This document shows, piece by piece, positions 1 to 64,000 of a DNA stretch of 64,000 bases. Below the pieces are notes generated by a model. That model saw nothing but the letters and a program-made list of their open reading frames with translations. It did no database searches and had not been told where the DNA came from. The DNA is from an uncultured Chitinophagaceae bacterium (lineage in GTDB: Bacteria > Bacteroidota > Bacteroidia > Chitinophagales > Chitinophagaceae), in assembly GCA_903870685.1 (NCBI GenBank), contig CAIQDX010000094.1, positions 1 to 64,000 on the forward strand, given 5' to 3'. The first letter of the stretch is position 1. Each line of letters starts with the position of its first letter. A program made the position numbers and the translations under genes.

Positions 1-3000
1 AAGCATTGTTTATTAAATTCAATACATTGAAAACATCGAAACTTATTTGTAAAGATTGTGCTTTGTTAGTTCTGCTTAATTTTATTTCATGCATGATTTT
101 CAAATCCAATTCATGATTCCATGGGGTACGCATTCCGTTTCTTTCGGCATATTGTCCTTTTTTTCCACTTAAATATTTATCGCTATTAATAAAATTAAAT
201 AAGTCGGTTGCCTGTTGTGCTGCGGTATATAATTGACCATTTAAAGTATAATCAGCTAAGTTAATATCGCTTGCATCTTTTGGAATATAAGGTAAAGGTG
301 CATTTGAACCATTACCAAATGGTGCTGATTGATAAATTAAAGAATATGGATTTCCTGATTGACCTGAATAAAATAATGATACCGATGTAGCTTGTGTTTG
401 ATTCCAAATCAAGTTATTAGATAAAGTAGCTACGATACGATGACGCAAATCAAAATTTGAATAAGATAACTGAGAACTATTTGGATTGATTGACGGATTC
501 AAGTTAAAATTACTTTCCCATGAATTACGAATACCGTTTGCCATATCCTTACTGTACCCATAAGTATAAGCTAAGCTCCAGTTTGTATTTAAAAAGTGAT
601 TGCCAAGTTTTTGATTATTTGTTGTTTTACTTATTTGAGCAGTGATATTATATCTATAACCATCGTGTGTATTGGTTAAGAAATAAACGTTCGAATAAGA
701 TGAGTTGTATTTACCGCCAACAAAAGTTGGTGTTTGAGTTGGTCCTGCACTAAAGTATGCAACAGAATCTTTTAAATTGATTTGTTGAAAATTGATGTCA
801 TTTAAAGTTTTTGTATATAATACATCAAATGTTGCTTTATATCCATTACCGAATTTTAAATCAACGGCAACGTTTGAACGCCAGATAGCAGGTAATTTAA
901 AATTATTATCTACCACATCTAATTCCCTTGTTCCTGCTTTATTTCCTGCATTATACAATGCTGCATATTTACTAACTGTATCTTTTAAACCATACGAATT
1001 AATTGCAAGAGGAACTGTTTGTGCAGCAGAAGGACCATTCCAATCAATGTTGCCATAAGTACTGCCGTTCAAAGTATAACCATAGCCCATCCAGGCAAAA
1101 GGAATTCTACCAATAAATATACCTGTACCACCGCGTAACACAATTGATTGATCACCTTTAACATCATACGAAAATCCTAATCTTGGTGATAATGATGCTT
1201 TACCTAAATAAGTATTGGTAAGTGCCGAGAATTTTGTGTTGCTGTATGTTGGATTATTTGAAACGTAGTTTGCCGAATTGGTTGAATTCAATGATGCATC
1301 AACGCCGGGTTGATTTCCAACAGAAGAATAATCAACACGTAATCCCGGAGTTAATTTAAAATTCTTTGTTACAGAAATTTCATCCTGTCCATACACACTC
1401 ATCAATGCAACTGTGAAAGGATTTGGAGGATTATTATAGATCACATTTCTGTCATTTGCAAGTTCCGGTTTAATAGAAAATGCACCACGAATACGGCTTG
1501 GGTTATCAGCCAGAAAACTATTCATACCACGAGAATATTCCCAACGACCATTCCATGAATTAATAAATCCGTAAGTAAGATTATATAATTCGTTATGTGT
1601 TCCGAAAGTAATTTTATTTATGCCTTTTGTTAAAGTAACATTATCGCTTAATTCAATGGTTTGTTGCTTCATGTTATAGATGGAAGCTTCACGCCAAGTA
1701 CCTGCCCAAATTCTTCCGTTATCAATATCCATGAATGGCGCTAAAGTACCCGGAAAGTCTCTGTATTCATGAACATTAATATAACTAAGATTTAATTGGT
1801 TGCTTAATTCATTGCTGATTTTTGTTTTATATTCAGCAACCAAATTTAAATTCTTTGTGTACTGTGTAAAATCCGTAGAACCAAACTGAAAGTTTGTAGA
1901 AGAACGTTCTAAATTATTACCCCATCCATTAGTATAAATTGCACGCAACATTAAAGTGCTTTTGTTATCGATATTAAAATCCAAACGGGCAAAAACTTTA
2001 TCGCTGTTTGTAAATAAATTATATGCGCCGGTATAACTTCCCGGATCGTAACCAATACCATTTAATTTTCCTACAATTTGTGAAGCTTCAGTTGCAGTAA
2101 TTGCCGCACCCGGATCTCCGATATTATAGAAAGAAGGTTCTTGTCTTCTTGTTTGCTCAAAGTTTACAATAAAGAATGCTTTGTTTTTAACTAATGGTCC
2201 GCTTAATGTAGCACCATATTGATATTCGTGAAAACTACTGCCAATACTGGTTTTTAAGCCATCCACACTTTTACCCATCAATGATTGATTTTTAGCATAA
2301 GTGTAAATTGATCCATGAAAATCATTGGTACCACTTTTAGTTACAGCATTAACACTGCCACCGGTAAAATTTCCCAACTTAACATCATAAGGAGCTAATT
2401 GCACTTGAACTTCCTGAATAACATCAATGCTGTATGGATTGGTTCTTGTACCTGCACCCGCAGCACCACTTTGTCCACCACCACTTACGCCACCAAATGA
2501 ATTACTAAAACCAATTGCATCATTATTAATGGCACCATCAATGGTAAGATTATTATATCTGAAATTTGACCCGCCAAATGAATTATTATTTGATTGAGGA
2601 GTTAATCTTGTAAAGTCGCCCAAGCTTCTTCCAATTGAAGGTAATGTTGTCAATTGTCTAGCACCAATTGTTGTTGCACCTGCTAACGTTTTTCTTCCGC
2701 TGGAAACAACAGTTACTTCTTTCAGATCGTTTGTTGTTGATTTAAGACTTAGAACTAATTCAGGATTAGCACCTAAAGAAAGACTAACATCATTAAATAC
2801 TTCATCTTTAAAACCCAAAGAAGAAATTTTAATTGAATATGGTCCACCTACTTTTAAATTCGAAATGTAAAATATTCCTTTGTTATTTGTTTGTGTTGTT
2901 GTAACAAAGCCGGTAGGAACGTGTTTGATGGTGATAATAGCACCGCTAATTATTGCACCTTTATTATCGGCAACACGACCATTTAAAAGAGCAGTTGTTT

Positions 3001-3076
3001 CCTGCGCAAAAGATGTGCCTGCAGCAAAACTTAATACCACTATCACTTGTAATAAAACAAGTATTTTCTTTAACAT
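1..3076 (-). CDS. TonB-dependent receptor, Oar-like, with carboxypeptidase-regulatory-like N-terminus (partial)
   Basis: This is an outer-membrane receptor that probably imports a large ligand using TonB energy. About 1025 codons are open from ATG at 3076 to the window edge, and the C-terminal end of the barrel lies outside. The N-terminus is a signal peptide ending near SFAQ. It is followed by a carboxypeptidase-regulatory-like Ig domain (about residues 28-110) and a plug-like region with glycine/serine-rich stretches such as GGVSGGGQSGAAGAG. The long barrel is rich in aromatic/asparagine strands. The overall layout matches the Bacteroidota Oar/CarboxypepD_reg TonB family rather than a SusC, and no susD neighbour is seen. 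The substrate cannot be told. A weak promoter match (AACCTTTG, complement of 3101-3108) lies 24 bases upstream. Confidence 0.9.
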   Translation of the reverse strand, partial: MLKKILVLLQVIVVLSFAAGTSFAQETTALLNGRVADNKGAIISGAIITIKHVPTGFVTTTQTNNKGIFYISNLKVGGPYSIKISSLGFKDEVFNDVSLSLGANPELVLSLKSTTNDLKEVTVVSSGRKTLAGATTIGARQLTTLPSIGRSLGDFTRLTPQSNNNSFGGSNFRYNNLTIDGAINNDAIGFSNSFGGVSGGGQSGAAGAGTRTNPYSIDVIQEVQVQLAPYDVKLGNFTGGSVNAVTKSGTNDFHGSIYTYAKNQSLMGKSVDGLKTSIGSSFHEYQYGATLSGPLVKNKAFFIVNFEQTRRQEPSFYNIGDPGAAITATEASQIVGKLNGIGYDPGSYTGAYNLFTNSDKVFARLDFNIDNKSTLMLRAIYTNGWGNNLERSSTNFQFGSTDFTQYTKNLNLVAEYKTKISNELSNQLNLSYINVHEYRDFPGTLAPFMDIDNGRIWAGTWREASIYNMKQQTIELSDNVTLTKGINKITFGTHNELYNLTYGFINSWNGRWEYSRGMNSFLADNPSRIRGAFSIKPELANDRNVIYNNPPNPFTVALMSVYGQDEISVTKNFKLTPGLRVDYSSVGNQPGVDASLNSTNSANYVSNNPTYSNTKFSALTNTYLGKASLSPRLGFSYDVKGDQSIVLRGGTGIFIGRIPFAWMGYGYTLNGSTYGNIDWNGPSAAQTVPLAINSYGLKDTVSKYAALYNAGNKAGTRELDVVDNNFKLPAIWRSNVAVDLKFGNGYKATFDVLYTKTLNDINFQQINLKDSVAYFSAGPTQTPTFVGGKYNSSYSNVYFLTNTHDGYRYNITAQISKTTNNQKLGNHFLNTNWSLAYTYGYSKDMANGIRNSWESNFNLNPSINPNSSQLSYSNFDLRHRIVATLSNNLIWNQTQATSVSLFYSGQSGNPYSLIYQSAPFGNGSNAPLPYIPKDASDINLADYTLNGQLYTAAQQATDLFNFINSDKYLSGKKGQYAERNGMRTPWNHELDLKIMHEIKLSRTNKAQSLQISFDVFNVLNLINNA

Positions 3077-3294
3077 AAACTTTAGTTTTTATTTTCACCG
3101 CAAAGGTTGCCTCCTAATGTTACCGAATTGTTACCTGCAGGTTACGTAGATGTTAACAATTGAAAAAAAGACACCGGATTTTATAAATAATAGATAGGAT
3201 TTTAGAGAGAATTAAAAGCATGTTTTAGTTGTTAAATTAATTGCTGCTAACGTTTGCGGTGCACATCTAATAATTTTTAATAAATTATAAAGAG

Positions 3295-3302
3295 TAGATT
3301 TG
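3295..3302 (+). promoter_or_regulatory. Orphan TAnnTTTG promoter element
   Basis: TAGATTTG matches the Bacteroidota -7 consensus exactly. No plus-strand gene follows; the next plus-strand structure is a GC-rich hairpin about 40 bases further on. No clear -33 TTG is seen, so the call is tentative. Confidence 0.4.
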
Positions 3303-3340
3303 GTCTTCGATTCTTCTCATAATGTTAGTTTTTTTGTAAG

Positions 3341-3370
3341 GCCTTGTTCGAAAGAACGAGGCTTTATGTT
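3341..3370 (+). terminator. Hairpin with GAAA loop, possible terminator of a small RNA
   Basis: A 9-bp stem (3341-3349 with 3354-3362, one G-T pair) closes a GAAA tetraloop and is followed by a T-rich stretch in the plus direction. No protein gene ends here, so it may end a short transcript of about 60 bases starting near 3308. Confidence 0.4.
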
Positions 3371-3396
3371 TATTCAACTATCGCATTAATCAATAA

Positions 3397-3427
3397 CAAA
3401 AAAACGCTACCATTTTTGGTAACGTTT
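3397..3427 (-). terminator. Terminator downstream of tRNA-Ser
   Basis: The stem pairs 3403-3411 with 3418-3426 (9 bp, one G-T pair). Read on the minus strand it is followed by a run of T. It lies 15 bases beyond the 3' end of the tRNA. Confidence 0.75.
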
Positions 3428-3441
3428 CTTAAGGAAGGTTG

Positions 3442-3528
3442 CGGAGACTGGGGGATTCGAACCCTCGATACAGTTTCCCGTATACACACTTTCCAGGCGT
3501 GCTCCTTAAACCGCTCGGACAAGTCTCC
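3442..3528 (-). tRNA. tRNA-Ser (anticodon GGA)
   Basis: Read on the minus strand, an acceptor stem starting GGAGACT pairs with AGTCTCC, followed by discriminator G. There is a D-arm with GAGCGGTTTAAGG, an anticodon loop CTGGAAA giving GGA, a long variable arm typical of class II tRNAs, and a T-arm with GGTTCGAATCC. The length is about 87 nt and CCA is not encoded. It decodes UCC/UCU serine codons. Confidence 0.95.
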
Positions 3529-3612
3529 TATTTTTAAAAAGGATTGCAAAAATAACTGTTAGCAATCAGAAGCTATTTATTTTTTTGTTGCTACAGAAAT
3601 TTAAAAAATATT

Positions 3613-4380
3613 TTATTTACCAAATACTTTTTCAGCATTAGCAGTAGTAATTGCTGCTACTTCTTCCAGCGATAATTTTGTGGCTTCGGCAATTTTTTCG
3701 ATGATGTATAAAAGATAACTGCTTTCGTTTCTTTTTCCTTTAAAAGGAATAGGTGATAAATAGGGTGAATCAGTTTCAAGAACAATATTCTTTAACCCTA
3801 TTTTTTCTATCAGCTTTGCTAATCCCGAACTTTTATAAGTAACAACACCTCCAATACCTAAATAAAAACCCAGATCAATAATTTGTTTTGCCTCTTCCTC
3901 ACTGCCGCCAAAACAATGAAAGATTCCGCTCAGTCCTTTTTTAGCAAAGGGTTTCACAGTATCAATTGTTTCCTGCATTGCATTTCTGGTATGAATAACA
4001 ATCGGTATCGATCTATCCAATGCCCATTGCATTTGTATTTTAAATGCAGCAAATTGTTGTTTGGTAAAAGTTTTATCCCAATAAAAATCCAAGCCAATTT
4101 CGCCAATGCCAACAAATTTTCTTTTGTGCAACCAATCCTCAATAATTTTTAATTCTTCTTTATAATTTTCTTTTACCGAGCAAGGATGCAAGCCCATCAT
4201 AGGAATACATTCACCAGGATATTTTTTTTCTAAGGCGAGCATATCGGCTATCACTTCTTTGTCAATACCGGGCAAATAAAATTTTATTACACCTAATTCA
4301 TTGGCACGGCGAATCAGTGGATCTATATCTTTTTTATATTCTTCCAGATATAAATGGCAATGCGTATCTATAATTTTCAT
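3613..4380 (-). CDS. tatD: TatD family metal-dependent hydrolase (DNase)
   Basis: This is a 255-residue TIM-barrel hydrolase of the TatD family, whose members act as Mg-dependent 3'-5' exonucleases on DNA (family knowledge). The metal ligands are visible: HCH at residues 7-9, the Glu of GEIGLDF, the His of IPIVIHTRNA, the His of IFHCFGG and the Asp of LETDSPYL. The length is normal for the family. The start is supported by a TATTTTTG promoter element only four bases before the ATG, which gives a nearly leaderless mRNA. No operon partner is evident; the upstream deacetylase has its own terminator. Confidence 0.92.
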   Translation of the reverse strand: MKIIDTHCHLYLEEYKKDIDPLIRRANELGVIKFYLPGIDKEVIADMLALEKKYPGECIPMMGLHPCSVKENYKEELKIIEDWLHKRKFVGIGEIGLDFYWDKTFTKQQFAAFKIQMQWALDRSIPIVIHTRNAMQETIDTVKPFAKKGLSGIFHCFGGSEEEAKQIIDLGFYLGIGGVVTYKSSGLAKLIEKIGLKNIVLETDSPYLSPIPFKGKRNESSYLLYIIEKIAEATKLSLEEVAAITTANAEKVFGK

Positions 4381-4384
4381 TTTT

Positions 4385-4392
4385 CAAAAATA
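4385..4392 (-). promoter_or_regulatory. tatD promoter -7 element
   Basis: On the minus strand TATTTTTG is followed by AAAA and then the tatD ATG at 4380. The same N4 spacing is seen at gltX and gldF. Confidence 0.6.
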
Positions 4393-4510
4393 ATTTGTTT
4401 TAAGAAAATAAAGTTCCATTTGCGGCGTTTATAGTTATGTCCAAACAAAAGAACATTTACTAACCATATAGACCGGAATTATTTAAGATTGTTTTCATAG
4501 GGTACGGATT

Positions 4511-4540
4511 AAAAAAAAGGCTGGGGTTTTTACCCTGGCC
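4511..4540 (-). terminator. Terminator after the polysaccharide deacetylase gene
   Basis: An 8-bp GC-rich stem (4519-4526 with 4533-4540) is followed on the minus strand by eight T. It lies 14 bases beyond the stop codon. Confidence 0.8.
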
Positions 4541-4554
4541 ATTGTTTTTTATTA

Positions 4555-5163
4555 TTACAATGACTTAAACTGATACCCTTTTTCGTTAAAATATTTCAGC
4601 ACTTTTGGTAAAGTATAACTCATCCTATCCCATGCTTTTGCACTGTCATGAAAAACAATGATACTCCCATTTTTTGAATGATATAAAACATTTGCCAAAC
4701 AACGTTTCGGTTGCAAATTAATATCAAAGTCGCCGCTTAAAACATCCCACATGATAATTGACCATTGCTGATTTACAATCGATGATTGAAATCTTTTTAT
4801 TCTCCCATATGGTGGTCGAAATAAATTTGTATCGATTTCTTTCGATGCCATTGCAATATCATTAATATATTCTTCGTCATTTGTTTTCCAGCCATTCAAG
4901 TGATGGTAAGTATGATTACCAACTGCATGTCCTTCATCGATAATTCTTTTATAAATATCTCTATATTTCACGACATTTTTTCCAATGCAAAAAAATGTTG
5001 CTTTCGCATTATACTTTTTTAATTCATCCAACACAAATGGCGTTGCAGTTTCATGCGGGCCATCATCTAATGTTAGATACAATACTTTTTCGTCGGTATT
5101 GATCTTCCAGATGAATGAAGGATATAAAATGCGCAGCCACCAAGGCGTTTTTACAAAATACAT
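4555..5163 (-). CDS. Polysaccharide deacetylase (NodB homology domain, CE4)
   Basis: This 202-residue protein removes N- or O-acetyl groups from a cell-wall or other polysaccharide (family knowledge; the substrate is not known here). The CE4 motifs are in order: TLDDG at residues 31-35 (catalytic and metal Asp), HTYHH (metal His pair), RPPYG, DVLSGDFD, and IIVFHDS near the C-terminus. Nearly the whole protein is the NodB domain. There is no signal peptide, although the N-terminal WWLRILYPSFIW stretch is hydrophobic and could associate with the membrane. Bacteroidota genomes often carry such a short form. It is divergent from gltX, with a dispersed repeat lying between the two starts. Confidence 0.9.
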   Translation of the reverse strand: MYFVKTPWWLRILYPSFIWKINTDEKVLYLTLDDGPHETATPFVLDELKKYNAKATFFCIGKNVVKYRDIYKRIIDEGHAVGNHTYHHLNGWKTNDEEYINDIAMASKEIDTNLFRPPYGRIKRFQSSIVNQQWSIIMWDVLSGDFDINLQPKRCLANVLYHSKNGSIIVFHDSAKAWDRMSYTLPKVLKYFNEKGYQFKSL

Positions 5164-5177
5164 AAATCAAAGATATG

Positions 5178-5225
5178 CAGCTGAAGAGTGCGACGCAACA
5201 TGCGATGCTATTTGTATTTCAGCTG
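5178..5225. repeat. Dispersed intergenic repeat, copy 1
   Basis: Core AAGAGTGCGACGCAAC at 5184-5199. The copy is bounded by CAGCTGAA (5178-5185) and its inverse TTCAGCTG (5218-5225). The first 22 bases are identical to the copy at 40799-40820. It lies between two divergent gene starts. Confidence 0.75.
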
Positions 5226-5255
5226 GCTACATAAATTTTTTTAACCGTTCACGAT

Positions 5256-5263
5256 TATCTTTG
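5256..5263 (+). promoter_or_regulatory. gltX promoter -7 element
   Basis: TATCTTTG, then CGCA, then the gltX ATG at 5268. A transcript starting 5-7 bases after the element would begin at or within a base or two of the start codon. Confidence 0.65.
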
Positions 5264-5267
5264 CGCA

Positions 5268-6782
5268 ATGAGTAAAAAAGTCAGGGTACGTTTTGCGCCT
5301 TCTCCAACAGGCGGTTTGCACGTTGGTGGCGTGAGAACGGTTTTATTTAATTATTTATTTGCCAAACATTTTGGCGGCGATTTTATTGTTCGTATCGAAG
5401 ACACCGATCAAACAAGATTTGTGGAAGGTGCGGAAGATTATATTTTTGAAACGCTTAGTTGGTGCGGATTAGAGCCCGATGAAAGTCCGAAGCATGGTGG
5501 ACCGTTTGCACCATATAGACAGAGTGAGCGCAAAGAAAATTATCGTGCATACGCTGAAAAGTTAGTGCAGGAAGGATATGCATATTATGCTTTTGACACT
5601 GCAGAAGAATTAGATGCGAAGCGAAAAGAGATCCCAAATTTTCAATACAATCAATCAACAAGAACGCAATTAAAAAATTCTTTGACACTGAGTGATGATG
5701 AAGTAAAAGAATTACTAGCGGCGAACACAAAGCATGTAATAAGAATTAAAATGCCTGAAAACATTGAAGTAAAATTTACAGATATGATTCGTGGCGAAGT
5801 AAGTTTTAATTCATCGCAGATTGATGATAAAGTTTTATTGAAAGCTGATGGAATGCCAACATATCATTTGGCTGTTGTGGTGGATGATTATTTAATGCAG
5901 ATAACGCATGCATTTCGTGGTGAGGAATGGTTGCCGAGTGCACCGGTACATATTTTATTGTGGCAATATTTATTTGGATTAGAAAATATGCCGCAATGGG
6001 CACACTTACCTTTAATTTTAAAACCCGATGGTAATGGAAAATTAAGCAAGAGAGATGGTGACAGGCTTGGATTTCCTGTATTTGCAATGGATTGGACAGA
6101 TCCAAAAACAAATGAAAAAACAACAGGTTTTAAAGAACATGGATTTTTACCTGAAGGATTTGTAAATATGTTGGCGATGTTGGGTTGGAATGATGGAACT
6201 GAACAGGAAATATTTTCATTGAAAGAATTGGTAGAGAAATTTTCGATGGAACATGTGCATAAAGCCGGCGCAAAATTTAATTACGAAAAAGCAAAATGGT
6301 ATAATGGTGAATGGATTAAAAAGTTGCCTGTTTCGAATTACAAGTTACAGGTTAAAAGTTTATTAAAAGCTGATGGTATTGATGCTGATAATAATAAATT
6401 AGAAGAAGTTATTGAATTAATAAAAGATCGTTGCACATTGCTTACCGATTTTGTACAACAATCTTCTTTCTTTTTTAAATCGCCTGAAACGATTGATATT
6501 GCTGCCATTCAGCCGAAATGGAATGAACAGAAGAATTTATTTTTTCTAGAATTGATTCGTGAATTTGAATTAATGCAATCATGGAATAACGAAGCATTGG
6601 AAAATGAATTAAAAGAATTAGCAGCAGCCAATCAATTAAAGCCGGGTGAATTAATGTTGCCATTGCGCATCATGTTGGTGGGCGGAAAATTTGGTCCGCA
6701 TGTTTTTAATATTGCCGAAGTATTAGGCAAAGAAGAAACCATCAAGAGAATAAAACATACTTTACAATTATTGACCAAGTAA
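5268..6782 (+). CDS. gltX: Glutamate--tRNA ligase
   Basis: This cytoplasmic class I aminoacyl-tRNA synthetase charges tRNA-Glu with glutamate using ATP. The HIGH-type signature is in APSPTGGLHVGG (residues 10-21) and the KMSKS-type loop reads KLSKRDG near residue 260. The length of 504 residues is usual for Bacteroidota GluRS. It ends with the anticodon-binding helical domain, recognisable from LPLRIMLVGGKFGP. The gene is monocistronic: a near-leaderless promoter lies at 5256 and a strong hairpin terminator follows at 6809. The start is fixed by the promoter, which leaves only four bases before the ATG. Confidence 0.97.
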   Translation: MSKKVRVRFAPSPTGGLHVGGVRTVLFNYLFAKHFGGDFIVRIEDTDQTRFVEGAEDYIFETLSWCGLEPDESPKHGGPFAPYRQSERKENYRAYAEKLVQEGYAYYAFDTAEELDAKRKEIPNFQYNQSTRTQLKNSLTLSDDEVKELLAANTKHVIRIKMPENIEVKFTDMIRGEVSFNSSQIDDKVLLKADGMPTYHLAVVVDDYLMQITHAFRGEEWLPSAPVHILLWQYLFGLENMPQWAHLPLILKPDGNGKLSKRDGDRLGFPVFAMDWTDPKTNEKTTGFKEHGFLPEGFVNMLAMLGWNDGTEQEIFSLKELVEKFSMEHVHKAGAKFNYEKAKWYNGEWIKKLPVSNYKLQVKSLLKADGIDADNNKLEEVIELIKDRCTLLTDFVQQSSFFFKSPETIDIAAIQPKWNEQKNLFFLELIREFELMQSWNNEALENELKELAAANQLKPGELMLPLRIMLVGGKFGPHVFNIAEVLGKEETIKRIKHTLQLLTK

Positions 6783-6808
6783 CCTTATTTTGTTTTATCC
6801 GTTTAAAT

Positions 6809-6841
6809 AAACCGCAGTTGCATACTGCGGTTTATTTTTTA
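6809..6841 (+). terminator. gltX terminator
   Basis: A perfect 10-bp stem (6809-6818 with 6824-6833) with a five-base loop is followed by TTATTTTTT. Confidence 0.85.
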
Positions 6842-6863
6842 TTTTACAGCAAATAATTTAAGA

Positions 6864-8414
6864 ATGAAGCAACAGAAATCCACAATCATCATTGCTGTGT
6901 TTGCGATGATAAAATTTTTCATTCCGTTTATTTTTATCAACGCTGCTTTCGAATTACACCGCGATGAATATTTGTATTTAGCCGATGCTGATCATTTAGC
7001 ATGGGGTTATATTGAAATGCCGCCAATGCTTGCTGTATTGGGCGCTACCAGTAAATTATTCGGGAGCTCATTTTATGCAGTTTATTTTTGGGGCTCTTTT
7101 TTCGGAGCATTAACAATTATATTAGTCGGCAAAATTGTTACAGAGCTGAAGGGCAATGGCTATGCGGTTTTCATCGCCTGTTTATCATTTCTTTGTTCAG
7201 GTTATTTACGCATGAATATTCTATTTCAACCTAATTTTTTGGATGGTTTTTTCTGGACTCTGAGTGCTTACTTCATCATTAAATTAATCAATTCAAACGA
7301 TAAAAAATTCTTGTATTATATCGGTATTTGTTTTGGATTAGGTATGTTGGCTAAATACACGATGGCATTTTTTATTGCAGGATTTCTTATAAGTTTCATT
7401 CTTACTGCCAACAGAAAATGGTTACTGAATAAACATTTTTATTTTGCCATGTTGTTGGGATTATTAATTGCATCACCAAATTTTTTATGGCAGTACAATC
7501 ACCATTTTCCGGTATTGCATCACATGCAAATGCTGCAGGATTATCAATTACAATTTCTTAGTCGGACAGAATTTTTGTTCAACCAAATTACCATGTTTAT
7601 TGCTTGCTTTTATATCTGGGTGATGGCATTATGGTTTTTGTTTTTAAAAAAAGATGGAAGAAAATATATTTCCATCGGCATTATTTATTGCGCTGTGATC
7701 CTTTTGCTGCTTTGGTTTAGAGGAAAATTTTATTATGCTGCAAGTATATATCCTGCATTGTTGGCAATTGGAAGTGTTTATCTCGAAAAAATAATTTCAT
7801 CGCATAAAATAAAAATTGTGCATTGGGTAATTCCAATTTTTATGTTGATGATTACTCTAATTACTTTCCCAATTGTTATTCCTTTTTTATCGCCTGAAAA
7901 ATTAGACGCGTTTTACAAAACTATTCACGCAGAAAAAGCCGGTGTGTTGAATTGGGAAGAGAAAAAAAATAATCCCTTACCGCAAGACTTTGCAGACATG
8001 TTGGGTTGGAAAGAGATAGCCGAAAAAATGGCAAAGGTTTATCATCAATTACCCGACAGCATTCAGAAAAAAACAATGGTGTACGGAAATAATTATGGAG
8101 AAGCAGGCGCCTTAGCATTTTACAGAAAGCAATTTAATTTGCCCGAAATATATTCTGATGATGCAAGTTTTGGATTTTGGCTACCAAATAAATTCAACTA
8201 TAAATATTTTTTATTTGCTACTTACGACATGCCAAATAAAAATGATTCTTTTTTTTATCACTTTAAAAAAACAGAGATCAAAGATTCGCTTACTCAAAAA
8301 TACGCAAGAGAATATGGTGCTAAAATTGTTTTATACAGCGAGCCCGATGATACGGCAAAAATGATTGCCGAAAGAAGTACCAAAGAATTAAAGGCAAAAT
8401 ACAATCTGCATTAG
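6864..8414 (+). CDS. Glycosyltransferase family 39-like (ArnT/PMT) membrane protein
   Basis: This 516-residue protein has about eleven to twelve hydrophobic segments over the first 350 residues and a soluble C-terminal domain. The first extracytoplasmic loop reads FELHRDEYLYLADADHLAWG, with the acidic pair expected for the catalytic loop of GT-C transferases that use polyprenyl-phosphate sugar donors (family knowledge). It probably transfers a sugar to a lipid or protein on the periplasmic side; neither donor nor acceptor can be named. The gene stands alone between two hairpin terminators. The start codon follows an AT-rich stretch without a clear promoter match. Confidence 0.8.
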   Translation: MKQQKSTIIIAVFAMIKFFIPFIFINAAFELHRDEYLYLADADHLAWGYIEMPPMLAVLGATSKLFGSSFYAVYFWGSFFGALTIILVGKIVTELKGNGYAVFIACLSFLCSGYLRMNILFQPNFLDGFFWTLSAYFIIKLINSNDKKFLYYIGICFGLGMLAKYTMAFFIAGFLISFILTANRKWLLNKHFYFAMLLGLLIASPNFLWQYNHHFPVLHHMQMLQDYQLQFLSRTEFLFNQITMFIACFYIWVMALWFLFLKKDGRKYISIGIIYCAVILLLLWFRGKFYYAASIYPALLAIGSVYLEKIISSHKIKIVHWVIPIFMLMITLITFPIVIPFLSPEKLDAFYKTIHAEKAGVLNWEEKKNNPLPQDFADMLGWKEIAEKMAKVYHQLPDSIQKKTMVYGNNYGEAGALAFYRKQFNLPEIYSDDASFGFWLPNKFNYKYFLFATYDMPNKNDSFFYHFKKTEIKDSLTQKYAREYGAKIVLYSEPDDTAKMIAERSTKELKAKYNLH

Positions 8415-8462
8415 TTTCTCAAGTAATTTTATGCAAAGATTATTGCTATGAAATGAGCTATA

Positions 8463-8505
8463 AAAAAATATTCATTTTTATACCAATCGGTAATGAATAT
8501 TTTTT
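8463..8505 (+). terminator. Long AT-rich hairpin after the GT39-like gene
   Basis: A perfect 14-bp inverted repeat (8463-8476 with 8492-8505) ends in six T. The A-run on the other side would allow termination in both directions. Confidence 0.7.
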
Positions 8506-8551
8506 ATGTCGAATTACATCTGGCAATTAAAAAACAATAAAAAATATACTG

Positions 8552-8965
8552 ATGAAAAAAGATCGCCCCATTAGAGTGTTGGTTGCAAAAGTTGGATTGG
8601 ATGGTCACGACCGTGGTGCAAAAATAATTGCCACTGCTTTAAGAGATGCTGGCATGGAAGTTATTTATACCGGTTTACGTCAAACCCCTGAAATGGTTGT
8701 CAATGCTGCATTACAGGAAGATGTTGATGCGATCGGTATCAGTATCTTAAGTGGCGCGCACAATACCGTATTTCCAAAAGTTATTGCGTTGATGAAAGAA
8801 AAAGGAATGGATGATGTGTTGTTGACCGGAGGAGGAATTATTCCTGATGACGATATTATTGAATTAAATAAATCGGGTGTTGGCAAACTATTTCATCCGG
8901 GAACTGCCACAACAGAAATTGCAGATTATATAAAAGTTTGGGTGAAAGAAAATAGAAATTTTTAG
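8552..8965 (+). CDS. Cobalamin-binding small subunit of an acyl-CoA mutase (methylmalonyl-/isobutyryl-CoA mutase type)
   Basis: This 137-residue protein is only the B12-binding domain. The cobalamin motif DGHDRG (Asp-x-His-x-x-Gly) is near residue 18, SILSG supplies the serine of the SxL motif, and LLTGGGI is the GG motif. In the family, such separate subunits pair with a large TIM-barrel subunit to rearrange methylmalonyl-CoA and succinyl-CoA, or isobutyryl-CoA and butyryl-CoA. No large subunit lies next to it. Methylmalonyl-CoA epimerase is encoded about 42 kb away (51012) and enoyl-CoA hydratase 0.5 kb downstream, which fits propionate or branched-chain acid metabolism. Which mutase it serves is not clear. 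Confidence 0.9.
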
Positions 8966-8972
8966 AAATAGA

Positions 8973-9010
8973 ACACAGATGACACGGATAGAACAGATGG
9001 ATACAGATTT
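8973..9010. repeat. Left inverted repeat of the GxxExxY cassette
   Basis: Made of ACACAGAT, ACACGGAT and GATACAGATTT blocks. The reverse complement of 9393-9420 carries the same blocks in the same order. The start codon of the GxxExxY gene lies inside this repeat. Confidence 0.75.
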
Positions 9011-9392
9011 TCTATATAAAGATTTAAGTGATAAAATAATCAACGCATTTTATACTGTTTACAATACATTAGGTTATGGCTTTCTGGAAAAAGTTTATGA
9101 AAATGCATTAATGCAAGAACTGATAAATAAAAATTTAATTTGCGAAAAACAAAAACCTATCAAAGTATATTATCAGCAAAAAGTGTTGGGAGAATATTTC
9201 GCCGATATTATTGTTGAGGATAAAATTATTCTGGAACTGAAGGCTGCTGAATCATTAATTGAAGAACATGAATTACAACTCATCAACTATTTAAAAGCAA
9301 CTGAAATTGAAATAGGATTATTATTAAACTTCGGCAAGAAACCTGCATTTAAAAGAAAAATATTTACAAACGACAAAAAAATAAATCTGTAA
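8979..9392 (+). CDS. GxxExxY family protein
   Basis: This 137-residue member of the GxxExxY family is named for GFLEKVY near residue 36. A second conserved stretch, FADIIVEDKIILELKA, has the D...E-x-K pattern of PDDEXK-type nucleases, so a nuclease-like fold is possible, but the biological role of the family is not established. The gene is bracketed by inverted repeats that begin six bases before its start codon and directly after its stop. The first residues MTRIEQMDTDF are thus encoded by the repeat, and ATG at 8997 is an alternative start. It sits between the mutase subunit and the hydratase and looks like an inserted cassette. Confidence 0.85.
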   Translation: MTRIEQMDTDFLYKDLSDKIINAFYTVYNTLGYGFLEKVYENALMQELINKNLICEKQKPIKVYYQQKVLGEYFADIIVEDKIILELKAAESLIEEHELQLINYLKATEIEIGLLLNFGKKPAFKRKIFTNDKKINL

Positions 9393-9420
9393 AAATCTGT
9401 ATCATCCGTGTTATCTGTGT
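9393..9420. repeat. Right inverted repeat of the GxxExxY cassette
   Basis: Begins directly after the stop codon. Its reverse complement reads ACACAGATAACACGGATGAT followed by ACAGATTT, matching 8973-9010 apart from one substitution and an extra segment of about ten bases in the left copy. Confidence 0.75.
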
Positions 9421-9446
9421 GCCATTAAAACTCAAAGCCTAAAATT

Positions 9447-10223
9447 ATGTATTCAACATTATTAACTTCTCTCGAAAATAACATTCTCATCATCACCATC
9501 AATCGTCCTGATAAATTAAATGCACTCAATCAACAAGTCATGAGTGATTTGAATGATGTAATGGATGAAGTGTATAGAAATCCTGAAATAAAATCAGTGA
9601 TCATCACCGGTGCCGGACCGAAAAGTTTTGTTGCCGGTGCCGATATCAGTGAGTTTGTTGGTTCTTCCATTGAACAAGGAAAAGCATTAGCAAAACGTGG
9701 ACAAGATATTTTCTTTAAAATCGAAAACGCACCAAAGCCTGTTATGGCCTGCGTTAACGGCTTTGCATTAGGTGGTGGTTGCGAATTGGCAATGAGTTGT
9801 CATTTTCGAATTGCAAGCGAGAATGCAAAATTTGGTCAGCCTGAAGTGAATCTCGGATTGCTTCCCGGTTATGGCGGCACACAACGTTTAACACAATTAA
9901 TTGGAAAAGGAAGAGCATTAGAATTATTAATGAGCGGCGGCATGATCGATGCTGCAACTGCTTTGCAATATGGTTTGGTAAATTATGTTTTACCTCAAGA
10001 ACAATTATTGCAAAAAGCAAAAGATATTTTAAACATCATCAACAGCAAAGCACCAATTGCAGTGGCAGGTTGCATTACAGCCGCCAATGCCGTTTTTGAT
10101 GAAACTAAAAATGGTTTCGATGTTGAATTAAATGAATTTGGAAAATGTTTTGTTACCGACGATATGAAAGAAGGTACTGCTGCATTTTTAGAAAAAAGAA
10201 AAGCAATATTTAAAGGAAAATAA
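9447..10223 (+). CDS. Enoyl-CoA hydratase (crotonase family)
   Basis: This 258-residue crotonase adds water to trans-2-enoyl-CoA in fatty-acid or branched-chain acid breakdown. The oxyanion-hole segments SFVAGADISEF and NGFALGGGCELA are present. Both catalytic glutamates of true hydratases are there, in GGGCELAMS and FGQPEVNLGLLPG. The length is normal. It ends one base before the stop of the convergent fucosidase gene. It may once have followed the mutase subunit directly, before the GxxExxY cassette. The exact acyl substrate is unknown; short-chain is most likely. Confidence 0.93.
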   Translation: MYSTLLTSLENNILIITINRPDKLNALNQQVMSDLNDVMDEVYRNPEIKSVIITGAGPKSFVAGADISEFVGSSIEQGKALAKRGQDIFFKIENAPKPVMACVNGFALGGGCELAMSCHFRIASENAKFGQPEVNLGLLPGYGGTQRLTQLIGKGRALELLMSGGMIDAATALQYGLVNYVLPQEQLLQKAKDILNIINSKAPIAVAGCITAANAVFDETKNGFDVELNEFGKCFVTDDMKEGTAAFLEKRKAIFKGK

Positions 10224-11591
10224 TTATTCTTTTTCAATTAATTTTTCATCCATCAAATAACCTTCAATATTTCCCAACTGCGGTTTTGATTTTGCATTAG
10301 TAATGATGAAAGATAACTCCGTAACTTCTTCTGTAGGGAAACTGATGATGCGTTTTTTACCAACAGTTGTTATCGAAATTTTTCTCATTTCTGTTCCGTG
10401 ATTACTTATAATTATATCAACGTCTTTAATAAATTGTCCGTTTTGAATTAATTCTTTTAATACCAAACAATTTAATTTGATGGGTTCTTTAAAGATCATC
10501 AATTTTATTATTTCCGTTTTACCGCCAATGTCTTTGTTGGTATGTATTTTATCAATTACGATCGCATGTTTTAATAAATTATTTTTAAAACTTTCGTCAC
10601 GATATTTTTTAAATGCAATTAAAGAAGCGGCATCTTTTTCATTGATCAATCCTCTTCTATCCGGCGGAACATTCAATAATAAATTTGCACCGCGACCCGC
10701 ACTTTTTAAATAGAGATCGAATAATTTTTCGGGTGATTTTACTTTATCATCTTCATTCGAATGATAAAACCAACCGGGACGAATACTAACATCGCATTCG
10801 GCAGGAATCCAATTTTTTCCATTGATATTTCCCTGATTCAAAGTATCGGTATTTGGCGCACCATAACCTCTTGTAAAACCCGCTGTATCTAATAAATTCC
10901 AATTTGTTTTTCCTGCAAAACCACTTTCATTTCCAACCCAACGAATGTCAGGACCAATATCACTAAACACAACTGTATTTGGAGATAAATCACGAACAGT
11001 CTTTTCAAATCGATGCCAATCGTACACTTGTTTTTTTCCATTGGGCCCTTCGCCATTTGCACCATCCCACCATAATTCTGTTATCGGTCCGTAATTAGAA
11101 AATAATTCTTTCATCATGCCAACAAAAACATCATTGTATTCGGCAGTACCATATTTTGGATGATTGCGATCCCATGGAGAAATATATACGCCAAATTTTA
11201 ATCCGTATTCTTTACATGCAACAGATAATTCTTTCAACACATCGCCCTTACCATCTTTCCATTTGCTTTCACGAACTGTGTGTGTTGAAAATTTACTTGG
11301 CCATAAACAAAAACCATCGTGATGTTTTGCAGTGATGATAATTCCTTTTGCACCTGCTTCTTTTGCAACACGACACCATTGTCTGCAATCTAATTGTGTT
11401 GGATTGAATGCATCTTCGGGTTCGTTACCTAATCCCCATTCTTTATCTGTAAAAGTATTCGGACCAAAATGAGTGAATAAATAAAATTCCATATCATGCC
11501 ATTGCAATTGAACTGCAGTTGGTAATGGCATTTGAGCAGAAACTTTTAATGAAAGAAAACAAAAAATAAAAAAATAAAAAATTGATTTCAT
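10224..11591 (-). CDS. Alpha-L-fucosidase, GH29
   Basis: This secreted glycoside hydrolase has 455 residues and a signal peptide ending near KVSAQ. The GH29 core is recognised by FYLFTHFGPNTFTDKEWG, IIITAKHHDGFCLWPS and VYISPWDRNHP. The catalytic nucleophile Asp is in ELWWDGANG near residue 173. The C-terminal 120 residues form a beta-sandwich-like region. It releases terminal L-fucose from glycans (family knowledge), probably in the periplasm. It lies 31 bases downstream of a secreted phosphodiesterase-like gene on the same strand, so the two are likely co-transcribed. No transporter for sugars lies beside it. Confidence 0.92.
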   Translation of the reverse strand: MKSIFYFFIFCFLSLKVSAQMPLPTAVQLQWHDMEFYLFTHFGPNTFTDKEWGLGNEPEDAFNPTQLDCRQWCRVAKEAGAKGIIITAKHHDGFCLWPSKFSTHTVRESKWKDGKGDVLKELSVACKEYGLKFGVYISPWDRNHPKYGTAEYNDVFVGMMKELFSNYGPITELWWDGANGEGPNGKKQVYDWHRFEKTVRDLSPNTVVFSDIGPDIRWVGNESGFAGKTNWNLLDTAGFTRGYGAPNTDTLNQGNINGKNWIPAECDVSIRPGWFYHSNEDDKVKSPEKLFDLYLKSAGRGANLLLNVPPDRRGLINEKDAASLIAFKKYRDESFKNNLLKHAIVIDKIHTNKDIGGKTEIIKLMIFKEPIKLNCLVLKELIQNGQFIKDVDIIISNHGTEMRKISITTVGKKRIISFPTEEVTELSFIITNAKSKPQLGNIEGYLMDEKLIEKE

Positions 11592-11622
11592 CTTCCAAAA
11601 ATAATTTAGATAGTGATGATGA

Positions 11623-12702
11623 TTATTTTATAACTGATTCTATTGCTGCGGCAACAGGATGTTCGCATGTAAATTGATAACCCATAATTTTAGTCATAGT
11701 AGCTGCCAATTGTTTTTGATATAACTGATCAGCATTTTTCATTTCACCTTTTGCAGCAACATTTGGAGCCATTACAGCAAACCAAATTTGATCGGAACCT
11801 TTTATTTTATTATCGTGTGTTACCCATTGATCTTTTTGTATATCGCCTCTGCCATGATCAACTGTAATTAATAACGCTGTTTTGTTTTTGTATTGAGGAT
11901 CGGATTGAACATAATTCCACAATTGTTGAATATATGCATCTACTTGATGTGCTGCATCTAAATAATTTCTGTATTTACCTTCATGAGCCCATTCATCTGT
12001 TTCACCGTAAGAGATATATAAAACTCTTGGTTTATTCTTTTTCAAATATTCCAATGCTTCATAATGAGTAAATACATCCAAACATTCTTCTGTTCCCAAT
12101 ACTTTAACGGAGTTGTGTAACATTTCATTAATTAGTTTTTCATTCGATGTTGGATGACTGCCACCGCAAGTATCGTAAGCATTAATAACAGGAATTTTAC
12201 TTCTGTTCTTATTTAAAATTCTTTCAAATGCATCCCAGGCACCAAATGCAGCGACTTTATTTTTTAATACCGATTGCTGATTGAAAAATTCTAATACAGA
12301 ACTATGAGGGTTGTTAGGATATCTATTTGAATTAACTGCGGTATCAACAAAGCCGCAAAGTAATTCGCTATAACCCGGATACGAAAACCAATAAGGATTA
12401 AAAACGTTTACAAAGTTTCCTTCATTTCTATTGCCATAAATCTGTCCGTTTTTTGCAATTGTATTCCACAAAAAAGGCATTAATTTTTTTCTGCGTTCAT
12501 TTAAATCATTCGACCAATAATGTTGGTAGATCTCCGTACTATCACCATGATGGTATTTCCATTGTTTTGCAATAGTTGTATCCATTCCATTAAATATCTC
12601 TTGCCATCTAAAGCCATCAGTTGTAACAATAATTATATTTTCTGTTTGTGATTTTGCATTTAAAACGATAAAGAAAAATAGAAAGAAAAGATTTTTTTTC
12701 AT
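11623..12702 (-). CDS. Secreted alkaline phosphatase / nucleotide pyrophosphatase-like protein
   Basis: This 359-residue secreted protein belongs to the alkaline phosphatase superfamily. The signal peptide ends near LNAKSQ. The metal-site elements are TTDGFRWQEIF near the N-terminus (Asp plus a possible Thr nucleophile), YGETDEWAHEGKY (Asp and His) and ITVDHGRGD (Asp-His). It most resembles the type-I phosphodiesterase/nucleotide pyrophosphatase-like proteins of Bacteroidota. The substrate cannot be told. It is the first gene of a probable two-gene unit with the GH29 fucosidase. Only a weak promoter match (CATATTTG) is seen upstream. Confidence 0.85.
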   Translation of the reverse strand: MKKNLFFLFFFIVLNAKSQTENIIIVTTDGFRWQEIFNGMDTTIAKQWKYHHGDSTEIYQHYWSNDLNERRKKLMPFLWNTIAKNGQIYGNRNEGNFVNVFNPYWFSYPGYSELLCGFVDTAVNSNRYPNNPHSSVLEFFNQQSVLKNKVAAFGAWDAFERILNKNRSKIPVINAYDTCGGSHPTSNEKLINEMLHNSVKVLGTEECLDVFTHYEALEYLKKNKPRVLYISYGETDEWAHEGKYRNYLDAAHQVDAYIQQLWNYVQSDPQYKNKTALLITVDHGRGDIQKDQWVTHDNKIKGSDQIWFAVMAPNVAAKGEMKNADQLYQKQLAATMTKIMGYQFTCEHPVAAAIESVIK

Positions 12703-12795
12703 GGCTTACGTTTCATTAAAAAAATAAAAAGTTAGAACAAATATGAACTATCTATTTTATTAATCAAAAAAACCTTCATCAATCAATATGCTTCG

Positions 12796-12803
12796 TAAAT
12801 TTG
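12796..12803 (+). promoter_or_regulatory. Fumarase promoter -7 element
   Basis: TAAATTTG matches the consensus. It overlaps an in-frame TTG at 12801, so that codon cannot be the translation start. It implies a leader of about 30 bases before ATG 12840. Confidence 0.6.
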
Positions 12804-12839
12804 TCCGCCTCAGAATATCATTCAAATAAAATTATAATA

Positions 12840-14474
12840 ATGGCAAACACACCGTTTCATTATCAAGATCCATTTCCATTAGGAAAAGACACAACAGAAT
12901 ATTATCTCTTAACTAAAGAAGGAATCAGTGTTACAGAATTCGAAGGAAAAGAAATTTTAAAAATTTCGCCGGAAGTTTTAACGAAAGTTGCAAAGCAATC
13001 TTTTCATGATTGTGCGTTTATGTTACGCAACGAACATTTAAAAATGGTTGCCAATATTTTGCAAGATGAAGAATCGAGCGAGAATGATAAATATGTTGCC
13101 ATCACAATGTTGCGCAATGCAGAAATTTCTGCAAAAGGTGTTTTGCCATTTTGCCAGGATACAGGCACAGCAACGATTGTAGCAAAGAAAGGGCAACATG
13201 TGTGGACCGGTGGCGGCGATGAAGAATCTATTTCATTGGGCGTTTATCAAACTTATACAGAAGAGAATTTACGTTATTCCCAAACCATTCCATTATCAAT
13301 GTATGCTGAAAAAAATTCGGGAAATAATCTTCCTGCACAAATTGATATTTATGCAACAAGTGGAATGGATTATAAATTTTTATGTGTTGCAAAAGGCGGT
13401 GGTTCGGCCAATAAAACTTATTTGTTTCAGGAAACAAAAGCTTTATTAAATCCGTCAACACTAGTAAAATATCTTGCGGAAAAAATGAAGACATTGGGTA
13501 CTGCTGCTTGTCCTCCTTATCATATTGCTTTTGTTATTGGCGGCACTTCGGCAGAAGCTTGTTTAAAAACAGTGAAGTTGGCATCGGCAAAATATTTAGA
13601 TCATTTACCAACTGATGGAAACGAGTTCGGACAAGCATTTCGTGATATTGAATTAGAAAAAGAAGTGTTACATGCTGCGCAGGAATTAGGTATTGGTGCA
13701 CAATTTGGCGGAAAATATTTTGCATTGGATGTTCGCATTATTCGTTTGCCAAGGCATGGTGCTTCTTGTCCGGTTGGGATGGGTGTTTCCTGTTCTGCCG
13801 ATAGAAATATCAAAGCCAAAATAAATAAAGATGGCGCATGGATAGAAAAGATGGAAGAAAATCCCGGCCAATTTATTCCGGAAGAATATCGCAAAGCAGG
13901 CGAAGGTGGTGCAGTTAAAATTGATTTGAATAAACCGATGAAAGAAATTCTTGCTGAGCTTTCAAAATATCCTGTTGCAACAAGACTATCCTTAACAGGA
14001 ACCATTATTGTTGGTCGTGATATCGCTCATGCAAAATTGAATGAAAGATTAGATAAAGGCGAAGGTTTACCTCAATACATAAAAGATCATCCTATTTACT
14101 ATGCAGGCCCGGCAAAGACTCCGGACGGAATGCCATCAGGATCTTTTGGTCCAACAACTGCAGGAAGAATGGATAGTTATGTAGCAAGATTTCAAGAAGC
14201 AGGTGGAAGTATGATTATGTTGGCAAAAGGAAATCGTAGTCAGCAAGTAACAGATGCTTGCCAAAAATTTGGTGGATTTTATTTGGGATCGATTGGTGGA
14301 CCGGCAGCTATTCTTGCACAAAATAATATCAAGAAAGTTGAAGTTGTTGAATATCCTGAATTAGGAATGGAAGCCATTTGGAAAATTGATGTGGTAGATT
14401 TTCCTGCATTTATTTTAGTGGATGATAAGGGAAATGATTTCTTTAAAACATTAAATCCACTGCATTTAAAATAA
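12840..14474 (+). CDS. Fumarate hydratase, class I (iron-sulfur)
   Basis: This enzyme interconverts fumarate and malate in the TCA cycle. It is the single-chain class I form with 544 residues from ATG 12840. The cysteines for the oxygen-sensitive [4Fe-4S] cluster are in LPFCQDTGT and in [12 protein letters not shown]. The C-terminal half carries the beta-type domain, recognised by [14 protein letters not shown] and [19 protein letters not shown]. The open frame extends 13 codons further upstream to TTG 12801, but a TAAATTTG promoter element covers that codon, so the ATG was chosen. A terminator follows at 14497. Confidence 0.95.
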
Positions 14475-14496
14475 AAAATAATTTCACAAATAAAAG

Positions 14497-14528
14497 AGCC
14501 GCTTAACATTTATTAAGCGGCTTTTTTT
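14497..14528 (+). terminator. Fumarase terminator
   Basis: A 10-bp stem (14497-14506 with 14513-14522) with a six-base loop is followed by TTTTTT. It lies between convergent genes and may also serve the carbonic anhydrase gene. Confidence 0.85.
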
Positions 14529-14547
14529 ATAAAATAACTTTCGAAAT

Positions 14548-15201
14548 TTATTTTAGTATTTCTACTTTACCTGATTGTAAATGATATTCAGCTGCAACAA
14601 CTTTTATTTTATGTTGATAATCTTCTATCAATTTATTTAAATCTTCAGCAACTTCAGCAGATCCCGCTTTAGTATTATTTTTTACAGCATTTTCAATGGT
14701 ATCGCCTGATTGTGTTTTTGCTAGTTTAACAGCGGGTGCAATTTTTTCAATTAATACAGGAAGATGACCAGGAGCTTCCCCACCTGCAACAGCAGCTTTA
14801 ACAGCGCCACAACTTTCATGTCCCATTATTATTACCAATCCAACATGCAAATGTTCAACCGCATATTCAATACTCGCTAAAACATCATCGTCAATTACAT
14901 TTCCTGCAACACGAATAACAAACAAATCGCCCAAACCCTGATCAAACAAAAGTTCCGGCGATACCCGACTATCAGAACAAGTAACAATAACAGCTTTAGG
15001 GTTTTGTCCTTTTACCAATGCTTTTCTTGTCATTGTATCATCATCAGGATGTTTTAATATCCCCTTACAAAAATTCGAGTTGGCATCCAGTAATTGTTTT
15101 AAAATGATTTCATCATCGGCAATAGTTGGATGTGTTTGTGCTTTTAAAACTGTAAAGCTTGTAAATAAGAAAATCGAAAGCAGCGCTACTATTTTTTTCA
15201 T
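14548..15201 (-). CDS. Beta-class carbonic anhydrase, periplasmic
   Basis: This zinc enzyme interconverts CO2 and bicarbonate; it has 217 residues. The zinc ligands are visible as Cys75 and Asp77 with Arg79 in TCSDSRV, and His128 and Cys131 in GHESCGAV. An N-terminal signal peptide (about residues 1-21, ending VLKAQ) places it in the periplasm, unlike most beta-type enzymes. It could help concentrate or buffer inorganic carbon outside the membrane. It is a single gene convergent with fumarase. No start ambiguity is seen. Confidence 0.94.
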   Translation of the reverse strand: MKKIVALLSIFLFTSFTVLKAQTHPTIADDEIILKQLLDANSNFCKGILKHPDDDTMTRKALVKGQNPKAVIVTCSDSRVSPELLFDQGLGDLFVIRVAGNVIDDDVLASIEYAVEHLHVGLVIIMGHESCGAVKAAVAGGEAPGHLPVLIEKIAPAVKLAKTQSGDTIENAVKNNTKAGSAEVAEDLNKLIEDYQHKIKVVAAEYHLQSGKVEILK

Positions 15202-15319
15202 GGCAATATTTTAAAATAAAGAATCCGCGAAATAAATAAAATAGCTAAGACAGAAATATGACGAAATTCATAAATCACAGTTTATTTCAACATTTTTTTA
15301 GAAAAAGAAAATTCAAATG

Positions 15320-15327
15320 TTAATTTG
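15320..15327 (+). promoter_or_regulatory. Probable promoter -7 element of the 2-hydroxyacid dehydrogenase gene
   Basis: TTAATTTG is one mismatch from TAnnTTTG. It is followed by CCGC and ATG 15332, the same four-base spacing as at gltX, tatD and gldF. Confidence 0.4.
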
Positions 15328-15331
15328 CCGC

Positions 15332-16330
15332 ATGAAAATTACTTTTTTCTCTTCTCAACCTTACGATAAAATTGCTTTTAATAAATGCAATGAAAATTTT
15401 GGTTTTGAATTTGAATTTTACGAAACACATCTCGGTCCGCATATTGTAAATGTGATTGAAAAAACAGATGCGGTTTGTGTTTTTGTAAATGATAAAGTAA
15501 ATGCAGAAGTGATAAATGCACTGGCAGCAAAAGGTGTAAAGACAATTGCTTTGCGTTGTGCAGGATTTAATAATGTTGATATTGAGGCCGCAAAAGCCAA
15601 TGATATCAAGGTTTGCAGAGTTCCGGCCTATTCTCCCGAAGCAGTTGCCGAACATGCAGTTGCAATGATTCTTACACTCAATCGAAAAACCCATAAAGCA
15701 TATAATCGTGTTCGTGAACAAAATTTTTCATTGAATGGTTTACTTGGTTTTAATCTTTTCGAAAAAACAATTGGTGTTATCGGCACAGGAAATATTGGCA
15801 AAGCATTTTGTAAAATAATGCTGGGTTTTGGTTGCAGAGTAATTGCTTTCGATCTGATTGCGAACAGAGATCTGGAAGCAATCGGTGTTGAATTCCTGCC
15901 GTTGATGGATGTTTTAAAAGATGCTGATATTATTTCGCTGCATTGTCCGTTAATGGAACAAACACATCATATCATCAACAAAGAAACCATTGGGATGATG
16001 AAAAAAAATGTGATGCTGATTAATACAAGTCGTGGTGGATTGATCGATACCAAAGCTGCTATTGCAGCCTTAAAATCAAAACAGATCGGTTATTTGGGAA
16101 TTGATGTGTATGAACAGGAAGAAAAATTATTCTTCCGCGATCTCTCGGCAAATATTATTGAAGACGATACTATTCAGCGATTGATGAGTTTTCCAAATGT
16201 TTTGGTAACTGCCCATCAGGCTTTCTTTACAGAAGAAGCATTAAGCCAGATCGCAAACACAACACTTATCAATATTCATGAATTCAGTCAGCAAGAAATA
16301 TTAACAAATAAGGCAGCACAATTAGCGTAA
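15332..16330 (+). CDS. D-2-hydroxyacid dehydrogenase (D-lactate dehydrogenase type)
   Basis: This 332-residue NAD-dependent enzyme probably reduces pyruvate to D-lactate. The Rossmann motif is IGVIGTGNIGKAFCKI. The signature HCPLMEQTHHIIN and NTSRGGLIDTKAAIAAL include the substrate Arg region. GIDVYEQEEKLFF and VLVTAHQAFFTEEAL supply the catalytic Glu and His. The GIDVYEQE wording is typical of fermentative D-LDH rather than of glycerate or phosphoglycerate dehydrogenases. The frame is open five codons upstream (15317), but a promoter-like TTAATTTG ends four bases before ATG 15332, so that start was chosen. Confidence 0.9.
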   Translation: MKITFFSSQPYDKIAFNKCNENFGFEFEFYETHLGPHIVNVIEKTDAVCVFVNDKVNAEVINALAAKGVKTIALRCAGFNNVDIEAAKANDIKVCRVPAYSPEAVAEHAVAMILTLNRKTHKAYNRVREQNFSLNGLLGFNLFEKTIGVIGTGNIGKAFCKIMLGFGCRVIAFDLIANRDLEAIGVEFLPLMDVLKDADIISLHCPLMEQTHHIINKETIGMMKKNVMLINTSRGGLIDTKAAIAALKSKQIGYLGIDVYEQEEKLFFRDLSANIIEDDTIQRLMSFPNVLVTAHQAFFTEEALSQIANTTLINIHEFSQQEILTNKAAQLA

Positions 16331-16375
16331 AGTTTATCTGTTATTTAATAAATTACACTTGCATTTAAAAGTTGT

Positions 16376-17389
16376 ATGAAGAAATTTGTTTCAATATTCA
16401 GTTTATTCTTCTTATTCATTCTAGGCATAAATTCTTGTAAAAAAGATTTAAGCATAGATACCGGTAATACAGGTGCTTCGGCATTGGGTAGCGTTTTAGA
16501 TTCTTTAGGCAATTGCCAGCAAATTATTGTTCATGGGACTTATCAGGTGGATAGTATTTTAACCGATAGTAATTATTTGTTGATCAAATTAAATATTGCG
16601 GGTCGTGGAAAATATAAAGTTAGCTCCGATTCATCCAACGGATTTTGGTTCAGCGATTCAGGTTTTATTATTTCAACAGGCATTCAAACTGTAAAAATAA
16701 AAGCCCATGGCAAACCTTTATTACCAATCGTTACATCAAAAACTATTTCATTCGATAGCACTTTCTGTCAGGTAAATATTAATTGCGGATTGTTTCCACT
16801 AACCACCAATACCGATTATTTCCCAACAACTATTGGCAGCAATTGGACTTATTATTATGGAACTAATTTAACCGACACATCGGTTACAAGTGTTACCAGT
16901 TTATATGCTATACTTGGTTTGAATGCATACAGTATTTTTTCTGATGTATATCCAACGCCGCCAAACGATACAACGATTTACAGAAAAGATGGTAATGGAA
17001 ATTATTATCAATACACAAAATTATTAGACTCATCAAATACGTGGATTGATTACCCGTTTTTAAAAGATAATTTAACTGTGGGAAGTTATTGGGAAAGCGA
17101 TACGGCTCAGGGTATTTTAAATGGACAAAATGTTACAATAAAATATGGATTTACAATAACAGCTCAAAATATTTCTATTAGTCTTAATGGAATAACTTAT
17201 TCAAATGTTATTACTGTTAAAGAAGATCCATATCTTAAATTAACTTCAGATCCATCAACCGCATTTATACTTCAATCTCAATCATCTGATTTTTCTGCTT
17301 ATGCAAAAGGTATTGGATGGATCGCTACAACTTATCCATCATCGCCAACTTATAATGTTACTATTAAGCGAATGCCGAATATTCAATAG
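16376..17389 (+). CDS. Hypothetical lipoprotein
   Basis: I do not recognise a named family. The 337-residue product has a lipoprotein signal with lipobox GINSC (Cys near residue 21), so it is anchored in a membrane. The mature part is rich in serine, threonine and beta-strand patterns. The second half starts with DYFPTTIGSNWTYYYG, a phrase common in Bacteroidota surface lipoproteins of unknown role. A promoter-like TACACTTG lies just upstream. The gene is convergent with lspA, with only six bases between the stops. Confidence 0.75.
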   Translation: MKKFVSIFSLFFLFILGINSCKKDLSIDTGNTGASALGSVLDSLGNCQQIIVHGTYQVDSILTDSNYLLIKLNIAGRGKYKVSSDSSNGFWFSDSGFIISTGIQTVKIKAHGKPLLPIVTSKTISFDSTFCQVNINCGLFPLTTNTDYFPTTIGSNWTYYYGTNLTDTSVTSVTSLYAILGLNAYSIFSDVYPTPPNDTTIYRKDGNGNYYQYTKLLDSSNTWIDYPFLKDNLTVGSYWESDTAQGILNGQNVTIKYGFTITAQNISISLNGITYSNVITVKEDPYLKLTSDPSTAFILQSQSSDFSAYAKGIGWIATTYPSSPTYNVTIKRMPNIQ

Positions 17390-17395
17390 TGCTGA

Positions 17396-18085
17396 TTAAT
17401 TAATTTTTTCTTTTGATTCTTCGGTGGCTTGAGTAGTTAGAGAAATTGGTTCTACAATTTGTGTTTCGTGTTTCAAAAATTTATTCTGAAAAATCAATAA
17501 AGCAATTACACCTGTTGAAATAGATGCATCGGCGATATTAAAAACGAAACTGAAAAAAGTAAATTCATCACCGCCAATAATTGGAACCCATGATGGGTAA
17601 TGTGCATTTTCGATGATCGGGAAATACAGCATGTCAACTACTTTTCCATGCAAAAAATTTGCATAGCCTTTACCCCAAGGAACCAGGTGGGCAATATTTG
17701 CAACTCCATAAAGTGTGTTCTTACTTTCTTCAAAGATCAATCCATAAAACATGCTGTCTAATAAATTGCCGAGAGCACCGGCATAAATTAAAGCCGCACA
17801 AATAATAAATCCTGTTGAATATTTTTTGTTGATAAAATCCTTCAATAAAAAACTTCCCCAAATAACAGCGACCAATCTAAAAAGTGTGAGTGCGATTTTT
17901 CCAAAGCTTGCACCAAACTTCCAACCATAAGCCATGCCTTCATTTTCTACAAAATGAAGTTTGAACCAGTTTCCTATTATTCTATGCTCGTCACCTGCAT
18001 AAAAATTTAATTTTATATAAAACTTCAATGCCTGATCGGCGATAATAATTGCCAAAATAAGTAAAACAACATTTCTTGCTTTCAC
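17396..18085 (-). CDS. lspA: Lipoprotein signal peptidase (signal peptidase II)
   Basis: This inner-membrane aspartyl protease cleaves prolipoprotein signal peptides. Four membrane segments are evident. The catalytic aspartates are Asp110 in GNLLDSMFYG and Asp186 in FNIADASIS, and the NEGMAYG motif is at residues 48-54. It has 229 residues against about 165 in E. coli. The extra length lies mainly between the two aspartates (about 113-175) and at the C-terminus, as is usual in Bacteroidota. The start codon is GTG; no in-frame ATG lies between it and the TATATTTG promoter element. In many relatives lspA follows ileS and a dksA-like gene; here those lie about 10 kb away. Confidence 0.94.
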   Translation of the reverse strand: MKARNVVLLILAIIIADQALKFYIKLNFYAGDEHRIIGNWFKLHFVENEGMAYGWKFGASFGKIALTLFRLVAVIWGSFLLKDFINKKYSTGFIICAALIYAGALGNLLDSMFYGLIFEESKNTLYGVANIAHLVPWGKGYANFLHGKVVDMLYFPIIENAHYPSWVPIIGGDEFTFFSFVFNIADASISTGVIALLIFQNKFLKHETQIVEPISLTTQATEESKEKIN

Positions 18086-18104
18086 GCTTTTATAAATTTG
18101 GTTG

Positions 18105-18112
18105 CAAATATA
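18105..18112 (-). promoter_or_regulatory. lspA promoter -7 element
   Basis: TATATTTG on the minus strand, 19 bases before the GTG start. Confidence 0.55.
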
Positions 18113-18166
18113 AAAGAAATGAAGCTGTGAATCTTAAAATGAGCTATTAAGAGATTTTGTTAAATA

Positions 18167-19672
18167 TTATTTGAAGAATTTATTGAGCAATGGTATTTTC
18201 TCAAACTCTTTCTTTTCAATCTTCAAAATAAAAGCTGCAAACAATGCAATCAACATAATTGAGAAGATCGTTCCCATCAACAAACTTGGAATAAAATGTA
18301 TGAACAGTTGATGAATTGAAAACAGCAATACCACAATTAAAATATATGCTGATAATTTTTTCCATGCATATGGAATGAGATAATATTTTTGTCCGAGTGT
18401 GTAACTGATCACCATCATAAAACCATAACAAACAAAAGTTGCCCAGGCACTTCCGTTGTAACCAAAAATAGGAATCCACCAAATATTTAAAGCGATAGTA
18501 ATAACTGCACCGGCCAATGTGATCCATGCACCATACATGGTTTTATTTGTGAGTTTATACCAAATGGTTAAGTTGTAATAAATGCCTATAAACACACTGC
18601 CCATCGATAGAATAGGAATGATACTTAAACCTTCGCTGTATTCTTTTGCATTGCTACCATAAGCGAAATATTTTATCAACGATAGATTGGTGGCAATGGC
18701 TAACCACATAAAACAACAGGCGATCACAAAAAATTTCATCACCCTTGCATAGGTTTTTTTTGCATCATCATCTTTCGATTTATTAAAAAAGAAAGGCTCA
18801 GCTCCCATTCTAAAAACCTGAATAAAAATGGTGATCAAGATTGCCACTTTATAATTTGCGCCAAATACTCCCAATTGATGTTGTGCTTCTTCATGACTTA
18901 ATTTTACTACTCTGGTATAAACCAATCGGCTCAACAACTCATTGATCATTCCACCAAAACCAACAATAATTAATGGATAGGAATAATTCATCACTTTCTT
19001 CCACAAATCAATTTCAAATTCAAATTTAAAATCAATGAATTCTTTAAATAATAAAATCAAAGTAATAATGCTTGCAACAATATTAGCAATGATGTAATAA
19101 CCAATATCAATGGAAGGATTATATAATTTTAAGAAAATACTATCTGGATTATGCAATGCGATCTTCGGACAAATACCTACAAAATAAACCGTTAAAAAAA
19201 CCTGAGTTAAAATATTCAACACTTTAATAAAAGCAAATCGTCTGGGACGCCCTTCCTGCCTGAGTTTGGCGAATGGAACAACAGTAAGCGTATCGAAAAA
19301 AAGTATACATGCCATCCATCTTACATAATCAGCATGCTCTTGCATGTCAATTAATTTGGCAACCTGATGCGATTGCCAGATTAATATTCCTGTAAATAAA
19401 ATTGTGCTCACGATAATTGAACTCATGAACAAATTGTATAAATGTTTTTTATTGGTTGTTTGAGCAAAACGGAAATAACTTGTTTCTAATCCATATGTGA
19501 AAACAATATTTAAAAAAGGAATCACCGCATAAATTTGTGTGATAGCCGCTGTTGAAGATGGTTTGTATATCCAGAACAAAAAAATATTTGTGGCATAACC
19601 CAAGAACCTGCTGGTAATGGTGGGTACGCCATACCACAAAGTTTGTCCCGCTAATTTTTTTATTCCGCTCAA
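18167..19672 (-). CDS. Polysaccharide biosynthesis protein / lipid-linked oligosaccharide flippase (MOP superfamily)
   Basis: This 501-residue protein has about fourteen membrane segments, beginning AGQTLWYGVPTITSRFLGYA, which is typical of the Wzx/MATE-related flippases of the MOP superfamily. It probably moves an undecaprenyl-linked saccharide across the inner membrane, or serves peptidoglycan precursor or exopolysaccharide export. No glycosyltransferase cluster surrounds it. The apparent start is TTG at 19672, giving MSGIKKLAG. A near-consensus TACTTTAG lies upstream and no in-frame ATG sits nearby. Confidence 0.85.
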   Translation of the reverse strand: MSGIKKLAGQTLWYGVPTITSRFLGYATNIFLFWIYKPSSTAAITQIYAVIPFLNIVFTYGLETSYFRFAQTTNKKHLYNLFMSSIIVSTILFTGILIWQSHQVAKLIDMQEHADYVRWMACILFFDTLTVVPFAKLRQEGRPRRFAFIKVLNILTQVFLTVYFVGICPKIALHNPDSIFLKLYNPSIDIGYYIIANIVASIITLILLFKEFIDFKFEFEIDLWKKVMNYSYPLIIVGFGGMINELLSRLVYTRVVKLSHEEAQHQLGVFGANYKVAILITIFIQVFRMGAEPFFFNKSKDDDAKKTYARVMKFFVIACCFMWLAIATNLSLIKYFAYGSNAKEYSEGLSIIPILSMGSVFIGIYYNLTIWYKLTNKTMYGAWITLAGAVITIALNIWWIPIFGYNGSAWATFVCYGFMMVISYTLGQKYYLIPYAWKKLSAYILIVVLLFSIHQLFIHFIPSLLMGTIFSIMLIALFAAFILKIEKKEFEKIPLLNKFFK

Positions 19673-19746
19673 TTAATTAAAATTATGGTTGCTAAAGTAA
19701 ACATTAATGATAATGAAAAATGATGAATGCGTTTTTTACATCAACA

Positions 19747-20154
19747 TTAATAATCATCAAGTTTAATTTTCTTCCGGAATGATTTATTAAATGAATCTTT
19801 TTTCTTCGATTCCAAACGTTTTTCTTTCGATGCTTTGGAAGCTTTGGTTGCAATTCTTGATTTCTTTTTAATGAGTGATTGATTAACCAATTCATTCATC
19901 TTTTCAATCACTAATTCTTTGTTGCCCAATTGTGTTCTTTCAACTTGAGATTTAACCAATAATTCGCCATGTTTATTTATTCGGTTCGATAGTTTCGAAA
20001 AAATAATTTGTTTCCTTTCATCATCCAATAATTGCGATGATGAAATTTTCCATCGTCCTTCCACCATCGTTTCAACCTTGTTCACATTTTGCCCGCCGCT
20101 ACCACCACTGCGTGCCGTTTTAAATTCAATTTCATTTCTAATATCTATCTTCAT
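19747..20154 (-). CDS. arfB: Alternative ribosome-rescue factor ArfB (peptidyl-tRNA hydrolase, GGQ protein)
   Basis: This 135-residue protein releases peptides from ribosomes stalled without a stop codon. The release-factor GGQ motif is at residues 20-22 within SGGSGGQNVNKVET. The C-terminal tail is strongly basic (KKKSRIATKASKASKEKR), which in this family enters the empty mRNA channel. Its length is normal. It is divergent from dtd, with 21 bases between the two start codons, so promoters overlap. Confidence 0.94.
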   Translation of the reverse strand: MKIDIRNEIEFKTARSGGSGGQNVNKVETMVEGRWKISSSQLLDDERKQIIFSKLSNRINKHGELLVKSQVERTQLGNKELVIEKMNELVNQSLIKKKSRIATKASKASKEKRLESKKKDSFNKSFRKKIKLDDY

Positions 20155-20175
20155 TTTATAAAATTAAGTGAAAAG

Positions 20176-20628
20176 ATGAGAGCAGTAATTCAAAGGGTGA
20201 CTGAATGTTCCGTTACTGTTGATGAAAAAATTGTTGGCGCAATTTCAAACGGGCTTTTAGTTTTAATTGGAATTGAAGATGCCGATACCGTTGAAGATAT
20301 TGAATGGCTGAGCAACAAAATAATCAACCTTCGCATTTTTAATGATGAAAATAATGTGATGAATAAAAGTGTGATGGATATTGATGGAGAAATTTTATTG
20401 GTTAGCCAGTTTACATTACATGCATCAACCAAAAAAGGAAACAGACCATCATACATCAAAGCAAGCAAGCCTGATGTTGCCATACCGATCTATGAAAAGA
20501 TGATTGATCAATTAGAAGAAGATTGTTACAAAAAAATACAAACAGGGATTTTTGGTGCCGATATGAAAGTGAAATTATTGAATGATGGACCAGTAACAAT
20601 CGTGATTGATAGTAAGAATAGAGAATAG
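20176..20628 (+). CDS. dtd: D-aminoacyl-tRNA deacylase
   Basis: This 150-residue enzyme hydrolyses D-amino acids mischarged on tRNA. MRAVIQRV at the N-terminus, SQFTLHAST (active-site Thr) and the GNRPSY motif, together with a C-terminal DGPVTIVID stretch, identify it. The frame is open upstream to 20089, but that part encodes sequence that does not belong to the family and overlaps arfB on the other strand, so ATG 20176 is used. A MazG-like gene follows after 32 bases and is probably co-transcribed; both act as cellular quality-control enzymes. Confidence 0.96.
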   Translation: MRAVIQRVTECSVTVDEKIVGAISNGLLVLIGIEDADTVEDIEWLSNKIINLRIFNDENNVMNKSVMDIDGEILLVSQFTLHASTKKGNRPSYIKASKPDVAIPIYEKMIDQLEEDCYKKIQTGIFGADMKVKLLNDGPVTIVIDSKNRE

Positions 20629-20660
20629 TTTGATGTTGAATTTTGAATGATAAATTTTAA

Positions 20661-21005
20661 ATGATTTATATGGCCGAAATTACTTTACAACAAGCTCAAG
20701 AACAAGTTGATGAATGGATAAAAACCATTGGTGTACGTTATTTCAACGAGTTGACAAATCTTGGAATTTTGATGGAAGAAGTGGGCGAATTGTCGCGTTT
20801 AATAGTGCGAAAATATGGCGAACAATCATTTAAAGAAAGCGATAAAAACAAAGAACTAAGCGATGAAATGGCAGATGTTTTATTTGTTTTGATTTGTTTA
20901 GCCAATCAAACCGGTGTTGATCTAACTGAAGCTTTGCAGAAAAATTTCGAAAAGAAAAATTTACGTGATGCAGAGAGACATAAGAATAATGATAAATTAA
21001 AATGA
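20661..21005 (+). CDS. MazG-like nucleotide pyrophosphohydrolase
   Basis: This 114-residue all-helical protein has the MazG metal-binding pattern E-x-x-E ... E-x-x-D: MEEVGELSRL followed by ELSDEMADVLF. Such enzymes hydrolyse nucleoside triphosphates to monophosphates and pyrophosphate, for house-cleaning of abnormal nucleotides; the preferred substrate is not visible. The start could be ATG 20661 or ATG 20670 (MAEITLQQ). It lies just downstream of dtd, separated by an AT-rich spacer. Confidence 0.88.
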   Translation: MIYMAEITLQQAQEQVDEWIKTIGVRYFNELTNLGILMEEVGELSRLIVRKYGEQSFKESDKNKELSDEMADVLFVLICLANQTGVDLTEALQKNFEKKNLRDAERHKNNDKLK

Positions 21006-21124
21006 TTGTCTAAACGGAAAAGGGCGAATTAATTTTGTTTGTATTATTCTTTTTGTTTACAGTATTTTTATTATTGAGAAGTCTTTTAAAAATACCATTT
21101 ATATAAACCTAAACCTTTTCAATT

Positions 21125-21478
21125 ATGGCAGACATATTAGGCAATGATTACCAACCACAATATCCGCCCACCAACGATGAAAAAACGGCTGCACTTTTGG
21201 CGCATATGCTCACATTTGTTTCAACACTTTTAGCACCATTGATCATTTATGTTTTAAAGAAAAACGAATCGCCATTTGTTGCCGAACATGCAAAGGAATC
21301 ATTCAATTTTCAATTAACCATTGTATTAGTATGCATTGGTTTATTCGTCACGCTAATTGGAATACTTTTCATTTGGGTAGTTGGAATTTATGCCACCATA
21401 TTGGTAATAGTTGCATCAATAAGAGCCAATGAAGGAAGAGCCTATAAATACCCTTTCAGCATAAAATTCATCAAATAA
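21125..21478 (+). CDS. DUF4870 domain-containing membrane protein
   Basis: This is a small 117-residue membrane protein. The N-terminal cytoplasmic stretch contains TNDEKTAALLAHMLTFVST, the characteristic opening of DUF4870 proteins. It is followed by two or three hydrophobic helices and the phrase FVAEHAKESFNFQLT, also typical of the family. The function is unknown. It appears monocistronic. A hairpin (21526-21548) and a dispersed repeat lie just downstream. Confidence 0.85.
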   Translation: MADILGNDYQPQYPPTNDEKTAALLAHMLTFVSTLLAPLIIYVLKKNESPFVAEHAKESFNFQLTIVLVCIGLFVTLIGILFIWVVGIYATILVIVASIRANEGRAYKYPFSIKFIK

Positions 21479-21525
21479 ATTTTTTATTGACCGGCTTAAT
21501 AACAATTTTCAACTGTTGTTGCCTT

Positions 21526-21559
21526 CGAATCTTTCAGTGAAAGATTCGCACACTTGTAC
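21526..21559. repeat. Dispersed intergenic repeat, copy 2 (with hairpin)
   Basis: A perfect 10-bp hairpin (21526-21535 with 21539-21548, loop AGT) runs into TCGCACACTTGTAC (21546-21559), which is identical to part of the copy at 48690-48709. It lies between convergent genes. Confidence 0.6.
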
Positions 21560-21578
21560 TTTCTATTCATAACTGAGC

Positions 21579-21608
21579 AAAAAAAATCCGAAGCAAATGC
21601 TTCGGATT
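21579..21608 (-). terminator. Terminator of the small 68-residue gene
   Basis: A 10-bp stem (21585-21594 with 21599-21608) is followed on the minus strand by a run of T. Confidence 0.8.
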
Positions 21609-21629
21609 CTAATTTCAATCAGAATAATT

Positions 21630-21836
21630 TTAGAATTCTTTTTTAGCAACACCATCAGCAATTGCTTGTAATGCTTTTGCTTCGCTAAGAATAGCAGCCA
21701 TTTTATTTCCTTTACCATCATGACCGGCAGCCATATAACCACCTTTAGCAGTTTTTTTAATAACAGCATCTTGCAGAGGAACATTTTTTTCTTTAGTCTT
21801 TAAGCAATATGCTTTAATCATTTTTGAAGTGTCCAT
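21630..21836 (-). CDS. Small conserved-looking protein of unknown function
   Basis: The 68-residue product is basic and contains KAYCLKTKEKNVPLQDAVIK, recalling short DUF5679-like or topoisomerase-associated proteins that start with AYC-x-K. I cannot assign a function. The C-terminal half looks helical (SEAKALQAIADGVAKK). It is supported as a real gene by normal codon usage, by an own hairpin terminator 22 bases downstream, and by the lack of any other gene here. It lies between the convergent DUF4870 gene and gyrB. Confidence 0.65.
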   Translation of the reverse strand: MDTSKMIKAYCLKTKEKNVPLQDAVIKKTAKGGYMAAGHDGKGNKMAAILSEAKALQAIADGVAKKEF

Positions 21837-21973
21837 AGTTGTAAGAATTTAATATCCCGTTCGCCGGAATATGGTTTATAAAAAGAAATTCAGGTTAGTA
21901 AACAAGCACAAGCTAATATTTTTTCTTGTAAATGAAAACAATGCGTATAAGAACTAATCCACATGCGGTGCAA

Positions 21974-24061
<2,088 letters not shown>

Positions 24062-24090
24062 TTAAAAGTTAAAATCCTAGAAAGCAATAA

Positions 24091-24798
24091 TTATTGCTTT
24101 GATCTGATGTTTACTTTATAATTGGCAGATTTATAAAAATCTATAATAACTTCTTCTTGTCCAATCTTGAAATTGGCACTAAACGGGAAAATAACATCTT
24201 TAAAATAATAGAAATTTGATTTAGGCGTATTAGTAACTGCATCCATTTTTAAATAACTGCCCCTGTTGACTATAACATCCGAAATAACAGGCTTTGGAAC
24301 TTCTCCGCCGTTATAAATAGAAGCGGATCCTCCTGAAACACTGGTTAAATAAATCTCTATTTCATATGGAGTTGTGGTTGATTTCATCTCATCAACTTTT
24401 ACGGTACTTATCATGTAGGATTTACTTTGAATTTTATAAGTAGCTTCATACAAACCAATGTAAACGCCCATTCTCCAAAATCCTGTAATAATGCTATCTC
24501 TATTTGAAACTGAAAAATAATGCATTAATCCTTCTCCTTCTTTTATTCCATTTTTAAAACTGCCTTCAAACCAAGTACCGCTTTTCCAGATATATTTTCC
24601 AGTTCCTTCAGGATAACCATTTTTAAATTCACCTTCGTAAATATCTTCTCCAATTGACTTTCCTTTACCATGTGCTTTACCATTCTTACAATCACCTGTA
24701 TAAGTTCCTTGCAGTTCTTTCACATTTACAACACAATTGTTTTGTTGAGCAAAGCTGTAATTAATTGACAGCAAAAGGATAATTGACAAGGCTTTCAT
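24091..24798 (-). CDS. Secreted MORN-repeat protein
   Basis: This 235-residue protein has a signal peptide ending near SFAQQ. Three MORN repeats lie at about residues 30-95 (YTGDCKNGKAHGKGK, YEGEFKNGYPEGTGKY, FEGSFKNGIKEGEG). The rest is a beta-rich domain I do not recognise. MORN repeats bind lipids or act as spacers; the role here is unknown. A 20-bp palindrome spans the stop codon (24081-24100) and may act as its terminator. It is divergent from the AraC-family regulator. Confidence 0.8.
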   Translation of the reverse strand: MKALSIILLLSINYSFAQQNNCVVNVKELQGTYTGDCKNGKAHGKGKSIGEDIYEGEFKNGYPEGTGKYIWKSGTWFEGSFKNGIKEGEGLMHYFSVSNRDSIITGFWRMGVYIGLYEATYKIQSKSYMISTVKVDEMKSTTTPYEIEIYLTSVSGGSASIYNGGEVPKPVISDVIVNRGSYLKMDAVTNTPKSNFYYFKDVIFPFSANFKIGQEEVIIDFYKSANYKVNIRSKQ

Positions 24799-24922
24799 TT
24801 GAATTATTTATAATTGTGGTATAATGTAAATTAAAAATATTTCAACCAAATAATCAGTAATCATATTTAACAGAAAAAAGTTAAATTAACAGACGATAAA
24901 GAGCTTCTTACAAATTGATGAC

Positions 24923-24953
24923 TTGGAAAATAGATGTAGATACATTAAATTTG
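24923..24953 (+). promoter_or_regulatory. Complete promoter of the AraC-family gene
   Basis: TTG (24923-24925), a 20-base spacer and TAAATTTG (24946-24953), followed eight bases later by ATG 24962. This is an almost textbook Bacteroidota housekeeping promoter. Confidence 0.75.
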
Positions 24954-24961
24954 CAGTTACA

Positions 24962-25885
24962 ATGATTCAGGCATTAGACATATTAAAAGTTGCACAACGC
25001 AATGGTATTGAGCCTAGCATGGATTTGTTGTATCAAAAACAACAAAACATTCCCGGTTCAATTCAGTATGATATTCGCAGATACTACGCTCAAAATCCAT
25101 GGGTAGCTGAGGATACAGGTATGTTGGTATATCATTATAATGCTAAACGTCCATCCGAAAATTTCTTAGAACTACGTTATTGCACAACTGGTAACCGATT
25201 TTGTGAAGAGAAAAGTTGTGCTCAGTGCAAACAATTACCCACTGAATCCTGCACCGGTAAGCATAGAACTGTTGATGTTTATACATTTCATTTCACATCC
25301 ACTTTTTTACATCAGTTTACACATAATGTAAAATTAAGTACCAGAAAAGATGAAGTATTGGCATTCAAACATCCAAATGCTTTTAGTAAAATATTTACGC
25401 TGACCCTCAAAAAGAGAAATATTTTAGACGAATTATTAAATCATAGTTACAGCGGTGCAATGGAAAATATTTTCGTGAATGCAAGAGTTCACGAATTATT
25501 ATTGTATAGTTTGGATTGTTTGATTGATGAAAAAGAAGAAGGCTTTACTTGCAAATTTTTAGCCGATGATAGAAGTAAAGAATCTATTCATCAGGCAAGA
25601 GAAATTTTATTGCAGCATATCGGCGATCCGCTTACCATCAAGGAACTCAGCCGTAAAGTTGCGATGAACGAATGTTATTTAAAGAAAGGTTTTAAAGAAA
25701 TATTTGGTACCACTATTTTCGATTTTTATCAGCAACAAAGAATGGAACACGCCAAGTATTTGTTGTACGAAAAATCTTCATCTGTTACCGATGTATCAGC
25801 CATGCTGGGCTATTCATCCATCTCACATTTTTCTGCTGCATTCAAAAAACATACAGGATTAAAACCTTGTGAGTTACTCAAGTAA
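24962..25885 (+). CDS. AraC-family transcriptional regulator
   Basis: The 307-residue product has a C-terminal double helix-turn-helix (about residues 205-305) with KELSRKVAMNECYLKKGFKEIFG and SAMLGYSSISHFSAAFKKHTGLKP, the two AraC half-domains. The N-terminal sensor region is not a recognisable sugar-binding cupin. It holds a cysteine-rich segment (CTTGNRFCEEKSCAQCKQL) that could bind a metal or sense redox. In-frame TTG 24923 would add 13 residues, but it is the -33 element of the promoter, so ATG 24962 is used. The target is unknown; the amidohydrolase 100 bases downstream is a candidate. Confidence 0.88.
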   Translation: MIQALDILKVAQRNGIEPSMDLLYQKQQNIPGSIQYDIRRYYAQNPWVAEDTGMLVYHYNAKRPSENFLELRYCTTGNRFCEEKSCAQCKQLPTESCTGKHRTVDVYTFHFTSTFLHQFTHNVKLSTRKDEVLAFKHPNAFSKIFTLTLKKRNILDELLNHSYSGAMENIFVNARVHELLLYSLDCLIDEKEEGFTCKFLADDRSKESIHQAREILLQHIGDPLTIKELSRKVAMNECYLKKGFKEIFGTTIFDFYQQQRMEHAKYLLYEKSSSVTDVSAMLGYSSISHFSAAFKKHTGLKPCELLK

Positions 25886-25987
25886 GTTTTTTAAAAGTTC
25901 AAAAGGTTTAAGAAGTTTAATGTTGAATAAATTTTTATTATCAGCATTGATTTTTCATGGCATCTAAGAAGTATTTACATTTACTTC

Positions 25988-27619
25988 ATGAAAAAAATAT
26001 TCATTGCAATCATTGCCATCGTTTTTATTTCGTGCAATAACAAACAATCAGTTGATTTAATCATTCACAACGCAATAATTTATACTGTTGATTCTTCTTT
26101 TTCAACCACCGAAGCAATGGCCATAAAAGATGAAAAAATTATTGCAACAGGCACTAACGATTTTATTTTAAAAAATTATTCAGCCAAAGAAAATATTGAT
26201 GCAAATGACAAAGCTGTGTATCCGGGATTCATCGATGCACATGCACATTTTGTTGGTTACGGCCAATCATTATTTGTTGCCGATTTATACGATACAAAAA
26301 GTTTTGACGAAGTTTTAGAACGTCTGAAAACCTTTGCCGCAAAGCATCCTGAAGAAAAATGGATTTTGGGAAGAGGCTGGGATCAAAATAAATGGCCGGG
26401 TAAAACTTATCCAACCAACGAAAAATTAAATCAATTATTTCCTGATAAGCCTGTCTTCATTTCTCGTGTTGACGGGCATGCAGCTATTGTTAATCAAAAA
26501 GCATTTGACATCTCAAATGTAAAAGCCAATCAAAAAATTAATGGTGGAGATGTTGAAACGTTCAATGGAAAATTAACAGGTGTTTTAATTGATAATGCAA
26601 AAGAATTGGTAAGCAATTTTATTCCGCAATTATCGAAAGTAGATTATGCAAAAAGATTAATGGCTGCCGAGAAAAATTGTTTTGCTGTTGGCTTAACAAC
26701 CATCACCGATTGCGGATTAAATTATAAAGATGTTGATGCAATTGATGCTTTGCAAAAAGATGGCAAATTAAACATGCGTTTGTATGTCATGTTAAGCGAT
26801 GACAAAGAAAATTTTGATCACTATTTACCAAAAGGTCCGTATAAAACCGATAAACTTTTTGTGCATGGTTTTAAATTTTATGCCGATGGTGCATTGGGCA
26901 GCAGAGGTGCCTGTTTATTACAACCTTATAATGATAGAAAAGATTGGAAAGGATTTTTATTGAACACAAAAAATCATTACGATTCAATGGCTGCAATCCT
27001 TTCCAACACAGAGTTTCAGATGTGTACACATGCTATTGGCGATTCGGGAAATCGTCAAATTTTAATGACTTATAATAAAGTTTTAAAAGGAAAAAATGAT
27101 AAGCGTTGGCGCATCGAACATGCACAAATAATTAATGAAAATGATTTTAATTTATTTGGACAATCATCCATTATTCCATCTGTTCAACCAACACATGCAA
27201 CGAGCGATATGTATTGGGCCGAAGAACGTTTAGGTAAAGAAAGATTGAAAGGTGGTTATGCATACAAACAACTCCTGAAACAAAACGGATGGATACCATT
27301 GGGAACAGATTTTCCGGTAGAAGATATTTCTACATTCAAAACTTTTTTAGCAGCTGTTGTAAGAAAAGATGCAAAAGGATTTCCTGAAAATGGTTTTCAA
27401 AAAGAGAATGCATTAAGCCGTGAAGAAACTATTCGTGGCATGACCATCTGGGCAGCCAAAGCCGATTTTTTAGAGAAAGAAATCGGCAGTTTGGAAAAAG
27501 GTAAGAAAGCTGATTTTATTATTTTGGATAATGACCTAATGAAGGTTGATGAAAAAAATATTCTCAACACAAAAGTTATTGCAACTTATTTAGGCGGAAA
27601 GAAAGTATTTGGAAAATAA
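25988..27619 (+). CDS. Amidohydrolase family 3 lipoprotein (YtcJ-like)
   Basis: This 543-residue metal-dependent hydrolase has a lipoprotein signal (FISCNN, Cys near residue 17), so it is membrane-anchored outside the cytoplasm. The amidohydrolase metal motif is GFIDAHAHF. WDQNKWPGKTYPT and FISRVDGHAA are the usual phrases of the YtcJ subgroup. MCTHAIGDSGN and PLGTDFPVE supply further metal ligands. Members hydrolyse amide or related bonds; the substrate is not predictable. A promoter-like TACATTTA lies four bases before the ATG. A dispersed repeat follows the gene. Confidence 0.88.
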   Translation: MKKIFIAIIAIVFISCNNKQSVDLIIHNAIIYTVDSSFSTTEAMAIKDEKIIATGTNDFILKNYSAKENIDANDKAVYPGFIDAHAHFVGYGQSLFVADLYDTKSFDEVLERLKTFAAKHPEEKWILGRGWDQNKWPGKTYPTNEKLNQLFPDKPVFISRVDGHAAIVNQKAFDISNVKANQKINGGDVETFNGKLTGVLIDNAKELVSNFIPQLSKVDYAKRLMAAEKNCFAVGLTTITDCGLNYKDVDAIDALQKDGKLNMRLYVMLSDDKENFDHYLPKGPYKTDKLFVHGFKFYADGALGSRGACLLQPYNDRKDWKGFLLNTKNHYDSMAAILSNTEFQMCTHAIGDSGNRQILMTYNKVLKGKNDKRWRIEHAQIINENDFNLFGQSSIIPSVQPTHATSDMYWAEERLGKERLKGGYAYKQLLKQNGWIPLGTDFPVEDISTFKTFLAAVVRKDAKGFPENGFQKENALSREETIRGMTIWAAKADFLEKEIGSLEKGKKADFIILDNDLMKVDEKNILNTKVIATYLGGKKVFGK

Positions 27620-27648
27620 ATTTTTTCATGCTGAATATAGTTCTGAAC

Positions 27649-27668
27649 GTACAAGTGAGTGACACAAC
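27649..27668. repeat. Dispersed intergenic repeat, copy 3 (diverged)
   Basis: GTACAAGTGAGTGACACAAC differs at three of 20 positions from the reverse complement of the copy at 48690-48709. It lies between the amidohydrolase gene and ileS. Confidence 0.6.
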
Positions 27669-27728
27669 CACTGCCAAATAGTAGTATTTAAGCCTGTAAA
27701 ATCAGCTTTTTCTCATTGGTTTATTTAT

Positions 27729-27760
27729 TACCTTCGCAGCCTTTAAAACTAAGCAGGACA
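27729..27760 (+). promoter_or_regulatory. ileS promoter and leader with AAGCAGGACA block
   Basis: TACCTTCG (27729-27736), CAGCCTTTA, and AAGCAGGACA at 27751-27760, eight bases before the ATG. It closely resembles the gyrB leader. Confidence 0.55.
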
Positions 27761-27768
27761 GGTGTTTT

Positions 27769-30700
27769 ATGAGTGCTAAATACAAAGAATTTTCCGGACT
27801 GAATTTACCCGCTATTGAAAAAGAGATTTTGCAAAAGTGGGAAGAAAGCAATGCTTTTGAACAAAGTGTTACGTTACGTGAAGGCGCTACACCTTTTGTG
27901 TTTTATGAAGGTCCGCCCAGCGCCAACGGCATGCCCGGCATACATCACGTGATTTCGAGAACATTGAAAGATATGGTTTGTCGTTACAAAACCATGCAGG
28001 GATTTCAAGTAAAACGTAAAGGCGGTTGGGATACACACGGCTTGCCAATTGAGTTGGGTGTTGAAAAAGAATTGGGCATTACCAAAGAAGATATCGGCAA
28101 AAAAATATCGGTTGAAGATTATAATAAAAAATGTCGCGAAGCGGTATTGCGTTATAAAAACGAGTGGGATAATATCACAAAAAAAATGGGTTATTGGGTT
28201 GATTTGAATGATCCGTATATCACTTTCGAAAATAATTATATCGAAAGTTTGTGGTGGATTTTAAAACAATTGTACAATAAAGAATTGTTGTACGAAAGTG
28301 TAAGCATTCAACCTTATTCACCTGCAGCAGGAACAGGATTAAGTTCACACGAATTAAATCAGCCGGGCACTTATAAAGATGTGAAAGACACCAGCGCTGT
28401 TGCAATGTTTAGAGCAGTGCAAGATGAAAAAAATATATTCTTGCATGATGCAGAAGTTTTCTTTTTAGCATGGACAACAACACCGTGGACATTGCCATCA
28501 AATTTAGGTTTGACTGTCGGACCTAATATTGATTATGTTTTAGTACAAACTTTTAATCCTTACACACATCTTCCAATTTGTGTTGTGTTAGCGAAAGCCT
28601 TGCTGAATAAGTATTTCAAAGAAGAAGGAGAAAATGGTGATTTCGAAAATTATTCTTCGGAAATAAAATTATTGCCTTGGAAAATAATTTCTGAATTCAA
28701 AGGAATTGAATTAGAAAATTGTCGCTACGAACAATTAATGCCTTACGAAGCCAACAGTGCAGAGGTTGCAGGTGGTGATCCTTTCAGAATTATTTTGGGA
28801 GACTTTGTAACAACAGAAGATGGTACCGGTATCGTTCACACCGCTCCTGCTTTTGGTGCAGACGATTATAAAGTTGGAAAGAAAAATAATATCGGCATTT
28901 TAACGATGGTAGATCGTCAGGGAAAATTTTTAGATGGCTTGGGAGAATTCAGCAATCGTTATGTAAAAAATTATAAGGACGAAAAAGATTATGTTGATGT
29001 GAATGTTGACATCTGCGTAAAACTGAAAAAAGAAAATCGTGCTTTTAAAGTTGAAAAATACGAACACAGTTATCCGCATTGCTGGAGAACTGATAAACCT
29101 ATTTTATATTATCCGTTAGATGCATGGTTTATTAAAACCACTGCATTAAAAGACAGAATGGTTGACTTGAATAAAACTATTAACTGGAAGCCAAAATCCA
29201 CCGGTGAAGGGCGTTTCGGCAATTGGTTAGAAAATATGGTTGATTGGAATTTAAGCAGAAGCAGATATTGGGGAACACCGCTTCCAGTGTGGCGTACAGA
29301 AGATGGTAATGAAGAAGTTTGCATTGGTTCCATCATAGAATTATTAGAAAAAGCAGAAGAAGCTAAAAAGGTTTTGGGTGATACAATCAATAAAAATTTA
29401 TCAACTTCAAACCTAGACTTACATAAACCTTTTGTTGATGAAATTATTTTAGTTAGCGCAAGTGGCAAACCTATGAAACGTGTTGCTGACCTCATTGATG
29501 TTTGGTTTGATAGTGGGGCCATGCCTTATGCTCAATGGCATTTTCCTTTCGAGAACAAAGAAATTTTTACAAATAGTTATCCTGCAGATTTTATTTGCGA
29601 AGGTGTAGATCAAACACGTGGTTGGTTTTATACTTTACATGCAATTGGTTCATTAATTAAAGAAAGTGTTGTTGAAGAATTAGAGAAAGCCGGTTTACCA
29701 ACTGATAAAGTTGATGGACGTGCTTACAAAACTGTTGTATCAAATGGATTGGTGCTGGATAAGAATGGCAACAAGATGAGTAAGCGTTTGGGCAATGTGG
29801 TGAATCCTTTTGAAACCATTGAAAAATATGGTGCTGATGCAACACGTTGGTATCTTATTACCAATGCATCGCCATGGGATAATTTAAAATTCGATCTTTC
29901 AGGTATTCAGGAAGTACAAAGAAAATTCTTTGGAACACTGTATAATACTTATCAATTCTTTGCATTGTATGCAAACGTTGATGGCTTTGCATTCAAAGAA
30001 AAATATATTCCTGTAAAAGATCGTCCAGAAATTGATCGCTGGATTTTATCATCACTTAATACTTTAATAAAAACAGTAACAGAGGCATTGGACGATTATG
30101 AACCAACTATTGCCGGTCGTGCCATTGAAACTTTTGTTGATGAATATTTAAGTAACTGGTATGTTCGTTTGTGCAGAAGAAGATTCTGGAAAGGCGAATA
30201 TGAAACTGATAAAATATCTGCGTATCAAACATTGTATGAATGTTTAGAAACTATTATCAGATTGATGGCGCCTATTTCTCCTTTTTTCAGTGATGCCGTT
30301 TTTCAAAACTTAAATGAAATTACCGGAAGATTTAATGTTTCATCAATTCATCATGCAAATTATCCAACAATAAATGTTGAGGCAATTGATGTTGACTTAG
30401 AAGCAAGAATGCAATTAGCTCAGGAAATTTGTTCATTAATATTATCACTTCGTAAAAAAGTAAATATTAAAGTTCGTCAGCCATTACAAAAAGTTTTTAT
30501 TCCTGCATTGGATGATAAAATGCATGCTCATATTGCTGCAATCGAAGAGATCATTAAAAGCGAAGTGAATGTAAAAGAAGTTGTGATACTGAATGCCAAT
30601 AATGATATTATCAAACGAAAAGCAAAAGCCAATTTTAAAACATTGGGTAAACGCTTGGGTAATCAAATGAAATTAGCTGCGGATCTTATTTCAAAATTAG

Positions 30701-31152
30701 ATGATGAGGCTATCGGTACTGTTCTGCAAGGAATGTATACTTTGAATGGTGTTGATTATTCTTTTGATAATGAGGACCCGATCATTATTCATCCCGAAGA
30801 TATTGAAGTAACTGTTCAGGAAATTCCCGGATTTGAAGTGGCAAGCAAAGGAAATCTTACAGTTGCTTTGGATATTACCATCAGCGAAATACTGCAAAAA
30901 GAAGGTAATGCCCGTGAATTTGTAAATCGAATTCAAACCATCCGAAAAGAAAGCGGTTTTGACCTGACAGATCGCATAAATGTGGAGGTTTTAGAGAACA
31001 AAAATCTGTATTCTTCCATTAATGATAATAAAATCTATATTTGCGGCGAAATTTTGGCTGACGATATTGCTTGGGTAACCCAATTAAACGGGGGCACCGA
31101 GATAGAAGTGAACGAAATTTTAATAAAAGTTACCATAACAAAAAAAGGATAA
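27769..31152 (+). CDS. ileS: Isoleucine--tRNA ligase (eukaryotic-like type)
   Basis: This class I synthetase charges tRNA-Ile and edits Val-tRNA-Ile. It has 1127 residues, longer than the E. coli type (about 940). The HIGH region reads PPSANGMPGIHHV (near residues 49-61), and the KMSKS loop is NKMSKRLGN near residue 668. The CP1 editing domain lies between them, and an anticodon-binding domain with a long C-terminal extension follows. The HIGH wording and length fit the eukaryotic-like IleRS branch, which is generally less sensitive to mupirocin (family knowledge). Only six bases separate it from the following DksA-like gene, so the two are co-transcribed. Confidence 0.96.
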   Translation: MSAKYKEFSGLNLPAIEKEILQKWEESNAFEQSVTLREGATPFVFYEGPPSANGMPGIHHVISRTLKDMVCRYKTMQGFQVKRKGGWDTHGLPIELGVEKELGITKEDIGKKISVEDYNKKCREAVLRYKNEWDNITKKMGYWVDLNDPYITFENNYIESLWWILKQLYNKELLYESVSIQPYSPAAGTGLSSHELNQPGTYKDVKDTSAVAMFRAVQDEKNIFLHDAEVFFLAWTTTPWTLPSNLGLTVGPNIDYVLVQTFNPYTHLPICVVLAKALLNKYFKEEGENGDFENYSSEIKLLPWKIISEFKGIELENCRYEQLMPYEANSAEVAGGDPFRIILGDFVTTEDGTGIVHTAPAFGADDYKVGKKNNIGILTMVDRQGKFLDGLGEFSNRYVKNYKDEKDYVDVNVDICVKLKKENRAFKVEKYEHSYPHCWRTDKPILYYPLDAWFIKTTALKDRMVDLNKTINWKPKSTGEGRFGNWLENMVDWNLSRSRYWGTPLPVWRTEDGNEEVCIGSIIELLEKAEEAKKVLGDTINKNLSTSNLDLHKPFVDEIILVSASGKPMKRVADLIDVWFDSGAMPYAQWHFPFENKEIFTNSYPADFICEGVDQTRGWFYTLHAIGSLIKESVVEELEKAGLPTDKVDGRAYKTVVSNGLVLDKNGNKMSKRLGNVVNPFETIEKYGADATRWYLITNASPWDNLKFDLSGIQEVQRKFFGTLYNTYQFFALYANVDGFAFKEKYIPVKDRPEIDRWILSSLNTLIKTVTEALDDYEPTIAGRAIETFVDEYLSNWYVRLCRRRFWKGEYETDKISAYQTLYECLETIIRLMAPISPFFSDAVFQNLNEITGRFNVSSIHHANYPTINVEAIDVDLEARMQLAQEICSLILSLRKKVNIKVRQPLQKVFIPALDDKMHAHIAAIEEIIKSEVNVKEVVILNANNDIIKRKAKANFKTLGKRLGNQMKLAADLISKLDDEAIGTVLQGMYTLNGVDYSFDNEDPIIIHPEDIEVTVQEIPGFEVASKGNLTVALDITISEILQKEGNAREFVNRIQTIRKESGFDLTDRINVEVLENKNLYSSINDNKIYICGEILADDIAWVTQLNGGTEIEVNEILIKVTITKKG

Positions 31153-31158
31153 AACAGT

Positions 31159-32040
31159 ATGGCTACAAAGAAACCTGCTCCTAAAAAAGCTGTAAAAGCT
31201 GTTGTAAAACCAGCAAAAAAGGCTGCTAAACCAGCCCCTAAAAAAGTAACTCCGGCTAAAAAAGCTGTTAAGGTAGTGGCCAAAAAAGCCACGCCTACTA
31301 AGAAAGTTACTCCTGCTAAAAAAGTAGTGGCTAAAAAAGTTGTTCCTGTTAAAAAAGCTGTAAAGGCAAAGGTAATACCTGCTAAAAAAGTAGTGGCCAA
31401 ACATGTTGTTGCCCCTAAAAAAGCTGCACCTGTTAAGCATACACCTGCTCCTGCTGTTAAGGTAATAACTAAAGCAAAAGTGGAAGTAAAAAAAGTTACA
31501 CCACCCCCTACTAAACCATTAAAAAAACAACCGGAACCATTGAAAGAAGTGAAAGTACCTAAGACCAGCGTTAAAACAAGTGTAGCTTATAAACCGCAAT
31601 ACACACCTTTAGAAAAAAGGACAGACAATCAAAGATCGAATGAGCCGATTGTTAGATATAGTGATACTGAATTAACAGATTTCAGAGATTTGATTAATAG
31701 AAAAATGGAAGCTGCTAAAAAAGAATTGGCTTACTTACAAGGATTAATTACCCGTAAAGATGAAATGGGTGGTGATGAAAGCGATAACCGTTATATCACC
31801 ATGGAAGATGGCGGAATGAGCATGGAACGCGAACAATTAAGTCAAATGGCAAGTCGCCAAATCCAGTATATCGATCATTTGGAAAAAGCGATCATGCGCA
31901 TTGAAAATAAAACATATGGTATTTGTCGTGTTACAGGAAAATTAATTGACAAAGCTCGTTTACGTGCTGTACCTCATGCAACTTTAAGTTTAGAAGCAAA
32001 GCTGGGTTTAGTAAAACCTTCTGCAACTATCAACGAATAA
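31159..32040 (+). CDS. DksA/TraR-like protein with a lysine/alanine/proline-rich N-terminal tail
   Basis: This 293-residue protein has two parts. Residues 1-130 are a low-complexity tail of AKKV/PAKK-like repeats, similar to histone H1 or bacterial Hc1-type tails, expected to bind nucleic acid. Residues 150-290 form a DksA-like coiled coil (LINRKMEAAKKELAYLQG) and the end YGICRVTGKLIDKARLRAVP. In classical DksA this end has a four-cysteine zinc finger. Here only the first Cys remains; the others are Thr, His or Ser. This loss is usual in Bacteroidota homologues. It may modulate RNA polymerase. Co-transcribed with ileS; a terminator follows. Confidence 0.85.
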   Translation: MATKKPAPKKAVKAVVKPAKKAAKPAPKKVTPAKKAVKVVAKKATPTKKVTPAKKVVAKKVVPVKKAVKAKVIPAKKVVAKHVVAPKKAAPVKHTPAPAVKVITKAKVEVKKVTPPPTKPLKKQPEPLKEVKVPKTSVKTSVAYKPQYTPLEKRTDNQRSNEPIVRYSDTELTDFRDLINRKMEAAKKELAYLQGLITRKDEMGGDESDNRYITMEDGGMSMEREQLSQMASRQIQYIDHLEKAIMRIENKTYGICRVTGKLIDKARLRAVPHATLSLEAKLGLVKPSATINE

Positions 32041-32060
32041 CATTATTATAAATTTGCTTT

Positions 32061-32092
32061 AAGGCTGCCGAAAGGTGGCCTTTTTTATTTTT
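32061..32092 (+). terminator. Terminator of the ileS-dksA-like unit
   Basis: A 9-bp stem (32061-32069 with 32074-32082) closes a GAAA loop and is followed by a T-rich run. Confidence 0.85.
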
Positions 32093-32120
32093 AAGAAATA
32101 AATTTTATTTCAGTCAACAA

Positions 32121-35100
32121 TTAATTCTTTTTTATCACCGCTTCATTCATTTGTTTAATGAAACGCAGCATGGCTTCCATTCCTTTAATTTGTTCAACAA
32201 CCAATAAGAAATTTTTTCCGGCTTGTTTTAATTTTGCTTTGTTGGTTCCTGTTTGCAAAAAGCTTAAAACATTTTTAAATAAATCAGATTCGAAATAAGG
32301 AGAGTCGGGTTTATTAATAAAATAGCAACGAAGTATTTCACTTTTCAAAGTCATCTTTTCAAAACCTAATTCAACGGCCATCCAACGGCAACGAACCGTT
32401 GTAAAAAGATCTTCTACTTGTGATGGAATAGGACCAAAACGATCGACCATTTCTTTATAAAACTCTTGTAAGTCTTCTTCTTTTTCGCAACTATCTAATC
32501 TTGTATAAAGCGATAACCGTTCGGTAATACTTTCAACATAAGAATCAGGAATTAAAATTTCAAGATCAGTATCGATTGTACAATCACTTACAAAATCATC
32601 TTGTTTTGAAATCTCTTCTTTAAATAAATCTTTGAACTCCGTTCTCTTCAATTCTCGAATAGCTTCTTCTAAAATTTTCTGATACATTTCAAAACCAATC
32701 TCTGCCATAAATCCACTTTGTTCACCACCTAACATGTTGCCTGCACCACGAATATCTAAGTCACGCATTGCAATCTGGAAGCCACTTCCAAGGTCACTGA
32801 ACTGTTCTAATGTTTGCAAACGTTTACGAGAATCGGTTGGCAAACTACTCATCGGCGGAGCCAATAAATAACAGAATGCTTTTTTATTACTGCGACCAAC
32901 ACGACCACGCAATTGATGCAAATCACTTAAACCAAAATGATGTGCATTATTTACAATGATGGTATTTGTATTTGGAATATCAACTCCGCTTTCAACAATA
33001 TTTGTACAAACTAAAACATCATATTTTTTATCAATGAAATCTAAAATTCTTTCTTCCAATTCATTACCTTCTAATTGACCATGCGCAAAACCAACACTTA
33101 GATCGGGACATAATCCTTGTATCAATGCAGCCATTTCAGCCAAACCATGAACACGATTATGAATGAAGAAAACTTGTCCGCCTCTTTCTGTTTCAAAATA
33201 AATCGCATCGCGAATAAAATCATCATTAAAAATTCTTACTTCTGTTTGAATCGGTTGACGATTTGGCGGCGGTGTATTGATGATGCTGAGATCTCTTGCG
33301 CCCATCAAACTAAATTGCAGTGTTCGTGGAATAGGTGTTGCTGTTAGTGTTAAGCAATCAACATTTGTTTTAAGTGTTTTCAATTTTTCTTTATGCCCCA
33401 CACCAAATTTTTGTTCTTCATCAATCACCATTAAACCCAAATTTTTAAACTTAACTTCTTTCCCTAACAAACCATGTGTGCCTATGATGATATCAATTTT
33501 TCCTTCTTCTAATTTTTTAAATGTTTCTTTTTTTTCTTTGGATGATTTGAAACGGTTTACATAATCAACCGTAACAGGAAAATCTTTGAAACGATCTTTA
33601 AAAGTTTGATAGTGTTGATACGCTAAAATTGTTGTAGGAACAAGAATCGCTGCCTGCTTTCCATCGCAACAAGTTTTAAATGCAGCACGAATGGCAATTT
33701 CTGTTTTACCAAAACCAACATCACCACAAACTAAACGATCCATTGGTGATGTAGATTCCATATCTTTTTTTACATCAGCAGTTGCTTTACTTTGATCGGG
33801 CGTGTCTTCATAAATAAAACTTGCTTCCAATTCTGTTTGCATATAATTATCGGGCATATGCTGAAACCCTTGCTGTGCTTTGCGTTGAGCGTATAACTTA
33901 ATTAAATCAAAAGCAATTTCTTTTACTTTGATCTTTGTTTTTTCTTTCAGCTTGCTCCAAACTTCACTTCCTAATTTATTTATTTTCGGCACCGTTCCTT
34001 CTTTGCCGGTGTACTTCGAAATTTTATGCAGCGAATTAATATTCACATATAAAATATCGCTGTCTTTATAAATAATTCTTACAGCTTCCTGCACTCTTCC
34101 ATTCACTTCAATTTTTTGTAACCCACTATACGTTCCAACGCCATGATCGATATGCGAAACATAATCGCCGGGTTGCAGATCACGCAATGTTTTTAAAGTA
34201 AGCGCTTTGTTTTTATTATAAGCTTGTTTGACTTTGTATTTATGATAACGTTGAAATATCTGATGATCGGTATAACAAACAACTTTCAAATCATCGTCAA
34301 AAAATCCTTCGTGAATACTTGTAGGAACAGGAACAAATTGAATTTCAGTTTTAAGATCTTGAAAGATGCTGTTTAATCTTTCTAGTTGTCGTGGCTGTTC
34401 GGCAAAAATATAAATGCCGTATTTTTTATTCTCATGATCTTTCAAATCTTTAATTAATAAATCAAACTGTCGATTAAATGATGGTTGCGATTTTGTGTTG
34501 AATTCAATTTCATAATTTGCTAATTGCGATTTGTAACCAAACTCAATTAAATGTCGTTGCTGAATTTGTCGCTCAATAGTTGCAGCCGGAACAAAATCTT
34601 GTAGCGAAACTTCTTTTAAAATTTTAGTTTCATCGTCATCTTCGCTCTCTTCTGCTTTATGTGTTAAACCTGCAGCATTTCTTTCTAAGTACAATCCCAA
34701 ATCTTCTTCTTCGGTTTCAATTTTTTGTTTGATCACATCCCAATCTTTTAACCAAACAATTGTGTTTTCGGGTAAAAATTCAAGCAACGAAACTTTATCA
34801 CCTGTGTCGAATTGTGTTTCAACATTTGGTATAATATTTACTTGCATAATTTTTCTTTCACTCAATTGTGTTTCGGGATCGAATATGCGAATACTATCCA
34901 CTTCGTTTCCAAATAATTCAACACGATAAGGCTTTTCATTTCCAAAAGAATAAATATCTAAAATGCCGCCACGCATGGCAAACTGGCCGGGTTCGTACAC
35001 AAAATCGGTTCGTTCAAAACCATACATCACAAAGAGTTCCATCAATCCTTCTAAATTAATGGTATCATTTGTTTTAATACTGATGATATTGCCTCGCAAC

Positions 35101-35522
35101 GTATTTGGCAACACAACTTTTTCAAATAATGCTTCAGGATATGTGATGATTATTTTTTTATTTCCACCAACAGAAAGTTTAGTAAGCATTTCGGTTCGCA
35201 ACATCACATGCGATGAATTCAATAACTTAAAATTCTTTCTATTTTTAAATGAAGAAGGAAAATAAAATAAATCTAACGCATCGGTTAAATTCTCAACAGT
35301 ATTATGAAAATAGGCTGCATCTTCTGCATCATTTAAAACAACCAAATGATTTAATTCCTGGCAATTGGGATGCGTAAAAATGCTACTCACAACAAACTCA
35401 GAACTACTACCACGTAAATTTTTAAGGAAAATTTTTTGAGGGTCGGCAAAAGAAAGCCTGTCCGCCAACTGAAAAAGGAGGGGTGAATTTTTATACAGAT
35501 CTAACAACACACTTAAATTCAT
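32121..35522 (-). CDS. mfd: Transcription-repair coupling factor
   Basis: This 1133-residue SF2 translocase removes stalled RNA polymerase and recruits UvrA for repair. From the N-terminus there is a UvrB-like region (FAMRGGILDIYSFGNEKP), the RNA polymerase interaction domain (LQPGDYVSHIDHGVG), the motor with Walker A GDVGFGKTEIAIRA near residue 600 and the DEEQ box (MVIDEEQKFGV), then the TRG motif region (HQLRGRVGRS) and the C-terminal regulatory domain. The start follows TATCTTTG (35533-35540) closely. It is the only gene in its transcript as far as can be seen. Confidence 0.97.
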   Translation of the reverse strand: MNLSVLLDLYKNSPLLFQLADRLSFADPQKIFLKNLRGSSSEFVVSSIFTHPNCQELNHLVVLNDAEDAAYFHNTVENLTDALDLFYFPSSFKNRKNFKLLNSSHVMLRTEMLTKLSVGGNKKIIITYPEALFEKVVLPNTLRGNIISIKTNDTINLEGLMELFVMYGFERTDFVYEPGQFAMRGGILDIYSFGNEKPYRVELFGNEVDSIRIFDPETQLSERKIMQVNIIPNVETQFDTGDKVSLLEFLPENTIVWLKDWDVIKQKIETEEEDLGLYLERNAAGLTHKAEESEDDDETKILKEVSLQDFVPAATIERQIQQRHLIEFGYKSQLANYEIEFNTKSQPSFNRQFDLLIKDLKDHENKKYGIYIFAEQPRQLERLNSIFQDLKTEIQFVPVPTSIHEGFFDDDLKVVCYTDHQIFQRYHKYKVKQAYNKNKALTLKTLRDLQPGDYVSHIDHGVGTYSGLQKIEVNGRVQEAVRIIYKDSDILYVNINSLHKISKYTGKEGTVPKINKLGSEVWSKLKEKTKIKVKEIAFDLIKLYAQRKAQQGFQHMPDNYMQTELEASFIYEDTPDQSKATADVKKDMESTSPMDRLVCGDVGFGKTEIAIRAAFKTCCDGKQAAILVPTTILAYQHYQTFKDRFKDFPVTVDYVNRFKSSKEKKETFKKLEEGKIDIIIGTHGLLGKEVKFKNLGLMVIDEEQKFGVGHKEKLKTLKTNVDCLTLTATPIPRTLQFSLMGARDLSIINTPPPNRQPIQTEVRIFNDDFIRDAIYFETERGGQVFFIHNRVHGLAEMAALIQGLCPDLSVGFAHGQLEGNELEERILDFIDKKYDVLVCTNIVESGVDIPNTNTIIVNNAHHFGLSDLHQLRGRVGRSNKKAFCYLLAPPMSSLPTDSRKRLQTLEQFSDLGSGFQIAMRDLDIRGAGNMLGGEQSGFMAEIGFEMYQKILEEAIRELKRTEFKDLFKEEISKQDDFVSDCTIDTDLEILIPDSYVESITERLSLYTRLDSCEKEEDLQEFYKEMVDRFGPIPSQVEDLFTTVRCRWMAVELGFEKMTLKSEILRCYFINKPDSPYFESDLFKNVLSFLQTGTNKAKLKQAGKNFLLVVEQIKGMEAMLRFIKQMNEAVIKKN

Positions 35523-35532
35523 AACAACTGCG

Positions 35533-35540
35533 CAAAGATA
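35533..35540 (-). promoter_or_regulatory. mfd promoter -7 element
   Basis: TATCTTTG on the minus strand, ten bases before the mfd ATG. TTATCTTTGCGCA is shared exactly with the gltX promoter. Confidence 0.6.
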
Positions 35541-35563
35541 ACTTCTTCCTGACTTTCACAAAA

Positions 35564-36031
35564 TTAATAAACAGCGTCGGCATCAACTTTAATGACTGTA
35601 GAAGTAAGTTTTCCTTCCTCCACTTTTATTAAAGCAATGTTATTATTTGCATCGAAAGAGTTTGCATAAAATAGATTGTTGATTTTCGTAAACAAGGAAT
35701 AAGAACCTGGAGGCAACTCAATGATAAAATGTCCCGTATTATCTGACTGAATCGTGGCGACTAATTTTTTATTAATAGATAAATAAAAAGCTGAAGTGCC
35801 GTTACGAGCCACATCTTTAATATTTGTTGCTTCATAAAAATAAACAATAGTAGAAAAAGGAAATGGTTTTGCTGTTTCTACACCAGGTATTGGCATTTGA
35901 TTTCCGGATATTTTATAAACAAAACCATCGATGCCTTGATGAATTATTTTCGGTGTTTTTTGATTATTTACCGATGAACAAGATGTAATTGTTAAAACAG
36001 AATAAAAGATTATCAAAAGTATTTTTGACAT
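35564..36031 (-). CDS. Hypothetical lipoprotein with a carboxypeptidase-regulatory-like fold
   Basis: This 155-residue lipoprotein has lipobox TITSC (Cys near residue 18). The mature part has a GIDGFVYKISGNQMPIPG start and IQSDNTGHFIIELPPGSYSLF. These are typical of the Ig-like regulatory or transthyretin-like domain found in many Bacteroidota surface proteins, where the domain mediates binding. No partner is obvious. It is divergent from the secreted subtilase, about 64 bases apart, so shared regulation is possible. Confidence 0.7.
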   Translation of the reverse strand: MSKILLIIFYSVLTITSCSSVNNQKTPKIIHQGIDGFVYKISGNQMPIPGVETAKPFPFSTIVYFYEATNIKDVARNGTSAFYLSINKKLVATIQSDNTGHFIIELPPGSYSLFTKINNLFYANSFDANNNIALIKVEEGKLTSTVIKVDADAVY

Positions 36032-36095
36032 ACCGCAAAATATATGTTTAAAGTATCTAAATTTAGAAATTAAATACAGGATTTAATCGTTTTAT

Positions 36096-39000
36096 ATGAG
36101 GAAAAAAAATTTACTATTATTATTATTGATTTGCATTTGCTATTCTGCAATGTCGCAAGTAACAACAAATGTAAAAGTATTACAAAACTTTGCACATCAA
36201 CATCGTCTTAAAGAAGATGTGGAATATAAAAATGCAGTTGCAATTGCTAATAAAAATGGTTGGCCAATTATTCAAGTTGGGAAGAATGGTTCTGTAATGA
36301 CATTACAATCTATAAATGATAAAGGTTTTCCGGTTTATTATGTTACTTATAATAATATAATTGCAGCTGCAACAACAAGAGCTAATCAATTATGGCCAGG
36401 TGGAAGTTCAGGACTTAGTTTAAGTGGTTCATCCTCTTCAGTATCCGGGAAATTAGGTATTTGGGATGCAGGATTAATATTAAAAAATCATGTTGAATTT
36501 GTTCCTGGCAGTGGCATAAGTCGTGTTTTGCAAAAAGATTCTTCAACTGCAGGTGCATTGGGTGATCATGCTACTCACACATCTGGGACTATGATTGCAA
36601 GTGGCGTAAATCCTATTGCAAAAGGAATGGCATTTGGTTTACAGCAATTGATAGGATATAGCACCAATAGAAATGAAATTTCAAATATGACAGCAGAGTC
36701 TGCAAATCTTCTTCTATCAAATCATTCTTATGGATTTCCCGGTGGTTGGTATAACGGATCTAATGGCTGGAGTTGGTATGGTGATACTTTACTTGTAAAT
36801 ACAGTTAAGTCAGATTTATGTGGTCATTATGGAGATAACAATAGTGGTGGAGCTCAATTGTATGATTCCATTTCGTTTAATGCCCCCTACTATCAAATAG
36901 TTTTTGCTGCCGGAAATAGTAATGGAAATAATGCAGCAAATGGACAAGGCCCGGCTTTGGGTACGAGTTATTTATATAATGGCGCAGTTACAAAAACAAG
37001 AACTGCAAATATTCCAAATAACCCAACTTATGGTTCAATATCAGGTGGCCAAACTGCGAAAAATATGTTAGTCGTTGGTGCAGTGAATGGATTACCTAAT
37101 GGCTATAGTTCGCCAAACGATGTACAAATAGGTGATTTTAGTTCATGGGGACCAACAAATGATGGTAGAATAAAACCTGATATTGTGGCTGATGGAATAA
37201 ATGTTACTTCAACAGTTTCAACAACAACCACTTCTTATGGAACTGAAAGTGGCACATCAATGTCTTCACCCAATGCAACAGGTTCATTATTATTGTTACA
37301 GGAATATTATAATCAAAAACATCCCGGTGTTTTTATGCGTGCTTCAACTTTAAAAGCATTGGCTATTCACACTGCAGATGAAGCAGGATTAGCACCCGGT
37401 CCGGATTATATTTATGGTTATGGATTATTAAATGTATTAAAGGCTTCAAGTGTTATTACATCTTCTTTCAATAATAAAACTGATTCAATTATTGAGAAGA
37501 CACTAACAAGCGGAACACCTTATACTTTTAATGTTGTTGCATCGGGCAATGGTCCTTTAAAAGCAACGATCGCTTGGACTGATCACCCTGGCTATGTTGA
37601 TAATGTTAACTATTTTAATACTAATCCCGAATTAGTTAATGACCTTGATTTAAAAATTACTTCCGGAAGTTCAACTTATTATCCATGGATATTAAATCCA
37701 AATGTTCCAACAGCAGCTGCAACAAAAGGAATTGATAATGTAAACAATATGGAACAAGTACAAATTGATAGTGTTGTTCCCGGTAAAACATATACGATCA
37801 CTGTTTCAAATAAAGGAACATTGGTAACGGGTTCTCAAGCCTTCTCCATAATTATTAGTGGCATGGGCGGAAATGCATATTGCACTTCAGCATCAACAAA
37901 CACAACAGGTTCAAGAATTGATAGTGTTTCATTCAGTAATGTCACAAATAAAAATACAGCAGGTCATAGCAGTTATTCAAATTTCACCAACTTAACTGCA
38001 AACATTCAACCTAATCAAACAATTCCTATTTCGATAAAAATAAACAGTAGCGATGCAAGCAGCGCTAATCGTGTTGTAAAAGTTTATATGGATTATAATA
38101 ATAATGGAACATTTACTGATGCTGGAGAATTTGTTGCATCCAATGTTTCGAACATAAGTTCAATTAGTGGTACCGGTGGAATATTTACAGCAAATATTAC
38201 AACACCAAATGGTTTAACAATTGGTAATTATGGTGTGATGCGAATTGTTTTACAAGACAGCACAAGTGGAACAGCAACTGTTGGTCCTTGTACTAATTAT
38301 ACAAATGGCGAAACACAGGATTATCGTTATCAGGTTGTATCGCCAAGTCATGATATCTCTGTTTTACAAGTTATATCGCCTGTTTCCGGAAGTACATTTA
38401 ATAATTCACAATTGTTATCTGTTCAGCTTAAGAATGTGGGTACTATTGCGATGTCAAATATTTCACTTACTGCATCTATCAAAAACGGAACGACCACTGT
38501 TGCAAATTTAACAGGTACTTTCCCTGCCACTGTAAGTGCTGGTAATACTATGATCTATACTTTTCAAACACCATTTAATTTATCTGCATCAACAACATAT
38601 AATTTTGTTGTAACTGCAACTACGCCTGGTGATCAATTATCTTTAAATGACACGCTCTTGCAGAGCATTACTACATCTCCAAAAGCTGTTGTAAATGCTA
38701 TAGCTGAATTATGTGGTACTTCAACAGCTTATTTTAGAGTAATTAACCCATCCGCATCTAAATATTTATGGTACACAGCAACACCTATTAATAATTCAGT
38801 TCCATTTTTCATTGGGCCTGTCGGTGCAACAAGTTCAATTCCTACAAATAATACTTTTTATGTATCATCAGGTTTAAGAACAACAATTGGACCTGCTGAT
38901 AATACTGTGTATGGTACTGGAGGATATGGAAGCGGCTTTAACGGTTATTACACTTATGATAGTGCTGCTGTTCCTTTAATAATTGAAACAGCAAAGATTT

Positions 39001-39884
39001 ATGCAAATGCTGCAGGTCAGGTAAAAATAGTTGCGAAGCCTGCATTTACAACTTCAAGTGGAATTTCTTATTATCCAAGTTTAGGAGACAGTGTTATTGT
39101 AGATGTTTATCCTGATATTAATGGAAATGATTTAGGTAATAATTATTATTTGAATTTACATTTAGATAATTCTGTTACAAATTCATACATCATTAGTTTC
39201 AGTTGTTTGAACGGAGCATCTATCTATAGAAACAATGCAGTTTCATCCAGTCCATATCCAATCGGTATTCCAAATATTTTTCAGATAACAACCAACTTAG
39301 TTGCTTCTCCAAATAATTATTATTATTTTTTATATAATATGAAGATTGCCACTATGGATTCATTAAGTGATGTTGTTACTGTAAATGCAACAACTGCGCC
39401 TACTCCAGCCATTTCGCTTTCAGGAAGTAATTTAGTAAGCAGTATAACAAATGCATTAAATTATCAATGGTCTTTGGGTGGAGTTTCTATATCCGGTGCA
39501 ACAAGTAGTACCTATGCACCAACAAAATCGGGTAGTTACACAATTTCAGTTACCGATGCTTTTGGATGTACAAGAACGTCTGCTGCATATAATTATGTTG
39601 TAACGGCTGTTCAAAATGTTACTGCTTCAGAAATTAGTTTAGTGATTTCTCCAAATCCAAATAATGGTGTTTTCCATGTTGGATTTACAACCAATACAAA
39701 AGCCGATGTTGCTGTTGAATTGATTAATACTTCCGGCCAAATTTGTTTAAATAATTCATATCCAAATTTTGTTGGACAATTCAGTCAACAGTATTCAACA
39801 AATAATCTTGCAAGCGGTACTTATATTTTAAAAGTTCAGCAAAACGGAAAAGTGTATGAAAAACAAATAATGATTATTAAATAA
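36096..39884 (+). CDS. Secreted subtilisin-like serine protease (S8) with type IX secretion signal
   Basis: The product has 1262 residues. The signal peptide ends near SAMSQ. The S8 catalytic domain has Asp in LGIWDAG (about residue 125), His in GDHATHTSGTM (about 157) and Ser in GTSMSSPNATG (about 389). It is followed by a jelly-roll P-like domain, a GEVED domain (KVYMDYNNNGTFTDAGEFVA), a CARDB-like domain, an Ig-like segment ending VTDAFGC, and a type-A sorting domain (ISPNPNNGVFHV ... GTYILKVQQNGKVYEKQI). The last is recognised by the T9SS, so the protease is exported across the outer membrane. Terminator at 39906. Confidence 0.93.
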   Translation: MRKKNLLLLLLICICYSAMSQVTTNVKVLQNFAHQHRLKEDVEYKNAVAIANKNGWPIIQVGKNGSVMTLQSINDKGFPVYYVTYNNIIAAATTRANQLWPGGSSGLSLSGSSSSVSGKLGIWDAGLILKNHVEFVPGSGISRVLQKDSSTAGALGDHATHTSGTMIASGVNPIAKGMAFGLQQLIGYSTNRNEISNMTAESANLLLSNHSYGFPGGWYNGSNGWSWYGDTLLVNTVKSDLCGHYGDNNSGGAQLYDSISFNAPYYQIVFAAGNSNGNNAANGQGPALGTSYLYNGAVTKTRTANIPNNPTYGSISGGQTAKNMLVVGAVNGLPNGYSSPNDVQIGDFSSWGPTNDGRIKPDIVADGINVTSTVSTTTTSYGTESGTSMSSPNATGSLLLLQEYYNQKHPGVFMRASTLKALAIHTADEAGLAPGPDYIYGYGLLNVLKASSVITSSFNNKTDSIIEKTLTSGTPYTFNVVASGNGPLKATIAWTDHPGYVDNVNYFNTNPELVNDLDLKITSGSSTYYPWILNPNVPTAAATKGIDNVNNMEQVQIDSVVPGKTYTITVSNKGTLVTGSQAFSIIISGMGGNAYCTSASTNTTGSRIDSVSFSNVTNKNTAGHSSYSNFTNLTANIQPNQTIPISIKINSSDASSANRVVKVYMDYNNNGTFTDAGEFVASNVSNISSISGTGGIFTANITTPNGLTIGNYGVMRIVLQDSTSGTATVGPCTNYTNGETQDYRYQVVSPSHDISVLQVISPVSGSTFNNSQLLSVQLKNVGTIAMSNISLTASIKNGTTTVANLTGTFPATVSAGNTMIYTFQTPFNLSASTTYNFVVTATTPGDQLSLNDTLLQSITTSPKAVVNAIAELCGTSTAYFRVINPSASKYLWYTATPINNSVPFFIGPVGATSSIPTNNTFYVSSGLRTTIGPADNTVYGTGGYGSGFNGYYTYDSAAVPLIIETAKIYANAAGQVKIVAKPAFTTSSGISYYPSLGDSVIVDVYPDINGNDLGNNYYLNLHLDNSVTNSYIISFSCLNGASIYRNNAVSSSPYPIGIPNIFQITTNLVASPNNYYYFLYNMKIATMDSLSDVVTVNATTAPTPAISLSGSNLVSSITNALNYQWSLGGVSISGATSSTYAPTKSGSYTISVTDAFGCTRTSAAYNYVVTAVQNVTASEISLVISPNPNNGVFHVGFTTNTKADVAVELINTSGQICLNNSYPNFVGQFSQQYSTNNLASGTYILKVQQNGKVYEKQIMIIK

Positions 39885-39905
39885 TTTTTTATAATTCTTT
39901 TACCG

Positions 39906-39939
39906 AAGTGCCTTCGATTGATCGAGGGCACTTTTTTTT
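39906..39939 (+). terminator. Terminator of the subtilase gene
   Basis: A 13-bp stem (39906-39918 with 39921-39933) is followed by a run of T. Confidence 0.88.
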
Positions 39940-40005
39940 CGCAATTCATAAACCATGATTCCGGCAATTATAATTGCAGCATGTATATTAGCAAAATTTT
40001 ATTTT

Positions 40006-40737
40006 ATGATGGAATGGCAAACAGGAAAAGTGATTGACATAAAAAATGAAACGGCAACAACCAAACGTTATTTTATTCAAATTCCTTCAATAGAAAAATT
40101 TGATTTTCATCCCGGACAATTTGTAACGCTTGATCTTCCGATTCATGAACAAAAAAATAAAAGATGGAGAAGTTATTCCATTGCATCAGCACCCAACGGG
40201 ACAAATATTTTTGAATTGGTGATTGTTTTATTGACAGGTGGTGCTGGCACTACTTATTTGTTTGATTTTGATGAAGTAAAAGTTGGCACTGAGTTACAGA
40301 TTCGAGGACCGCAGGGAAAATTTATTTTGCCTGAAGAATTAGACAAAGATTTATTCCTTATCTGCACTGGCACAGGCATTGCACCATTTCGTTCGATGGT
40401 TCAATATCTGCATCAAAATAAAATTGCGCATAAAAAAATTCATCTCATTTTTGGTTGCAGAAAACTAACTGATGGTTTATACATAAATGAATTAAAAGAA
40501 TTGGAAATGAAAGAGCATAATTTTTTCTTTCATCCCGTTTTTTCAAGAGAAGAACAAGTTGGCGAAGGCATGTACACCGGTTATGTTCATAGTATTTATG
40601 AAAAATTAATTGCAGCAGAAAAAGATCCTGCTAAATTTTATTTATGTGGATGGAAGAATATGGTTGATCAAGCTAAAGAAAAAATCTTATCGCTTGGCTA
40701 CGATAAAAAAGATATTCATTTAGAATTATACGGATAA
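40006..40737 (+). CDS. FAD-binding oxidoreductase of the ferredoxin-NADP reductase family
   Basis: This flavoprotein transfers electrons between NAD(P)H and a one-electron carrier. The FAD motif is RSYSIASAPNG and the NAD(P) motif ICTGTGIAPFRSM. The C-terminal YLCGWKNMVDQAKEKI is also typical. No [2Fe-2S] domain is fused. The frame extends to ATG 39955, adding a hydrophobic stretch not in the fold. The upstream terminator ends at 39939, and a promoter-like TATATTAG (39984-39991) lies inside that stretch, so ATG 40006 (or 40009) is preferred, but 39955 cannot be excluded. The partner protein is unknown. Confidence 0.8.
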   Translation: MMEWQTGKVIDIKNETATTKRYFIQIPSIEKFDFHPGQFVTLDLPIHEQKNKRWRSYSIASAPNGTNIFELVIVLLTGGAGTTYLFDFDEVKVGTELQIRGPQGKFILPEELDKDLFLICTGTGIAPFRSMVQYLHQNKIAHKKIHLIFGCRKLTDGLYINELKELEMKEHNFFFHPVFSREEQVGEGMYTGYVHSIYEKLIAAEKDPAKFYLCGWKNMVDQAKEKILSLGYDKKDIHLELYG

Positions 40738-40744
40738 TTAAAAT

Positions 40745-40779
40745 AAAAAAGACTTCAAAAAAAATTGAAGTCTTTTTTA
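40745..40779. terminator. Bidirectional terminator between convergent genes
   Basis: GACTTCAA (40751-40758) pairs with TTGAAGTC (40765-40772). An A-run before and a T-run after extend the stem, so it works for the flavoprotein gene and possibly for glyS. Confidence 0.85.
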
Positions 40780-40782
40780 TTT

Positions 40783-40834
40783 GTTGAATATTATTCTTCA
40801 GCTGAAGAGTGCGACGCAACTGAAGTTGAATATT
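40783..40834. repeat. Dispersed intergenic repeat, copy 4, between short direct repeats
   Basis: Core AAGAGTGCGACGCAAC at 40805-40820; 40799-40820 is identical to 5178-5199. It is flanked by the direct repeat GTTGAATATT at 40783-40792 and 40825-40834, which resembles a target-site duplication. Confidence 0.7.
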
Positions 40835-40860
40835 TAACAAAAGCCTGATACAAAAATATT

Positions 40861-42327
40861 TTACATAATTGCTTCGAGCACCAGATCTTTTACTTTACTT
40901 AATAAAATTCTTTCTTGTAACATCGAATCGCGGTAACGAATGGTAACCGTATTATCTTCTTTTGTTTGATGATCGATGGTTATGCAAAATGGCGTACCTA
41001 TAGCATCCTGGCGGCGATAACGTTTTCCGATAGCATCTTTCTCTTCATAAAAACATTTGAAATAAGTTTTGCATTCGTTCATTAATTCGCGTGCAATTTC
41101 GGGTAAGCCATCTTTTTTTGTTAACGGAAGAATGGCCAATTTATTTGGTGCAATCTTTTCAGGAATATGTAACACCACGCGACTATCGGTTGTGCCATCT
41201 TCTTTATTAATTTTTTCTTCGTGATATGCGTTTGAAAGAATTAATAAAAACATTCTATCCAAACCAATTGAAGTTTCTACAACGTATGGAATGTAGTTGC
41301 CATAAGGCTTTCCGGTTGTTGCATCAACATCGGCATCGAAGTATTGCATTTTCTTTTTGCTGTACAATTGATGTTGCGTTAAATCGAAATCACTTCTCGA
41401 ATGAATGCCTTCCACTTCTTTAAAACCAAAAGGAAATTCAAATTCAATATCACAAGCTTCTTTGGCATAGTGCGCTAATTTAACATGATCGTGATAACGA
41501 TATTTTGCCGCATCAATTCCTAAACTTAAATGCCATTGCAAGCGAGCTTGCTTCCAGTATTTATACCAATCGCCTTCGGTGCCGGGACGAACAAAAAATT
41601 GCATTTCCATTTGTTCAAACTCTCTCATTCTAAAAATAAATTGTCGCGCAACAATTTCATTTCTGAAAGCTTTTCCTGTTTGTGCAATACCAAAAGGAAT
41701 TTTCATCCTCGCAGTTTTTTGAACGTTGAGAAAGTTTACAAAAATTCCTTGTGCTGTTTCAGGACGTAAATAAATTGTATCGGCTTCATCGGTAACAGAA
41801 CCAAGCTTTGTATCGAACATTAAATTAAACTGACGAATATCTGTCCAATTGCAAGTGCCGCTGACAGCGCATTTAATTTTATTTTCTTCAATTAAAATTT
41901 TTAATGCCACATAATCATCTGCAGCTAATAAAGTTTCCATTTCTTTTAAAACACTATCAGCATTTTCCTTTTCGCCTTTTTCAATTAAAGAATCTGCAAA
42001 AGCTTCAATCAAATGATCAACACGATAACGCTTTTTACTATCCTTATTATCGATCATCGGATCGCTGAAATTATCAACGTGTCCACTGGCTTTCCATGTT
42101 GTTGGATGCATAAAAATGGCAGCATCAATGCCCACAATGTTTTCGTGCAATTGCGTCATACTCTTCCACCAATAATCACGAATATTTTTTTTCAGTTCAC
42201 TTCCATTAGGTCCATAATCATAAACGGCGCTTAATCCGTCATAGATCTCACTGCTCTGAAATACAAAGCCATATTCTTTGGCATGAGAAATAATTGCCTG
42301 AAAATTGTTGTCTTGTTGTGTGCTCAT
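40861..42327 (-). CDS. glyS: Glycine--tRNA ligase (dimeric, single-chain)
   Basis: This class II synthetase charges tRNA-Gly and has 488 residues. It is the alpha2 (eukaryote/archaea-like) form. It is recognised by SSEIYDGLSAVYDYGPNGSELKKN at the N-terminus, the class II motif 2 region (AFRNEIVARQFIFRMREFEQ) and motif 3 (VETSIGLDRMFLLILSNAY). The anticodon-binding domain starts near ILPLTKKDGLPEI. It is preceded by a TATATTTG promoter element (42335-42342) seven bases before the ATG. Confidence 0.96.
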   Translation of the reverse strand: MSTQQDNNFQAIISHAKEYGFVFQSSEIYDGLSAVYDYGPNGSELKKNIRDYWWKSMTQLHENIVGIDAAIFMHPTTWKASGHVDNFSDPMIDNKDSKKRYRVDHLIEAFADSLIEKGEKENADSVLKEMETLLAADDYVALKILIEENKIKCAVSGTCNWTDIRQFNLMFDTKLGSVTDEADTIYLRPETAQGIFVNFLNVQKTARMKIPFGIAQTGKAFRNEIVARQFIFRMREFEQMEMQFFVRPGTEGDWYKYWKQARLQWHLSLGIDAAKYRYHDHVKLAHYAKEACDIEFEFPFGFKEVEGIHSRSDFDLTQHQLYSKKKMQYFDADVDATTGKPYGNYIPYVVETSIGLDRMFLLILSNAYHEEKINKEDGTTDSRVVLHIPEKIAPNKLAILPLTKKDGLPEIARELMNECKTYFKCFYEEKDAIGKRYRRQDAIGTPFCITIDHQTKEDNTVTIRYRDSMLQERILLSKVKDLVLEAIM

Positions 42328-42334
42328 AAGGCTG

Positions 42335-42342
42335 CAAATATA
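42335..42342 (-). promoter_or_regulatory. glyS promoter -7 element
   Basis: TATATTTG on the minus strand with seven bases to the ATG. Confidence 0.6.
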
Positions 42343-42410
42343 AGCCCGAACACGGATTTAGAAAGATGGAAAACAAATTTTTATGTAACCAACAGTAGAA
42401 TATTAATTAA

Positions 42411-42436
42411 GCTGCAGTTGCGTCGCACTCTTGTAC
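42411..42436. repeat. Dispersed intergenic repeat, copy 5
   Basis: Core GTTGCGTCGCACTCTTGTAC at 42417-42436, in the opposite orientation to copies 1 and 4. With the preceding GCTG it aligns to 48684-48709 with three mismatches over 26 bases. It is followed by a small inverted repeat near the VF530 gene end. Confidence 0.7.
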
Positions 42437-42453
42437 AGATAATCATTGTTGAA

Positions 42454-42693
42454 CTATTCTTTCAACAATTTCTTCCGTTTCGCATACAAATAAAAACTTT
42501 CAACTTTTGTTCTTGCCCAAGGTGTTTTACGCAAAAATTTTAAACTCGATTGAATGGATGGATTACTGGTAAAACAATTAATGTTGACTTGTTGTCCTAA
42601 TTCTTCCCAGCCAATAGAATTCACTAAATCGGTTATGATTTTTTCGAGAGTTAATCCATGCAATGGGCTATTTTTTTGAGAACCTTCTTCCAT
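42454..42693 (-). CDS. VF530 family (DUF2132) DNA-binding-like protein
   Basis: This small 79-residue protein has the VF530 signature [25 protein letters not shown] and the motif [22 protein letters not shown]. The family has a compact helical fold and is described as DNA-binding; its cellular role is not well known. The length is normal. It starts 15 bases downstream of the murF-alr stop and is probably co-transcribed with it. Confidence 0.88.
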
Positions 42694-42708
42694 TTTATTA
42701 TTTTAAAA

Positions 42709-45168
42709 TTATTCTTCCACATAAACTCTTTTCACTCTTTGACTTACACCTGTCATCACTTCATACGCAATGGTATCGATCCACTCAGCGATTTGTTGAA
42801 TTGCTAAATGTTTACCGAATATCTCCACAACATCACCTTCTTTTACATTTTCAATATCGGTAACATCTATCATTGTCATATCCATACAAACATTGCCAAC
42901 TACTTTTGCTAATTGTCCGTTCACATAAATACTTCCTACACCATTGCCCAATTTTCTGCTGAAACCATCAGCATAACCAATACGAACTATTGCAATTAAA
43001 CTATCACGATTTACTTTTCCTTTTCTATTATAACCAATCGTTTCTCCTGATTTTACTTTTCTTATTTGCGCAATGGTCGATCGCAAAGTTGCAACTGTTT
43101 CTAAGTTTAAAATATTTTCATCCGCACTATCAACGCCATACAATCCAATGCCCAAGCGGACCATATCGAATTGCAAATTCGGATGACGAAATATTCCGGC
43201 CGAGTTTGCAATATGTTTTATAAAAGAATAACCGATATTTTTTTCAATGATTTTGCATGCATCTTCAAATAAAGTTGATTGATGTTTGGTGAAACCATCA
43301 TGCAATAATTCTTCACTTGCAACCAAATGACTGAACACTGATTTTACAACCATTGTGTGTTGTTGATTTAATTGCAAACTCAATTCATTTATTTCATCGG
43401 GTTCAAAACCCAACCGATTCATTCCTGTGTTCAACTTTATATGAACAGGAAATTGTGTTACTGCTTGTTGCTGTAAATATTGATGAAACGAATTGAAGAT
43501 ATGGAACGAATAAATTTCAGGTTCGAGAGAATATTCGATCAAAGTATCAAAACTTTCTTCATCGGCATTCATCACCATGGTGGGCAAACTGATACCCGCT
43601 TTGCGCAAATCAACACCTTCATCGGCATAAGCAACGGCCAGATAATCAACTTTGCAAAACTGTAAAACCCTTGCTACTTCTGCAGTTCCGCTGCCATAGC
43701 TGTAGGCTTTAACCATTGCCATCACTTTTGTTGAAGGCAATAAATGTTTTTGATATTCTTTTAAATTATGCGCAATGGCCGATAAATTTATTTCCAAAAC
43801 TGTTTGATGAACTTTTTGTTCTAACCATTTGCTGATGCGTTCGAATGCAAATACTCTGGCACCTTTTAATAAAATAAATTCATCTTTAAACTGATGCAAA
43901 TTTGTGTTCTCTAAAAATTGTTCGGTAGAAGAAAAGAAAACTGTTTTCTGAATATTTACAAATTCAAAATGATGTTTACTGATATTTTCTCCAATTCCAA
44001 TTAGTTTATGAATGGCTCTTTCGTGTAACTGAATAGCCACTTGTTGATATAATTCATCATCGCTTAACCCTGATTGCAGGATATCAGAAATAATAACTGT
44101 TGTTGCATTATTGCCAGATTGTTGTTTTAAATAATCTAGCGCAATGCCAAGCGACGAAACATCATTGCTATAACTGTCATTCAATACAGAACAGTTATTT
44201 GTACCTTTTATCAATTGCAATCGCATTTCAACAGGAACCAATTGCAGCAAACGTTTGGCGATGTTATCATTAGAATAATTTATCGCTAATAAAACACAAT
44301 AACAAGTAATAGAATTATCAATAGAAGCTGCATCAACAAAAGGTACTACAATGGAATATGATTTATTTCGATAGACTAAGATGATAGAAGTTGCTGTCGT
44401 TGTTTTTGTTTCTTGCTCAATAAAAACATCTGCTTGTTTATTTTTTCTACTCCAGGAAAATAATTTTGAATTTGGAAAATGAATGGGAAATGGAAGATTA
44501 TCTTCGGCATAAATTATTTCTTCGCAGTGAGCGAACAGTTTCAGTTTCTCTTTTAATTTTTCAATATCATTATCAAAACCTTGACTATGTACTTCACCAA
44601 TATTGGTCAATACACCAATGGTTGGTTTAATAGTGTTTTCTAACAATTCCATTTCTTTAACCGTAGAAATACCGGCTTCAAAAATGCCAAGTGTATTTTG
44701 TTTATTGATTTGCCAAACACTTAACGGAACACCTACCTGCGAATTATAACTACGCGGACTGCGAACAATATTATAATCTGATTGCAACAATTGATACAAC
44801 CATTCCTTTACAATTGTTTTACCATTACTACCAGTAATGCCGATAACAGGAATTGAATACTGTTTTCTATGAAATGCCGCTAATGCTTGCAGGGCAAGCA
44901 ATACATCATCAACCAAAAGAAAATTTGAATCGTGAAATGATGAAGTATCAAGACTTTTTTTCACCACAAAATTTCTGATACCTCTTTCATGCAATTCATT
45001 GATAAATTGATGCCCGTCTCTTCGCGGTCCGTGCAATGCAAAAAATAATGAAGCCGTCGGAAAAATTATTTTTCTGCTATCAATCAATAAATATTCTATT
45101 TCAGCTTCTGTGAAAAAAGTTGCATCAGCATGAATGATTGAAGCAATATGTTTTATGGAATAAGACAA
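42709..45168 (-). CDS. MurF-Alr fusion: UDP-MurNAc-tripeptide--D-Ala-D-Ala ligase / alanine racemase
   Basis: This 819-residue bifunctional enzyme of peptidoglycan synthesis is common in Bacteroidota. The MurF half (about 1-450) has the ATP loop GITGSNGKTIVKEW near residues 110-123. The alanine racemase half (about 455-819) has the PLP lysine in MVKAYSYGSG near residue 484 (usually KANAYGHG, so the loop is variant) and the Tyr region in GLYGVDSADEN. The fusion supplies D-alanine next to the ligase. The start codon is TTG at 45168, giving MSYSIKHIASII. No in-frame ATG lies between it and the terC stop eight bases upstream, so it is coupled to terC. Confidence 0.93.
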   Translation of the reverse strand: MSYSIKHIASIIHADATFFTEAEIEYLLIDSRKIIFPTASLFFALHGPRRDGHQFINELHERGIRNFVVKKSLDTSSFHDSNFLLVDDVLLALQALAAFHRKQYSIPVIGITGSNGKTIVKEWLYQLLQSDYNIVRSPRSYNSQVGVPLSVWQINKQNTLGIFEAGISTVKEMELLENTIKPTIGVLTNIGEVHSQGFDNDIEKLKEKLKLFAHCEEIIYAEDNLPFPIHFPNSKLFSWSRKNKQADVFIEQETKTTTATSIILVYRNKSYSIVVPFVDAASIDNSITCYCVLLAINYSNDNIAKRLLQLVPVEMRLQLIKGTNNCSVLNDSYSNDVSSLGIALDYLKQQSGNNATTVIISDILQSGLSDDELYQQVAIQLHERAIHKLIGIGENISKHHFEFVNIQKTVFFSSTEQFLENTNLHQFKDEFILLKGARVFAFERISKWLEQKVHQTVLEINLSAIAHNLKEYQKHLLPSTKVMAMVKAYSYGSGTAEVARVLQFCKVDYLAVAYADEGVDLRKAGISLPTMVMNADEESFDTLIEYSLEPEIYSFHIFNSFHQYLQQQAVTQFPVHIKLNTGMNRLGFEPDEINELSLQLNQQHTMVVKSVFSHLVASEELLHDGFTKHQSTLFEDACKIIEKNIGYSFIKHIANSAGIFRHPNLQFDMVRLGIGLYGVDSADENILNLETVATLRSTIAQIRKVKSGETIGYNRKGKVNRDSLIAIVRIGYADGFSRKLGNGVGSIYVNGQLAKVVGNVCMDMTMIDVTDIENVKEGDVVEIFGKHLAIQQIAEWIDTIAYEVMTGVSQRVKRVYVEE

Positions 45169-45176
45169 ACAGTAAA

Positions 45177-46118
45177 CTATTTTTTATTTTTTTTTGTATC
45201 AAATATTGAATATAAAACGGAACCGCCTATGCAAATAATAATAGCAAGTAAAGAATAAACAACTTGTTCATTTTTTGTAACAAACTGATCAATAAATTTT
45301 TCAGCTAACATTTTTAATCCAATTACCACTAACACAATAGCAATGCCATGTTGCAAATATTTGAATTTGTTTACAGCGCCTCTCAACAAAAAGAATAAAC
45401 TTCTTAATCCTAAAACTGCAAAAGTGTTTGATGTATAAATTACAAGTCTATCTTGCGAAATGCCCATCACAGCTGGGATTGAGTCCAGTGCGAAAACCAG
45501 ATCAACTGTTGCTAAAATAGCAACTACTACGAATAAAATAGTGTATTGGGGTTTACGATTTTCATAAATAATAAATTTTCCATTCCCATCAGTCGGATGT
45601 AAAGGAAGAATTTTCTTTAAAAATTTATACACTTTATTTTGATGAGGATCGAATTCTTTTTCTTCATCTTCATTAAACATCTTTATTCCGGTATACACTA
45701 AAAATGCACCAAAGCAGTATAATATCCAATGAAATCTTTCTACTAATTCAACACCAAGTGTAATGAATATTACACGCAATACGATCGCCATTAAAATGCC
45801 GATCAGTAAAACTCTTCCGTAATTATTTTCTTTTACTTTAAATGCATTGAAGATGAGTATGAAGACAAAAATATTATCGATACTTAAACTCCATTCCATT
45901 AAATAAGCACTTAAATATTCGAGTGCAAATTTTTGATTTTCTTGAAACAACAAAAAGGTAAAAAATGCTAATGCCAGTAAAACCCAGAAAAGCGTTTGTA
46001 ATAAGGCTTGTTTGATAGTTACAACAGAATTTTTTTTGCTCAGCAAGCCCAAATCGAACACCAATGCAAGTATTAATGCAAAACCAAAAACGATATAAAC
46101 TATTTGATGAGAGGTCAT
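45177..46118 (-). CDS. TerC family integral membrane protein
   Basis: This 313-residue protein has about seven to nine membrane segments, with the family motifs MEWSLSIDNIFVFILIF and DLVFALDSIPAVMGIS. Their acidic residues lie in the membrane and are thought to bind or move metal ions (family knowledge: manganese or tellurium-related). The ion is not known here. The open frame extends to 46163, but a TATATTTG promoter at 46138-46145 lies inside the extension, which also overlaps the gldG end, so ATG 46118 is used. It is followed after eight bases by murF-alr. Confidence 0.92.
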   Translation of the reverse strand: MTSHQIVYIVFGFALILALVFDLGLLSKKNSVVTIKQALLQTLFWVLLALAFFTFLLFQENQKFALEYLSAYLMEWSLSIDNIFVFILIFNAFKVKENNYGRVLLIGILMAIVLRVIFITLGVELVERFHWILYCFGAFLVYTGIKMFNEDEEKEFDPHQNKVYKFLKKILPLHPTDGNGKFIIYENRKPQYTILFVVVAILATVDLVFALDSIPAVMGISQDRLVIYTSNTFAVLGLRSLFFLLRGAVNKFKYLQHGIAIVLVVIGLKMLAEKFIDQFVTKNEQVVYSLLAIIICIGGSVLYSIFDTKKNKK

Positions 46119-46137
46119 TAAAACTATTTGTGTGCTA

Positions 46138-46145
46138 CAAATATA
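46138..46145 (-). promoter_or_regulatory. terC promoter -7 element
   Basis: TATATTTG on the minus strand, 19 bases before ATG 46118. It decides the start. Confidence 0.6.
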
Positions 46146-46152
46146 AGTGAGC

Positions 46153-47883
46153 TTAAGCAGCATATTTCTTTTTGCGACGCCATTGAATTATTAAACCAAC
46201 AAATAAAACTAAAAGAATTGGAGCAATTATATTGATGAGTTGCCACAGCGTCTTCTCTTCGTTAATTTTGTTTTTATCGAGCAAACGCAAAGCAAAATCT
46301 TTGTTTCGCGTTTCGAGAATACCGGCATCGCCAACGAGATAATCCATGCAGTTCAGGAAAAATTCGCGATTCGCGAATTGATAATTTTCGAATTGTTGGG
46401 TGCCCATCGGCAATGCGCCTTCGGTTTGTGTAACAACATTTGTAACAATATCGGCATCGCTTAAAACAATTTGTTTCGATACTTTTATTGCAGTAGTTAA
46501 AAAAGCAACACCTGTTAATTGCTGAATTGAATCCTGCAATATTTTACTGAAACGATTTGCATACAATGAAGTAAATTTTCCTTCTAATAAAACGGCAACA
46601 GTAATATTTCCTTTGGTGAATGTTTTAATGTCTTCTTCTGTTTTGACTGATTGCAAACTAACAATTGCTGGTGTGCTGATGGTGCGACTATTAGTATCGC
46701 TTGCCAATAAAATAGTTTTAGTAATGCCTGCTGCTTTTACTGTATCGATCGATGAAGGAAAAATACTTAAAACATGATCTAAATTTTTTGCAATAGGATG
46801 ATTGGATGGCGATGATAATAATGGATAATACGGAAATGGCAAACGCTCTATCTGCGGCTTCCCACCTGCATTTCCGACGATGATAGGTTGTTTGGCTGAA
46901 TTAATATCCTGCAACAAATCGCTGTTAATTCTTACTCCATATTTAAATAATTGATCTTCGAGATTTAAGTTTTTATCGAACGCAACAAAATCACTTTTAG
47001 CACGTAACAAACTATCAAACTCGGCATATAATTTATCGATACACCAAATCACATTCCCGCCCTGCATGATGTATTGATCTATTTTTATTTTTTCCTGTTC
47101 CGTAAAAGCGGTTGAGGGTTTTACGATCATCAAAGCTTTTATTGTATCGGCATTCAAAATTCCATTCTTCAAATCAATCACACCAAAACGATAATTCTTT
47201 TGCATCAGTGTCAACAGGTCATAAACTTTTGGATCTAATTTTCTGTTTGTAAAATCGATTTCAGGTTCGCCATTTCCTGCTGCATACGCCACAACAGGAA
47301 ATTCTGTTTTGGTTAATTTATTAATGGCATCATCAAATTTAAATTCCAATAAAGCTTCCGAATAATTCAAAGTGCTTTCTTCATCCATGCCGCTTTTGCC
47401 ACTCATCAGATCAACCGCCAACATTTTGTCTTTATATTTTACTATTGCCGAAGGAAAAATCCAGCGCTCCGATTTTTCATCGTTTGTATATTCTTTGTTG
47501 TTGAATGGTTTTATTCCTATTCTCACCAAACTATCGTACAGCAAGGATTTCGTGCTATCGTTCAATCCTGCATCAGGTTTAATGAAATTGAAATGAAGAT
47601 TACCATTTGAATATTCACGGTAATTTTCTAATAACTCATCGGTTGCAATTTTTAATTTTCGGAAACCCGAACTTAAGTTGCCGGTTAAGTAAACATCTAT
47701 TTCAACATCTTCATTTAGCTTACTTAATAATTTTTTTGTTGACGGACTGAGTGAATATCTTTTTTCTTTTGTTAGATCAATTCTTGAATGCAATAAAGAA
47801 GATGCAAATAATATGATGGCGAACAATGCAATAATGCCTGCCCACCAAAATTTATGATTCAATATTTTTTCAAAAATCTTCAT
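46153..47883 (-). CDS. gldG: Gliding motility ABC transporter component GldG
   Basis: The product has 576 residues with one N-terminal membrane helix, a large extracytoplasmic region and one C-terminal helix (LWQLINIIAPILLVLFVGLIIQW). The N-terminal phrase RIDLTKEKRYSLSPSTKKLLSKL is typical of GldG. GldG works with the permease GldF and the ATPase GldA in the complex needed for gliding in Flavobacterium; its substrate is not settled. It starts directly after the gldF stop codon. No gldA is in the window. Its presence suggests gliding or a related surface process but is not proof. Confidence 0.92.
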   Translation of the reverse strand: MKIFEKILNHKFWWAGIIALFAIILFASSLLHSRIDLTKEKRYSLSPSTKKLLSKLNEDVEIDVYLTGNLSSGFRKLKIATDELLENYREYSNGNLHFNFIKPDAGLNDSTKSLLYDSLVRIGIKPFNNKEYTNDEKSERWIFPSAIVKYKDKMLAVDLMSGKSGMDEESTLNYSEALLEFKFDDAINKLTKTEFPVVAYAAGNGEPEIDFTNRKLDPKVYDLLTLMQKNYRFGVIDLKNGILNADTIKALMIVKPSTAFTEQEKIKIDQYIMQGGNVIWCIDKLYAEFDSLLRAKSDFVAFDKNLNLEDQLFKYGVRINSDLLQDINSAKQPIIVGNAGGKPQIERLPFPYYPLLSSPSNHPIAKNLDHVLSIFPSSIDTVKAAGITKTILLASDTNSRTISTPAIVSLQSVKTEEDIKTFTKGNITVAVLLEGKFTSLYANRFSKILQDSIQQLTGVAFLTTAIKVSKQIVLSDADIVTNVVTQTEGALPMGTQQFENYQFANREFFLNCMDYLVGDAGILETRNKDFALRLLDKNKINEEKTLWQLINIIAPILLVLFVGLIIQWRRKKKYAA

Positions 47884-48606
47884 TTATCTTCTTAATAAAT
47901 TTCTTTGTGTAATGAGCTGAAATAAAAATAGTACACCCATAAAATAAATAACATCTCTTGTATCGATCACACCGCGACTGACATTTTTGTAATGAAAATT
48001 TAATCCTAGCATTTCGATATAATAATCCCAACCTGATTTAAAAACAGGAAGTTTACTTATCGCATCAAACCCACTATATAAAATAAAACACACAAATGCC
48101 GCAACAATAAATGCAACTACTGTGTTATTGGTAAAACTGCTGAAACACAGTCCCACAGCCACAAATACGGCACTGATCAAAATCAGTCCAATATAACTTC
48201 CAATGGTTCCGCCAACATCAATTCCGCCGGTGCTACTTAAATGTTGTAATGAAAAAGCATAAATAATTGTTGGCAACAGAGAGGTGATAACAATAATTAA
48301 TGCACCAAAAAATTTGCCCCAAACAATTTGTGATGGCGTAAGCGGTAATGTTTTTAGTAATTCGAAGCTGCCTTGTTTGTATTCGTCAGCAAAACTTCGC
48401 ATAGTTACTGTAGGAACCAAAAACAATAAAAGCATCGGAGCAATTTCAAAAAAATTATTCAGCGAAGCATAACCAAAGTTCAGCAAACTTGTATCTGGAA
48501 AAACAAAAAGAAATAATCCATTCAGCAATAAAAAAATAATGATCGCAATATAACCGGTAAGGCTACTGAAAAATTGTTGCCATTCTTTTTTGCAAATCAT
48601 CCACAT
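47884..48606 (-). CDS. gldF: Gliding motility ABC transporter permease GldF
   Basis: This 240-residue permease has six membrane helices, with MICKKEWQQFFSSLTGYIAI at the start and the ABC-2 phrase FADEYKQGSFELLKTLPLTPSQIVWGKF. It precedes gldG with no gap, so the pair is one operon. The promoter is complete: TTG, a 20-base spacer and TAGTTTTG, only four bases before the ATG, which predicts a nearly leaderless mRNA. Confidence 0.92.
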   Translation of the reverse strand: MWMICKKEWQQFFSSLTGYIAIIIFLLLNGLFLFVFPDTSLLNFGYASLNNFFEIAPMLLLFLVPTVTMRSFADEYKQGSFELLKTLPLTPSQIVWGKFFGALIIVITSLLPTIIYAFSLQHLSSTGGIDVGGTIGSYIGLILISAVFVAVGLCFSSFTNNTVVAFIVAAFVCFILYSGFDAISKLPVFKSGWDYYIEMLGLNFHYKNVSRGVIDTRDVIYFMGVLFLFQLITQRNLLRR

Positions 48607-48610
48607 GCTT

Positions 48611-48641
48611 CAAAACTAAGGCATAGTTTGTTTATAGACAA
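48611..48641 (-). promoter_or_regulatory. Complete gldFG promoter, near-leaderless
   Basis: On the minus strand TTG (48641-48639), 20 bases, TAGTTTTG (48618-48611), AAGC, ATG. Confidence 0.7.
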
Positions 48642-48683
48642 CAGGGTTATATTTTGTTTAACGAACTGAATAATAAGAATGAG

Positions 48684-48709
48684 GCTGTCGTTGCGTCGCA
48701 CACTTGTAC
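48684..48709. repeat. Dispersed intergenic repeat, copy 6
   Basis: Core GTTGCGTCGCACACTTGTAC at 48690-48709. It aligns with copy 5 over 26 bases with three differences. Confidence 0.7.
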
Positions 48710-48740
48710 GTTCAATTCTTTATTCAACTTTAATTTCATC

Positions 48741-48778
48741 AAATAAAAAACCCTGTTACTTTTTAGCAACAGGGTTTT
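48741..48778 (-). terminator. Terminator of the isc operon
   Basis: An 11-bp stem (48747-48757 with 48768-48778) is followed by T on the minus strand. Confidence 0.85.
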
Positions 48779-48804
48779 AAATTATTATTCACCAAAGTTC
48801 ACAA

Positions 48805-49161
48805 CTAAACAGCAAAACTTTCTCCGCAACCACAACTTCTGCTGGCGTTAGGATTATTAAAATAAAATCCTTTGCCATTCAAACCATCGGAGAAATCCAA
48901 TTCGGTATTTACTAAATATAAAAAGCTTTTTAAATCGGTCACTACTTTTACACCATTATCTTCAAACGCTTGATCCATGGGCTTTTGCTCGTTATCGAAA
49001 TCTAATTTATAACTTAATCCACTGCAACCGCCACCAACAACACCAACGCGTAAAAAATAAGTTGGGTCATCAGCAATACCAGCATCAAACATCAGTTGTT
49101 TTACTTTTGCTTTTGCTTTATCGCTGACATAAATTGCATTTTCTGTTGCAACTGTACTCAT
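48805..49161 (-). CDS. iscA: Iron-sulfur cluster assembly A-type carrier IscA
   Basis: This 118-residue A-type carrier protein delivers Fe-S clusters to targets. The three conserved cysteines are Cys46 in VGGGCSGLSY, and Cys110 and Cys112 in RSCGCGESF. It is the last gene of the iscS-iscU-iscA set, starting two bases after the iscU stop. ErpA or SufA-like roles cannot be excluded. Confidence 0.93.
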   Translation of the reverse strand: MSTVATENAIYVSDKAKAKVKQLMFDAGIADDPTYFLRVGVVGGGCSGLSYKLDFDNEQKPMDQAFEDNGVKVVTDLKSFLYLVNTELDFSDGLNGKGFYFNNPNASRSCGCGESFAV

Positions 49162-49163
49162 AA

Positions 49164-49583
49164 TTAATGAACGCCTTTTTCTTCAAACAATAATTCTTCC
49201 AAACCATTCTTCTTACGATAATCATTGATCGCTGCTTTAATAGCATCTTCTGCTAAAACAGAACAATGTATTTTAACCGGAGGAAGATTTAATTCTTCCA
49301 CAATATCCATATTATCTATCGTTGCAGCAACATCAATAGATTTTCCTTTCAACCATTCGGTTGCTAAAGATGAAGATGCAATAGCAGAGCCGCATCCAAA
49401 GGTTTTGAATTTAGCATCTTTAATAATTCCGGTAGCATCATCAACTTCAATTTGCAAACGCATAACATCGCCGCATTCTGGTGCACCAACTAAACCGGTA
49501 CCTACATTTTTACTTGCTTTATCCAAAGTACCAACGTTTTTTGGATTGCTGTAATGATCGATAACTTTTTCTGAGTATGCCAT
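49164..49583 (-). CDS. iscU: Iron-sulfur cluster scaffold IscU
   Basis: This 139-residue scaffold assembles [2Fe-2S] clusters. The cluster ligands are Cys37 (GAPECGD, with Asp39), Cys64 (TFGCGSA) and Cys107. LPPVK at residues 100-104 is the motif bound by the chaperone HscA in other bacteria, though no hscA is in the window. An 83-base spacer with strong inverted repeats separates it from iscS. Confidence 0.94.
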   Translation of the reverse strand: MAYSEKVIDHYSNPKNVGTLDKASKNVGTGLVGAPECGDVMRLQIEVDDATGIIKDAKFKTFGCGSAIASSSLATEWLKGKSIDVAATIDNMDIVEELNLPPVKIHCSVLAEDAIKAAINDYRKKNGLEELLFEEKGVH

Positions 49584-49666
49584 AATTTTTAATTTTAAAT
49601 GTTGAATTATAAATGATGAATGAAAAACTAAATTTAAAATTTAGCATCTAACATTCAACATTGTTT

Positions 49667-50884
49667 CTAATGGTGTGCCCATTCAATATTATTCATATCA
49701 ATTCCTTCTTTAAACATTTCCCATAACGGACTCATTTCTCTCAACTTTAAAACTGTTGTAGAAATTTGTTCAACCGTAAAATCAATTTGCTCTTCTGTTG
49801 TAAATCTGCTTAAGCCAAAACGTAATGAACTATGCGCAAGATCATCACCTAATCCTAATGCTTTTAAAACATAACTTGGTTCCAATGATGCTGAAGTACA
49901 AGCAGAGCCTGAACTTAACGCAATGTTTTTATTAAAGCCCATCAACAAACCTTCACCTTCAACATATTTAAAAGAAATATTACTAACGTGCGGCAAACGA
50001 TGTTCGCGATTACCATTTACATAAGCTTCATCTAATTTCAATAAAGCTGTTTCTAATTTATCTCTCAATTTGCTGATGCGTTCTGTATCCTGCGCCATTT
50101 CTAATCTGCATAATTCGCATGCTTTACCAAAACCAACAATGCCGGGAACATTTAATGTACCGCTACGCATGCCACGTTCATGACCACCGCCATCCATTTG
50201 TGCAGTAACTTTTACACGTGGATTTTTTCTGCGAACATATAAAGCACCAATACCTTTTGGTCCGTACATTTTATGTCCGGTGAAAGTCATCAGATCAATT
50301 CCATCTTGAATAACATCAACAGGAATTTTCCCAACAGCTTGTGTTGCATCGCTAAAAAATAATACACCATGTTTTTTTGCAATGGCTGCAATTTCTTTTA
50401 CCGGTTGTATCACACCAATTTCATTATTAGCATACATGATGGCAACTAAAATTGTTGTTGGTTTGATGGCAGCTTCTAATTCTTTCAAATCAATTAAACC
50501 ATCTTCTTGTACAGAAAGATAAGTTACTTCGCCACCTAATTTTTCGATGTGTTTACAAGTATCTAAAACTGCTTTATGTTCGGTATTTGCAGTGATGATA
50601 TGATTGCCTTTTTGTGCATACATTTCATACACACCTTTAATACCAAGATTATCACCTTCTGTTGCACCTGAAGTAAAAATAATTTCCTTCGGATCAGCAC
50701 CAATTAATTTTGCAACTTGTTCGCGGGCATAATCAACAGCTTCTTCTGCTTCCCATCCAAATGGATGATTACGACTAGCAGCATTACCAAAATGTTCGGT
50801 AAAATATGGAATCATAGTTTCCAATACTCTCGGGTCCATAGGAGTAGTTGCATTATTATCTAAATAAACCGGTAGCTTCAGCAT
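49667..50884 (-). CDS. iscS: Cysteine desulfurase IscS
   Basis: This PLP enzyme takes sulfur from cysteine for Fe-S clusters and other thio-cofactors. The PLP lysine is in [11 protein letters not shown] and the active Cys is in [14 protein letters not shown]. It has 406 residues from ATG 50884. An upstream in-frame ATG (50962) would add 26 unrelated residues, and a TAGTTTTG promoter element lies between the two (50917-50924), so the inner start is used. It heads the isc operon. Confidence 0.95.
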
Positions 50885-50916
50885 AATCTTTTTTAATTTA
50901 GTTCTTACTAACAATG

Positions 50917-50924
50917 CAAAACTA
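50917..50924 (-). promoter_or_regulatory. isc operon promoter -7 element
   Basis: TAGTTTTG on the minus strand with a leader of about 30 bases. No IscR-like site was recognised. Confidence 0.55.
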
Positions 50925-51011
50925 AAGCAAAGGCTGCTATAATTTTGTTGTTGAAAACCCAAAGCAATTTAAATTCCAAATTTCGTAAAACGGATTTTTA
51001 AAATATAAGAC

Positions 51012-51413
51012 ATGAAAAAAGTTGAACACATTGGTATTGCTGTAAAAGATTTTACTGTTTCTATTCCGCTATTCGAAAAGATCTTGAATACAGAATGTTA
51101 TAAAAATGAAGCAGTAGAAAGTGAAAAAGTAAACACCGCTTTTTTCAGGAAAGGCGAAACAAAGATTGAATTATTGGAAAGTATTGAAGCAGATGGAGTG
51201 ATCGCAAAATTTATTGAAAAGAAAGGCGAAGGCATTCATCATATTGCATTTGAAGTAGAAAATATTGAAATAGAAATGCAGCGAATGAAAAGTGAAGGAT
51301 TTATTTTATTGAATGAAATACCAAAACGAGGAGCAGATAATAAATTAGTTTGTTTCTTACATCCAAAAGGAACGAATGGTGTGTTGATTGAATTATGTGA
51401 GGAAATAAAATAA
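51012..51413 (+). CDS. mce: Methylmalonyl-CoA epimerase
   Basis: This 133-residue VOC-fold enzyme interconverts (2R)- and (2S)-methylmalonyl-CoA in propionate metabolism. The metal ligands are the His of VEHIGIAV, the His of GIHHIAFEV and the Glu of GVLIELCE. It belongs functionally with the mutase small subunit at 8552. The gene ends on the base before the convergent rnc stop, with no spacer. Confidence 0.94.
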   Translation: MKKVEHIGIAVKDFTVSIPLFEKILNTECYKNEAVESEKVNTAFFRKGETKIELLESIEADGVIAKFIEKKGEGIHHIAFEVENIEIEMQRMKSEGFILLNEIPKRGADNKLVCFLHPKGTNGVLIELCEEIK

Positions 51414-52121
51414 TTACAAACCAACTTTTTCAATTGCCAACTGTGCTGCAATTTGACTGGCATCTTTTTTATTGTATGCTTTTCCTTTAGCTAAAATTTC
51501 GCCATCCAAAACTGCATTGATGGTAAAGACACGGCGACCACCTTCAATTTTTTCTTCTGCTAAATCGAATGTCAAAATCTTTCCATTCTTACTTGCCCAT
51601 CCAATTAACTTATTTTTGAGATTAATATCAACTAATTCCAAATCGTCAACAAACATGTGCGGAATAACAATTTGGTGCAACACCCACTTTTTTGTTTTTT
51701 CATATCCAATATCTAAATAAATCGCACCAACAATAGCTTCTAATGTATTACCAAAAATTTGACTGCTTTTTAATGAGCCGTCAAATTTATTATAGAGTGT
51801 AATTTTTTTCAACCCCATCTTCACAGCAATATCATTTAACTGTTGACGATTCACCATCTTGCTGCGCATCTCAGTTAAAAAACCTTCGCCTTTATAAGGA
51901 TAACGTTTAAAAAGATAATCGGCTACAATAGCACTCAGGACTGCATCTCCAAGGTATTCTAATCTTTCATTATTTTCTTCGGGAGTATCTCGAACAGAAC
52001 GATGACTTAATGCTGTGCGATATAATAAAATATTACCTGGCTTTAAGCCAAGAATATTTTTTATTTCTTTTTCGAAATGAGTTTCTACAGAGGATTTGAA
52101 AAATTTTTTTAGTATTTGCAC
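51414..52121 (-). CDS. rnc: Ribonuclease III
   Basis: This 235-residue double-strand-specific endoribonuclease matures rRNA and regulatory RNAs. The catalytic signature is NERLEYLGDAVLSAIVADYLF, with a later Glu in TLEAIVGAIYLDIGYEK. The double-stranded RNA-binding domain occupies the last 75 residues (KGKAYNKKDASQIAAQLAIEK). It starts four bases after the fabF stop and is the third gene of acpP-fabF-rnc, a conserved Bacteroidota order. Confidence 0.95.
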   Translation of the reverse strand: MQILKKFFKSSVETHFEKEIKNILGLKPGNILLYRTALSHRSVRDTPEENNERLEYLGDAVLSAIVADYLFKRYPYKGEGFLTEMRSKMVNRQQLNDIAVKMGLKKITLYNKFDGSLKSSQIFGNTLEAIVGAIYLDIGYEKTKKWVLHQIVIPHMFVDDLELVDINLKNKLIGWASKNGKILTFDLAEEKIEGGRRVFTINAVLDGEILAKGKAYNKKDASQIAAQLAIEKVGL

Positions 52122-52125
52122 AAGG

Positions 52126-53379
52126 TTAAGCTACAAATTTTTTTACTATCACACATGCATTATGCCCACCAAAACCAAAAGTATTACTTAATGCAGCATT
52201 CACTGTTCTCCTTTGTGCTTTATTAAAAGTAAAATTAAGTTTAGGGTCTAATTCAGGATCATCAGTAAAGTGATTGATTGTAGGCGGAACAATATCATTA
52301 ACCACTGCCTGTATACAAGCAATTGTTTCAATAACACCTGCTGCACCTAAACAATGACCGGTCATAGATTTAGTAGCACTGATGTTTAATTTATATGCAT
52401 GTTCGCCAAAAACTTTTGTAATAGCTTTTACTTCGGCACCATCACCAATTGGTGTTGATGTGCCATGCGTATTTATATAATCTATTTCTTCAGGTTTCAT
52501 GTTGGCATCATCCAAAGCAACCAGCATAACATTTGTTGCTCCTAGACCATCAGGATGCGGAGCTGTGATATGATGAGCATCGGCAGTTGCACCACCACCC
52601 ATTATTTCACAATAAATTTTTGCACCACGAGCTTTAGCATGTTCTAATTCTTCCATTATTATCACACCTGATCCTTCACCCATAACAAAACCATCACGAT
52701 CTTTATCATAAGGACGAGATGCGGTTTTAGGATCGTCATTTCTTTCGCTCATGGCTTTCATTGCATTAAAGCCACCAACACCTGCTTCGCTAATCACAGC
52801 TTCGCTTCCGCCGGTAACTAAAATATCAGCCTTTCCAAGGCGAAGTAAATTAAATGATTCAATGATTGCATTGGTACTACTTGCACATGCGCTAACCACT
52901 GCAAAGTTTGGACCACGCAAATTATGTCGCATAGATATTTGCCCCGCAGCAATATCTAAAATCATTTTAGGAATGAAGAAGGGATTGAAACGTGGAGTGC
53001 CATCACCTTTGGCAAATTCCATTACTTCCTGTTGGAAAGTAATCAATCCACCAATTCCGCTGGCAAATACAACACCTACTCTATCGGGATTTATATTTTC
53101 TTTATTAAGACCGGCATCATTCATCGCCTGATCGCTTGCAAATAATGCAAACTGTGTAAAGCGGTCGATCTTTCTTGCTTCTTTACGATCTAAAAAAGCA
53201 ACAGGATCAAATCCTTTTACTTCACATGCGAATTTTGTTCTGAACTTACTGGCATCAAAATTCGTAATCATATCGGCACCAGAAACGCCGTTGATCAATC
53301 CGTTCCAATAATCAGTAAGATTATTTCCCAAAGGAGTGATAGCACCAATACCGGTAACAACTACTCGTTTTAATTCCAT
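52126..53379 (-). CDS. fabF: 3-oxoacyl-[acyl-carrier-protein] synthase II
   Basis: This 417-residue condensing enzyme elongates acyl-ACP in fatty acid synthesis. The catalytic Cys is in VSACASSTNA, and the two His are in NTHGTSTPIGD and KSMTGHCLGAAG. The length is normal. It is 90 bases downstream of acpP, with a hairpin between them. Confidence 0.96.
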   Translation of the reverse strand: MELKRVVVTGIGAITPLGNNLTDYWNGLINGVSGADMITNFDASKFRTKFACEVKGFDPVAFLDRKEARKIDRFTQFALFASDQAMNDAGLNKENINPDRVGVVFASGIGGLITFQQEVMEFAKGDGTPRFNPFFIPKMILDIAAGQISMRHNLRGPNFAVVSACASSTNAIIESFNLLRLGKADILVTGGSEAVISEAGVGGFNAMKAMSERNDDPKTASRPYDKDRDGFVMGEGSGVIIMEELEHAKARGAKIYCEIMGGGATADAHHITAPHPDGLGATNVMLVALDDANMKPEEIDYINTHGTSTPIGDGAEVKAITKVFGEHAYKLNISATKSMTGHCLGAAGVIETIACIQAVVNDIVPPTINHFTDDPELDPKLNFTFNKAQRRTVNAALSNTFGFGGHNACVIVKKFVA

Positions 53380-53401
53380 AAATACAAGCCTGTTTAAGTG
53401 A

Positions 53402-53460
53402 TAATCCGCCTCCCAGTGGCCTAAGCCTAAGAAAGGCGGATTAATTATTCCATTAATGGA
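53402..53460 (-). promoter_or_regulatory. Hairpins in the acpP-fabF spacer
   Basis: A 10-bp inverted repeat (53402-53411 with 53434-53443) and a 12-bp palindrome TCCATTAATGGA (53449-53460) lie between acpP and fabF. Neither has a T-run, so partial attenuation or mRNA processing fits better than full termination. Confidence 0.45.
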
Positions 53461-53469
53461 GTGTGAATC

Positions 53470-53706
53470 TTATTTGGCATGTTCTTCCAAATAAGCTACA
53501 GCCTGACCAACAGTTGTGATGGTTTCAGCTTGCTCATCAGGGATCGAAATGTTGAATTCCTTTTCGAATTCCATAATTAATTCAACGGTATCCAAAGAAT
53601 CGGCACCGAGGTCATTAGTGAATGAAGCTTCGTTTGTTACCTCTGCTTCATCAACACCTAACTTGTCGACAATAATTTTCTTCACTTTGTTTGCGATGTC
53701 TGACAT
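53470..53706 (-). CDS. acpP: Acyl carrier protein
   Basis: This 78-residue acidic carrier protein of fatty acid synthesis carries 4'-phosphopantetheine on Ser37 in [15 protein letters not shown]. It is the first gene of acpP-fabF-rnc. The promoter has TTG, an 18-base spacer and TATTTTTG, with a leader of about 20 bases. Confidence 0.97.
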
Positions 53707-54018
53707 TGTAATAAGTTTTGTTTACAGCCGCAAAAATATACTTTTTACTAAAACCGCAAGTGTTTATCTCAATTTTGTTTTAACAATGTTTATTTGGTGG
53801 GTAAATCCATTAATGCTATTATATCAAAGTTTGCTGACGCCAGAACTGATTATCAAATAAATTATCACTCAATTCAAACAAAAAACATCATATTAAAGAA
53901 TATTATTTTTATATGTTTAAACAGCAACCCATTTTCAATAAAAACATTTTTGAATATGGAATAAACTGTTCATTTTTGCAAAAATGATTGGTATATTGTC
54001 TTTCCAAATTAATTAACT
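53707..54018. other. Gene-free stretch between acpP and the GNAT gene
   Basis: 312 bases hold the acpP promoter (53731-53759) and AT-rich DNA upstream of the divergent GNAT gene. I see no RNA gene or repeat; no good TAnnTTTG match precedes the GNAT gene. Confidence 0.6.
53731..53759 (-). promoter_or_regulatory. acpP promoter
   Basis: On the minus strand TTG (53759-53757), an 18-base spacer, TATTTTTG (53738-53731). Confidence 0.65.
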
Positions 54019-54447
54019 ATGCCTTTGAGGGAAATTGATTACGGTACAAAAGATTATCAGCAAATGCTTGATTTGCGCTATCAGATTTTGCGTAAACCAT
54101 TAGGACTAGAATTTACTTCTGAGGAATTAGACAGATCAAAAAATGATATTTTATTAGGATGTTTTGATGATGATGAATTACAGGGATGTTGTATGATTAC
54201 TGACAAAGGTAATGATATTGCAAAACTTCGCCAGATGGCTGTGCGTAACGGTTTACAAGGCACCGGCATTGGTCGCATGCTAATGATTTTTGCCGAAACT
54301 GTTGCAAGAGATAAAGGTTTTAAAAAATTGATCATGCACGCTCGAAAATCGGCTATTGGTTTTTATGAAAAACTAGGATATAAAATACAAGGGGATGAAT
54401 TTCTTGAAGTTACTATTCCGCATTATGTAATGGAAAAAGACCTTTAA
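54019..54447 (+). CDS. GNAT family N-acetyltransferase
   Basis: This 142-residue acetyl-CoA-dependent acetyltransferase has the CoA-binding motif RNGLQGTGIGRMLM (R/Q-x-x-G-x-G/A type) near residue 80 and the C-terminal SAIGFYEKLGYKIQGDEF. The acceptor substrate is unknown; the short ElaA-like architecture suggests a small molecule. It is monocistronic and divergent from acpP. Confidence 0.88.
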   Translation: MPLREIDYGTKDYQQMLDLRYQILRKPLGLEFTSEELDRSKNDILLGCFDDDELQGCCMITDKGNDIAKLRQMAVRNGLQGTGIGRMLMIFAETVARDKGFKKLIMHARKSAIGFYEKLGYKIQGDEFLEVTIPHYVMEKDL

Positions 54448-54566
54448 TATATTTAATACAGTACATTATTTTCAAAGCATTTTCATTGCTTCGAAATTAT
54501 TTCAACAATATTTGATATTTCGTATCCTTTGCTTTTTCGGTATTCAAAAATTAGTTGATATCCATT

Positions 54567-55049
54567 TTATTTGCCAAATTTTTTTTGGAGTAATACACGA
54601 AGTTCAAGTACAAAAGCTTCCCCCATATTTTCTTTAGGAACAAGAAAAAAAGTTTTCTCATCAACATATATATGAAAAAAATGCGGACTTTCGAAATACT
54701 TGCTAAAATCGCGCCATTGCCATTCAGCGATCCCTTTCTCATTTTCTAGTCGAATAACTTCCTCAGTTATATAAATAATAAACTGGTCTTTGAATGCTAC
54801 AGTTTTATTATAAATGCTATATGGCAACACATACCATACCCCACCCATCATCAATATCCAAATCAAAGACCCTAACAAAAATGGTTGAGGTCTTATTTTT
54901 TGAGTGTAGAATAAAACAGCGGAAATAATAGCAAATACATTGACAAATATCATCATCCATTTTATTTCTTGCTTTGAAATAAAATGATAACGTAACCCTT
55001 GAATTACTTTTTTCTTTTCGTAAGAGAAACTGAATTGCATAGAATTCAA
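54567..55049 (-). CDS. YcxB-like membrane protein
   Basis: This 160-residue protein has two membrane helices at about residues 30-80 and a C-terminal YcxB-like beta domain (NEKGIAEWQWRDFSKYFESPHFFHIYVDEKTFFLVPKENM). The function of the family is unknown. It is separated from the electron-transfer operon upstream by a terminator (55085-55120). Confidence 0.75.
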   Translation of the reverse strand: MNSMQFSFSYEKKKVIQGLRYHFISKQEIKWMMIFVNVFAIISAVLFYTQKIRPQPFLLGSLIWILMMGGVWYVLPYSIYNKTVAFKDQFIIYITEEVIRLENEKGIAEWQWRDFSKYFESPHFFHIYVDEKTFFLVPKENMGEAFVLELRVLLQKKFGK

Positions 55050-55084
55050 ATGTAGAAAATATATTTAGCTCTATTATAAAAACC

Positions 55085-55120
55085 AAAAAGCTTATCAGAA
55101 TTAACTGATAAGCTTTTTTC
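55085..55120 (-). terminator. Terminator of the NrfD operon
   Basis: A stem of about 14 bp around GCTTATCAG (55090-55098) and CTGATAAGC (55105-55113), with A and T runs on both sides. It lies directly downstream of the Ig-like gene. Confidence 0.85.
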
Positions 55121-55138
55121 TTGAATCGGTGTTTTCAT

Positions 55139-56023
55139 TTAGGACTTAAGCTGTTCTCCTAATTTTTTTATTTTGAAAATTGTATCAACCAAAGAAAATA
55201 AAATGCCCCAAACAGTAATTACAATTGAATAGGCCATTAATAATAACCAAATGGGCGATTTATCTCTTGTTGCAAAAAGTGTTCTTTTATTAAAATTATT
55301 TTCACCAACAAATTTTGCACCCCATGGCACTGATTGTTCTATAGATAAATTTCCATATTGATCATTGTCTTCGATCTTAGCAACTAAAGTTATATTTCCT
55401 TTAGCATCACCAGGAATACTATCTCTTTTAAAATCGGCAGATGTTTGTCCAAGCGAATCGGTTGTAAATGTTGCAGTTTCATTTACAGAAAGGTCAGCAT
55501 CTAAACGTCGTATTGCAATTTTTAATTCAACACCTTTAACAGGAGTCCAAGAAGTATCTTTCATTTCGAAAACTGTGGCTGTTATTTTTCTGTCGCTAGT
55601 TGTATCAATTAAAATTTTGGCTTTCCCAACAGTTAAATCAGCTTTAGAAGATTCGTATTTTTTATCACCCGCAAATGTTGCTAAAAAAGTATGTTTGATT
55701 GAACTGCTCCATTCATTTTTTAATGATGGAGGGATAATAGCAGTTGCTTCGCCTTTTCCATTCGTAACAACTTTTGCAATTAATGTTCCTGCAGAATCTT
55801 TATCTAAAAATAAATTAAGATTGATGCCACTTACCATTTGAAATTTACCATCTATTTTGGTTTTTACTTTTGCAAGTACATATGGAATTTTATTATTGCT
55901 AATAAAATAACTGAGTGAAATATTCAAGTCGCCTTTTTGTGCATCTTGCGACAAAGCATTATAGCTTGATAAAATAAAAATAATAGATAATGATGCTATA
56001 CAATTTTTAATCAGCAGTCTCAT
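55139..56023 (-). CDS. Membrane-anchored Ig-like protein of the NrfD operon, function unknown
   Basis: I do not recognise a named family. The 294-residue product has a signal peptide ending near NALSQ, then two beta-sandwich Ig-like domains (about 30-125 and 128-235). These carry phrases such as NGKGEATAIIPP and DSLGQTSADFKRD, like invasin-type (Big_1) repeats. One C-terminal membrane helix (PIWLLLMAYSIVITVWGILFS) is followed by a short basic cytoplasmic tail. It overlaps the end of the NrfD gene by 17 bases, so translation is coupled. It may be an accessory subunit or docking protein of the complex in the periplasm. Confidence 0.75.
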   Translation of the reverse strand: MRLLIKNCIASLSIIFILSSYNALSQDAQKGDLNISLSYFISNNKIPYVLAKVKTKIDGKFQMVSGINLNLFLDKDSAGTLIAKVVTNGKGEATAIIPPSLKNEWSSSIKHTFLATFAGDKKYESSKADLTVGKAKILIDTTSDRKITATVFEMKDTSWTPVKGVELKIAIRRLDADLSVNETATFTTDSLGQTSADFKRDSIPGDAKGNITLVAKIEDNDQYGNLSIEQSVPWGAKFVGENNFNKRTLFATRDKSPIWLLLMAYSIVITVWGILFSLVDTIFKIKKLGEQLKS

Positions 56024-57329
56024 GTTGTTCAGTTAAAGTTTCATGAATTGGAATGATTGGAAATATTCTTGAAAGAATAGTAATTACTAACAAAGCACCG
56101 GCTAATGAGCCTAACGCAATTGCCCATTCTTCCCAGCTTGGAAAATAATGACGATAACTATCAGGAACATTTGTCATTGGGAGAAAAGGATGCAACAAAG
56201 TTGGTGTTACAATTAAATAACGTTTAAACCATGCACCTATAACCACCATAATTCCTGCAACAAAAACAGGTAATGGTTTTCTTCCTCTTTTAAATAATAA
56301 AATAATAATGGGCAATATCATACCCACAAGAATTGCAAACCAAAATAGCGGAGCAAATTCACCTGTGAAAAGACCAGTTAAATGTGCTTCTTCTGATTTC
56401 TTCATTTTAAATGCAGGAACCAAATATTCGTTGATATTAAAATAAAGATAAAGTAACGCCAAAAGCACAACCATCTTTCCCATCTTTTCGAAATGCTCTT
56501 CTGTAATATATTTTTCGAGATGATATGCTTTTCTAAAAACATACATTGCAACAAGCACACCACCACCTCCAACTAAAAATGCACCGGAAATAAAGTAAGC
56601 ACCAAAGTTTGTACTATCCCAACCAGGACGATAAGTAGTTGCAAATAACCATGAAGTAACCGTGTGAATGGTAAATGCAACAGGAATAATAGTGATACAA
56701 AGAATATTAATTGCTCTTTCGCTTAATTTAAATTGTTCGGGAGTTCCCTTCCAGAATGAACCAAGAAAACTATAAAACTTTGCAAGGTATTTGAATCTAT
56801 TATCGTTGGTTTCTTTATAACGAAGTAAGATTTTAATATCGGGCAATAAAGGAAAATATAAAAGTAGAATACTAATAAAAAAGTAAGTAGTGATCACAAT
56901 CACATCCCAAATAATTGGTGATTGAACACGACCATGAATAAATAAATTATAGAATCTTTCCGGACTACCCATATCAACAATGATGATGATAGAAGCAAAT
57001 ATGATAGCAGCTACTGCAATTATTTCTGCAATTCTTGTTAGCGGTGTACTCCATTCAACACGTGATAATCTAAACACTGCCGTGATCAATGAACCAACTA
57101 AACTTATTGCTACAAAGAATACAAAGTTTGAAATATAAATACCCCAGGACACATAATCTCTCATTGATGTAACAACAAGACCATAACGTAATTGTCTGTA
57201 ATAAGCATACACACCTACCAAACAAATAGCTATTAAAACGCCTGTCCAGATTCTTCCGCTTCTATTAAATTTTTGCGGAAGTAGATCCTGTATTATTTTT
57301 TCGTCTGAAATTGAATTTAGATTTTCCAC
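56007..57329 (-). CDS. NrfD/PsrC-type membrane quinol dehydrogenase subunit
   Basis: This 440-residue polytopic protein has about nine to ten membrane helices, with YVSWGIYISNFVFFVAISLVG at the start and IVDMGSPERFYNLFIHGR, YFISGAFLVGGGG and GAWFKRYLIV later. This matches the NrfD family, whose members exchange electrons between menaquinol and a periplasmic ferredoxin-like subunit. The neighbouring Fe-S gene (17 bases upstream) is its expected partner. It could also be a relative of ActC of alternative complex III, but no ActA/B/D/E partners are seen here. The direction of electron flow is inferred, not shown. Confidence 0.88.
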   Translation of the reverse strand: MENLNSISDEKIIQDLLPQKFNRSGRIWTGVLIAICLVGVYAYYRQLRYGLVVTSMRDYVSWGIYISNFVFFVAISLVGSLITAVFRLSRVEWSTPLTRIAEIIAVAAIIFASIIIIVDMGSPERFYNLFIHGRVQSPIIWDVIVITTYFFISILLLYFPLLPDIKILLRYKETNDNRFKYLAKFYSFLGSFWKGTPEQFKLSERAINILCITIIPVAFTIHTVTSWLFATTYRPGWDSTNFGAYFISGAFLVGGGGVLVAMYVFRKAYHLEKYITEEHFEKMGKMVVLLALLYLYFNINEYLVPAFKMKKSEEAHLTGLFTGEFAPLFWFAILVGMILPIIILLFKRGRKPLPVFVAGIMVVIGAWFKRYLIVTPTLLHPFLPMTNVPDSYRHYFPSWEEWAIALGSLAGALLVITILSRIFPIIPIHETLTEQHETAD

Positions 57330-57345
57330 CTTTAATTATTTTAGT

Positions 57346-58281
57346 TTATTTTTTTTCTTTAGTATCTGTTTCAAGTCCTGATTCGAAAGGGAAGTTTCTG
57401 TTAACAGGAGGTAAATAATAAACACTTGGTTTAGTACCTAAATCTTCCATTAATCTATATCCAGATTTATCTTTTATTAAATCACTAAAACGGAAAGTTT
57501 CAGCACCATTACTAACAGTATCCTGATTTAAATCGCCAAAGAAGAATGTTCCGTTTGGACATGCTGAAACACAATGTGGTAATTCTCCTCTTCTTGCCAT
57601 ATCCGGACAAAAATCGCATTTACCAACTGTTCCTTTCTTTTGAGGAACACTGCTTTCGCAAGAATAAGGCTGTGCGGCAATATCTGCAGGAATATCAGGT
57701 GCTGACCAATTAAATGCTCTTGTTGAATATGGACATGCCGCCATACAAAAACGACAACCAATACAACGATCGCTATCAATTAAAACTATTCCATCTTGTC
57801 TTTTAAATGTTGCATCAACAGGACAAACTTTCACACATGGTGGTTCATCGCAATGCATACATGTTGTTGGTTGCCAAAAAGGAGCAGTGTGTTCATCTTC
57901 ACGCATTGGATCTACTTTGATCCAGTTTTGCCCTGTATTAACATGATGCATATGATTACATGCTTCCTGACACTTTCTTAAATTTTTACATCTTGAAAGA
58001 TCAATTACCATTACGAATTTTTTTCCTCCAATACCTATTCGAGCTTCACTGTTTGATACAGCAGGCAATTCAGGTACCGGTTTCAAAAACGCTTCATCAA
58101 CTTCAATTATTTCTCCATCAACTGATAAAAGTTTAACTTTCTTTCCGGAAGCAATAACTGTTTCATCAGCGCCAGATTCAAAAACATTTTTTTTAGAAGA
58201 GCAACCAACTCCAACAGCAACTCCCGCAGCCATCAAGCCGGTTAAAAGGAATTCTCTTCGCGAATTATTTTCTTGTTTCAT
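57346..58281 (-). CDS. Tat-exported 4Fe-4S ferredoxin-type electron-transfer subunit (DsrO/TtrB-like)
   Basis: The 311-residue product has Tat signal NSRREFLLTGL (Arg8-Arg9) and a lipobox-like GVGC (Cys27), so it is exported folded and may be lipid-anchored. Four cysteine groups bind four [4Fe-4S] clusters: CKNLRKCQEAC, CMHCDEPPCVKVCP, CIGCRFCMAACPY and CDFCP...CVSACP. Such subunits carry electrons between NrfD and a molybdopterin or cytochrome partner. Residues 52-67 (LLSVDGEIIEVDEAFL) resemble the small protein encoded upstream. The gene belongs to the FNR-like-controlled operon starting at 58582. Confidence 0.9.
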   Translation of the reverse strand: MKQENNSRREFLLTGLMAAGVAVGVGCSSKKNVFESGADETVIASGKKVKLLSVDGEIIEVDEAFLKPVPELPAVSNSEARIGIGGKKFVMVIDLSRCKNLRKCQEACNHMHHVNTGQNWIKVDPMREDEHTAPFWQPTTCMHCDEPPCVKVCPVDATFKRQDGIVLIDSDRCIGCRFCMAACPYSTRAFNWSAPDIPADIAAQPYSCESSVPQKKGTVGKCDFCPDMARRGELPHCVSACPNGTFFFGDLNQDTVSNGAETFRFSDLIKDKSGYRLMEDLGTKPSVYYLPPVNRNFPFESGLETDTKEKK

Positions 58282-58309
58282 TTCAAATATTTTGTAAAAA
58301 ACTTTCTAT

Positions 58310-58582
58310 TTATTTTTTAATCCAATTCTGAAGTTCAGTATTACTGATTTTTTTTCTGTTTGCAGTAATTAATGATTCATCAATTTCTACAAGTTTGCCA
58401 TCTTGTGTTAGCATGGTGATTGTTCTCTTTTTACTTTCAGGTTTACATGCGATTACATTTTTTCTAGCAAAAAATGGCAAAGCAGATACTACCGCTGCAA
58501 ACAGAGATAAAACACCAATACCCCATACAAATTTTCTTCTTGCAGGTGAAATTGTTTGCGTTATTTCTTCATTACTATTCAT
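58310..58582 (-). CDS. Small protein with Tat-like leader, related to the N-terminus of the Fe-S subunit
   Basis: The 90-residue product has SPARRKFVWGIG (Arg15-Arg16), a hydrophobic helix (about 18-38), a Cys at 46 and the segment MLTQDGKLVEIDESLI (57-72). Both the RR-x-F leader and this segment resemble the first 70 residues of the Fe-S protein 28 bases downstream (6 of 16 identical in the aligned segment). No cofactor motif is present. It is the first gene of the operon and may be a membrane-anchored assembly or small structural subunit. The function is unknown. Confidence 0.75.
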   Translation of the reverse strand: MNSNEEITQTISPARRKFVWGIGVLSLFAAVVSALPFFARKNVIACKPESKKRTITMLTQDGKLVEIDESLITANRKKISNTELQNWIKK

Positions 58583-58606
58583 AAATGTTTAAACTTTAAG
58601 TGAGGC

Positions 58607-58671
58607 CAAAATTAATAGAGCAAATCGTTGCAAATGATGATATTAATCAGATGATAAGATGATTAATGTCA
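58607..58671 (-). promoter_or_regulatory. NrfD operon promoter with tandem FNR-like boxes
   Basis: On the minus strand the -7 element TAATTTTG is at 58614-58607. Box 1, TGATATTAATCA (58638-58649), is a perfect TGAT-N4-ATCA centred 36.5 bp from the last base of the -7 element. Box 2, TGATTAATGTCA (58660-58671), has one mismatch and is centred 22 bp further. With a start about six bases after the element, box 1 sits near -42, the class II activator position. Confidence 0.65.
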
Positions 58672-58720
58672 TACTGAAAATAAATTTTTAAAAAAATAAA
58701 TATTTCAATGTTGAAACATA

Positions 58721-58751
58721 AAAAAAGGCTCGAAATATTTCGAACCTTTTT
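58721..58751 (-). terminator. Terminator of the cytochrome operon
   Basis: The stem pairs AAAAAGG (58722-58728) with CCTTTTT and TCGAAA (58730-58735) with TTTCGA, with one C-A mismatch. A T-run follows on the minus strand. Confidence 0.8.
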
Positions 58752-58768
58752 ATTGAATACATTATTAA

Positions 58769-59176
58769 CTATTTTTTTAGTGTGCGCATGAAGGTTACTA
58801 AATTCCAAATGTCTTCGGTATCAGGAATTTTTTTCTTAAAACTTGGCATATCATCTCTTCCAACTTCTACTTTATAAAAAAGAGAACCATCAGATTGAGA
58901 TTGGAAAGCTGCTTTTGAAAAATCACTTGGTTGTGTTTTTAATTGAGCTGCTTTACTTCCATCACCCAAACCTGTTTTACCATGACATGATGAACAATGA
59001 GTACCCCATAAAGTTTTACCGGCTGCAATAGATGCTGCACTTGATTTTACAGGATTAACTGTTTTTGCATCCTTATCAGGTGCATTCCATGGTTTTGGTT
59101 GTTGATCAATAGTAAATGCAACACTCATGAAACTAACAGCTAACAAAGAAGCAGCTAACATTAATTTTCTTTTCAT
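58769..59176 (-). CDS. Monoheme cytochrome c (periplasmic)
   Basis: This 135-residue class I cytochrome has a signal peptide ending near SVAF. The heme motif is Cys61-Ser-Ser-Cys64-His65 (canonical CxxCH) and the sixth ligand is probably Met110 in RDDMPSFKKK. It is an electron carrier in the periplasm. It is the last gene of the operon that begins with the ethylbenzene-dehydrogenase-like gene, and a terminator follows. Confidence 0.9.
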   Translation of the reverse strand: MKRKLMLAASLLAVSFMSVAFTIDQQPKPWNAPDKDAKTVNPVKSSAASIAAGKTLWGTHCSSCHGKTGLGDGSKAAQLKTQPSDFSKAAFQSQSDGSLFYKVEVGRDDMPSFKKKIPDTEDIWNLVTFMRTLKK

Positions 59177-59253
59177 TTAATTCTATTTTTTTATTAAAAA
59201 TTTTTACTTGCTCTACAAAATTAAAGAATAATTTTTTAATATTTTTTATCCAT

Positions 59254-60183
59254 TTAGAAATTCCACAATCTGCTAATGTTAAATCCAATCAGAAACTGAC
59301 CCTTTGTGTAATCGTTTTGATTAAACAAATTATTGTTTTGTGGTAACACATATCCGTAATTTCCGGCAAACACTTCAAAATCGTGACCACTTGATTTCAT
59401 TTCTAATCCAAAACTAATATTTGGATGAGGATTAGCCATTGGATGTTGAGTTAGCGGTTGATCATAGTTAAAGATGATGGCGGTTTTAGGTGCTATCTTA
59501 TATCTTGCAGAAAAAGAAATCGCTAAATGATCATTATTTAATTTAGGCATTACTTTTCCTGTAGCATCAGTATATCCTTCTAAATTATTAAAGTGAGTTA
59601 AACTTGGACTAACCTGTACAGAAAAGTTTTCAGTTACTTTTCTTGCAATGATTATTTGGCTAAAGAAACTAAAACGATCTGATGTATTTACAAACAAAGT
59701 TGTTGCATCTTTTTTTCTTGTATCCATTACAGCATTTCCAAAAAGGGTAATGCTTACCGGCATTTTATTATCCTTTGTTTGTTTTAACAAAGCATATTTA
59801 GCATTCCAGTCAACTTGCATTCTGTCGTTACAAGCACCAAATCCAACTTGAAAATCTTTGATCGGTGTATAACTAAATCCAAGTCTCATTGTTGCACTTG
59901 CAAATAAACCAAACAGATCAGTGAATTGATGATCCATTGTTCCAAACCTATGTTGAATATCAAATTCAAAAGTTCCTTTAATAGGCACCATTACAGTTTG
60001 GTTGTCTATCATATAGTTTCCTTCGAATGTATTTTTTACATAGGATTTCTTTTTTACTACAGGCGCTTCTGCAACTGTAGAATCCTGTGCCATCAAGCTA
60101 CTCAGACTTCCGCAGAGTACAATGAATAACAGTACTCTGATAAAACCGGTAGTTGATGATGAATAAATATTTTGTTTTTTCAT
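59254..60183 (-). CDS. DUF5777 family beta-barrel protein
   Basis: This 309-residue protein has a signal peptide ending near SLMAQ and a series of amphipathic beta strands ending in aromatic FNISRLWNF, as expected for an outer-membrane barrel. The phrases GTFEFDIQHRFGTMDHQF and PKTAIIFNYDQPLTQHP identify DUF5777. The function is unknown. Position inside a cytochrome operon, between two heme proteins, suggests a porin or scaffold for electron transfer across the outer membrane (inference). It has a paralogue at 62509. Confidence 0.82.
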   Translation of the reverse strand: MKKQNIYSSSTTGFIRVLLFIVLCGSLSSLMAQDSTVAEAPVVKKKSYVKNTFEGNYMIDNQTVMVPIKGTFEFDIQHRFGTMDHQFTDLFGLFASATMRLGFSYTPIKDFQVGFGACNDRMQVDWNAKYALLKQTKDNKMPVSITLFGNAVMDTRKKDATTLFVNTSDRFSFFSQIIIARKVTENFSVQVSPSLTHFNNLEGYTDATGKVMPKLNNDHLAISFSARYKIAPKTAIIFNYDQPLTQHPMANPHPNISFGLEMKSSGHDFEVFAGNYGYVLPQNNNLFNQNDYTKGQFLIGFNISRLWNF

Positions 60184-60194
60184 GAGTTGTTTTT

Positions 60195-60593
60195 TTAATT
60201 GTTGTTAGCACCTTGTTTTATCCAAGCAAGCATTATTGCATTAATATTTGATGGATTATTTTGACCACCTAATGGCATCGTAGCAGATTCTTTTCCGGTC
60301 ATCCATAAATAAACCAGACTTGTTGCCGGTGAGCCTGTACTAATATAATTTCCACTTTTTAATGCGTTATATGCTAATGTGCTTGATAAATTTGGCGCAA
60401 CAGATCCGCTATGACATCCTGTGGTGGCACAGCTTTTTGTTAATATTGGTACTATATCTTTTGAAAAGCTTACAGTTCCAGTTACTGCAGGTGAATTATC
60501 TACAAGTATTGTTGTTGTTTTAGTACAACTGAACATTGTAAACATTAATACTGCAGCCAGTAATAATTTCATTCCATTTATTTTCTTTGACAT
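60195..60593 (-). CDS. Cytochrome c-type lipoprotein with C-x4-CH heme motif
   Basis: This 132-residue lipoprotein has lipobox MFSC (Cys23). The heme motif is Cys55-ATTG-Cys60-His61, four residues between the cysteines instead of two. The likely sixth ligand is Met106 in SATMPLGG. Proteins of this kind are usually annotated as planctomycete-type cytochrome C in Bacteroidota. It lies 11 bases upstream of the DUF5777 gene. It is probably located at the outer or inner membrane, facing the periplasm or surface. Confidence 0.82.
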   Translation of the reverse strand: MSKKINGMKLLLAAVLMFTMFSCTKTTTILVDNSPAVTGTVSFSKDIVPILTKSCATTGCHSGSVAPNLSSTLAYNALKSGNYISTGSPATSLVYLWMTGKESATMPLGGQNNPSNINAIMLAWIKQGANNN

Positions 60594-60633
60594 GATCTTT
60601 ATTTTTAAAAATTATTGAAAGAACTGCCAAAAA

Positions 60634-62019
60634 TTATTTACCAAATGTCAAGGTCAAGTTTGGTTGAATACCATGTTGGTTATTAGATTTATTCCAGAAA
60701 GCAACACCAAATACTTGATCTTGTAAGCTTGAGAAATCAATATCCTGACTTAAAGCATCAGAAGTTTTTAATGCGCGTTTATATTCGATAGCCCAACCTG
60801 TACCAGTATAAACTGCTGCTGCTGTAATATCTGCTCTTCCACCAATTAATGGAACACCGATATAAGAAGGAATTGAATTTACTGCAGTTGGTCCAGTAAT
60901 TGGATCACCTGTTCTTTGATAAGCAGTACCAGTAGTAGGATCAAGTGTTGTATTATCAGCAAAAGTTAATACTCCTGTTGAAGCTACTTTTATTACTTTC
61001 TTTGCTTTACCACCGGCAAGTGTATCTGCTACTAAAACAAAATTTGCACTAGCAGTATTTGGATAAACCCAAATTGGAACAGCAACAGAAGCACCAGTAC
61101 CATCTAATTTTAAATTCTGAGAATTACTTACTTCACCTTGAGTTGGAGAAACTGTATAATTTGGTTTGTACGGCCAAGTTGTAGATTTTGTTCCGTCTGG
61201 TACAATACCATCAACGTGTCTTCCATTTAAATTACCACCTACTAAATTTGAAATAGCTTGACCACCTGCATAATCTTGGTAATTATCATCCACAAAACCA
61301 AGGCTTGCATCTCTAGAAATATATCCTAAACGACCCCACCACATATCAATTTTTTCGTTAGGTCCATTTGTATAGTGATTACCACTTCCAGAATTTGAAA
61401 CCATTCCTGGTGTTGTTGCAGTAGCAGGTGTTGCCAATACTCCTGAATAATCTAAATATGGAGTAAATACATGGCAACTTGCATAACATGTTTGTGTTGC
61501 AAATTTTGGAGTTGAGTTATTGATATTCCAAAGCATTGCAAATTTATCTTCACCAAAACAATCTCTTATTAAATTACCATTTACATCAAAAGATTTATTT
61601 GAAGGTTCTTTCTGCCATCCTGTAGCACCTGTCACATTCATCGCAGGATTAAAATACCATGGTGCAACGTTTATACTTTTATTAGCATCAGTTACTTCTA
61701 ATAAGAAATAAATATTACTACCGTCATACATTGATCTAAGTTTTGCAGGATATTGCTCGCCAATAAATCCAACAAAAAGACCATTACCCGGATCAGGTAC
61801 AGTAGGACTAAAAGTAATTGGTGTTGCATTAGCCCAAGCAGCATCAACAGTACCATCAATTGTAGGTGCGGTTGTTGTCTTATAAGACACTAATGTTGTT
61901 GAGTTACTACCTGAATCAGGAATAATAACCTGATCATTTTTTGTACAGCTTACTGCATATCCGATCAAACAAATTAAAGTTGAAAGGATCCAGAATTTGG
62001 TGTTTTGAAGAAGTTTCAT
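60634..62019 (-). CDS. Ethylbenzene dehydrogenase-like heme-binding lipoprotein
   Basis: This 461-residue lipoprotein has lipobox YAVSC (Cys25). The beta-rich domain matches the gamma-subunit family of DMSO reductase type II enzymes (ethylbenzene dehydrogenase, DMS dehydrogenase), with TIDGTVDAAWANATPI near residue 53 and GWAIEYKRALKTSD near the end. It also has CYASCH (about residues 177-182), a C-x3-CH heme c motif. No catalytic alpha subunit is encoded nearby. It is the first gene of the operon, with a promoter carrying tandem FNR-like boxes. Confidence 0.85.
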   Translation of the reverse strand: MKLLQNTKFWILSTLICLIGYAVSCTKNDQVIIPDSGSNSTTLVSYKTTTAPTIDGTVDAAWANATPITFSPTVPDPGNGLFVGFIGEQYPAKLRSMYDGSNIYFLLEVTDANKSINVAPWYFNPAMNVTGATGWQKEPSNKSFDVNGNLIRDCFGEDKFAMLWNINNSTPKFATQTCYASCHVFTPYLDYSGVLATPATATTPGMVSNSGSGNHYTNGPNEKIDMWWGRLGYISRDASLGFVDDNYQDYAGGQAISNLVGGNLNGRHVDGIVPDGTKSTTWPYKPNYTVSPTQGEVSNSQNLKLDGTGASVAVPIWVYPNTASANFVLVADTLAGGKAKKVIKVASTGVLTFADNTTLDPTTGTAYQRTGDPITGPTAVNSIPSYIGVPLIGGRADITAAAVYTGTGWAIEYKRALKTSDALSQDIDFSSLQDQVFGVAFWNKSNNQHGIQPNLTLTFGK

Positions 62020-62062
62020 AATTGAATTTTTATAGTTGTAGTTAAAACATTGTTTCAGAGAG

Positions 62063-62127
62063 CAAAACTAATGTGGCAACATTATCGTTAGAATGATTTT
62101 AATCAGAAAATTTAATGATATAAATCA
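62063..62127 (-). promoter_or_regulatory. Cytochrome operon promoter with tandem FNR-like boxes
   Basis: On the minus strand the -7 element TAGTTTTG is at 62070-62063. Box 1, TGATTTTAATCA (62094-62105), is centred 36.5 bp from its last base. Box 2, TGATATAAATCA (62116-62127), is centred 22 bp further. The geometry is the same as at 58607-58671. Confidence 0.68.
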
Positions 62128-62186
62128 CATTTCATATAACTATGATAATAAAAATTATTTATTGTTTTAACATTAACGAATATTCT

Positions 62187-62200
62187 ATGATAATTATCAT
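62187..62200. promoter_or_regulatory. Third FNR-like palindrome
   Basis: ATGATAATTATCAT is a perfect 14-bp palindrome containing TGAT-N4-ATCA. It lies 72 bp upstream of box 2. No promoter element is found at the matching distance on either strand. Confidence 0.35.
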
Positions 62201-62449
62201 GAAAAATAAAAAGCATAAATAAAAATTATTTTAAAAAATAAAAAAACATGTTGTTATAACATAGTCTATGCTTTATTCTATTTAAGAATTTTAAATTCTA
62301 CCTTTTAAATAGTTATTTATTTTAGTGCAATTGAATTAAATAAAGTTAGACGCAATAACGAAAAATGATTTACACAAACATGTAAAAGAGTTACAACTTT
62401 CACAGATTGTATTAGTATCAATCATAAAATAATTTAAAGAGTTAGTACA

Positions 62450-62483
62450 ATAAAAAACGCTTCAGAAATTTCTGAAGCGTTTT
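62450..62483 (-). terminator. Terminator of the YceI-DUF5777 operon
   Basis: A perfect 30-base palindrome (62454-62483) centred on CAGAAATTTCTG, with a T-run on the minus strand. Confidence 0.88.
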
Positions 62484-62508
62484 ATTGAAATAAAAACAAC
62501 TATAAATT

Positions 62509-63453
62509 CTATTGTGTTTTAACAACTCGTTTAATTCCGTAGCTCCTGTTCAAATTAAATCCTAAAGAGAAATTACCTAATCGTACTTCATTTGTATTAG
62601 TTGTTAGTTGTGCTATGTTAGTTGCAGCAGATGAACTTGTAAAGAAGAATTGGAAAATATGTCCGCCTGTATCCCAATCATATCCAAGTGAAAATAAATC
62701 GGGAACATAATTAACAGCAGATGCAGTTTCATCCAATAAATTTTTATATCCATTCAACTGACGAGAATATTCAAAACTAATTGCTGTTTTATGAGTTATT
62801 TTATATCTGCCACCAATACCTAAAGAAAAAATATTGTTGGTATTGTTTATTCCATAAGGAACATAATTGTAATGAATATATGATGGTGTTAATTGTAAAG
62901 AAAAGTTTTCATTGAATTTTCTTGCAACTAAAAGTTGATTAATAAAAGAAAATCTATTCCATGCAAAATCATTCGGACTTGGTCCTTCTGTTCCATCAAA
63001 ACTTGCGGATGAAAATAAACTTACTGTTATCGGAATATTTTTAGCTCCGGATTGTTGACGTAACAATTTAAATTTTGTCCATGTTTCATATTTAGAATTT
63101 CCTGTTGCAGCAAATCCTACATTCATCCAATTGGTAAATGAATAATCGAATGACATATATGTATTGGCAGCACCAGCATTCAATCCAAATAATTGTGCAA
63201 CATTTCCCCAACCTTTTCCATCTTTCCAAACACTTCCGAAACGATGGCTGATCATAAATTCTAAATTTCCTTTTCCGGTCATTTCTACACTTTGCATATT
63301 TATGATGCGTGTTGATTTAAAAGTTGCTGTTGCAATATTCTTTTTTACTTTGGCAGCATCATCTTTTACTAAATCGTTTAAAAGATCATCTTGCGCAAAT
63401 GCTTTCAACATGAAGCAAAATGTTACGATGAGATATACTAATATTTTTTTCAT
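62509..63453 (-). CDS. DUF5777 family beta-barrel protein, second copy
   Basis: This 314-residue outer-membrane barrel candidate has a signal peptide ending near KAFAQ. It shares with the copy at 59254 the pattern GKGNLEFMISHRFGSVW / FEFDIQHRFGTM, a central RFSFINQLLVARKFNENFSLQLTPS / RFSFFSQIIIARKVTENFSVQVSPS block and the closing FNLNRSYG / FNISRLW. It follows the YceI gene by 18 bases and is followed by a terminator. Confidence 0.82.
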   Translation of the reverse strand: MKKILVYLIVTFCFMLKAFAQDDLLNDLVKDDAAKVKKNIATATFKSTRIINMQSVEMTGKGNLEFMISHRFGSVWKDGKGWGNVAQLFGLNAGAANTYMSFDYSFTNWMNVGFAATGNSKYETWTKFKLLRQQSGAKNIPITVSLFSSASFDGTEGPSPNDFAWNRFSFINQLLVARKFNENFSLQLTPSYIHYNYVPYGINNTNNIFSLGIGGRYKITHKTAISFEYSRQLNGYKNLLDETASAVNYVPDLFSLGYDWDTGGHIFQFFFTSSSAATNIAQLTTNTNEVRLGNFSLGFNLNRSYGIKRVVKTQ

Positions 63454-63471
63454 AATCTTAATATTGTCAGA

Positions 63472-64000
63472 TTAGTTTAATTGAAATTTTATTGTTGCAT
63501 CAATTGGTGTCAGGTCGGCCAATTTTGGTTTTACTAAACCTGGAATACCAATGTTATGGTCTTCGGCTTTAATTTTAAAATTGCAATAGAAGGTTGCAGT
63601 TTTTCCTTTTACTTCTAATTTAACCGGTGCTTTAAAATCTTTTGTAACACCATGCATGGTAACTTTTCCTTCGGATGAAAAATGATACACACCATCTTTT
63701 GTTAATTGATCTTTATTAAAGCCAATTAATTTCCCTGCAAATCTTGCATCAGGATATTTGTTTGATTCTAAATAATTTTCATTAAAATGTTCTTCCAATA
63801 AAGCATTATTAAAATGAAATGTTTTCATAGGAACTAAAAATGCAACATCACTTGTTTCAACTTTAAAAATTGCTGTTCCTTCTTTACTTGATGCTTCGTA
63901 ATCTTTATGAGTCAAATCTTTGTTAGGATTAAAGTAAACATAGCCATCTCTGGTTTTATACGTTTGAGCATTGATCAAATTCGCTAATAAGATGAATGAT
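63472..64000 (-). CDS. YceI family periplasmic protein (partial)
   Basis: This YceI/lipocalin-like protein binds isoprenoid or quinone-like lipids (family knowledge). The C-terminal part has KVTMHGVTKDFKAPVKLEVKGKT and ADLTPIDATIKFQLN, with FNNALLEEHFNENYL in the middle. The frame stays open to the window edge and reads SFILLANLINAQTYK, a signal peptide, so the true start lies just beyond 64000; an apparent TTG at 63978 is inside the signal peptide and is not the start. It is the first visible gene of the unit with the second DUF5777 barrel. Confidence 0.85.
   Translation of the reverse strand, partial: SFILLANLINAQTYKTRDGYVYFNPNKDLTHKDYEASSKEGTAIFKVETSDVAFLVPMKTFHFNNALLEEHFNENYLESNKYPDARFAGKLIGFNKDQLTKDGVYHFSSEGKVTMHGVTKDFKAPVKLEVKGKTATFYCNFKIKAEDHNIGIPGLVKPKLADLTPIDATIKFQLN

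Follow-up and report, generated by a model that had tools for sequence, protein, structure and literature searches.

In rhizobia, the FixL-FixJ-FixK cascade comprises a heme-PAS kinase, a response regulator and a CRP/FNR-type regulator, with the cbb3 oxidase among its targets. For the other systems compared here, we rely on excerpts of the publications cited by accession. The class II promoters of E. coli FNR carry a TGAT-N4-ATCA core in a site centred at -41.5; 19 of the 23 directly activated promoters with known starts have a site within 4 nt of this position, and of the ChIP peaks of FNR that belong to its direct regulon, 89% have one site (PMC3688515). In Herbaspirillum, two FNR-type proteins, Fnr1 and Fnr3, act on the same promoters, with a hybrid site and proposed heterodimers, and one of the two reads a motif in which the flanking T is changed (PMC5934665). 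The HcpR2 proteins of Bacteroides and Porphyromonas are CRP/FNR-family regulators with the motif GTAACnnnnGTTAC, and their predicted regulons contain hcp genes only in most Bacteroides species and in P. gingivalis (PMC1274295). In Flavobacterium psychrophilum, mapped transcription starts place the TAnnTTTG element of sigmaA promoters at -12 to -5, a TAnnTTGY variant also occurs, and the cbb3 oxidase is induced by oxygen limitation (PMC9723704).

The window analyzed here, a stretch of 64,000 nucleotides from an uncultured Chitinophagaceae bacterium, contains two electron-transfer operons whose promoters follow one design. They share the TGAT-N4-ATCA core and the site centre with the E. coli FNR promoters, but differ from them in the pairing of sites 22 bp apart, the TAnnTTTG -7 element and the lack of preference for the outer T. 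As in rhizobia, the genome encodes a putative heme-PAS kinase (its likeness to FixL being judged from sequence), a response regulator and CRP/FNR-type DNA binding, and a cbb3 oxidase is among the predicted targets; however, the receiver and the CRP-type DNA-binding domain are combined in one protein, which would unite the FixJ and FixK steps. Two FNR-type proteins may serve the same promoters, as in Herbaspirillum, whereas neither a receiver-CRP protein nor a 22-bp tandem is mentioned in the excerpts of that study. HcpR2 belongs to the same protein family and phylum but recognizes a different motif, and the excerpts on the Flavobacterium promoters, which share the TAnnTTTG element, do not mention an upstream FNR-type box.

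The promoter of the NrfD operon lies on the minus strand and comprises the -7 element TAATTTTG (58607-58614, predicted +1 at 58602), a perfect box 1, TGATTAATATCA (58638-58649), and a box 2 with one mismatch, TGACATTAATCA (58660-58671). The promoter of the cytochrome operon, also on the minus strand, is composed of the -7 element TAGTTTTG (62063-62070, predicted +1 at 62058) and two perfect boxes, TGATTAAAATCA (62094-62105) and TGATTTATATCA (62116-62127). Direct reading and a pattern search confirmed the layout described in an earlier note on this sequence: TAnnTTTG is present at both promoters, three of the four boxes are perfect, and at both, box 1 is centred exactly 36.5 bp from the last base of TAnnTTTG, with the centre of box 2 exactly 22 bp beyond. 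With this last base taken as -5, from the start mapping in F. psychrophilum (PMC9723704), the boxes are predicted to centre on -41.5 (box 1) and -63.5 (box 2), which supports the proposed class II placement; each promoter thus carries a palindrome of the CRP/FNR kind about 41.5 bp upstream of a predicted start. The pattern search of the window also returned a fifth perfect box outside this design, TGATAATTATCA (62188-62199, strand not assigned), which is absent from both genus relatives with an alignable promoter of the cytochrome operon.

The box alone is frequent, with 75 matches in the window at no more than one mismatch against a shuffle mean of 60, so the weight rests on the geometry. We defined a full site as a perfect box with TAnnTTTG at any gap of 13-33 and a second box, mismatched at no more than one base, at any spacing of 18-30. 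Among 1000 copies of the window generated by a first-order Markov model, 2 contained one such site and none contained two of the same geometry, which rules out a chance origin of the paired layout and upholds the claim that the matching spacing exceeds chance. Genome-wide, the search that had been suggested for an exact box-N23-TAnnTTTG found three places, two of which are the promoters of the NrfD and cytochrome operons.

All genes of both operons are on the minus strand. The NrfD operon consists of a first ORF of 90 aa (58310-58582; no Pfam or NCBIfam match), a 4Fe-4S electron-transfer subunit (57346-58281; nearest to DsrO, 188 bits, cut-off 200), an NrfD-family membrane subunit (56007-57329; nearest NCBIfam model DsrP, 140.5 bits, cut-off 350) and a last ORF of 294 aa (55139-56023; no family match). 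The cytochrome operon starts with an EB_dh-domain protein of the ethylbenzene dehydrogenase heme-subunit family (60634-62019), followed by a small putative cytochrome (60195-60593; a C-x4-CH motif by eye, no Pfam match), a DUF5777 beta-barrel family protein (59254-60183) and a c-type cytochrome (58769-59176).

Orthologous promoters were aligned, a check proposed by the earlier note. Box 1 of the NrfD promoter is kept with zero or one mismatch in all five genus members, and both boxes of the EB_dh promoter are perfect in three of three, but box 2 of the NrfD promoter is kept at no more than one mismatch in only two of five and is degenerate in the other three. The -7 element of the EB_dh promoter has one mismatch in both aligned genus relatives. 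In these comparisons, the contigs of loci L091, L092 and L093 were equated, by their length and the position of the locus, with those of L237, L238 and L239, and each was counted once.

The same spacing recurs in related genomes. Among 29 genomes searched with free spacing (31 gaps allowed; the two strands of a palindromic place counted as one), a distance of 22 bp separates the two boxes in 18 of 28 exact pairs, the exact 22-bp pair being missing in 17 of the 29 relatives. With both gaps free in 395 genomes of the phylum (341 gap combinations), 11 of 19 places show exactly N10 and N23; there, G409 and G107 each had a single pair reported once per strand, and these entries were merged; the two places in G130 share one sequence, and a single genus accounts for G201, G342 and G350. 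Single boxes lie at N23 from TAnnTTTG in 38 of 88 cases (11 gaps allowed). Across 80 homologous loci, with identical pair sequences counted once, 40 pairs occur at 22 bp, 36 of them intergenic, against a total of 57 pairs, 20 of them intergenic, at the other 47 distances of 13-60 bp; the 22-bp pair is missing in 48 of these loci. The TAnnTTGY variant at N23 is clear for tandem sites (8 of 10 such elements, from these 80 loci) but weak for single boxes (11 of 65). A pair is also present in the cultivated relative Ferruginibacter paludis (locus L168), with one mismatch per box and TATCTTGT at N23, and the genome under study has a triple array with 22-bp steps (C6:776/798/820).

Of the 24 tandem places within this genome, nine are accompanied, at N23 or N24, by a -7 element without mismatch. 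Downstream of these nine lie NrfD, EB_dh, a cytochrome-like operon, ccoNO (cbb3 oxidase), a CPx-ATPase operon, YceI, a cytochrome c, PPDK (pyruvate phosphate dikinase) and a gene beside the two-component pair described below. The remaining 15, including C28:17570, C8:30474 and weaker places, were set aside, except that the tandem place on C6, which has a one-mismatch -7 element at N24, was retained as a probable member of the regulon. In relatives, the tandem geometry is found upstream of PFOR, heme-synthesis, Usp, Hsp20 and repair-protein genes; the Usp gene at L196 does not lie downstream of its tandem site and was left out of the count. This sharing of one geometry with ccoNO, the CPx-ATPase operon, PPDK and cytochrome genes, and with genes of low-oxygen type in relatives, supports the proposal that the two operons form part of a single regulon.

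The tandem boxes have the motif ATGAY-N4-RTCAT. The base preceding TGA is A in 75, C in 30, T in 21 and G in 18 of 144 half-sites. Their description as FNR-like therefore holds for the TGAT-N4-ATCA core but not for the outer T of the canonical E. coli box, TTGAT-N4-ATCAA, which was rejected as the motif because only 21 of 144 half-sites have it. The motif, with its TGAY-N4-RTCA core, is also distinct from the GTAAC-N4-GTTAC of HcpR2.

Two proteins of this genome are candidate readers of the boxes. The first, an FNR-type protein encoded beside the oxidase genes (C109:5165-5887), has a CxxC-x8-C cluster near its N-terminus, CQTCAQKNASVFC; its cysteine spacing is x8, and that of E. coli FNR is x5. 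Compared by eye, a cysteine in its THICFIP segment may correspond to C122, the central cysteine of E. coli FNR. NCBIfam Fnr is its best-scoring model, aligned from residue 14 with 96.3 bits, and the cut-off of 228 is not reached. The other candidate is a receiver-CRP response regulator (C120:37982-39043) with cNMP_binding and HTH_Crp_2 output domains and no LuxR-type output as in FixJ; its gene adjoins that of a FixL-like heme-PAS kinase (C120:39036-40274). The recognition helices of the two candidates, GTATESTIRLLSEFK in the FNR-type protein and GIATESTIRTLSDFK in the receiver-CRP protein, are nearly identical. The PAS domain of the kinase has its best PDB matches in FixL, with DosP also matched, and, FixL apart, each of the 33 PAS rows listed has the proximal histidine in alignment, six of these rows being duplicates. 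The position of the FG-loop arginine of FixL holds methionine in the own-genus kinase and arginine in many other rows. By its sequence, the kinase would be a heme-PAS sensor of the FixL type with a proximal histidine. A third Crp protein, encoded on C49, retains the E-x-x-I-R pattern in its helix by eye and may be an additional reader; the Crp protein of C31 was rejected as its helix is clearly different, again by eye.

The receiver-CRP protein is present in 12 of 12 relatives with the 22-bp pair versus nine of 17 without it. In the wider genome set, the figures are 10 of 11 versus 37 of 69 genomes (one-sided p 0.018), and for the strict layout seven of eight versus 40 of 72 (p 0.08), both values ignoring kinship between genomes. 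We consider this association of the tandem layout with receiver-CRP to be moderate.

In our interpretation, both promoters are likely to belong to a low-oxygen regulon under class II activation, whose operators could be read by the Fe-S FNR-type protein, by the receiver-CRP protein or by both. A dimer on box 1 at -41.5 would touch RNA polymerase beside TAnnTTTG (sometimes TAnnTTGY) at a Bacteroidota sigmaA promoter, and a second dimer at -63.5, two helical turns upstream on the same face of the DNA, may add contacts or cooperativity. At low oxygen, the FNR-type protein would be activated by assembly of its Fe-S cluster and the receiver-CRP protein by phosphorylation, with the FixL-like kinase as its putative partner. 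One or both would bind the operators and activate expression of the operons, presumably with some division of labour between them. This reading builds on what the sequences display, namely the geometry and its recurrence, the genes around the sites, the helix common to both candidates and the conserved heme ligand. From the target genes and candidate regulators, we infer that the signal is oxygen rather than NO or redox, the other possibilities raised by the earlier note.

The FNR-type Fe-S protein might also be the sole reader of the boxes, the receiver-CRP protein having other targets. One tandem promoter (C109:5096-5129) directly follows the FNR-type gene and another (C109:1978-2011) lies about 3 kb off, and G409 and G298 combine tandem sites and an FNR-type protein with the absence of receiver-CRP. 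However, in 13 of the 25 genomes with tandem pairs, all 13 of which possess receiver-CRP, the FNR-type matches begin at residue 17 at the earliest, past the first cysteine (three of the 13, G008, G011 and G126, encode a further Cys-rich Crp protein, whose helix differs). Furthermore, by a hand tally in genomes with receiver-CRP, the gene for this protein is no more than 3 kb from 7 of the 27 N10 places, where about 0.1 would be expected under an assumed rate; three of the seven come from one genus. A sole FNR-type reader seems rather unlikely to us. We give still less credence to a nitric-oxide regulon of the DNR or NnrR type. In its favour, the DNR box, CTTGATnnnnATCAAG (PMC1274295), is similar, N2O reductase genes have sites close by in G409 and, in the form of a single box with one mismatch, in this genome, and sites in G417 lie close to the genes for a repair protein and for a multicopper-oxidase/cytochrome. 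Against it, the remaining annotated targets are the cbb3 oxidase, PPDK, PFOR, Usp, Hsp20 and heme synthesis, and the outer T of the DNR consensus is not favoured.

Two further readings concern the boxes themselves. Box 2 would be non-functional, a relic or chance neighbour at ordinary single-site class II promoters, if the decay of the NrfD box 2 in three of five genus members, the commonness of single boxes at N23 and the single site usual for E. coli FNR (PMC3688515) were taken at face value; this is improbable given the sharp 22-bp peak in two samples, the enrichment of 22-bp pairs in intergenic DNA and the triple array on C6. An overlap with the upstream promoter element is possible for a site close to -41.5, and the boxes could accordingly be the operator of a repressor instead of an activator site. 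This last reading is very hard to credit, as -41.5 is the usual position of class II activation in E. coli (PMC3688515) and the cbb3 oxidase of F. psychrophilum is induced when oxygen is limiting (PMC9723704).

Returning to a low-oxygen regulon with class II activation, we tentatively suggest, with somewhat less than even confidence, that Bacteroidota possess such a regulon with its own grammar, in which phased ATGAY-N4-RTCAT arrays extend in 22-bp steps from -41.5. Its ancestral reader would be the receiver-CRP protein, a one-protein FixJ-FixK driven by a FixL-like heme kinase, and an Fe-S FNR protein with the same helix would join or replace it in some lineages, giving two oxygen sensors for one code. 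Among the openly licensed papers searched (CC0, CC BY, CC BY-SA), we found no description of an oxygen regulon with this layout or of a receiver-CRP/FixL pair in Bacteroidota, and the excerpts of PMC8510549 contain nothing on a tandem layout; the tandem-box circuit looks like an undescribed low-oxygen control. The precise operator definition, the target list and the two named candidate regulators make a low-oxygen regulon testable in a large part of the phylum, and if both regulators read one code, heme phosphorelay and Fe-S chemistries would converge on the same DNA sites.

A neighbouring operon on the minus strand encodes a YceI family protein (63472-63999, running on to C94:64026) and, probably as its last gene judging from gene order, another DUF5777 protein (62509-63453). 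The gene at C94:64702-65991 was considered as a second EB_dh gene and rejected, as Pfam gives only PSCyt1, just below the cut-off (E 0.0003); its product may be called cytochrome-like. The tandem promoter of this operon lies outside the window, at C94:65991-66055.

The NrfD promoter (58607-58671) and the EB_dh promoter of the cytochrome operon (62063-62127), both on the minus strand, share two palindromic boxes, TGAT-N4-ATCA (with one mismatch in the outer NrfD box), upstream of a TAnnTTTG element (the -7 element). Direct reading and pattern searching bore out the spacing described in the earlier note, with box 1 separated from the element by 23 bp (N23) and box 2 centred 22 bp further out (N10 between boxes). 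Its view that this geometry is not due to chance also held, as, when the window was redrawn 1000 times from a first-order Markov model, two copies contained a single full site and none contained two of one geometry. Since TAnnTTTG, as a sigmaA element, occupies -12 to -5 in the available text of a transcription-start map of Flavobacterium psychrophilum (PMC9723704), transcription is predicted to start at 58602 and 62058, which would put the box centres at -41.5 and -63.5. An additional perfect box lies 94 bp upstream of box 1 of the EB_dh promoter, at 62188-62199, and is absent from two aligned relatives.

Within the source genome (3.18 Mb in 147 contigs, the window being C94:1-64000), the search proposed in the earlier note found the exact box-N23-TAnnTTTG pattern at three places, both window promoters and C90:6460 (contig:position). 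Pairs of TGAY-N4-RTCA boxes spaced 22 bp apart, allowing two mismatches at most, occupy 24 places in the genome versus 10 for a reversed control; all 24 were checked for a -7 element, which is present as an exact TAnnTTTG or TAnnTTGY at N23 or N24 in nine places. On the window's contig, these precede the NrfD operon (C94:58638), the EB_dh operon (C94:62094) and a cytochrome-like gene (C94:66022), behind which, judged by gene order, come a second small gene, YceI and DUF5777. The others lie upstream of a 55-aa ORF and then a ccoN gene that includes a FixO domain (C109:1978), an operon including a CPx-type ATPase (C109:5096), YceI (C61:11121), cytochrome c (C61:14291, at N24), a 131-aa gene adjoining a two-component pair (C120:37494) and pyruvate phosphate dikinase (C145:57389). 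At a tenth place, a paralogous Fe-S/NrfD/EB_dh/DUF5777/cytochrome operon is preceded by three boxes in 22-bp steps (C6:776, 798 and 820), and the element, at N24, has one mismatch. This copy (C6:1035-7676) unites the paralogues of the NrfD and cytochrome operons of window 55139-62019 in one operon with a single triple-box promoter. The nearest models for the Fe-S/NrfD pair are DsrO/DsrP, with scores below the cut-offs; together with EB_dh, the cytochromes and the DUF5777 barrel, this pair could carry electrons away from the quinol pool.

The two window promoters are unequally conserved in the genus. In the ortholog alignment of the NrfD promoter, box 1 was kept with at most one mismatch in all five members, but box 2 had one mismatch or fewer in only two, and the -7 element is exact in two of five. 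At the EB_dh promoter, both boxes are perfect and 22 bp apart in the three alignable genomes, despite changed letters within and around them; both aligned relatives depart from the -7 consensus at one position.

The same spacing recurs in relatives. Among 29 relatives, 18 of 28 exact pairs, spread over 12 genomes, showed N10 when the gap was left free from 0 to 30 (hand tally). With both gaps free, 381 of 395 phylum genomes had no exact match; the 19 places found include 11 with exactly N10 and N23 and 14 with N23, counting repeats (G409 and G107 each twice, as opposite strands of one pair, and two identical G130 places) and three genomes of one genus (G201, G342 and G350). Single boxes stood at N23 in 38 of 88 cases (19 genomes, 11 gaps allowed). 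In 80 mutually non-independent loci with Fe-S gene homologues, the 22-bp distance accounted for 36 intergenic pairs and 40 in all, spread over 32 loci, and 47 other distances combined for 57 pairs, 20 of them intergenic; the 22-bp pair was absent from the remaining 48 loci, some of them short. At intergenic pairs in these loci, exact TAnnTTTG occurred nine times at N23 and at most once at any other offset, while offset 45 reached three once pairs within genes were counted too. Loci L091-L170 and L171-L199 show a second class of -7 element behind tandem boxes, TAnnTTGY, which resembles motif SM5 in the available F. psychrophilum text (PMC9723704). It too favours N23, where 8 of its 10 occurrences in the 80 loci fall.

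Sites in relatives were found in 29 loci, and 21 nearby proteins were scanned with Pfam. Targets include ccoNO, the divergent genes for glutamyl-tRNA reductase and ferrochelatase, PFOR, PPDK_N proteins (twice, once behind a baeRF-family gene), Usp (once), Hsp20 (three times), a ScdA_N/hemerythrin repair protein with a divergent multicopper-oxidase/cytochrome gene, N2O reductase behind a small gene, and cytochrome c. Four of the 21 proteins (L181, the L187 small gene, L190 and the L185 arylsulfotransferase) matched no family at threshold or have a role with no known link to low oxygen. PAS kinases, of the heme type by sequence, lie downstream of two sites (L183 and L188). In F. psychrophilum, the cbb3 oxidase and heme synthesis are induced by oxygen limitation, according to the available part of PMC9723704.

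The source genome encodes four proteins with a Crp-type HTH, and the recognition helix is nearly identical in the FNR-type protein of C109 and the C120 protein, which joins receiver, cNMP-binding and Crp HTH domains (receiver-CRP). The latter is paired with a PAS histidine kinase. FixL is the best match of the kinase's PAS domain, which also matches DosP, and the 33 further sequences listed alongside FixL (six being duplicates) all have the proximal histidine aligned. Either protein, or both, may read the boxes; we favour both. Ignoring kinship, full-length receiver-CRP was present in 12 of 12 relatives with the exact 22-bp pair versus 9 of 17 without (29 relatives; p 0.006). Among 80 of the 98 class-level genomes in the phylum sample, again ignoring kinship, the figures were 10 of 11 versus 37 of 69 under a free-gap layout (p 0.018) and 7 of 8 versus 40 of 72 under N10 with N23 or N24 (p 0.08). 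Receiver-CRP occurs in 23 of 25 genomes with an exact pair, at 22 bp in the 29-relative sample or at any gap in the phylum sample (20 of the 22 whose pair is exactly 22 bp apart); the two lacking it, G298 and G409, have an FNR type with CxxC-x8-C. The match to the FNR-type protein extends to residue 14 or earlier in 12 of these 25 genomes and does not in the other 13. CxxC-x8-C was seen in five genus members, G409, G298 and G019, and CxxC alone in five genomes of family f16. In receiver-CRP genomes, 7 of 27 N10 places lie within 3 kb of the receiver-CRP gene (hand tally), three of the seven in one genus.

After symmetrisation the motif reads ATGAY-N4-RTCAT, with A directly before TGA in 75 of 144 half-sites and T in 21. 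The FNR and DNR consensus boxes given in the available text of PMC1274295 have T at this position, and Herbaspirillum Fnr3 offers a precedent for a motif changed at the flanking T (PMC5934665, in part). The most likely mechanism would be class II activation from box 1, aided by a same-face dimer at box 2. This mode of action is already known. In the accessible part of PMC3688515, 19 of 23 directly activated E. coli promoters with known starts have their FNR site no more than 4 nt from -41.5. There, 89% of direct-regulon FNR peaks have one site, which makes the regular tandem the unusual part. A literature search mostly outside subscription journals found no account of the operator layout and its recurrence, nor of its pairing with a receiver-CRP fusion and a FixL-like kinase.

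Beside the receiver-CRP gene, the 131-aa ORF (C120:37578-37973) has its own tandem promoter and matched no Pfam family; in L179, a protein similar by eye lies behind a Usp gene that has tandem sites. A one-mismatch box lies between two facing genes on another contig (C49:26730-30140), one with a nitrous oxide reductase propeller domain and the other a different Crp-type gene; past the Crp gene comes a perfect box that has TAATTTGC at N23. Arrays can be longer than two boxes: L189 (G185:C43) has four in a row, spaced successively by 22, 23 and 22 bp, of which the first carries one mismatch; a CPx-ATPase-like gene follows them and a PAS kinase is nearby.
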